A stretch of 29,092 bases of DNA from a virus: the IMG/VR virus record IMGVR_UViG_3300021197_001321, positions 1 to 29,092 of that record; one strand, written 5' to 3'. The notes below the pieces were generated by a model. It was not told the DNA's origin and ran no database searches. It saw nothing but the letters and a program-made list of their open reading frames with translations. Below, in pieces: positions 1 to 29,092 of this stretch; within the stretch, counting starts at the first letter, position 1; every line of letters begins with the position of its first letter. Both the position numbers and the translations under genes were made by a program.

Positions 1-258
1 GATGACCCTGCTCAGCATAAACAATCCCATGTAATTTACCTTACTGATGCAGGTAGTTGGACAGGTAATTTTGTAGCGTTGCCTAATAATAGAGTGCGAG
101 CTACGAGTCCTGCTCTTTGGCGTACAGGTGAAGGTGCTCCTGATTTTGCCCCGTCACAATGGGTGCATTCTGCAGAAGGGCATGATTCTTATTTAGACCC
201 TATTACTACGTTCAATAATTTATATTCAGAAGGTAAAAAGAAAGGGAAGAAAAAATGA
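1..258 (+). CDS. C-terminal 85 residues of an unrecognised protein (5' partial)
   Basis: Frame 1 is open from the first base to a TGA at 256-258, so the window starts inside this gene. The visible tail contains Trp/Pro-rich segments (ALWRTGEGAPDF, PSQWVHSAEGHD) and ends in a lysine cluster, EGKKKGKKK. There is no transmembrane segment and no motif I can assign. The stop overlaps the next start (ATGA at 255-258), which suggests translational coupling to the membrane protein that follows. From position a portal, terminase or other virion protein is possible, but the sequence does not show which. The reading frame is secure; the function is unknown. Confidence 0.75.
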   Translation, partial: DDPAQHKQSHVIYLTDAGSWTGNFVALPNNRVRATSPALWRTGEGAPDFAPSQWVHSAEGHDSYLDPITTFNNLYSEGKKKGKKK

Positions 259-533
259 CACCTATAAAAGATATGGATGGTGATGGTACTATCGATGCAG
301 ATGATATTGTTCTGCAAGAGGCAAGCGATGCTCATGATAAACAAGAAACTCAGAGGTATATGGCTATTTGTGCTTTTGCGTTGATGGTTTGTATGACTAT
401 TGTTTTGTGTACGCCTATAATTGGTGATGAGCGAGTCACTGCACTTAGCGGTTTAATTAGTTCTATGTACTTTGCACTCGCTAGTCTTTGTGGGGCGTAC
501 ATGGGGTTTAGTACATGGGCGAATAAAAAATGA
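255..533 (+). CDS. Small two-TM membrane protein with an N-terminal EF-hand-like loop
   Basis: The 92-aa product begins with a near-canonical calcium-binding loop at residues 6-17 (DMDGDGTIDADD). Acidic residues fill loop positions 1, 3, 5, 9 and 12, with Gly at 6 and Ile at 8. A charged linker follows, then two hydrophobic helices at about 35-56 and 62-85 and a short basic tail, WANKK. It overlaps both neighbours by ATGA (255-258 and 530-533) and sits directly before the holin, so a role in lysis or membrane disruption is plausible: an auxiliary holin, antiholin or regulator. That is inference from position. The calcium binding is predicted only from the loop pattern, which also occurs in dockerin-type repeats. 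I do not recognise a named family. Confidence 0.75.
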   Translation: MTPIKDMDGDGTIDADDIVLQEASDAHDKQETQRYMAICAFALMVCMTIVLCTPIIGDERVTALSGLISSMYFALASLCGAYMGFSTWANKK

Positions 534-931
534 TAAATTTGTTAGGCTCTTTAGTCCAACCCGTTACAGGACTGCTTGATAAATTTATAGAAGACAAAGA
601 TCAAAAGAACCAACTAGCGCATGAAATATCTACAATGGCAGAACGCCATGCCCAAGAGCTTGCCAAAGGTCAGTTAGAAGTAAACAAGGCCGAAGCACAA
701 AGCAGGAATGTTTTTATAGCAGGATGGCGTCCTTTTATTGGTTGGACGTGCGGTGTCGCAATGGCTTACAACTATGTTGTTCACCCAATAATGGTTTTTA
801 CATTAGCACAATTAGATTATCTTGTTGCTATCCCTGCCTTAGATCTAAGTGAAATGATGCCTGTATTGATGGGTATGTTAGGGCTAGGAGGGTTGAGAAG
901 TTTTGAGAAATTCAAGGGGATATCTAAATGA
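530..931 (+). CDS. Holin, GTA-type three-TM family
   Basis: The 133-aa product matches the layout of the '3TM holin for gene-transfer-agent release' family. An amphipathic charged N-terminal half (residues 1-60, including KAEAQSRNVF) leads into the hallmark AGWRPFIGWTCG at about 64-75. Hydrophobic segments follow at about 66-92 and 94-122, with a basic tail, FEKFKGISK. In this family the protein permeabilises the inner membrane so that the endolysin reaches the peptidoglycan. The start overlaps the upstream stop by ATGA, and its own stop overlaps the endolysin start by ATGA (928-931), a typical coupled holin-endolysin pair. No spanin gene is visible nearby. Confidence 0.85.
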   Translation: MINLLGSLVQPVTGLLDKFIEDKDQKNQLAHEISTMAERHAQELAKGQLEVNKAEAQSRNVFIAGWRPFIGWTCGVAMAYNYVVHPIMVFTLAQLDYLVAIPALDLSEMMPVLMGMLGLGGLRSFEKFKGISK

Positions 932-1380
932 CGTTTATGTTATCAACAAGAAGCAATGAAAGATTAGAGGGTGTAAACAGCACTTTAGTCAAAGTTGTTA
1001 AAAAAGCTATTACAGTAACTACGATTGATTTTGGGGTTATCTGTGGTAAGCGAACCATAGAAGAGCAAGAGTCTTTATTTGCTAAAGGTGCAACGAAAAC
1101 TATGAAATCTAAACATTTAGATGGTAGAGCAGTAGACCTTATGGCTTATGTTGATGGGCGTGGCTCTTGGGAATTAAATGTTTATGACGAAGTAGCTGAT
1201 GCTATGGCAGAGGCTTGTCGTGAACTTAACGTCGTCGTCCGTTGGGGCGGTGCATGGACTACAGCAAACATTGCTGCATGGGAAGGTACAATGGAAGAAG
1301 CTATGATGAATTATATAGATATTCGTAGGGGAGAAGGTAAAAGACCATTTATAGATGGTCCTCATTTTGAGTTAATGTAA
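928..1380 (+). CDS. Endolysin, M15-family L,D-peptidase (L-alanyl-D-glutamate peptidase type)
   Basis: This 150-aa zinc peptidase would cleave the stem-peptide link of peptidoglycan at lysis. The family zinc ligands are visible: SKHLDGRAVDL at 61-71 supplies His63 and Asp70, and PHFEL at 145-149 supplies His146, with Glu148 as the catalytic base. The upstream GKRT (40-43) corresponds to the conserved Arg region. Length and layout fit stand-alone M15 phage endolysins. Residues 112-140 form a longer loop than usual before the final His. There is no signal peptide, in keeping with holin dependence. AAGGGG at 914-919 lies 8 nt from the ATG. The stop overlaps the next start (TAATG at 1378-1382). 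Confidence 0.9.
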   Translation: MTFMLSTRSNERLEGVNSTLVKVVKKAITVTTIDFGVICGKRTIEEQESLFAKGATKTMKSKHLDGRAVDLMAYVDGRGSWELNVYDEVADAMAEACRELNVVVRWGGAWTTANIAAWEGTMEEAMMNYIDIRRGEGKRPFIDGPHFELM

Positions 1381-1574
1381 TGTCGGACCTTTACATATAC
1401 GACAAAATGTTGAAGAATGTCCGTGAACGGCAAGATATGCTAAAAGAGGCTCTTTGTTTTGGGCCTGTATTAGATTTTACCGCATTCAAGGAACTCCGAG
1501 CGAGGCTTGGGGAACTTGCTATAACTGAACAGGATCTTAAAGACCTGCTAGAAAAGGTAACTGATGATGACTAA
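1380..1574 (+). CDS. Small conserved-type protein of unknown function (64 aa)
   Basis: This short, mostly helical, charged protein starts within the endolysin stop (TAATG) and ends overlapping the co-chaperonin start by about 10 nt. The C-terminal half (LRARLGELAITEQDLKDLLE) looks like a helix-turn-helix-like pair of amphipathic helices ending in an acidic tail, VTDDD. There is no transmembrane segment or cysteine pair. I cannot assign a family. The tight overlaps on both sides and the absence of a competing frame support real coding. A small assembly factor or structural peptide would fit the position. Confidence 0.65.
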   Translation: MSDLYIYDKMLKNVRERQDMLKEALCFGPVLDFTAFKELRARLGELAITEQDLKDLLEKVTDDD

Positions 1575-2055
1575 GACACTACTTGTTCCCGATCATTATG
1601 TGGACAAAAAGCCAAAAGCCCCCCCAAAAGAAAAGAAAAAAGTTGGAGCCTTAGAACAAGCGTATGTTCGCGCGGAAGACCGTTTTTTAGACCCTTCAAA
1701 AATATCTGGTAGCGCATTAGGAAGATTGCCTCAACCTACAGGATGGCGAGTATTGTTACTCCCCTACCAAGGTAAAAAGCAAACTGATGGAGGCATTATC
1801 GTACCAACAGAAGTTAGAGAAAGAGAAGCATTAGGTACTGTTTGTGGATATGTACTTAAAGTTGGCCCTTTAGCTTATTTAGATACAGATAAGTTTGGTG
1901 AAAACTCAGAGCCTTGGTGCAAAGAAGGTGATTGGGTTATTTTTGGAAGGTATGCAGGAAGTCGGTTTAAAATAGAAGGTGGTGAAGTTCGTCTTCTTAA
2001 CGATGATGAAATCATTGCTCGTATAACTGACCCCGACGACATACTGCATTTTTAG
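1564..2055 (+). CDS. Phage-encoded GroES-like co-chaperonin (Cpn10 fold)
   Basis: Residues 57-155 follow the Cpn10 pattern: PTGWRVLLLP (the first strand, as in IRPLxDRV), then TDGGIIVP at 74-81, which corresponds to the mobile loop that docks to GroEL through a hydrophobic tripeptide (here IIV). GTVCGYVLKVGP, EGDWVIFGRYAG and DDEIIARI follow at 91-153. The known role of GroES and of phage T4 gp31 is to cap the host GroEL ring during folding, and for gp31 this is required for the capsid protein. The protein is longer than the usual ~97 aa: a basic N-terminal extension of about 55 residues (KKPKAPPKEKKK) and an inserted loop near 104-120 are extra. It lies directly before the scaffold and capsid genes, consistent with a capsid-folding role. 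The start is one of two adjacent ATGs (1564 or 1567). Confidence 0.85.
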   Translation: MMTKTLLVPDHYVDKKPKAPPKEKKKVGALEQAYVRAEDRFLDPSKISGSALGRLPQPTGWRVLLLPYQGKKQTDGGIIVPTEVREREALGTVCGYVLKVGPLAYLDTDKFGENSEPWCKEGDWVIFGRYAGSRFKIEGGEVRLLNDDEIIARITDPDDILHF

Positions 2056-2068
2056 GACGGAGTAGAAA

Positions 2069-2977
2069 ATGGCTGAAGCACAACAAGAAATAGAGTTTGA
2101 AGAATCTGAAAACGAAGAAAACATTGAAGTAGATCTTTCAGAAAAACAAGAGCAACCTGAAGTTGAAGTTGTTGATAACGCACCGGAAGAAAAAGATACC
2201 GCTGAATTAGAGCAATACAGTGAGGGGGTACAGAAACGTATAAGCAAGTTGACGGCAAAAATGCGAGAAGCAGAACGCCGTGAAAAAGCAGCTTTGACTT
2301 TTGCTCAGGCAACGAAACAAGAACTTGATGATGTGCGTAGGAAAACAAGTACATTAGATAATTCTTATGTAGCAGAGTTTGAAAACAGAGTAACGGCTGA
2401 AAAAGAACTTTGGAAAAGTACCCTGAAAGAAGCTATAGATCGTGGAGATATTGATGCACAGGTTGAAGCGCAAGGTAAACTTGGCGAGCTTGGTGTACAC
2501 ACTGAACGATTAGCTCAAGTAAAAACACAAAGAGAGCGACAGGCACAACAGCCACAACAGCCACAACAACTTACTCCATACCAACAACAACAGTTAGCAA
2601 AAACGCCTCCCCCACCAGACCCTAAAGCCTCTGATTGGGCATCTAAAAACGAATGGTTTGGTACGGATGAGCCTATGACATTAACAGCATTTAGTATTCA
2701 TAAAACGTTGGTTGATACTGAAGGGTATGACCCACAGAGCGATGAGTATTATAATGAAGTTGATAGAAGAATGCGAACAGAGTTCCCACATAAGTTTGGA
2801 AACGCCCCTGCTCGTAACCGTAATTCTGGTCCTGCGGTTGCTAGTGCAAACCGTGGTTCGACCAGATCAAAGCAACAAAAAATCAAACTTACAAAATCTG
2901 AGGTTGCTATTGCTGACAAACTCGGTGTAAGTTATGAACAATATGCGAGGCAAAAGCAACGCCTCCAAACATCGTGA
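2069..2977 (+). CDS. Probable capsid scaffolding / head assembly protein
   Basis: The 302-aa product has the composition expected of a scaffold. An acidic N-terminus (residues 1-50, rich in Glu) is followed by a predicted coiled coil at about 50-150, a Gln/Pro-rich linker at about 155-185 (PQQPQQLTPYQQQQ, TPPPPDP), and a basic C-terminal region with a helical motif, KLTKSEVAIADKLGVSYEQY. Basic C-terminal helices of scaffolds commonly bind the capsid protein. It precedes the capsid genes by about 1 kb. GGACGGAG at 2054-2061 is a good ribosome-binding site. No protease domain is visible. The assignment rests on position and composition rather than a diagnostic motif. Confidence 0.7.
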   Translation: MAEAQQEIEFEESENEENIEVDLSEKQEQPEVEVVDNAPEEKDTAELEQYSEGVQKRISKLTAKMREAERREKAALTFAQATKQELDDVRRKTSTLDNSYVAEFENRVTAEKELWKSTLKEAIDRGDIDAQVEAQGKLGELGVHTERLAQVKTQRERQAQQPQQPQQLTPYQQQQLAKTPPPPDPKASDWASKNEWFGTDEPMTLTAFSIHKTLVDTEGYDPQSDEYYNEVDRRMRTEFPHKFGNAPARNRNSGPAVASANRGSTRSKQQKIKLTKSEVAIADKLGVSYEQYARQKQRLQTS

Positions 2978-2985
2978 GGATAACT

Positions 2986-3450
2986 ATGTCTGAAAGAAGC
3001 CCACGCTCTTCCCAATCAAGGGAAAAAGAAAGCCGAATTAAACCTTGGCGACCCCCGTCTCAATTAGACGCACCACCACCCCCAGAAGGCTATCATCATC
3101 GTTGGATCCGTGAAACTGTTATGGGTTACGACGATAGAAAAAACCTTTCTGCCCGCCTTCGCGAAGGCTTTGAACTTGTTCGCGCTGATGAGTATCCAGA
3201 TTTTGAAGCCCCTACAGTACAAGATGGCAAACATGCCGGAGTAATAGGGGTTGGCGGTCTGATACTTGCAAGGTTTCCTGTTGAAACAAATAAACAACGG
3301 AACGATTATTTCAAAAACAAAACAGATGATCAAATGAAAGCCGTTGATAATGATTTGTTGAGGGAACAACATCCATCAATGCCTATTAGTAAACCTGATA
3401 GGCAGTCTCGTGTAACCTTTGGTGGATCCGATAATGGATCCGATTCTTAA
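2986..3450 (+). CDS. Conserved-type small virion/assembly protein, unknown function (154 aa)
   Basis: I choose the ATG at 2986 (MSERSPRSSQ) because GTGAGGA at 2974-2980 gives a well-spaced ribosome-binding site. The frame also contains an upstream GTG at 2974, which overlaps the previous stop. The protein has a Ser/Arg/Pro-rich disordered N-terminus (residues 1-45), then a compact core with YDDRKNLSARLREGFELV and a Gly-rich hydrophobic stretch, HAGVIGVGGLILARFPVE. It ends in a hydrophilic tail, GGSDNGSDS, encoded by a duplicated 10-base unit (TGGATCCGAT at 3423-3432 and 3435-3444). I recall this architecture from marine phage capsid regions, but no function is established that I can cite. A head-associated role is inferred from its place between the scaffold and decoration genes. 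Confidence 0.7.
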   Translation: MSERSPRSSQSREKESRIKPWRPPSQLDAPPPPEGYHHRWIRETVMGYDDRKNLSARLREGFELVRADEYPDFEAPTVQDGKHAGVIGVGGLILARFPVETNKQRNDYFKNKTDDQMKAVDNDLLREQHPSMPISKPDRQSRVTFGGSDNGSDS

Positions 3451-3471
3451 TCTTTTATAGGAGAAAAACTC

Positions 3472-4086
3472 ATGGCGAACATTGATTCCCCATTTGGTCT
3501 TCGTCCACATAACAAGATAGGGTCTACACCGAACGGCAATGGATTGACGCCTTATAAAGTACAAATTCCTGGAGTAGCAGGTTCATCAAGCGCAATATAT
3601 CAAGGCGATATGGTGATCCCTCTTACAAACGGTCTTGTAGATGTAAGTGCGGCAGACGGTGGTTCGGTAGCGATTCTTGGTGTTATGGGCGGTTGTCAGT
3701 ATACTGCCTTGGACGGAACGCCTACTTTTAATAACTACTATCCTGGAACAGCATCTCTTAAATCAGGCACAGAAGCGACTGTGTTTATTTATGATGATCC
3801 TATGCAAGTGTTTGAAATATCGTGTGATGCAACGCTAACTAATTTAGCAACTGCAACAGCACTTATTCATTCTAATGCTGAGGGTGCAGGTTTCGGTTCT
3901 ACAACAGGAAGTGCTAATATTTCTATTGGCGAGCTTTCTGTAGCTACAGCAGGAGCTACTACTGCAACAGATAACTTCAGAATCGTCGGGTTTAAAGACG
4001 TAGAAGGTATTGATTATGCGGCAGCAGGTGTGATTGCTTTAGTTAAGTTGAACCTTCCCTTCCATGTAGCTACAACCGGAATCTAA
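3472..4086 (+). CDS. Putative capsid decoration / head structural protein (204 aa)
   Basis: The protein begins MANIDSPFGLRPHNKIG and is rich in Gly, Ala, Thr and beta-type segments throughout, with no membrane helix or catalytic motif. It lies just upstream of the major capsid gene, separated by a 12-base gap that holds the capsid ribosome-binding site. Similar ~200-aa proteins beside the capsid gene in marine phages are usually regarded as head decoration or minor head proteins. Its own ribosome-binding site is TAGGAGA at 3458-3464. Function is inferred from composition and position; it could equally be a capsid-stabilising cement protein. Confidence 0.65.
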   Translation: MANIDSPFGLRPHNKIGSTPNGNGLTPYKVQIPGVAGSSSAIYQGDMVIPLTNGLVDVSAADGGSVAILGVMGGCQYTALDGTPTFNNYYPGTASLKSGTEATVFIYDDPMQVFEISCDATLTNLATATALIHSNAEGAGFGSTTGSANISIGELSVATAGATTATDNFRIVGFKDVEGIDYAAAGVIALVKLNLPFHVATTGI

Positions 4087-4092
4087 GGAGGA
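4085..4092 (+). promoter_or_regulatory. Strong ribosome-binding site of the capsid gene
   Basis: AAGGAGGA lies 6 nt before the ATG at 4099. It is one of the two longest anti-Shine-Dalgarno matches I found in the window, in keeping with the very high copy number needed for a major capsid protein. An out-of-frame ATG at 4094 lies between it and the real start. Confidence 0.7.
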
Positions 4093-4098
4093 TATGAT

Positions 4099-5010
4099 AT
4101 GGCTATAGCAAGATCTCAACTCCTTAAAGAGCTTGAACCCGGACTTCATGCGCTTTTTGGATTGGAATACGATCGGTATGACAATGAACATGCTGAAATT
4201 TTTGAAACGGAATCTTCAGACAGAGCGTTTGAAGAAGAGGTAATGTTATCAGGGTTTGGTAGCGCACCAGTGAAAGGCGAAGGGCAAGCAGTTTCTTTTG
4301 ATACTGCCAACGAAGCCTACACTGCTCGTTACACCCATGAAACAATTTCCCTTGCGTTTGCGATAACTGAAGAAGCTGTAGAGGATAACCTCTATGACCG
4401 ACTTAGCTCTCGTTACACAAAGGCATTAGCTCGTTCCATGGCAAACACGAAGCAAGTTAAAGCAGCCGCTGTTCTAAACAATGCGTTTGACAGTGGTACT
4501 ACTTATGGTGATGGAAAAGAGCTTTGTGCTACAGATCATCCAACTGTAGGTGGTGGCAACTTTGCTAACGAGTTGGCAACAGCAGCTGACCTTAACGAAA
4601 CATCACTAGAGCAGTCTCTTATAGACATTTCTGCTTTTATTGATGAGCGTGGGTTGAAAATTGCTCTGCAAGGCCGTAAGATGATTATTCCACCTGCACT
4701 TCAGTTCGTAGCTGAAAGGTTGATGGCTTCTAATCTCCGTACGGGAACAGCAGACAATGATATTAACGCTGTTCGTAATATGGGAATGCTCCCAGAAGGT
4801 TATGTGGTAAACCACTTCCTAACCGATACGGATGCGTTTTTCATTAAAACAGATGCTCCTAACGGCTTTAAACATTTTGAGCGTAGCGCAATCAAAACTT
4901 CTATGGAAGGTGATTTTGATACAGGTAATGCTCGTTATAAAGCTCGTGAAAGATACAGCTTTGGGGTTTCAGACCCTAGGTGTGTGTTTGGTTCTCCAGG
5001 AGCCGCTTAA
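4099..5010 (+). CDS. Major capsid protein, Mu gpT-like (HK97-fold) family
   Basis: The 303-aa product carries the landmarks I associate with Mu-type major head subunits. There is an N-terminal helical arm (LLKELEPGLHALFGLEYDRY), a segment ETISLAFAITEEAVEDNLYD near the E-loop/spine-helix region, the phrase GDGKELCATDHPTVGGGNFAN, then DLNETSLEQSLIDISAFIDERGLKI split by short gaps, IIPPALQFVAERLM, and a C-terminal ERYSFGVSDPR. Hundreds of copies would form the icosahedral shell. No N-terminal protease-processed delta domain is visible, consistent with a separate scaffold (2069-2977). It has a strong ribosome-binding site and is followed immediately by two tandem terminators. Confidence 0.85.
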   Translation: MAIARSQLLKELEPGLHALFGLEYDRYDNEHAEIFETESSDRAFEEEVMLSGFGSAPVKGEGQAVSFDTANEAYTARYTHETISLAFAITEEAVEDNLYDRLSSRYTKALARSMANTKQVKAAAVLNNAFDSGTTYGDGKELCATDHPTVGGGNFANELATAADLNETSLEQSLIDISAFIDERGLKIALQGRKMIIPPALQFVAERLMASNLRTGTADNDINAVRNMGMLPEGYVVNHFLTDTDAFFIKTDAPNGFKHFERSAIKTSMEGDFDTGNARYKARERYSFGVSDPRCVFGSPGAA

Positions 5011-5014
5011 TATT

Positions 5015-5040
5015 AAGGGGGGATTATTCCCCCCTTTTTT
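5015..5040 (+). terminator. Rho-independent terminator 1 after the capsid gene
   Basis: AAGGGGGG (5015-5022), a six-base loop ATTATT and CCCCCCTT (5029-5036) form an 8-bp stem that runs directly into six T residues (5035-5040). It begins 5 bases after the capsid stop codon. This is a classic intrinsic terminator on the + strand. Confidence 0.9.
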
Positions 5041-5051
5041 ATTTAAATATC

Positions 5052-5079
5052 AACCCCCTTGTGCAAGGGGGTTTTTTTG
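5052..5079 (+). terminator. Rho-independent terminator 2, in tandem
   Basis: AACCCCCTT (5052-5060), a four-base loop GTGC and AAGGGGGTT (5065-5073) form a 9-bp stem overlapping a run of seven T (5072-5078). The arms have the opposite strand order to terminator 1 (C-arm first), so arms of the two hairpins can also pair with each other. Together they should strongly reduce read-through from the capsid operon. Confidence 0.85.
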
Positions 5080-5080
5080 T

Positions 5081-5146
5081 GTACGTTAATTTATCCCTGA
5101 CAGTTACATCGTGTAACTGACACTAGCCAAGACAGGAGAAATACAT
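5081..5146 (+). promoter_or_regulatory. Leader with perfect 8-bp hairpin, probable promoter/regulatory region
   Basis: After the two terminators, the gene at 5147 needs either read-through or a new promoter. The leader contains CAGTTACA (5101-5108), a TCG spacer and TGTAACTG (5112-5119): a perfect inverted repeat with a loop too small and no T-run, so it is not a terminator. CTGACA (5097-5102 and again at 5117-5122) resembles a -35 element, but I find no convincing -10 hexamer. AGGAGA at 5134-5139 is the ribosome-binding site. The hairpin may be an operator, a promoter element for a phage polymerase, or an RNA processing or stability structure. Confidence 0.45.
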
Positions 5147-5629
5147 ATGGCTAATACTACTTTCTCAGGACCAGTGCGTTCTGAAAACGGCTTTTCAGAT
5201 ATAACCAAAAATACAACAACAGGTGCTGTTACAAGCACTATGACTCTACAAACATATGAAGCAACAATTACCGTTGCAAATGGAGCGACAACAGGTAAGG
5301 AAGCTGCTATTGGTATTCCTTCTAACTTTATACCGATGGGCGTTACTGTAGCAGTGACTACTGCAGCAACAAATGCTGTTAATTTAGTTGATGTTGGTAC
5401 AGATGCTGATACAGACGGCTATGTAGATGGTATTTCTGCCGCCGTTAATTCTGTTGGGTTCAAAGGATTTTTTGGATGTAACGGTGTTCTTGGCATGTCT
5501 GGTTATACTACTGCCGCCAGTGGTGCTACAGCAGATGAAGTTGAGTTAGTTGTTTCAGGTGATCCTGGAAGTGACACAGTGCTCGTTCTGAAATTTTTCG
5601 GGATTTCTAGCTCGTCTGACGCATCATAA
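5147..5629 (+). CDS. Putative virion surface/decoration protein (160 aa)
   Basis: The product starts MANTTFSGPVRSENGFSDI and is Ala/Thr/Gly/Val-rich with regularly alternating beta-type segments (ATITVANGATTGKEAAIGIP, VAVTTAATNAVNLVDVG). There is no membrane segment or catalytic signature. The 'TTFSGPVRSENGF' opening is one I recall from marine phage structural genes next to the capsid gene. It is the first gene after the terminators, so it is probably transcribed at a level different from the capsid gene. A decoration protein is the likeliest role; a baseplate or spike component is the alternative. Confidence 0.6.
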   Translation: MANTTFSGPVRSENGFSDITKNTTTGAVTSTMTLQTYEATITVANGATTGKEAAIGIPSNFIPMGVTVAVTTAATNAVNLVDVGTDADTDGYVDGISAAVNSVGFKGFFGCNGVLGMSGYTTAASGATADEVELVVSGDPGSDTVLVLKFFGISSSSDAS

Positions 5630-5641
5630 GGAGAGCTCTTC

Positions 5642-5917
5642 ATGGCAAACTCAGATGTACAAGCTAAACGCCTGACAGGAACAGGAGCGGCCTCTACAGG
5701 TCGCGCTAGGCTACGTCAGGTGCAGGTTTTAGTAGCAGCAGGAGCAGGTCGTTTAACTTTTTCTGATGGCAGCGGTGGTTCAACTCTTTTAGATTTAGAT
5801 TTTACAGCAAGCCAAACACATTCTGTAAATATTCCAGATGAAGGAGTGCTGTTTACCTCAGATGTCCATGTTGCTACAGCCACAAACATTACTGCTTTGA
5901 CTATATTTTATGCGTAA
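5642..5917 (+). CDS. Small beta-rich virion protein (91 aa)
   Basis: The 91-aa protein alternates short hydrophobic beta segments with Gly/Ser turns (RLTFSDGSGGSTLLDLDF, VNIPDEGVLF, NITALTIFYA) after a flexible N-terminus. It contains no Cys or Trp and no recognisable domain. AAGGAG before the start, overlapping the previous stop region, provides the ribosome-binding site. Size, composition and the preceding decoration-like gene suggest a capsid cement or small tail-surface protein; this is inference. Confidence 0.6.
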   Translation: MANSDVQAKRLTGTGAASTGRARLRQVQVLVAAGAGRLTFSDGSGGSTLLDLDFTASQTHSVNIPDEGVLFTSDVHVATATNITALTIFYA

Positions 5918-5925
5918 GGAACCCT

Positions 5926-6210
5926 ATGGCTACTACGAAAGATGTCAAAAGAAGCCCGTCTGGTAGAATTACTTACCGTGGAATGTCTTTTTCAGGTTTT
6001 AACAAACCGAAAAGAACTCCAGATGGGCCAAAAAAATCAGCTGTTTTAGCTAAAAAAGGTTCAAACATAAAGCTAGTGCGGTTTGGAGACCCTAATATGT
6101 CTATTAAAAAAGACCAACCTGCTAGAAGAAAATCATTCAGAGCAAGGCATAATTGCGCTACTGCAAAAGATAAATTCAGTGCGCGATATTGGTCGTGTAA
6201 GGCATGGTAG
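5926..6210 (+). CDS. Basic protein of the phage 'SGFNKPKRTP...SFRARHNC' family (DUF6321-like)
   Basis: The 94-aa, strongly cationic protein has a conserved-looking order: SPSGRITYRGMSFSGFNKPKRTP, split across residues 10-32, then KKSAVLAKKGSNIKLVRFGD, and a C-terminal ARRKSFRARHNCATAKDKFS followed by ARYWSCKAW. I recall this C-terminal RKSFRARHNC...YWSCK block as a recurrent signature of small proteins in many phages, including T7-like and marine ones, with no proven function. Two cysteines (in HNC and WSC) and a His could bind metal. Nucleic-acid binding or DNA compaction inside the head is a reasonable guess from the charge. AAGGA at 5916-5920 is the ribosome-binding site. Confidence 0.75.
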   Translation: MATTKDVKRSPSGRITYRGMSFSGFNKPKRTPDGPKKSAVLAKKGSNIKLVRFGDPNMSIKKDQPARRKSFRARHNCATAKDKFSARYWSCKAW

Positions 6211-6212
6211 CT

Positions 6213-6371
6213 ATGGATGCAAAAGAAGTATTGAAGTTGCTAGAAAAGCATGAAGCAGAATGCGACAGAAGATACTCTCATATAGAAAAAGTGTTGGATA
6301 AATTAGACGTAAGAATGTGGGGCATTGTTGTTTTAATTATCGGTGCGGCTGCTTTAGATAAATTAATTTAA
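6213..6371 (+). CDS. Tiny single-TM protein with N-terminal charged helix (52 aa)
   Basis: This short gene fills the otherwise unexplained gap between two basic-protein genes. It starts MDAKEVLKLLEKHEAE, continues with a charged amphipathic helix (RRYSHIEKVLDKLDVR), then a single hydrophobic segment, MWGIVVLIIGAAALDKLI, at residues 35-52 that reaches the C-terminus. The layout resembles haemolysin XhlA-type or other holin-accessory proteins, and small membrane anchors. Its stop TAA (6369-6371) abuts the next reading frame. AAGG at 6199-6202 is a modest ribosome-binding site, 10 nt from the start; an in-frame ATG at 6204 is less well placed. No homology search was possible, so the family is unassigned. 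Confidence 0.7.
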   Translation: MDAKEVLKLLEKHEAECDRRYSHIEKVLDKLDVRMWGIVVLIIGAAALDKLI

Positions 6372-6391
6372 TGACTATATCGAGGAATCAA

Positions 6392-6583
6392 ATGGCACAA
6401 CAAATTAAAAAATCTGGACGCAAAAAACCTCCTGGACTTTATGCTAATATCAATGCAAAAAGAAAAAGGATAGCTGCAGGAAGCGGTGAAAAAATGCGTA
6501 AAAAAGGAGCTCCAGGAGCTCCTGCAAAAAATGCGTTTGCAAAAATTAGACAATCAGAAAACCGCAAAAAAAGGAGAGCATAA
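6392..6583 (+). CDS. Small basic phage protein of the 'GLYANINAKRKRI' family (63 aa)
   Basis: I choose the ATG at 6392 (MAQQIKKSGRKKPP) because GAGGA at 6382-6386 sits 5 nt upstream. The frame also holds an ATG at 6371 with no ribosome-binding site. The core GLYANINAKRKRIAAGSGEK, followed by MRKKGAPGAPAKNAFAKI, is a pattern I recall from very many small marine-phage proteins of unknown function. More than a quarter of residues are Lys or Arg, so nucleic-acid binding is plausible. TAA (6581-6583) overlaps the next ATG (TAATG), indicating coupling to the basic repeat protein. Confidence 0.75.
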   Translation: MAQQIKKSGRKKPPGLYANINAKRKRIAAGSGEKMRKKGAPGAPAKNAFAKIRQSENRKKRRA

Positions 6584-6855
6584 TGGCCCCCCCAAAACCA
6601 AAGTCTGCTAAAGAGGCACGGAGAAATAAAAAATTTGAAGAAATGGGCAAAGACAAAAAAACTTTAGAAGAGTTAGAAAAACAGTCTAAACGAAACGGGC
6701 CTGTTAAAAAAGATAAAAAGGAGGAACCAATGAAAAAACGATATGGCGGTAGCGTTAAAAAAATGGCTCGCGGCGGTAAAGTTAAGAAAATGGCCCGAGG
6801 TGGTAAGGTTAAGAAAATGGCTCGTGGCGGTATAGTCAAAGGGCCTTACAGTTAA
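6583..6855 (+). CDS. Lysine-rich repeat protein with an internal start (90 aa)
   Basis: Residues 1-49 form a charged, probably helical, disordered segment (KEARRNKKFEEMGKDKK...LEELEKQSKRN). Residues 50-90 form a separate module of three tandem nonapeptides VKKMARGG(K/I) ending in IVKGPYS. A strong ribosome-binding site (AAGGAGG, 6718-6724) and an in-frame ATG at 6730 lie exactly at the boundary, so a 41-aa short product, MKKRYGGSVKKMARGG..., can be made independently. The full-length start at 6583 has AAGGAGAG at 6571-6578. Short 'MKK...GG-K-VKKM' peptides are familiar as separate genes in marine phages, so this may be a fusion of two genes. Nucleic-acid binding is inferred from the charge. 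Confidence 0.7.
   Translation: MAPPKPKSAKEARRNKKFEEMGKDKKTLEELEKQSKRNGPVKKDKKEEPMKKRYGGSVKKMARGGKVKKMARGGKVKKMARGGIVKGPYS
6718..6732 (+). promoter_or_regulatory. Internal ribosome-binding site and in-frame start codon
   Basis: AAGGAGG at 6718-6724, five bases, then ATG at 6730-6732, all inside the reading frame that starts at 6583 (147 bases, 49 codons in). Within the long frame the same bases encode Lys-Glu-Glu-Pro-Met. The match to the anti-Shine-Dalgarno sequence is stronger than that of the upstream start, so the short C-terminal form may be the major product. Confidence 0.6.
6754..6834 (+). repeat. Three tandem 27-bp coding repeats
   Basis: Units 6754-6780, 6781-6807 and 6808-6834 each encode VKKMARGG plus Lys, Lys or Ile. 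Codons differ at synonymous positions (for example Arg as CGC, CGA, CGT), so the protein repeat is conserved while the DNA has drifted; this indicates selection on the peptide. Confidence 0.9.
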
Positions 6856-6865
6856 GGTGTAATTT

Positions 6866-7768
6866 ATGGCAGTTTCTGGTTCTAGTGATTTTGAGCTTGA
6901 TGTAGCTGAGTACGTCGAGGAAGCATTTGAAAGATGCGGCCTCGAAGTGCGTACAGGATACGACCTCACGAGTGCGCGTAGGTCTTTAAATTTATTGTTT
7001 GCTGATTGGGCTAATAGAGGTTTAAACAGGTGGACAATAGAGCAAGCTACTTTGCCTCTTGCATCAGGAATTGCTATTTACCCTGCCGGAACACTTACTA
7101 TGACAGTTGCGGCTAGTGGTTCTTTTTCAGTAGCAGAAACAATAACAGGGGGTACTAGCGGAGCTACAGCAAGTATTACAAGTATCCGCTCTACTACTGC
7201 TGTAGATATTACAATACCCGAAGGAACTTTTGTAGCAACGGAAACGATAACAGGTGCAACAAGTGGGGCAACCACCACCGTTTCCGCTGCTATTTCTTTA
7301 ACACCAATACAGTCAACTATTGATGTATTGTCTGCTGTTATTAGAACAGGAACAGGTTCAGGGCAAACAGATGTTGCTATAAGTAGAATTAGTAGAGATG
7401 CTTACATCAATATTGCTACTAAAAATAGCTCTTCTAGACCTACGCAATTTTATGTAGATAGGTTAATTACGCCTTCTATAAAATTGTGGCCTACTCCAGA
7501 CAATAATACTTACACATTAGTATATGATAAATTAACTAGAATAGATGATGTAGATAATCCACAAAATACGGTAGATGTACCTTTTAGGTTTTACCCATGT
7601 TTGTCTGCAGGATTAGCTTATTATATTTCTCTTAAACGCGCTCCACAACGAACTCAAATTTTAAAAGCAGTATATGAAGAAGAGTTTGAAAGAGCGGCAG
7701 CTGAAGATAGAGATAGAGCAAGTTTAAGTTTAACCCCTAGTCGCGACTACTATACGTTTATACGATGA
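6866..7768 (+). CDS. Head-tail adaptor (P22 gp4 / T7 gp11-like connector) with an inserted repeat domain
   Basis: The N-terminal region (residues 10-60) has the connector signature VEEAFERCGLEVRTGYDL, then ARRSLNLLFADWANRGLNRW and TIEQ. The second half continues with IDVLSAVIRTG, ISRDAYINIATKN, RPTQFYVDR, WPTPDNNTYTLVYDKL and a C-terminal helical part ending in DYYTFIR. In podoviruses this protein attaches as a 12-mer beneath the portal and seats the nozzle. Residues ~76-148 interrupt the core with two GxFxVxETITG(G/A)TSGAT repeats at 85-102 and 120-137; the same module occurs in the gene at 8064-8918. The stop overlaps the next start by ATGA (7765-7768). Confidence 0.8.
   Translation: MAVSGSSDFELDVAEYVEEAFERCGLEVRTGYDLTSARRSLNLLFADWANRGLNRWTIEQATLPLASGIAIYPAGTLTMTVAASGSFSVAETITGGTSGATASITSIRSTTAVDITIPEGTFVATETITGATSGATTTVSAAISLTPIQSTIDVLSAVIRTGTGSGQTDVAISRISRDAYINIATKNSSSRPTQFYVDRLITPSIKLWPTPDNNTYTLVYDKLTRIDDVDNPQNTVDVPFRFYPCLSAGLAYYISLKRAPQRTQILKAVYEEEFERAAAEDRDRASLSLTPSRDYYTFIR
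7091..7309 (+). repeat. Inserted GETITGGTSGAT-type module, copy in the first adaptor
   Basis: The segment encodes about 73 residues carrying two beta-hairpin-like repeats, ETITGGTSGATA and ETITGATSGATT, 35 residues apart. They are flanked by conserved connector sequence on both sides (ending ASGIAIYPAG, resuming TPIQSTIDVLSAV). Boundaries are approximate and set by where the connector pattern is broken. Confidence 0.7.
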
Positions 7769-8067
7769 AGTATGTATCTGGAAAATACGCAAAAGCAATT
7801 TGTGACCGTTGTGGGTTTGAGTACCCATACACTTCTTTGCAAAAAGAGTGGAACAATTTGAAAGTATGCCCTGAGTGTTTTGAAACTAAACACCCACAAT
7901 TAGAACCACCCCCACCCCCTTTTGAACCAGAGGCATTGTATGACCCTAGACCAGATAGGGCTGAAGGGTTAGATGTATTTGTTGGACAGGAAATATTCCC
8001 ACCTTTGAAAACTGCTTCCACACATGCAATTACTTCTGTTGGTAAAGTGGAGGTTGTTATTTCATGA
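7765..8067 (+). CDS. Small zinc-ribbon protein between the connector genes
   Basis: The 100-aa protein begins MKYVSGKYAKAICDRCGF and has two Cys pairs, CDRC at 13-16 and CPEC at 35-38. They are spaced as in a rubredoxin-like zinc ribbon and followed by FETKHPQL and a Pro-rich stretch, EPPPPPFEP. The C-terminal half looks disordered apart from a final beta-type segment. I recall this CDRCGFxY...CPECxExKHPQL family from phage neck regions, with no proven function. It is coupled by ATGA to both adaptor genes (7765-7768 and 8064-8067), so equimolar production with the connectors is likely. It may be a structural zinc-bound connector part or an assembly factor. Confidence 0.75.
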   Translation: MKYVSGKYAKAICDRCGFEYPYTSLQKEWNNLKVCPECFETKHPQLEPPPPPFEPEALYDPRPDRAEGLDVFVGQEIFPPLKTASTHAITSVGKVEVVIS

Positions 8068-8918
8068 GTTTTACATATACAACATTAAAAGAAACACTAC
8101 AGAACTATACTCAAAACACAGAAACAACATTTCTTAACTCTATGGATATGTTTATTCGTTTAGCAGAGGAACGAATATTAAAATCGACACAGTTAAATGT
8201 TTTTCAAAAAAATGTAACAGGAACTTTGTCTACAGGTAATGCGTACCTAGCTGTTCCTAGCGATTTTTTATCTCCGCATTCTTTGAGTATTACAAATAGT
8301 AGCTCTTATGAATATTTACAATTTAAAGAGTTAGAGTTTGTTCAGTCTTATAATCCTAATGCGGCAACAACAGGTGTACCTAAATATTACGGACAATTTG
8401 ATGTAAATTATTTTGTGTTAGCCCCTACACCGAATGCTACTTTTACTGCTAACTTGAGTTATTTTTACCGTCCCTCTAGTTTAACTTCAAGCCAATACCT
8501 TCTTAGCATGAACAATGTTTCTGGTACGTTTGTAGTAGGTGAAACAATAACAGGAGGCACGAGTGGGCAAAGCTCTACAATAGGTGTTGTAGAAACAAGC
8601 ACAAGCCTCACTGTTGGCATACCGAGCCAGAACTATACCGTTGGTGAAACGATAACAGGAGGTACGAGTGGGGCTACTGGTGTAATAACCTCTCTAGGAT
8701 CAGATACTACTAATAGTTGGTTGAGTGAAAATGCTGAAGTTGCTTTATTGTATGCTTCCCTTTCTGAGTGTTATCTTTTTATGAAAGGCGAACAAGATAT
8801 AATGACTATGTATAACCAAAGATATGGAGAAGCGATTAACCGTTTGAAAAATTTAGGTGAGGCATTAGAAGTTACTGATGATTATTCTGCGGGATATATA
8901 AAGAAAGATAGGACATAA
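8064..8918 (+). CDS. Second phage adaptor protein (SU10-adaptor-like) with the same inserted module
   Basis: The 284-aa product has the fold order I associate with SU10-type adaptors: an N-terminal helix (FLNSMDMFIRLAEERILKS), a beta core (TGNAYLAVPSDFLSPHSLSI, FVQSYNPN), a strand cluster (YFVLAPTPNATFTANLSYFY) with RPSSL, and a C-terminal helical part beginning SWLSENAEVALLYASL, with MKGEQDIMTMY and RLKNLGEALEV. Residues ~143-213 are an insertion with two GETITGGTSG repeats at 154-170 and 190-206. It probably forms the ring linking portal/adaptor to the nozzle. The ATGA overlap at the start and TAATG at the end tie it to its neighbours. Confidence 0.75.
   Translation: MSFTYTTLKETLQNYTQNTETTFLNSMDMFIRLAEERILKSTQLNVFQKNVTGTLSTGNAYLAVPSDFLSPHSLSITNSSSYEYLQFKELEFVQSYNPNAATTGVPKYYGQFDVNYFVLAPTPNATFTANLSYFYRPSSLTSSQYLLSMNNVSGTFVVGETITGGTSGQSSTIGVVETSTSLTVGIPSQNYTVGETITGGTSGATGVITSLGSDTTNSWLSENAEVALLYASLSECYLFMKGEQDIMTMYNQRYGEAINRLKNLGEALEVTDDYSAGYIKKDRT
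8490..8702 (+). repeat. Inserted GETITGGTSGAT-type module, copy in the second adaptor
   Basis: It encodes about 71 residues with VVGETITGGTSGQS and TVGETITGGTSGATG, 36 residues apart, nearly the same spacing as in the first adaptor. Conserved adaptor sequence resumes at TNSWLSENAE. At the DNA level the repeats share stretches such as GAAACGATAACAGG with the first adaptor's copy. Confidence 0.7.
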
Positions 8919-9211
8919 TGTTTACAGATAGTTTAAAATTACCTGACGATTTTTCAGTAGAAGTACACACTACTAATAAAAGAGGTTCTACCCCAGAAGA
9001 AATAGCTTCTATGTGTGTAAAAAAATTAGTTTTTGTTTCTGACAATGCAGAACCTGCGATAAGAGACCAAGCTCGTGCATTTAGCTCTCATATTGAGAAA
9101 GTGATTGCTTCTCATATGAAACAGGCGGTACAAAGTGATAGAACAACTGTTTTTAACGCTTTGGTAGACGCAGGACACCCAGAACTAGCTGAACTTATAA
9201 GGAGACTTTAA
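8918..9211 (+). CDS. Small conserved-type neck/virion-region protein (97 aa)
   Basis: It is a predominantly helical protein with a recognisable order: STPEEIASMCVKKLVFVSD, then EPAIRDQARAF, SHIEKVIASHMKQAVQSDRT and DAGHPELAELIRRL. I recall the C-terminal 'MKQAV(R/Q)SDRTT...AGHPELAELIRRL' block as common in marine podovirus-like genomes next to the adaptor gene; its role is not established to my knowledge. Position suggests a neck component or an assembly chaperone. The start overlaps the upstream stop (TAATG at 8916-8920). Confidence 0.7.
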   Translation: MFTDSLKLPDDFSVEVHTTNKRGSTPEEIASMCVKKLVFVSDNAEPAIRDQARAFSSHIEKVIASHMKQAVQSDRTTVFNALVDAGHPELAELIRRL

Positions 9212-9212
9212 T

Positions 9213-9671
9213 ATGGCGTTTAGTGGGAATTTTATGTGTACCTCTTTTAAAAAAGAGTTACTTTTCGGTGTACATGATTTTGATACTTCTGCTTCAGGAG
9301 ATACATTTAAACTTGCATTGTATACTAATAGTGCTTCATTTACAGCAGCTACGACGGCATACACTACAAGTAATGAAATATCTGGAACAAATTATAGTGC
9401 AGGAGGAGGAACCCTTAATTCAATAGATCCTACTACTTCTGGAACAACAGCGTTAGTTGATTTTGATAACTTAGTTTTTTCAAACGTCACTGTTTCTGCA
9501 GTTAGAGGTGCATTGATTTATAATACTAGTCCTGATACCACTTCTATTTCTGTTAGTAACCCTACCGTATTAGTTTTAGATTTCAGTGCAGATAAAGCGG
9601 CAAGTTCTGGTGATTTTACAATCGTTTTTCCTGCCGCAGATGCTTCAAATGCGATTATTCGGATTGCTTAA
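9213..9671 (+). CDS. Beta-rich virion structural protein (152 aa)
   Basis: The protein opens MAFSGNFMCTSFKKELLFGV and continues with FKLALYTNSASF, NEISGTNYSAGGG, VDFDNLVFSNVTVSAVRGAL and FTIVFPAADASNAIIRIA. These are alternating beta segments with Gly/Ser/Thr loops. I recall this 'CTSFK-ELL-G-H-F ... LYT' pattern as a common phage structural family found near tail fibre genes; no enzymatic residues are visible. A tail or capsid surface component is most likely. AAGGAGA at 9199-9205 is a strong ribosome-binding site. The next gene starts immediately after the stop. Confidence 0.65.
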   Translation: MAFSGNFMCTSFKKELLFGVHDFDTSASGDTFKLALYTNSASFTAATTAYTTSNEISGTNYSAGGGTLNSIDPTTSGTTALVDFDNLVFSNVTVSAVRGALIYNTSPDTTSISVSNPTVLVLDFSADKAASSGDFTIVFPAADASNAIIRIA

Positions 9672-10136
9672 ATGGCCGATGCAGTTGTTCCATATCTAGG
9701 TTGGGGAAGCCTTAGTCAGGCTTGGAACACTGGAACGTGGAATACTGATACAAATTCAATCATACCTGTTGCAACAGGAGCTTTGTCTGCTCCTAGCATA
9801 ACAGGAGATGCAAATTTTACGATAACTACTACTGATATCGTAGGGACAGGATCAGTAGGAACAGCTTCTTTAACAGCCACGGCTACGATTACCGCTACAG
9901 GGGTTGCAGGTACAGGAGGATTATCTGCAGTTACTATAACAGGAGATGCAAATTTTACGATAACTACTACTGATATCGTTGGCACTGGAGCAGTTAACGG
10001 TGTTACCGTAACAGGAGACGGAAATGTTCCTATTGATGTTACTGGAGCCGCTGCTGTTGGTATTGTGGGAATAGGGTTTGTTTGGGGGTTAAATGTACCT
10101 GACCAAGATCCTAATTGGAAAGAAATTGCAGCATAA
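9672..10136 (+). CDS. Repeat-containing fibre-like protein (154 aa)
   Basis: It starts directly after the previous stop codon. The N-terminus is aromatic (GWGSLSQAWNTGTWNTD), and the middle contains an 18-residue unit beginning ITGDANFTITTTDIVGTG at residues 43-60 and 89-106, with a degenerate third copy, VTGDGNVPIDVTGAAAVG, at 113-130. The C-terminus is FVWGLNVPDQDPNW. The repeating beta-strand pattern suggests an elongated fibre or surface protein. The first two copies come from a perfect 44-bp DNA duplication. AAGGAG for the next gene overlaps its stop. Confidence 0.65.
   Translation: MADAVVPYLGWGSLSQAWNTGTWNTDTNSIIPVATGALSAPSITGDANFTITTTDIVGTGSVGTASLTATATITATGVAGTGGLSAVTITGDANFTITTTDIVGTGAVNGVTVTGDGNVPIDVTGAAAVGIVGIGFVWGLNVPDQDPNWKEIAA
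9798..9979 (+). repeat. Perfect 44-bp direct repeat, 138 bp apart, within one gene
   Basis: Positions 9798-9841 and 9936-9979 are identical over 44 bases and in the same reading frame (138 = 46 codons). Identity at every synonymous site indicates a recent duplication or gene conversion, unlike the older repeats elsewhere in the window. Confidence 0.9.
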
Positions 10137-10145
10137 GGAGTTAAT

Positions 10146-11018
10146 ATGAGCACATATGTAAACAATTTAAGATTAGAAGAAATAGGATCAGGAGAGCGTT
10201 CTGGAACGTGGGGAACAGCAACAAATACTAATTTAGAATTAATAGGCGAGGCCTTTGGTTATGGCACAGAAGCGTTAAGTAATGCTTCTACAGCTACTAT
10301 TACAATGGCAGATGCAACTTCTGATGGTGTTAGGGCTTTTTATCTCAAACTTACAGGAGCGTTGGGACAAAACTGTACCGTTACTTTAGCTCCTGATACT
10401 GTTTCTAAAATATGGATTATAGAAAACGCTACTACAGATTCTGGTTCTAGTGGTCCTTACTCTACTATAATTAAACAAGGAAGTGGCGGTGGTGCTTCAA
10501 TTACGATTCCTAACAGTAAGGTCAAAGTTATTGTAACGGATGGCGGTGGTTCTGGTGCTATCGTTTATGATGCTTTTACTGATTTAAGCGTTGCAGGAAC
10601 GTTAGATGTTGCAGGAGCTATTACAGGTGCAAGTACAATTACTGGAACAACTATTACTGCTTCTACCGCTCTTGTGCCTGATGCTTCTGGTGGAGCTGAT
10701 ATAGGAACTGCTTCTTTAGAATGGGGTGATGTTTACATAGCTGATGATAAGCAGATCAAATTTGGTAGCGGTCAAGATGTTACTATGGAGTATGATGAAG
10801 ATGGAACAGATACGTTACTTATAACAGGAGCAACAACTATAAGTGGAAATGCTACTATAGCAGATGGATCAAATAATTTTACTATTGCTTCCCATGATGG
10901 TACTAATGGATTAGTATTAGGTTCAACTCTAGTTTCTGTTTCAGCAACAGAAATAAACTCGGTAACCACTAAGGCAAGTACTGGAAAAGCGATCGCAATG
11001 GCAATGGTTTTCGGGTAA
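10146..11018 (+). CDS. Tail fibre protein (290 aa)
   Basis: The N-terminal domain (STYVNNLRLEEIGSGERSGT, then WGTATNTNLELIGEAFGYGT) is a pattern I recognise from marine phage tail fibres, where it is thought to attach the fibre. A middle region of short beta repeats follows (VAGTLDVAGAITGASTITGT, TITASTALVPDASGG). Next is the recurrent fibre segment ADIGTASLEWGDVYIADDKQ with IKFGSGQDVTMEYDEDG, and the C-terminus is a helical ATEINSVTTKASTGKAIAMA. It is the first of a run of candidate host-contact proteins (10146-14583). AAGGAG at 10135-10140 is the ribosome-binding site. Confidence 0.75.
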   Translation: MSTYVNNLRLEEIGSGERSGTWGTATNTNLELIGEAFGYGTEALSNASTATITMADATSDGVRAFYLKLTGALGQNCTVTLAPDTVSKIWIIENATTDSGSSGPYSTIIKQGSGGGASITIPNSKVKVIVTDGGGSGAIVYDAFTDLSVAGTLDVAGAITGASTITGTTITASTALVPDASGGADIGTASLEWGDVYIADDKQIKFGSGQDVTMEYDEDGTDTLLITGATTISGNATIADGSNNFTIASHDGTNGLVLGSTLVSVSATEINSVTTKASTGKAIAMAMVFG

Positions 11019-11030
11019 AGGAGATAAAAT

Positions 11031-11393
11031 ATGGCAAACCCAAATATTGTATCAGTATCATCTATTTTAGCAGAAACATTTTTAGATGCAGATGTAGCAG
11101 CCTCAGCAGTTACTCTCGTTACTTGTGCTTCAGACAAAGTAGTTAAAGTAAACTCTTTAGTTATTGCAAATATTGATGGAACTAATGCCGCGAGTATTTC
11201 TGTTTGGATCACTAGAAGCAGTGCTGATCATTATTTGTTGAAAACAGTTTCTGTTCCGGCTGATGCAACATTGGTTGCGTTAGATAAAAATATGGGTCTT
11301 TATCTCATGGAAAACGATGTGTTAAAAATTCAAGCAAGCACCGCAGGTGATTTAAGTGCCGTATGTTCATACGAAATAATAGACGATGCGTAA
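11031..11393 (+). CDS. Small beta-sandwich-type virion protein (120 aa)
   Basis: The 120-aa product (MANPNIVSVSSILAETFLDA; VVKVNSLVIANIDGTNAASI; LLKTVSVPADATLVALDKNM; GLYLMENDVLKIQAS; CSYEIIDD) has strand-turn periodicity and the 'KVNS-V-ANIDGT-AAS-SV' core I recall from small phage proteins encoded beside tail fibres. No catalytic motif is seen. A baseplate or fibre-associated structural role is inferred. AAAGGAGA before the start is a good ribosome-binding site. Confidence 0.65.
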   Translation: MANPNIVSVSSILAETFLDADVAASAVTLVTCASDKVVKVNSLVIANIDGTNAASISVWITRSSADHYLLKTVSVPADATLVALDKNMGLYLMENDVLKIQASTAGDLSAVCSYEIIDDA

Positions 11394-11405
11394 GGGTCAT
11401 AGGCA

Positions 11406-12575
11406 ATGGCTAATAAAGGCGGTTTAATTGGCAATGATAACCTATTTGTACCTGATGCTCCAACTATAGGCGATGCGTCTACTGGTAATACTCAAGTATC
11501 AGTTGCATTTACTGCTCCTTCTGATGTTGGTAATGATGATATTACCAGTTTTGCGGCTAGAGTAACAGATGGAACAAATGTATTTAATGGTACTGCATCA
11601 TCTTCTCCTATAACCGTAACTGGTTTATCTAACGGCACAAGCTATACAGCACAGGTATGGGCAATTAATGATTATGGTAATGGCCCACTGTCTGCTGCTA
11701 CTTCTAGTTTTAGTCCTGTAGCACCAAGAGGATTATTTTTTGGAGGTCAGGGGCCAAGTTCAGACACAGATGTAAATGTTATTGATTTTATTACAATAAC
11801 TAGCACAGGTAATGCTCAAGATTTTGGTGATACTGGACAAACAGCTGCTTTTTCATATGCTGTTGGTAATGCTACTAGATCTGTTGTTGCAACAGGAAAA
11901 TATAATGGTAGCACATCAAACGTAATAGAATTTGTTACTCCAACATCAGCAGGTAATGCTTCTGACTTTGGTGATACTACTGTTGCTAGAGTGAAAGCGG
12001 CAGGAGCATCTAACTCAACAAGAGGTCTTTTTATGGCAGGAAATTCTAGTAACGTAATTGACTATATTACGATAGCATCCACTGGCAATGCTATCGATTT
12101 TGGTGATACTACAAGAAATGCAGGTGGTGCGGGTAGTGGTGCAAGTCCTACAAGAGCTATTCTAGCAGGAGGAGCGCCTTCTAGTAATGTTATTGAATAT
12201 GTTACCATTGCTTCTACAGGAAATGCACAAGATTTTGGAGATTTGGCTCAAGCTGCAGAAAGCATGGTTGGTTGTTCCTCTGATACAAGAGCTTTAGTTG
12301 GAATGGTTAATGGAAAAATAGAATCTATAACTATTGCCTCATTAGGCAATGCTGTAAATTTTGGTGAAACTCAATATGAAAATGTTTTAACATCACCATT
12401 TGCTTGTTCTTCAAATACTCGTGCAGTTTTTGCTGGAGGGAAAAGATCTAGTTATTTTAATAATATTGAATATTTTACCATAGCAAGTGCTAGTAATGGA
12501 ACAGACTTTGGTGATCTTACTGTAGCTAGAAATAGAGGGGCTGCTATTGGAACGGCACATGGAGGATTAGCATAA
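11406..12575 (+). CDS. Fibronectin-III plus six-repeat kelch-like (DFGDL) receptor-binding-type protein, paralogue 1
   Basis: Residues 16-104 form a fibronectin type III domain (PDAPTIGDASTGNTQVSVAF ... LSNGTSYTAQVWAINDYGNG). Residues 108-389 are six repeats at about 108-158, 159-206, 207-250, 251-295, 296-339 and 340-389. The consensus is (T/S)RGLFxGG - xxNVIDFVTIASTGNA - xDFGDLTxAR - xxAGxSSxTR. The Gly-Gly after a hydrophobic strand recalls kelch blades, so a six-bladed propeller is a reasonable model, though the kelch Tyr/Trp are absent. Propellers and FN3 domains on phage tails usually contact host surface glycans or proteins. The stop overlaps the next start (TAATG). Confidence 0.75.
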   Translation: MANKGGLIGNDNLFVPDAPTIGDASTGNTQVSVAFTAPSDVGNDDITSFAARVTDGTNVFNGTASSSPITVTGLSNGTSYTAQVWAINDYGNGPLSAATSSFSPVAPRGLFFGGQGPSSDTDVNVIDFITITSTGNAQDFGDTGQTAAFSYAVGNATRSVVATGKYNGSTSNVIEFVTPTSAGNASDFGDTTVARVKAAGASNSTRGLFMAGNSSNVIDYITIASTGNAIDFGDTTRNAGGAGSGASPTRAILAGGAPSSNVIEYVTIASTGNAQDFGDLAQAAESMVGCSSDTRALVGMVNGKIESITIASLGNAVNFGETQYENVLTSPFACSSNTRAVFAGGKRSSYFNNIEYFTIASASNGTDFGDLTVARNRGAAIGTAHGGLA

Positions 12576-13543
12576 TGGCTCCTTCATATTCAGGTGTTTG
12601 GAAATTAAATACTCAATATCAATACAGAAGTGATTGGCCTATAGACCCTGTTCTTGGCCCTAGAGGGTTTTTTGCAGGTGGATCAGCTGCTTCAGGTAGT
12701 ACTAATATTGTAGATTTTGTTTTAATGGCAACTAGTTCTTCAAATGGAACAGATTTTGGTGATTTAACAGCAACAAGAATTAAAGCAGGAGGTTTTTCCA
12801 ACCATACAAGAGGTCTTATAGGAGGAGGAGATGGTTCAGGAAATACTATTGATTTTATAGGTTTGACCACTGCGGGTAATGCTTCTGATTTTGGTGATTT
12901 TGCTAACTATTCTAGCTTTAGAGAAAGTTCTGCTGGATTTGCAAGTGCAACTAGGGGGGTATTTACAGGAGGTCTTGACAATACAGGTGGGGGAGGCGCG
13001 TCTCAAAACTACATGGATTTTGTTACTATAGCTTCTGCTGCAAATGCTACCGATTTTGGAAACTTAACTACTGCTGTTTCACAAGCAGCAGGATTTGCCA
13101 GTACAACAAGAGGAATAACGTCAGGGGGATATGAAACCTCTTCTTCCTCAAATGTTATGCAATTTGTTACGATAGCGTCAGCAGGAAATGCCTCAGATTT
13201 TGGAGACCTTACTGTTGCTAGGTTTGGCCTTGGTGGTTGTGCTAGTGCGACTAGAGGTTTAAGTGCGGGGGGAACCGGAGGAACAGATACAATTGACTTT
13301 GTGACTATCGCTAGTGCAGGAAATGCCTCAGATTTCGGAGACCTTTCAAAAGCATCTAGTAGTAATTCAGCCTGTGCCGATTCTACTAAAGCAGTAATAG
13401 CTACAGGTACAAATGCTTCTACCAATGCTCTAGATTCTAGAATTATTGCTTCTACAGGTAATGCTACCGATTTTGGAGACCTTACTGTAGCTAGAATATT
13501 TACCGTTGCTTTTTGCAATGGCGTACCTTCGGGAGCATCATAA
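12575..13543 (+). CDS. Six-repeat kelch-like (DFGDL) receptor-binding-type protein, paralogue 2
   Basis: A short N-terminal segment contains SGVWKLNTQYQYRSDWP (residues 6-22), a GVWxLxxQ...DWP motif seen near the ends of several phage tail proteins. It is followed by six repeats at about 30-79, 80-127, 128-179, 180-227, 228-272 and 273-322, each with RG(F/L/V)xxGG and NA(S/T)DFG(D/N)L. There is no FN3 domain, unlike paralogue 1. Repeat lengths are 45-52 residues, the fifth the shortest at 45, as in the other two paralogues. GGAGG at 12561-12565 is the ribosome-binding site, and TAATG overlaps occur at both ends. Function is inferred to be host recognition. Confidence 0.75.
   Translation: MAPSYSGVWKLNTQYQYRSDWPIDPVLGPRGFFAGGSAASGSTNIVDFVLMATSSSNGTDFGDLTATRIKAGGFSNHTRGLIGGGDGSGNTIDFIGLTTAGNASDFGDFANYSSFRESSAGFASATRGVFTGGLDNTGGGGASQNYMDFVTIASAANATDFGNLTTAVSQAAGFASTTRGITSGGYETSSSSNVMQFVTIASAGNASDFGDLTVARFGLGGCASATRGLSAGGTGGTDTIDFVTIASAGNASDFGDLSKASSSNSACADSTKAVIATGTNASTNALDSRIIASTGNATDFGDLTVARIFTVAFCNGVPSGAS
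13181..13345 (+). repeat. Near-identical 30-bp coding repeats within paralogue 2
   Basis: Positions 13181-13210 and 13316-13345 differ at a single base (TTT/TTC for Phe in DFG) and are 135 bp, one 45-codon repeat, apart. Most other repeats in the three paralogues are much more diverged at the DNA level, so these two blades may have exchanged sequence recently. Confidence 0.8.
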
Positions 13544-14583
13544 TGGTTCAACGATACCTTGGTGGGATAATAACAGCTTCTCCAACAGAGCCATCTAGTA
13601 ACATTGAAAATTCCGCTGCTTCTGGTGTGTGGACATTAGATGAACAGTTAAGTTTTTCCAAAGCGGAAGATTGGCCTACTGCTGGAAGATTTGCTCCTAT
13701 GGCTTTATTTTTTGGAGGAGAAGCTAATTCAGGCATGGTTAATACTATAGATAAAATTAATATTTCAAGTGATGGTAATGCCTCAGACTTTGGAGATCTG
13801 CTTGCAGCAGGACAAAATATATCAGGTTGTTGTAATGGAAGTAGAGCTATTATGATGGCAGGTAAATCTTCATCATCAAATCAGACAAATGTAATACAGT
13901 ATGTAGAGCTTCCTTCTAATGGAAACACTCAAGATTTTGGTGATCTTAATCAGAGTACACAAGAAGGATCTGGACAACTTCAAAATTCAACTAGATCACT
14001 TCATGCAGGGGGTCAAACTGCTAGTGGTTTTACTAATGTTATTGATAAATTTAATATGGCATCCACAGGTAACGCCACAGACTTTGGTGACGATACGCTT
14101 ACGAGATTTAAACATGATTCAGCTTCTAACTCTACAAAAGGTTTAATTGCAGGAGGAGCTAATACTAGTGGAACAGCACAAAATGTTATTTCTTCTGTTG
14201 TAATTGCTAGTGATGGAAACGCACAGGATTTTGGAGATTTAGTTGCAACAGTAGAAACTAACGGTGCGTTAGCAAATGCTACGAGATTTCTTTCATTTGG
14301 AGGCAGTGCATCAAACGATACTATATGTTTTGTGACCATATCTTCGGCTGGTAACGCTAGTGATTTTGGAGATATGACAACAGGAAAAGGTCAAGTTTGT
14401 GGAACAGCAGGAGCTACTAGAGGTATTATCGCAAGTGGTTACAAAAGCCCACCCGGAAATTTAGACGTAATAGAAAAATTAAATATTGCGTCAACTGGTA
14501 ATTCTACTGATTTTGGAGACTTGTCTGTGGCAAGAACCAGAGCAGGAGCATTGTCTAGTGATAACGGTGGGCTACAAGCATAA
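13543..14583 (+). CDS. Six-repeat kelch-like (DFGDL) receptor-binding-type protein, paralogue 3
   Basis: I choose the ATG at 13543 (MVQRYLGGII), which overlaps the previous stop as TAATG and has GGGAG at 13531-13535; the open frame extends 30 bases further upstream inside the previous gene. Residues 1-53 include SGVWTLDEQLSFSKAEDWP, the same GVW...DWP motif as paralogue 2. Six repeats follow at about 54-101, 102-151, 152-199, 200-248, 249-293 and 294-346, with the DFGDL core conserved in nearly all and loops very different from paralogues 1 and 2. The last repeat ends RAGALSSDNGGLQA, like the GAAIGTAHGGLA end of paralogue 1. Probable host-contact protein. Confidence 0.75.
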   Translation: MVQRYLGGIITASPTEPSSNIENSAASGVWTLDEQLSFSKAEDWPTAGRFAPMALFFGGEANSGMVNTIDKINISSDGNASDFGDLLAAGQNISGCCNGSRAIMMAGKSSSSNQTNVIQYVELPSNGNTQDFGDLNQSTQEGSGQLQNSTRSLHAGGQTASGFTNVIDKFNMASTGNATDFGDDTLTRFKHDSASNSTKGLIAGGANTSGTAQNVISSVVIASDGNAQDFGDLVATVETNGALANATRFLSFGGSASNDTICFVTISSAGNASDFGDMTTGKGQVCGTAGATRGIIASGYKSPPGNLDVIEKLNIASTGNSTDFGDLSVARTRAGALSSDNGGLQA

Positions 14584-14593
14584 GGAAAAGCAT

Positions 14594-15424
14594 ATGTCAG
14601 ACACAAATTTAATAGTACATGAGTTAAAGGTCACTTTACCTGCTAATGTAAAACCTGAATATAAAACAATGTTAGATAATATACAGGAAAAGATGCCCGC
14701 AGTATCTCAAGCTACTTCTAACTTTCATAAATCCCATTCACAATTTATGGGTGTTACATTAGATGTTACTGCTATTACACCTATCAGATCTGTAAAACAT
14801 ACATTAGCTGAAATAGATAGAACTAGAGGTGCATTGCAAGAAGCGTATATAAGTATGCGGAAAAAAGAAAATGAGTTAAAAAAGAAAACCCGTGAATTAA
14901 AATCGTGTAAAGATGATCTAGATCGTGAACTATTAGATATAGAAATATTAGAAGTGCAAGGTCATTTAGAAAACACAAAAAACAGTGTGCAAGGTGCGAT
15001 TAGAAAAATGTCTTTTTTCACTAACCAATATGAAAACCTTATGAAACATATTGGTAAAGAAGAGCTAACTGAAGAAGATTACGAGTTAGAAGAAACACGT
15101 TATCACATTATGACTTGTATGAAACAAGCACTAAATAGTGCAAGACCCCGTAATGGTGTTATTGACGAAGGTAATATGATTTATCTATTTGACTTAGGCA
15201 TCAATGCTGCTCAAGCACAAGCAGAAGTTTTTGGTTACTTGAAATGGGAAAACAAAATTATAAGTGAAGGTAAAGCTCCAACCCATGCTCACACTATGCA
15301 ATGGTTAGAGGCTTGTGCAGATAAATGGGCGAGTTGTCCTACTGAATTTGCAAATAGTCGCGGTTTTGATATATATGATCCAACTTCGGTAACTAATGTA
15401 CCACAATTAGAAGCAGCAGAATGA
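14594..15424 (+). CDS. Coiled-coil protein of unknown function (276 aa)
   Basis: The start at 14594 (MSDTNLIVHELKVT) follows AAGGA at 14582-14586; the frame is open further upstream, but only as an overlap with the previous gene. Residues 64-155 form a strongly predicted coiled coil (LAEIDRTRGALQEAYI, RKKENELKKKTRELKS), followed by an acidic helix, EELTEEDYELEETRY, and a C-terminal globular-looking part with WLEACADKWASCPTEFA. There is no membrane segment. It stands between the propeller paralogues and the ParB-like gene and overlaps the latter by ATGA (15421-15424). A fibre-assembly chaperone or a virion rod component would fit; nothing in the sequence decides this. Confidence 0.65.
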   Translation: MSDTNLIVHELKVTLPANVKPEYKTMLDNIQEKMPAVSQATSNFHKSHSQFMGVTLDVTAITPIRSVKHTLAEIDRTRGALQEAYISMRKKENELKKKTRELKSCKDDLDRELLDIEILEVQGHLENTKNSVQGAIRKMSFFTNQYENLMKHIGKEELTEEDYELEETRYHIMTCMKQALNSARPRNGVIDEGNMIYLFDLGINAAQAQAEVFGYLKWENKIISEGKAPTHAHTMQWLEACADKWASCPTEFANSRGFDIYDPTSVTNVPQLEAAE

Positions 15425-15675
15425 GAACAAGACTACAAACAAAAGAACTAAAATATGGTGTAAGTAGACCGCAAGGGTGGTGGGATGAACACCCTGAAGC
15501 AGAAACGACTTACCAAGAAATTAAACAATCTATTTCTGAAGAAGGAATTAAAAACCCATTGCAAGTTAGAAAAGATGTTAAATTAGGTTTTGTTGTTGAA
15601 GTAGGTAACCAAAGACTTAGAGCAGCTAATGAATTGGGTATAAGTGAAATTGATTGTATTTTGATAGGAGGTTAA
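15421..15675 (+). CDS. Stand-alone ParB/sulfiredoxin-fold (ParBc-like) domain protein
   Basis: The 84-aa protein carries the ParB N-terminal pattern: YQEIKQSISEEGIKNPLQVR at 31-50 (as in LAxSIxxxGLxxPIxVR), then FVVEVGNQRLRAANELGI at 57-74, in which GNQRLRAA replaces the GERRxRAA nucleotide-binding signature. The helix-turn-helix and dimerisation domains of chromosomal ParB are absent. In known ParB proteins this fold binds CTP, and related folds act as nucleases or in sulfiredoxin. The loss of the second Arg-type residue (GER to GNQ) leaves catalytic competence uncertain. It overlaps the coiled-coil gene by ATGA and lies inside the structural block. Function unknown. Confidence 0.75.
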   Translation: MRTRLQTKELKYGVSRPQGWWDEHPEAETTYQEIKQSISEEGIKNPLQVRKDVKLGFVVEVGNQRLRAANELGISEIDCILIGG

Positions 15676-15676
15676 T

Positions 15677-16027
15677 ATGGCATATAAAGTGTGCAAATAT
15701 CGGTTAAATGCAGATGGAACTATTCCAGATTTTTTGCATTTTGGGCATGATCCAATGGGTATGCACGGAGTTTATGTAGTAGTAGATAGTAGCACTGCAT
15801 CTCCTAGAGATAATGTTATGGTAGGCATTGTTAAAGATGGTGGTACTGGTGATTTTGAAGAAATCGCTAGTAAATCAGATTTACAAACATATTTGACTTC
15901 TGTTTCTGGTGATTGGACAGACCCAGATCCAACAGAAGAAAACCCTGATAATACTAAACCATTTGATAATGCCGCACATGCTACAATAGTATGGGATGCA
16001 CTAGACGCTTGTAATGCTACTCTATAA
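15677..16027 (+). CDS. Conserved-type small protein, unknown function (116 aa)
   Basis: It starts MAYKVCKYRLNADGTIPDFL and continues GVYVVVDSSTASPRDNVMVG, IVKDGGTGDFEEIASK. The acidic, Pro-rich stretch WTDPDPTEENPDNTKPFD precedes a short helical C-terminus. I recall the 'YKVxKYRLNxDGTIPDFL' opening from marine phages, where it sits before the large tail protein; no function is known to me. TAGGAGG at 15665-15671 is a strong ribosome-binding site 5 nt before the ATG. A tail-associated role is inferred only from its place directly before the nozzle-like gene. Confidence 0.65.
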   Translation: MAYKVCKYRLNADGTIPDFLHFGHDPMGMHGVYVVVDSSTASPRDNVMVGIVKDGGTGDFEEIASKSDLQTYLTSVSGDWTDPDPTEENPDNTKPFDNAAHATIVWDALDACNATL

Positions 16028-16038
16028 GGCGAACAAAT

Positions 16039-17964
16039 ATGCCATTGACCAAGCTAACTTTTCGTCCTGGAATCAATAAAGAAACAACTTCTTACAGTAA
16101 TGAAGGTGGTTGGTTTGACGCAGATAAAGTGCGTTTTAGAGCAGGATATCCTGAAAAAATAGGTGGTTGGTTAAAAAGAAGCACAGATGCTTTTTTAGGT
16201 TCGGGAAGAGCATTACATAATTGGGTAGCGTTAGATAATTCTAGGTTTATAGGGATAGGTACTCATTTAAAATATTATGTTTTACTAGGTGGTAGTTTTT
16301 TTGATTTAACACCTATTCGCTCTACTGTTACAGGAGAGGCTACTTTTGCAGCTACTGATGGTTCGTCTGTAATAACTGTTACAGACACTAATCATGGAGC
16401 TGTTTTAAATGATTTTGTTACGTTTACCTCTGCGGCTTCTTTGGGGGGAAATATTACGGCAGCGGTGTTGAATCAAGAATACCAAATAACCTCTGTTCCT
16501 TCTGTTTCTACTTACACAATACAAGCTAGAACAGCAGGAACTTCTATACAATCTATTACAACAACAAGTGGTTTAAACCCTAGTCTTGTTACTGCTAATA
16601 GCAGTGATTCAGGTAATGGTGGGGGGTCTACTGTCGCCGCATATCAATTAAACATTGGTTTAGATGTAGCTGTTCCAGGAACAGGATGGAATGCAGGGGC
16701 GTATGGAAGAGGTACATGGAACTCAGATGCAGATACTGCGATAAGTGTTAATAACCTGCGAATATGGACACATGATAATTTTGGGGAAGACCTGTTAATA
16801 AATATAAGAGATGGGCAAATTGCTTATTGGGATAAATCAGGAGGAACAAACAATAGAGCAGTTTTATTGAATAGTTTATCTGGTTCTACTTCAGCTCCTA
16901 CTATTGCTAAACAGGTTTTAGTTTCAGATGTAGATAGACATGTTATTGCATTTGGATGTGATTCTGCTGATGACATTGGTACACAAGATCCTTTGCTTAT
17001 TCGTTTTGCAGACCAAGGAAGTTTAACAGATTGGGCTTCTACTGCGACAAATACAGCAGGAGATTTAAAACTAGGTGTTGGTTCTGAAATTATAACTGCG
17101 GTTGAAACTAGACAACAGATTCTTGTGTTTACAGACACTAGTATACATGCAATGCAGTTTATAGGTCCTCCGTTTACTTTTGGGTTAAGTACAGTAGCTG
17201 ATAATACAACTATTGCAGGACCATTAGCAGTAACTTCTGTGCAAGATACTGTTTTTTGGATGGGTAAAAATGAGTTTTATATGTATACAGGACAAGTGCA
17301 AAGAATGCCTTGTTCTGTGAGAGACCATGTTTTTTCTGATTTAAATTGGGAACAAGGCAGGAAAATAGTTTCTGGTTTAAACTCTTCGTTTGCCGAAATA
17401 TGGTGGTTTTACCCTTCTTTATCTAGTATAGAAAATGATAAATATGTTGTGTATAATTACGAACAACAGGTTTGGTATATCGGATCTTTAGCTAGAACAG
17501 CTTGGATGGATAGAGGAATAGAAGCTTATCCTATAAGTGTGGGAACAGATCATTATATATATGACCATGAAAACGGATTTGATGATGGAAGCACTGTTCC
17601 TTCTTCTGCTATATCTTCTTACATTGAATCTAGTCAGTTTGATATAGGTGATGGTGACCAGTTTACTTTTATACAGCGTTTGATTCCTGATATTACTTTT
17701 AGAAACTCTACAAATACTTCGCCTTCTGCTTCTTTTACTTTGCAAACTAGGGAAGGTCCTGGAAGCCCATATGCACAAAACAACCCCAAAACGATTACAC
17801 AAACCGTTGCAGAAACCACCACTACGGTAGAGCAGTTTACAGATTTAGTGCATGTGCGTTTAAGAGGCAGGTCTTTTGCGTTAAAAGTATCGTCTTCTGT
17901 TGCAGAAGCAGGATGGAGGTTAGGTTCTCCTAGGGTAGATGTAAGACCAGATGGTCGTAGATAA
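16039..17964 (+). CDS. Tail nozzle-like protein (P22 gp10 / T7 gp12-type short-tail component)
   Basis: The 641-aa product shows the pattern I associate with nozzle proteins: an N-terminal FRPGINKETTSYSNEGGWFD with KVRFRAGYPEKIGGW, then long beta-rich segments suggestive of a propeller (DRHVIAFGCDSADDIGTQDP, LVFTDTSIHAMQFIGPP, VFWMGKNEFYMYTGQVQRMP). A late part has VVYNYEQQVWYIGSLARTAW and SYIESSQFDIGDGDQF. In P22 and T7 a hexamer of this protein forms the end of the short tail below the adaptor. Residues ~100-190 (TFAATDGSSVITVTDTNHGA) look like an extra beta insertion. The stop overlaps the next start (TAATG). Confidence 0.7.
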   Translation: MPLTKLTFRPGINKETTSYSNEGGWFDADKVRFRAGYPEKIGGWLKRSTDAFLGSGRALHNWVALDNSRFIGIGTHLKYYVLLGGSFFDLTPIRSTVTGEATFAATDGSSVITVTDTNHGAVLNDFVTFTSAASLGGNITAAVLNQEYQITSVPSVSTYTIQARTAGTSIQSITTTSGLNPSLVTANSSDSGNGGGSTVAAYQLNIGLDVAVPGTGWNAGAYGRGTWNSDADTAISVNNLRIWTHDNFGEDLLINIRDGQIAYWDKSGGTNNRAVLLNSLSGSTSAPTIAKQVLVSDVDRHVIAFGCDSADDIGTQDPLLIRFADQGSLTDWASTATNTAGDLKLGVGSEIITAVETRQQILVFTDTSIHAMQFIGPPFTFGLSTVADNTTIAGPLAVTSVQDTVFWMGKNEFYMYTGQVQRMPCSVRDHVFSDLNWEQGRKIVSGLNSSFAEIWWFYPSLSSIENDKYVVYNYEQQVWYIGSLARTAWMDRGIEAYPISVGTDHYIYDHENGFDDGSTVPSSAISSYIESSQFDIGDGDQFTFIQRLIPDITFRNSTNTSPSASFTLQTREGPGSPYAQNNPKTITQTVAETTTTVEQFTDLVHVRLRGRSFALKVSSSVAEAGWRLGSPRVDVRPDGRR

Positions 17965-18260
17965 TGGCTAGAATATTACCCCCACCACAATTTCCTATTG
18001 CTCCAAAAGAGTACGACCAACAATATTTAGCTTCTGTAGTAAGAACATTTAGTGTGTTTCTTCAACAGTTTTTAAGTCCTGGAGAAGGCAGAAATACAAA
18101 TTTAACACTTACTACATTGCAACAAGATGGATTTGGTTTAGAAACAGGAGCTCTTTTTCAAAGGGATGGGTTTGTTAAAATAGTTACAATTAACCATTCT
18201 GATGTTAGGGGATTGTCTGCAACAGGAGGTGTAGGCTCCGTAACGGTAACAATAGGATGA
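17964..18260 (+). CDS. Small conserved-type protein following the nozzle gene (98 aa)
   Basis: It begins MARILPPPQFPIAPKEYDQQ, followed by a helical part (YLASVVRTFSVFLQQFLSPG) and a beta-rich C-terminus (FVKIVTINHSDVRGLSATGG, VGSVTVTIG). The 'P-APK-YD--YL--VVR-F--FLQQF-SPG' arrangement recurs, in my recollection, after the nozzle gene in marine podovirus-like genomes; its function is unknown. It overlaps the nozzle stop (TAATG at 17962-17966), pointing to co-expression. It may be a trimeric fibre-attachment or tail-tip component. Confidence 0.65.
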   Translation: MARILPPPQFPIAPKEYDQQYLASVVRTFSVFLQQFLSPGEGRNTNLTLTTLQQDGFGLETGALFQRDGFVKIVTINHSDVRGLSATGGVGSVTVTIG

Positions 18261-18357
18261 AAGTAGGTTGCGAAAAGTTTGTCTTGATTGTATGCTTCCT
18301 TTAGCGTAGTCAGGAATCGCTCCCTGCATAGATATAAACGATATAGGGTATCGCAAT
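18261..18357 (+). promoter_or_regulatory. 97-bp intergenic region with small inverted repeats
   Basis: This is the second-largest gap in the window. It holds CGATAT-AGG-GTATCG (18339-18353, a 6-bp stem including one T-G pair) directly before the next ATG, and a weaker CAGG...CCTG hairpin near 18311-18326. There is no T-run, so neither is a terminator. No good -35/-10 pair and no clear Shine-Dalgarno sequence precede the start at 18358. A promoter or translational control element for the internal-protein block is plausible but unproven. Confidence 0.35.
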
Positions 18358-20052
18358 ATGCAAGGAATTGAATCTTTAGGATATGAAGTAAGAGACCAAC
18401 CATTAGTCCCTGATGGTGGTCTGCAACAGTTAAAGGGTGCGGCTGATTTACTTGCTGAGTTTGGTAGGAATGGCGATACTTACGTTGTTCATGCCGCTGA
18501 AGGTGAAACAGTGCTTCCAATGGAAGTATTGGAAAGTAGTCCTAAACTTAAAAAGATGATTTACGCTCAGATGGAAGAGCTTGGTTTACAACCAGAGCGT
18601 TATGTTATTGGTAATGAGTTAAACTCTTTGAACCCTGTAACAGGACAACCAGAGTTCTTTTTCAAAAAAATATTTAAGAAAATTAAAAAGGTCGGCAAAA
18701 AAGTTATTAGTTTAGCAAAGAAAGTTGCTCCTATTATTTTGCCTCTTGCTTTACCGTTTTTAGCTCCCATAGGAGTACCTTTGTTTCTTTCTGCCGGAAT
18801 AGGTAGTTTAGCAGGGAATTTAATTGCAGGGAATAGTTTTAAAGATTCGTTAAAAGCGGCGGCTTTTACGGCAGTTACCGCAGGAGTTGCACAAGGGTTA
18901 GGAGGCAGTGAGTTTATTCAGGGCATAAAAGATAGTGTGGGTACTGGTATTGATAGTTTAACACAAGGAGCATCTACTTTAGGGGAACAATTAACAACTG
19001 CTTCTGCCTCTGCTCCTGTTCCTGGATTTGATATAGGAGACGGTTTGTCTTCTATTTCTAATTTAGCTTCTAGTAACGCTCCTGTAACAGATTCATTTTT
19101 TGCAGAGGCTTTTGGTTCAGGTCTACCTGATATTAGTTTAGATACTGTTGCAAGTAATCAAGTAGCAGGGCCTATCGTTGCAGGGCTTGATCCAGGACCA
19201 GTGCAAGTTGGCCCAAACAACGCAGGAAATTTTTTAACCAGCCAAGCTCAAATGAGAGCAGCATCACCTAACTTAACAGATTTTCAAAGCATAATGGATC
19301 AAGCTCAATTTGCTTCTCCTCCTGCTGGAGTAACCCTTAACCAAACGGCAGTGTCTCCTGCTCAAGTGGCTAATAACCTCACAGGCAGTGTTGATTTAGC
19401 AGGATCAAATGTTGCTGGATTTCGACCAGTAACCGATGCAACTAGTGGTGTTGGAGGAGGAGTCGCTACAAGCACTGACATTAACGCAACTAATCCTATG
19501 TTTAGTGATTTTTCAGGTAGAACAGTAAATGCACAAACGTCAAGTGGTTCATTTTTAGATGACCCAATACAAGGGCTAAAAGATTTATATGGTAACTACT
19601 TATCGCCAAGCCGTCCTGGAGTAGGTGAGGATGCAGGAGTACTAACTAAGTATGGGCCATTATTAGCGGTTGGTGGAGCAGGAATACTAGCTGCAGATGC
19701 GTTATTCCCGCCCGAAGAGCAAGAACGATTGCAATTAGGTGATGGAAGAACAGGGCAAGATCTGTTAGACGAAGATATCCGCTCTGGTACATTCCAATAT
19801 GGGTTTAATCCTAGGCTATTTTACGGTAACAACCCTTACTACCAACGAGGGCAGTTTACACAAGCTAGGCAAGGTGGGCAAATAGATGGTCCTGGAACAG
19901 GGACAAGTGATTCAATACCTGCTATGTTAAGTGATGGTGAATTTGTTATGACAGCAAAAGCTGTACGAGGAGCAGGTGGGAATGACCGTAAAGAAGGTGC
20001 TAGGAAAATGTATGCAATGATGCGAAAATTTGAAAACGAAGCGGCGGCATAA
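18358..20052 (+). CDS. Large presumed internal/ejection virion protein with basic amphipathic and hydrophobic segments (564 aa)
   Basis: An N-terminal domain (GRNGDTYVVHAAEGETVLPM, residues 36-55; LGLQPERYVIGNELNSLNP) is followed by a very basic stretch, KKIFKKIKKVGKKVISLAKK (103-122). Next comes a hydrophobic region, VAPIILPLALPFLAPIGVPL, up to ~158, with more Gly/Ala hydrophobic segments. A long low-complexity linker leads to the C-terminal motif GTSDSIPAMLSDGEFVMTAK with KEGARKMYAMMRK (about 510-560), a motif I recall from many phage tail/internal proteins. Basic-plus-hydrophobic segments suit a protein that inserts into the cell envelope during genome ejection; this is inference. The start lacks a clear ribosome-binding site, but an in-frame stop at 18307 excludes a longer form. 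Confidence 0.65.
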   Translation: MQGIESLGYEVRDQPLVPDGGLQQLKGAADLLAEFGRNGDTYVVHAAEGETVLPMEVLESSPKLKKMIYAQMEELGLQPERYVIGNELNSLNPVTGQPEFFFKKIFKKIKKVGKKVISLAKKVAPIILPLALPFLAPIGVPLFLSAGIGSLAGNLIAGNSFKDSLKAAAFTAVTAGVAQGLGGSEFIQGIKDSVGTGIDSLTQGASTLGEQLTTASASAPVPGFDIGDGLSSISNLASSNAPVTDSFFAEAFGSGLPDISLDTVASNQVAGPIVAGLDPGPVQVGPNNAGNFLTSQAQMRAASPNLTDFQSIMDQAQFASPPAGVTLNQTAVSPAQVANNLTGSVDLAGSNVAGFRPVTDATSGVGGGVATSTDINATNPMFSDFSGRTVNAQTSSGSFLDDPIQGLKDLYGNYLSPSRPGVGEDAGVLTKYGPLLAVGGAGILAADALFPPEEQERLQLGDGRTGQDLLDEDIRSGTFQYGFNPRLFYGNNPYYQRGQFTQARQGGQIDGPGTGTSDSIPAMLSDGEFVMTAKAVRGAGGNDRKEGARKMYAMMRKFENEAAA

Positions 20053-20054
20053 TC

Positions 20055-21650
20055 ATGGCAGTAGAAGAACAAACCATTATCCAAAGGGAAGCCCCTGAGG
20101 TAGAAGCCCTTAAACTAGGTTTAATAAGAGCCGCTAAAGGGCTTGCTGAAACGGCCCCTGTTGGTGGGTTGCCTCAAACACAGTTCGCAGGGTATGACCC
20201 ATTCCAAGACCAAGCAAGGACAATGGCTAGTTCGGCTATTGGTTCTTTTGCTCCGTTTTTAACAGATGCTTTTGCAGGGAACCAACAAGCATCAAATATG
20301 TTAAGTGGTCAAGTTACAGATGCTTACAATAATGCACTAGCTAGTTATTCAGATGCAGATAGAGATGCTTTGTTAGGTACAGCAGGAACCCGTGTTGGTT
20401 CAGGAATCCTTAACCAAGCAAATGATAGAATAGGTATTATCAATGCTTTAAAGGCAGGGGACATAGATGTAGACACTGCTCAAGGTTTGTTAGGCACAGT
20501 TACAGGTAACGTCCGTAGAAATATATTTGGTGTTCCTGGAGGAGCATCTGGTGTATTAAGTGCTACAGACCAAGCAAAAGCAGCCCAAGAACTGGCTGTT
20601 ACAAAAGCTCGTGAAGCAGGAGATTATGGTAGAGCACAATCAGATGCTGCTATAGCAGCATTAGCAGGAACAGGGGGGGCGTTTGACCCTAGTGCAACAG
20701 TTTCTAAGTTTTTTAACCCATATGAAACAAATGTTGTAGATAGAAGTTTAGCTGATTTACAAAGAGCAAGCGATATTGCATCGTTGCAAGAAGATGCAAA
20801 TGCGGCACAAGCAGGAGCATTTGGTGGTTCCCGAGCAGGTATTGTACAAGCAGAACGCGATAGAAACTTGTTAGATGCTCAAGCAAGGATTGCTGCACAA
20901 CTCAGGCAACAGGGTTATGGGCAAGCTCTACAACAATCGCAACAAGCATTTGAAGCAGGGCAAGGCAGACAGCAACAATTAGCACAACTAACGGGACAGT
21001 TAGGGCAAGCAGGAGCAGGTACTCAATTAAATGCAGAACAACTAGCTCAACAGGGAGCATTAGGCACAGGGCAATTGCGATTGCAAGGTGGTGAGTTAGG
21101 TTTGAGTGCAGAACAATTAGCCGCAGAAAATGCAAGACAACGAGGTATTTTAGGTTTGCAAGGTGCTTCACAGGCTGGTTCTGGTTTTTCACAGGCAGGA
21201 GCATTAGCCGGAGATATGGCAAGGTTAGGTTTAAGCGAAGCAGAATTAAGAGCTAATGTTGGTTTGCAAGGAGCGCAACTTGGTTTGCAAGGAGCGCAAG
21301 GATTACAAAGTGTTGCTAATGATATAGGAGCGCAAGCCGCGCAACGTGCAGCTATGGGTGAGTTACAATCTGGGCTACAGTCAAATGATATTAGTATGAT
21401 GAACCAGTTGGGTGGACAACGATTCCAAACAGAGCAAGCAAAGCTAGATGCACAACAACAAGACCAGTTAGCTGAAGTATACGAGCCGTACCAACGATTA
21501 GGTTTTTACAGTGATATATTACGAGGCGCACCCACTACACAGATGAGTATATCTCAAGCTTCTTCCCCTAACCCTTCGTTACTTAACCAAATTGTCGGTG
21601 GCGCGACAAGTGCGGCAGGTATCGCAGGTGCATCAAACAAAATATTTTAG
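20055..21650 (+). CDS. Gln/Ala-rich helical presumed internal virion protein (531 aa)
   Basis: The N-terminus (PEVEALKLGLIRAAKGLAET, then FAGYDPFQDQARTMASSAIG) is a pattern I recall from marine phage internal proteins. Residues ~275-425 are an Ala/Gln/Gly-rich helical region with degenerate heptad-like units such as LAQQGALGTGQLRLQGGELG and VGLQGAQLGLQGAQGLQ. There are no cysteines that I can see and no catalytic motif. The gene begins 2 bases after the previous stop without a good ribosome-binding site, so coupled translation is likely. In T7-like phages, comparable Gln/Ala-rich helical proteins form the internal core extruded during infection. Confidence 0.65.
   Translation: MAVEEQTIIQREAPEVEALKLGLIRAAKGLAETAPVGGLPQTQFAGYDPFQDQARTMASSAIGSFAPFLTDAFAGNQQASNMLSGQVTDAYNNALASYSDADRDALLGTAGTRVGSGILNQANDRIGIINALKAGDIDVDTAQGLLGTVTGNVRRNIFGVPGGASGVLSATDQAKAAQELAVTKAREAGDYGRAQSDAAIAALAGTGGAFDPSATVSKFFNPYETNVVDRSLADLQRASDIASLQEDANAAQAGAFGGSRAGIVQAERDRNLLDAQARIAAQLRQQGYGQALQQSQQAFEAGQGRQQQLAQLTGQLGQAGAGTQLNAEQLAQQGALGTGQLRLQGGELGLSAEQLAAENARQRGILGLQGASQAGSGFSQAGALAGDMARLGLSEAELRANVGLQGAQLGLQGAQGLQSVANDIGAQAAQRAAMGELQSGLQSNDISMMNQLGGQRFQTEQAKLDAQQQDQLAEVYEPYQRLGFYSDILRGAPTTQMSISQASSPNPSLLNQIVGGATSAAGIAGASNKIF
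21261..21301 (+). repeat. Tandem 21-bp coding repeat (GLQGAQL)
   Basis: An 18-base unit, GGTTTGCAAGGAGCGCAA, is repeated perfectly at 21261-21278 and 21282-21299 (period 21), encoding GLQGAQL-GLQGAQG. It is the sharpest part of a longer degenerate Gln/Gly/Ala repeat and could mark slippage-driven length change. Confidence 0.8.
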
Positions 21651-21658
21651 GAGCGTTT

Positions 21659-23113
21659 ATGAACAACCCTTTAAATAGACCAATGTTCGCTAACGGTGGT
21701 TCGGTATACCTACCTCCTGCATTGCGATACATGGCATCAAATCCTGATGTATATAATGCTTCTATTGCAAACGCAACAGCTAGAGGACTTTCGGGGAAAA
21801 ATTATCAAGGCCAAATTGAACGTGATGCTGCTTTACATTATGCTTTCCATGGAAAAGGAGAAGGCAGAGATTATGGTGGGCGAACATTCCTTGGTGGTTT
21901 GTTAGAGCCAAGGTTAGGTGATACATTTGGTTTAAGCCCAGAGCGTAAAAAAGAGTTAGAAGACGAACGCGATGCTATTGCTAACCCACCATCAGACCTT
22001 CCTGCACCTCCTGCGGAAGGGTTAGTTCCACTTGTTCCTATAGTAGACGAAGACGGGGGATCAGGTGCAGGTATGGCAGAAGGTGGTATTGTTTCTTTAG
22101 CTGATGGCGGGGAAGTTAGTGAAGTTTATGAAACAAGCCCTGTTGTCCAAGGATACTTGCAAGCAAACTCTGATGTTTTAGACCATGCTGTTCGTGTTGC
22201 AAACGCCCAAGAAGTAGGTCCTGGAAAAGATTTTCAAAGAATAGTAGAAAATGCGGCTAGAGAACATTGGAATGAATACGGCAAAAACGAAGGCCGAAGT
22301 ATATCAGGGTATGGTGATGAAGGTGCTTCTTTAATGACAACCGATAGCGAAAGGGTGATTATAAGACCTTTTTCAGAAAACGAGGGTATTTCCTCTGTTT
22401 CTATTGACCCACGGATGCTTGCTTTTGCAAATATATTAGCAAATACTCGTGATATGACTGATCCAGGAACTGAGGGTGGTTTGAGAGCAGAGTTCAATAC
22501 TGGTGCAAATACTGTTTCTGATATAGGAAGGTATACTCGCGACATTAGTGTGCCTTTGTATAAAAGATTGATAGATGCTCAGTATGGTGATACTAACGAA
22601 GACATGGTTCCTGGAAGAGTTTCTGATATAATTAATTATGCGTTTAGACCAAACAGTAGTGGTGATACTATGTTTTCAGTATCTGGAGGAATGGAAGGAT
22701 TATTAGGGGCATATGACCAATTAGGTATAACAGGGCAGGGCGATACTTATGCAGACAGACAGGCAAAAGGTATAATGGAATTAGCAACACCAATAACTGA
22801 TAATTCTTCTGCAAATATGGATGGAACTGGTGGTGCGGATCAAATTAGTTTAGGTGGTCCAGATGGGTATGGTTATTCCGGCCCATTAGCAATGCAAAAT
22901 TTAATGGGAGATGTTCCTGGAATGATGCAACAAATGGCTTCTGTTCCTACGGTAAATCCAGTAGGATTACTTAATACTTTTACAAGAATGGTTGATGGTA
23001 CGATTACCCAAAACCCATTTGATCAGGGTGAGTATGGCTCTGCCAATGATATTGGTTTAGGACCACAGTTTGGTGACTCCTTCCAAAACACTGATGTTAG
23101 TTTAGAAGATTAG
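21659..23113 (+). CDS. Presumed virion protein with two NPDV...EGR repeats and GG-x-V linkers (484 aa)
   Basis: It begins MNNPLNRPMFANGGSVYLPP. Two ~48-residue repeats are visible: MASNPDVYNASIANATARGL...ALHYAFHGKGEGR (about 25-70) and LQANSDVLDHAVRVAN...AREHWNEYGKNEGR (about 167-213). They resemble the YLxxNPDVxxA...A--HY--YG--EGR units found in bacterial surface and extracellular proteins. Between them are an acidic/Pro-rich linker and short AEGGIVSLADGGEV turns. The C-terminal half is Gly/Met-rich without recognisable domains. AGGAG at 21650-21654 is the ribosome-binding site. It sits among the internal-protein genes, so a capsid-lumen or tail role is inferred; the adhesin-like repeats leave host-surface contact open. 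Confidence 0.6.
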   Translation: MNNPLNRPMFANGGSVYLPPALRYMASNPDVYNASIANATARGLSGKNYQGQIERDAALHYAFHGKGEGRDYGGRTFLGGLLEPRLGDTFGLSPERKKELEDERDAIANPPSDLPAPPAEGLVPLVPIVDEDGGSGAGMAEGGIVSLADGGEVSEVYETSPVVQGYLQANSDVLDHAVRVANAQEVGPGKDFQRIVENAAREHWNEYGKNEGRSISGYGDEGASLMTTDSERVIIRPFSENEGISSVSIDPRMLAFANILANTRDMTDPGTEGGLRAEFNTGANTVSDIGRYTRDISVPLYKRLIDAQYGDTNEDMVPGRVSDIINYAFRPNSSGDTMFSVSGGMEGLLGAYDQLGITGQGDTYADRQAKGIMELATPITDNSSANMDGTGGADQISLGGPDGYGYSGPLAMQNLMGDVPGMMQQMASVPTVNPVGLLNTFTRMVDGTITQNPFDQGEYGSANDIGLGPQFGDSFQNTDVSLED

Positions 23114-23131
23114 TAAAGGCGGTAAGTTAAT

Positions 23132-25882
23132 ATGATAGATAAAATGATGCCTCAGAATATGATGCAACCAATGACCCCTGTTTCTGAAAATTCAGGTATT
23201 GCTTCAGGTATGATGCCCCAAGCTCCTGCACCTGCCCCTGAAGGGATGCAAGCCATGCAACAAATGGCAGGGCAAATGGAACAAGTGTATCGTGGTTTAG
23301 ATAGCGCGGAAGATATAGAAGATGTTATTAATGCAATGCGAGGTAACGACTTACCATTGTCAGAGCGATATAGTGAGTTGGCTGAGTTAGTTGGCCCTGC
23401 TGATGCAAAGAAAACACCTGAGTCAGTTTTAACTGTATTGCAACCTGTATTCCAAACATTAGAAACTGTTCCTGATGGTGGTATTGCAGAAGCCCCGATG
23501 GGGGGTGTGGAAGGATCCGAGGGAAATTTTAGTCAGCCCTCTGCCACAGAACCTTCTGATCAGGCAGAGGCTGTCCTAGCGATGTCTCGTGGGGAAATGC
23601 CAGTGAAAGCGGCTACTGGTTTTTCTAGTGATATTCCACAAATGAGATTTAACGAAAACAATCCATATCTTAGAGGAGGCAGACCTACTCCTCAAGCAGT
23701 GCGAGAAGTTTCAAGCATATTAGCAAACAACCCACTTCCTTCTGTTTCACAAAGAATTGATAACCCACCAAACCGCCCTATTCCTAGTTTGATGAATACG
23801 ACTTTTGAAAACAATATTTTTAGAGGAGGATTAACTGCTCCTGAAACCGCAGAAGTAGACATGAAAACTGTTGAAGCAAATGCACCGAGGTTTAGCGCAT
23901 TATTCAACCCCCCTGATCCTTATGTTGGAGAAACAGACTTCACTACGTTATTTGAATCAAGAAAAGAGTTGTTGTCAGACTTATTACCAAAAACAAGAAC
24001 CCCAGAAGATATACTCAAAGCGCGTAAAGATTTTATGGGAGATGTTGATAAAGATGATTATGAAGCTCAAGCGTACACTGCATTAGCTAAAGCAGGAGCT
24101 AAAATTGCAGGTGGTACAGGTAGTTTGTTAGAAGCGATAACGGATTCTATGGGTACTTTTGCAGGAGATTTAGGACAAATTGCTTCTCAAAAATCTAAAC
24201 AGGTAAGAGGAGAAAGAGGTTCTGCTTTTGATATTGCTGAAAAAGAAAAGCTCAGTAGGCAGAGCGCATTTTTGGACGTTGCGACGCAAGCTGTAAAAGA
24301 TGCAGGAGCTAATGAACTAGCGTTGGGTAAAATTAAAAGCGAAATAGATCAAAAACAGAAGGCATACGGATTAGATGCTGCGTTAAAAGTAGAGCAAGGA
24401 AAAGTAGCTAACGAAAATGCTCTTCTGGCGGCTAGCTTTAAAATTGCTGCAAGACAGGCAGGGGAAACTCCTTTACAATATTTTAAAATAAATGAAAAAG
24501 GCGAAACTGAATATTTAGATCTTTATCAAACAGGGAAAACACCTTTTTATTATCTTGACAACAAAAAAGTAGATGGGTTTCCTCCAGAAGATTGGACAAG
24601 ACTAACATCAGAAAACAAAGCATCTCTTGCAGGTTCAGGTAAACTATTTTCTAAAAAGGCTACTCCTAAAACGTTTACTATTTTTAATCAAAACGGACAA
24701 CCTAGAGAAGTAAATGGGTTTTTTGATTCAGGGTCAGGTACTTATGGGTACAGAACAGGAGCAGGAATAGTATTGTTAGATCCTGCAGACGGTAATTGGA
24801 TGTTAGGTAAAATAGGAAATAATGTTCAATTATCAGGTGACCCTGAAGGAAATGAATATTTAACAACAACTTTTCCAAACGGGAAAAAGGTCAAAACTAT
24901 CTATAAAATTGACGGGCAATATGCTCGCACAGGTAATGCTTACCAAGCAAGTTTAGACCCTAACGACCCCAACTCTCCTTACAAAGTTACAATTAAAGAA
25001 ACGGATGTAGGTGGGGGGCTTGCTCCTGAAGTAACTAAAACGGAAAGAACTGTTACAGGAAATGCGTTTTTGAAAACAGTTCCTCCTTCTGGAATAACGA
25101 GACAAATGTTATCAAAAGAAGCAATACAAGACGAAGTTAAGAACATTGAAACAGGAGTAGCAGCATTAAGAAGTATAGAGTCGTTTACACAAAACTTTAA
25201 TTTAGGAAATGTTACAGGTTTTTCAGGTTCGTTAAAAACAATTTTAACAGGTAACCTTGCTCAGTTTTTAACAGATGATATGGTAGAATCTATTGTAGCA
25301 GCATGGGATGGAGGTAAATCTCAACAAGCAAAATCAATTTTGCAATTAGCTGAACGCTTGCAACAATCCGCATTTATTTTAAATACTAGATATGCTACAA
25401 CAGAACAAGAATTTTTAAGGCAAAATATAACAGTTAATGCCACTGAGTTTTTCAAAGACCCTAGAGCAGCTCTTATTAAAATGTCTGAAAACGCTAGGTT
25501 TATTCAAAATGGATTATATGACAAAAGACATAGGTTAGATCCAGAGAATAATCCTTCTGTTAGGATAGATCCAATACCACAAGGTACTAAAGCAGACCCA
25601 TATGTGTTTATGGATACAACAGGGGAAAAACAAAATGCTTATAGACAATATGATTATTTAAATAGTTTAGCTAAAAGAGGTGTTAACTTAAATGGTCAAC
25701 ACTTAAAAATCAGCAGATTTAATGCTAAAGAGTTAGGGTTCCAACCAAAGGTTTGGAGTAGGAAAGATAGAAACGATGATGCAACAATGAAAAATGATTT
25801 TATTGTTGTTCCCTTAAAAACGATTAATAATAAAGTAGAAGCTGAAATAAAGAAAAAAGGTAGGGGGCAAGGGGGCAGATAA
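23132..25882 (+). CDS. Very large presumed internal virion protein (916 aa)
   Basis: Met/Pro/Gln-rich residues 1-50 (MMPQAPAPAPEGMQAMQQMA) precede a small helical domain, VYRGLDSAEDIEDVINAMRG, then LSERYSELAELVGPADAKKT and PESVLTVLQPVF (52-107), a block I recall from marine phage internal proteins. A low-complexity linker leads to long helical regions (ILKARKDFMGDVDKDDYEAQ; LLEAITDSMGTFAGDLGQIA). A beta-containing middle follows (YGYRTGAGIVLLDPADGNWM), then a helical C-terminal part ending in a basic tail, KKKGRGQGGR. There are no membrane helices apart from short Ala/Gly runs. The stop overlaps the next start (TAATG at 25880-25884). An ejected core protein is the likely role, inferred from size, position and composition. 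Confidence 0.65.
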   Translation: MIDKMMPQNMMQPMTPVSENSGIASGMMPQAPAPAPEGMQAMQQMAGQMEQVYRGLDSAEDIEDVINAMRGNDLPLSERYSELAELVGPADAKKTPESVLTVLQPVFQTLETVPDGGIAEAPMGGVEGSEGNFSQPSATEPSDQAEAVLAMSRGEMPVKAATGFSSDIPQMRFNENNPYLRGGRPTPQAVREVSSILANNPLPSVSQRIDNPPNRPIPSLMNTTFENNIFRGGLTAPETAEVDMKTVEANAPRFSALFNPPDPYVGETDFTTLFESRKELLSDLLPKTRTPEDILKARKDFMGDVDKDDYEAQAYTALAKAGAKIAGGTGSLLEAITDSMGTFAGDLGQIASQKSKQVRGERGSAFDIAEKEKLSRQSAFLDVATQAVKDAGANELALGKIKSEIDQKQKAYGLDAALKVEQGKVANENALLAASFKIAARQAGETPLQYFKINEKGETEYLDLYQTGKTPFYYLDNKKVDGFPPEDWTRLTSENKASLAGSGKLFSKKATPKTFTIFNQNGQPREVNGFFDSGSGTYGYRTGAGIVLLDPADGNWMLGKIGNNVQLSGDPEGNEYLTTTFPNGKKVKTIYKIDGQYARTGNAYQASLDPNDPNSPYKVTIKETDVGGGLAPEVTKTERTVTGNAFLKTVPPSGITRQMLSKEAIQDEVKNIETGVAALRSIESFTQNFNLGNVTGFSGSLKTILTGNLAQFLTDDMVESIVAAWDGGKSQQAKSILQLAERLQQSAFILNTRYATTEQEFLRQNITVNATEFFKDPRAALIKMSENARFIQNGLYDKRHRLDPENNPSVRIDPIPQGTKADPYVFMDTTGEKQNAYRQYDYLNSLAKRGVNLNGQHLKISRFNAKELGFQPKVWSRKDRNDDATMKNDFIVVPLKTINNKVEAEIKKKGRGQGGR

Positions 25883-28800
25883 TGGTATTAGAACTTACTC
25901 CTGAATTAGCGGAAAAACTTCAACAAGAAGCTGTTCCTGAAATGCCTTCTTCAATAGAATTGCAAATGAAAGGCATGAGTGGTCTTAATGAAGAATCGGA
26001 AAATTTTTCATTAGGTTTTGACCAAGATGCTATTGCACAATCTGCTCGTGTTACAGGTTTAGGTGATGGTGCAGAGGCTGTATTTGGCGATACTATTTTA
26101 ACAACAGCGATAACAGGATTTAATAGAGGGTTAGGTAATTTAATTGACCCTGTCATATACAATGGTGCTGTTGCACTTAGGAAAATAGGAGAAGCAACAG
26201 GGAACCCTATGTTAGCAAACATAAAACCAGAAAGGAATGCTTTTGCTAGAGTATTCGCAAGTGGTGATTTTGAAACACAAAATATAATGAGTAATGTATT
26301 AGGTATACCAATAAATTATGGTGAAGGTGCTGATATTGGTGTAACGCCAGAAGAAGGTTTAGCAAGCGAGTTTGCATATGGGGCAGGTAAATTTATTGGA
26401 GAAGGAGCTCCCATAGCAGGGGGAACACAACTTGCCGCTAATTTGGCTACAAAAGGAATAGGTCCATATGGGGCAAATGTATTAGGTCCTAAAATTGCAC
26501 CTGCTACTGCTCCTTCCACATATCAAGCCCCAATACAAGGAGCTCCTGTAGCAGGGCCTACGAGAGTAGTTAGTGAATCTTCTAAAGCGTTACAAGGGCC
26601 ATCTGCATTTACGCAAGGAGTAGGAACACCTTTACAAAAAGCAAAACAATTTATTGATGAAACTATCACTCCTGGACAAACAACAACTAATGTTGTAGAC
26701 GATATAATAAGAACTCAGGCAACTAATCCTGGACAAATGGCTGCTTTAGAAACAGGCATTAGTGGATTAGCAGGTGGTGTTACAGAATCAACAGACAGTC
26801 CTACACTAGGTATTTTATCTGCTTTTGCTCCGGCTGCTCTCCCTGCTATTGTTGGTAAGTTACCTTCGGTCACCGCTTTTAAATGGATAAAAGGTCTTGC
26901 AACGAGTGACATTAAAGATGTTGCTTTAGGAACAAAAAGTGCTGTTGAAGGCCAAGAAGGTGCGTTCCTAAAAAACAAAGCACAAAAAATGATTCAAGAT
27001 CAATTGAAGTTAGAACCTGAAAAAGCTAAAGCGGCTGCTGATCGTTTTGAAGAAATAGTAGCTAAAATACCTGAACTACGAGGTATGGCTCCTGGACAAG
27101 TGTTTAATAACCAAGCTCTAATAAAAACATTTGATGAAGCATTAGAAACTACCCCTAACGATCAAATACCTGCAATGAATGCTTTGTTAGATGGTTTCAT
27201 TAGTGGGGCTACGAAATTTAAAAGCACAATAGGTATAGAAGGTGCCGATACAGGAGTAACAGGAAATAACCTGTTAATTTTAGATAATGCTAGAAAAACA
27301 TTTGATTTAAGTGTAGAACAGCAAGCTAAAGAAATAACAGCAGCAGATGATTTTTTACAACAACAGGGTTCTCAAATTGCAAGAGAAGGTAGTGTGCGAC
27401 AAACAGATAGAGAAAAATTTCAAGCAGGTTTAAATAAAAGAGTAGAAGACGCTAAAGAAGCAGTAGATAAAGAAAAGGTAAGATTAGGCATTGTAAAAGA
27501 AAAAAGACCAATAAAACAAGCGACAGGTAAACGTGAAAAAACATTAGTTAAAGCAGATGATTTAGTTGAATCTGAAGCTGTATTAGCTTTACAAAAAAGA
27601 GTTTTGAATGAAATTGTACCCGCAGCAGGAGTTGAATCAGCTGGATTTAAAAAACTTCCTCCTAGTATAAGAGATTTAGTAGAATGGGATTCAAGTAAAC
27701 CGTATAGTTTCCGAGATTGGTTGTTAGCAAGGGAAGAGGTAAGTGCTGCTATAAGCAAAGGCTCTGCGTTTGGTAGCCCTGAAGTTCCTACGTTAATGCA
27801 GTATAGAGATATGCTTGATGATTTTTCTGTAGGAGCGTTTAAAAATCTTGGGCCTAAGTATAGAGAATTTATAGATTTTGCAAAAAAGACATTATACGAC
27901 CCTTTTGAACGTTCTTTAATTATGGGTGTTGCTGCAAAAGACAAAACGGTAGATCGTTATTTAACACAAGGAGAGCAAATAACTAAAACGTTTTTAAAAA
28001 ATGAACCTGAAGTATTAAGAAGGTTTGTAGAAACAGTAACTAATGAAGCTCCTGAAGTAAATGATTTGAAAAATGTTTTGTTAGATTCTTTGTATGATAA
28101 AGCGTACAAAGTAGACAAAGGAGCTTGGGATGAAACAGCCCTGAACAAATGGATGGGCGATAACAGAAATTATTTAGAACTTCTTCCTGGACGAGATGGA
28201 AAAACTTTTTTAGACGAACTAACAGACACACAAGCGTTGCTTCAAAAATCTTTGCAACGTAGGAAAACAGCTACAGACCGTAAAAAAGAAATAGAAGGAA
28301 CATTACTGGGTAGGTTTTTGCAAGCGCAAACAAAAAAAGGCACTTTAGAACCAGAAGAAGATTTTCTTACACAATTAGTTACGAAGCCCACAAAAGAAGG
28401 TGGGGAACGTACTATGTTAAAAACTAGGAAAGATTTTTTAGATTCAGATGAAGCAAAAGCAATGGGTGAAACAAACGCAGAAAATGTTTTTAGAAGAACT
28501 ATTTTTGAAAAGTTAGACCAAGAGCAAAAAATTATGAATGATCCTGCGGCATTCAAAGTATGGCTACAAGAAGACAAAAATACTCAGTTGTTAAAAGACG
28601 CAGGGTTTTCTGAAACACACATGAAAGACCTGTACTTGTTAGCTGATGCTTCAGAACGAATAAACACAATCCCTCGTTTAGAATTAGAAGCATTAGGTGC
28701 TGAAGGAACAATCAAAAAAATTGCAACAGCTCTCGGTACTTCTACTGCGGCTGTTTCTACAAGGGTGCTTGCCGTTAAAGAAAACAGGATATCACCTAGA

Positions 28801-29092
28801 ACAGCGTTTATATATTTAGCGAGTAGAGCTATAGGAGCGCAAAACGAAATACGAATGAATGCGTTAATGCGTGAAGCAATAACAGATCCACAGTTAGCTA
28901 AAATGCTTACAACAGAGCTACCTGAAACAAATCCTCTAGGCCGTATTCCAGGACCTATAATTAGAAAGGTAAATAACTATTTAGTAGGGTCAGGCGTAGA
29001 AGCAGGGGAGGAAATAAAAGAAGAAATGAACAGAGGTCGCCCTCTTATTACATTGCCTGAACAACGGTTTGATGTAGACCCTAACAGTGGGG
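25882..29092 (+). CDS. Giant presumed internal virion protein, 3' truncated by the window (>1070 aa)
   Basis: From the ATG at 25882, overlapping the previous stop, I read an uninterrupted frame to the last base, about 1070 codons. The N-terminal ~330 residues are Gly/Ala-rich with hydrophobic patches (GILSAFAPAALPAIVGKL near 312-329). The rest is charged and helical, with coiled-coil-like stretches (KRVEDAKEAVDKEKVRL; LQKSLQRRKTATDRKKEIEG). Late segments include TALGTSTAAVSTRVLAVKEN and an AFIYLASRAIGAQNEIRMNA helix. No polymerase, transglycosylase or protease signature was recognised. It resembles the largest core/ejection proteins of podoviruses in size and position. Because the 3' end is missing, a catalytic C-terminal domain cannot be excluded. 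Confidence 0.75.
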   Translation, partial: MVLELTPELAEKLQQEAVPEMPSSIELQMKGMSGLNEESENFSLGFDQDAIAQSARVTGLGDGAEAVFGDTILTTAITGFNRGLGNLIDPVIYNGAVALRKIGEATGNPMLANIKPERNAFARVFASGDFETQNIMSNVLGIPINYGEGADIGVTPEEGLASEFAYGAGKFIGEGAPIAGGTQLAANLATKGIGPYGANVLGPKIAPATAPSTYQAPIQGAPVAGPTRVVSESSKALQGPSAFTQGVGTPLQKAKQFIDETITPGQTTTNVVDDIIRTQATNPGQMAALETGISGLAGGVTESTDSPTLGILSAFAPAALPAIVGKLPSVTAFKWIKGLATSDIKDVALGTKSAVEGQEGAFLKNKAQKMIQDQLKLEPEKAKAAADRFEEIVAKIPELRGMAPGQVFNNQALIKTFDEALETTPNDQIPAMNALLDGFISGATKFKSTIGIEGADTGVTGNNLLILDNARKTFDLSVEQQAKEITAADDFLQQQGSQIAREGSVRQTDREKFQAGLNKRVEDAKEAVDKEKVRLGIVKEKRPIKQATGKREKTLVKADDLVESEAVLALQKRVLNEIVPAAGVESAGFKKLPPSIRDLVEWDSSKPYSFRDWLLAREEVSAAISKGSAFGSPEVPTLMQYRDMLDDFSVGAFKNLGPKYREFIDFAKKTLYDPFERSLIMGVAAKDKTVDRYLTQGEQITKTFLKNEPEVLRRFVETVTNEAPEVNDLKNVLLDSLYDKAYKVDKGAWDETALNKWMGDNRNYLELLPGRDGKTFLDELTDTQALLQKSLQRRKTATDRKKEIEGTLLGRFLQAQTKKGTLEPEEDFLTQLVTKPTKEGGERTMLKTRKDFLDSDEAKAMGETNAENVFRRTIFEKLDQEQKIMNDPAAFKVWLQEDKNTQLLKDAGFSETHMKDLYLLADASERINTIPRLELEALGAEGTIKKIATALGTSTAAVSTRVLAVKENRISPRTAFIYLASRAIGAQNEIRMNALMREAITDPQLAKMLTTELPETNPLGRIPGPIIRKVNNYLVGSGVEAGEEIKEEMNRGRPLITLPEQRFDVDPNSG

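Follow-up and report, generated by a model that had tools for sequence, protein, structure and literature searches.

A homologous two-repeat insert in both SU10-family adaptor proteins of an uncultured marine phage

Two closely spaced genes of an uncultured marine phage encode structural proteins that are each interrupted by a similar segment of about 70 residues, which raises the question of how one segment came to stand in both proteins and what it does there. A preliminary description had taken the two for a gp4-like and an SU10-like adaptor with unrelated cores and an identical decoration, and had proposed either a docking surface shared by two stacked rings or a mobile coding module. The window, i.e., the whole stretch of DNA analyzed here, is the entire IMG/VR record IMGVR_UViG_3300021197_001321 (29,092 bases), and is probably a genome fragment, as both of its ends cut through reading frames. 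It encodes a holin, an endolysin, a GroES-like co-chaperonin and a major head protein, followed by the two proteins in question, designated A (300 aa; positions 6866–7768, plus strand) and B (284 aa; 8064–8918, plus strand), and later by a nozzle protein. The closest cultured phages are DSL-LC04, the Roseobacter phages CRP-901 and CRP-902, and the Pelagibacter phages HTVC023P and HTVC027P, which have kept the gene order of capsid, small genes, adaptor A, small protein and adaptor B. In the window the small protein between the adaptors is a CxxC protein (7765–8067, plus strand; phrog_28581) that is syntenic in the cultured relatives and lacks the module here.

Several other features of the neighborhood were recorded. 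The co-chaperonin gene (1564–2055; phrog_3188, 2.4e-19) adjoins the head genes, and the small basic protein encoded immediately before adaptor A has C-terminal KKMARGGKV repeats, specified by a 27-nt tandem repeat at 6745–6836. A small protein at 9672–10136 contains internal repeats with VGTGxxG/VAGTGAxG strings, as does CRP-901 gp53 (L295, 3181–4125), which lies between the adaptors in that phage; both are possible cases of further repeat decoration. Two neighboring proteins at 11406–13543 are made of TRGLFAGG..NVIDFVTIASTGNASDFGDL-like repeats, which hints at a repeat or propeller-like fold.

Both cores belong to a single adaptor family. Proteins A and B matched the Pfam SU10_adaptor model (PF24175) with 35.9 bits (1.4e-8) and 76.2 bits (6.1e-21), respectively, against a curated cut-off of 27 bits. 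Relatives of A that lack the insert scored mostly 48–62 bits (1e-12 to 1e-17) and an insert-free relative of B scored 94.6 bits, and these proteins cover most of the profile length; the exception is one relative of A (L067), which had no match. A profile of the B family retrieved the SU10 adaptor 7z47 (1.3e-8), and Foldseek matched the model of A to the portal-tail chains of cyanophage A4, Pa223, VP1 and GP4 and that of B to 8zkk_B, 9nwi_A and 7z47. In addition, the homolog of A in DSL-LC04 is annotated as “Pam1 adaptor protein.” DSSP assignment of both models gave a helix pair, a beta dock domain and a second helix pair, in agreement with the two helices, beta domain and two C-terminal helices of SU10 gp11/T7 gp11-type adaptors (PF24175; 7z47, 8zkk, 9nwi, 9k09, 8jov). 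The present system differs from these in having two adaptor genes per genome, as annotated in DSL-LC04 too, and in that both adaptors are interrupted by the module, which is absent from the insert-free relatives aligned. SU10_adaptor is the sole family that Pfam reports for A, the P22 gp4-type family being unmatched, and the gp4-like assignment was consequently abandoned. Neither pairwise nor profile comparison detected significant similarity between the A and B cores, and this divergence explains why they had been described as unrelated, a view that the Pfam and fold searches rule out. The cores of A and B are old relatives with a common fold that have strongly diverged.

The inserted segments themselves are readily aligned. 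Each protein contains two ETITG[GA]TSG motifs: ETITGGTSG at 7136–7162 and ETITGATSG at 7241–7267 in A, and ETITGGTSG at both 8541–8567 and 8646–8672 in B (all on the plus strand). The two repeats per protein had been noted before with a spacing of 35–36 residues; the spacing is exactly 35 in both, and the second repeat of A carries Ala in place of the second Gly of the pair. Over an alignment of 58 aa the two segments are 47% identical (E 2e-13), with an alignment z of 13 against 20,000 composition shuffles, so that low-complexity make-up is not the explanation of their similarity. The four repeats are mutually about 40–50% alike, and at the DNA level the motif copies are about 62–91% identical, indicating that they are not recent exact copies. 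Judged by these comparisons the decorations of A and B are homologous, and the same two-repeat module does occur in both proteins as first described, though at 47% identity it is not an identical one.

Because homologs without the segment exist for both proteins, the edges of the inserts could be fixed. The insert in A spans about residues 73–148 (7082–7309, plus strand), where insert-free relatives have 3–9 residues, and that in B spans about residues 143–211/216 (8490 to 8696/8711, plus strand), where 2–5 residues are found instead; the lengths obtained from homolog comparison are 76 residues in A and 74 in B, the net gain in B being 69–70 residues. The original estimates of about 7091–7309 and 8490–8702 were thus accurate to within a few residues. 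In the closest pair of contigs with and without the B insert (L104, 4001–4855; L115, 4001–4648), the difference is one in-frame gap of 207 nt, and DNA identity falls from above 90% to about 75–80% around the insert site and rises again downstream. A blastn comparison of the pair (89% before, 76% after) might place a recombination breakpoint right at the edge of the insert, but this was dismissed, since the identity profile displayed a divergent patch on both sides; this one pair suggests local allele exchange at the B site.

AlphaFold2 models predicted six strands for each insert, with pLDDT values of 92–94 over most of the A insert and 89–94 over most of the B insert. In the models, the insert of A follows the first beta-domain strand, in an early hairpin, and that of B lies between the last beta-domain strand and the C-terminal helices, at the exit of the domain. 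The two inserts are thereby modeled at different sites of the same adaptor fold, in or beside the beta (fiber-dock) domain. No family model in Pfam or NCBIfam described the module. Among 29 modules compared with these two databases, none matched an Ig or Big family above the cut-off, the best being Big_11 (E 0.36, 1 of 29). Weak matches to PilE (PilE_C, 1.3e-5 in 7 of 29 modules), to the T5 tail tube (E 0.78) and to designed WRAP-T proteins, considered as a solved structure of the module, were judged likely to reflect low complexity or chance. The motif string was absent from the literature searched.

A strict motif pattern, run over all six frames of the window, returned the two B copies only and no third carrier; it missed the A copies, where the first G is replaced by A or T. 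The nozzle protein of this genome (641 aa; 16039–17964, plus strand), identified by phmmer matches to the VP1 nozzle 8zkk_O (5e-8) and Pa223 9nwi_Y (1.4e-9), is without the module. In the nozzles of two sister contigs (L170 and L209), however, the module follows residue 175 and occupies 76 residues in place of 3 in the window's nozzle, and L170 carries it in A, B and nozzle alike. In viral sequences a degenerate DNA pattern matched at least 120 stretches. Among the matches listed, 126 reading frames bear the module; they form 24 clusters, some of which are fragments or divergent A/B proteins. The survey is a lower bound, as the pattern catches one form of the module only. The cluster representatives of this pattern survey fell into over a dozen PHROG families, some of which have no adaptor match; among the families are the Ad2 adaptor (phrog_211), a T4-like neck protein (phrog_460 with PF11649), baseplate wedge proteins (phrog_3465 with PF23786, phrog_438 and phrog_232), a tail fiber (phrog_9851), a tail protein (phrog_376), an amidase (phrog_5107), and phrog_358, phrog_1645 and phrog_8270. 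Homologous two-repeat modules are already present inside the alignments of phrog_460/PF11649, phrog_9851, phrog_3465/PF23786 and other PHROG carriers; the PHROG carriers are filed under the host protein, and the module is unnamed in Pfam, NCBIfam and PHROGs as far as these were searched. Across carriers from unrelated families the key positions of F..GE.ITG..SGA are conserved, partly as a result of the search pattern.

Against the viral count of at least 120, the same pattern matched 12 times in prokaryote genomes totaling 257 Gb, and the module is therefore enriched in viral contigs. These 12 exact matches, among them L280, L282 and L284 (Mesorhizobium), may represent prophages, binned phages or chance. 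Module queries against cultured phages returned only a “neck protein” of Synechococcus phage MS29/S-MS29 (E 1e-3).

The distribution of the module was examined in 100 distinct lineages, which comprised 36 with the module in A only, 31 with it in neither adaptor, 22 with it in both and 11 with it in B only; the sample was picked by similarity to the window's proteins, and the counts are hence not population frequencies. Forty-seven lineages thus bear the module on a single adaptor. Presence at the A site was not significantly associated with presence at the B site in these lineages (Fisher p = 0.28), nor did A and B modules resemble each other more within a genome than between genomes (p = 0.90); gene conversion between the two modules within a genome left no signal. 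Phylogenetically independent contrasts (5 and 4 pairs) lean towards joint change and are too few to test a weak link. In single-core trees at least six state changes are needed per site, strongly supported branches alone forcing at least two at A and at least four at B, and the concatenated tree calls for eight changes at A and seven at B. The module tree, which is short (75 columns) and weak, groups the A inserts as one clade (SH-aLRT 98). Several independent gains at B, which this tree had suggested, were discarded in favor of a single B clade, which was not rejected (AU p = 0.83) and fits better. Given the A clade and the unrejected B clade, each site may have been filled once, the module being lost or exchanged thereafter, and it may have moved between genes rarely and long ago. 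The proposal of a mobile coding module is supported by its absence in close relatives, its separate presence in A and B, the sister nozzles and the range of PHROG families.

The A site has also received a different insert. In HTVC027P (L292, 2501–3439) it holds an unrelated segment of the form ..NDEIITYTG..LTGxTRGxNGT..H.., which is related to nozzle segments of CRP-901 (L294) and HTVC023P (L293), with z values of 13.8 and 14.4. This second module shares the A site and its host proteins with the GETITG module, yet the two cannot be aligned: z is about 0 to 2.2 for copies from the A site and the nozzles. The cultured phages CRP-901 and DSL-LC04 have no insert in A. Since two unrelated modules have been found there, the A site looks like an insertion hotspot in a permissive loop. 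A weaker copy of the second module may lie in HTVC027P gp65 (z about 4–7).

What, then, is the module for? In relatives with solved structures, tail fibers dock on the adaptor beta domain and sit between the adaptor and nozzle docks (PMC9509320, PMC6702177), and the T7 nozzle supplies the second half of the fiber socket (PMC6702177). With the A and B inserts placed in or beside the beta domain, and the nozzle as a third carrier, we infer a dressing of the outer tail surface near the fiber socket. We regard it as probable that the module is a promiscuous accessory surface module on proteins that border this socket, foreign to the adaptor fold and employed in the manner of an Ig-like domain. An in-frame beta module of about 70 residues and two repeats would sit in a different beta-domain loop of each adaptor, having presumably spread among phage structural genes as an accessory domain, and phage–phage recombination would add, remove or exchange it at A, B or the nozzle regardless of the other sites. 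Many copies would surround each ring, 12 if the rings are dodecamers as in SU10, most likely protruding from the outer tail surface by the fiber socket, where they could bind weakly and multivalently, either to the host surface or glycans or to the fiber base. By analogy, weak multivalent contact with the host is the most likely role; alternatively, the module may help to seat the fibers. Ig-like domains are small beta domains found in many structural protein classes of tailed phages and are thought to aid host adhesion (PMC7602432); the module likewise occurs in several unrelated structural protein classes and may work like one, but it has no Ig/Big match above the cut-off and consists of two 35-residue F..GE.ITG repeats.

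Three other readings were weighed against this accessory-module interpretation. The modules on both adaptor rings, together with that on the nozzle, might form a matched docking surface that jointly anchors a whisker or fiber and is needed as a set; the carriers do border the fiber socket in solved relatives, and L170 has all three modules, but the 47 single-adaptor lineages, the lack of association and of within-genome resemblance, and the window's own module-free nozzle make this unlikely. The shared surface on two stacked rings is not supported as originally put; a looser docking version survives, in that the A and B sites border the fiber-dock beta domain and the nozzle is a third carrier. 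If the insert were a neutral spacer or assembly filler, tolerated in exposed loops and spread by recombination with no selected binding role, its low-complexity G/S/T/A make-up, its repeated loss and the toleration of two unrelated module types at the A site would be expected. Conservation of F..GE.ITG..SGA across unrelated families (again, partly by search pattern) and the high-confidence AlphaFold2 models instead suggest selection on a fold, and we consider the neutral reading improbable.

The third reading makes the segment original to the adaptor beta domain, with losses in some lineages and no kinship to the other carriers; it would agree with the single clade of A inserts and with a single origin per site, which was not rejected. 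Against it, the insert sites differ between A and B, insert-free relatives match the SU10 adaptor profile across the empty site, the cultured CRP-901 and DSL-LC04 have no A insert, and the same module resides in families without an adaptor match. The segment was looked for as an ancestral part of both folds and was not found to be one; the other carriers and the empty sites largely refute this explanation, which we deem highly improbable.

Accessory beta domains of phages are already known; here one unnamed module is seen in two places of the portal-tail adaptor fold and in one of the nozzle. It is conceivable, as a tentative extension, that marine phages hold a pool of interchangeable small beta cassettes of at least two unrelated types, which would be inserted in frame, by recombination, at fixed hotspots in the genes for adaptor, nozzle, neck, baseplate and fiber in both podoviruses and myoviruses, such that the tail surface would be re-dressed independently of the receptor-binding fibers. 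For annotators, the finding is a warning: the module alone links adaptors, neck proteins, baseplate wedges and tail fibers in similarity searches (protein A matches “tail fiber” and “head closure” PHROGs through its insert alone), and function can be transferred wrongly along such links. The occurrence of present and absent alleles in close relatives, moreover, provides a clean natural comparison of one ring in its module-bearing and module-free forms.
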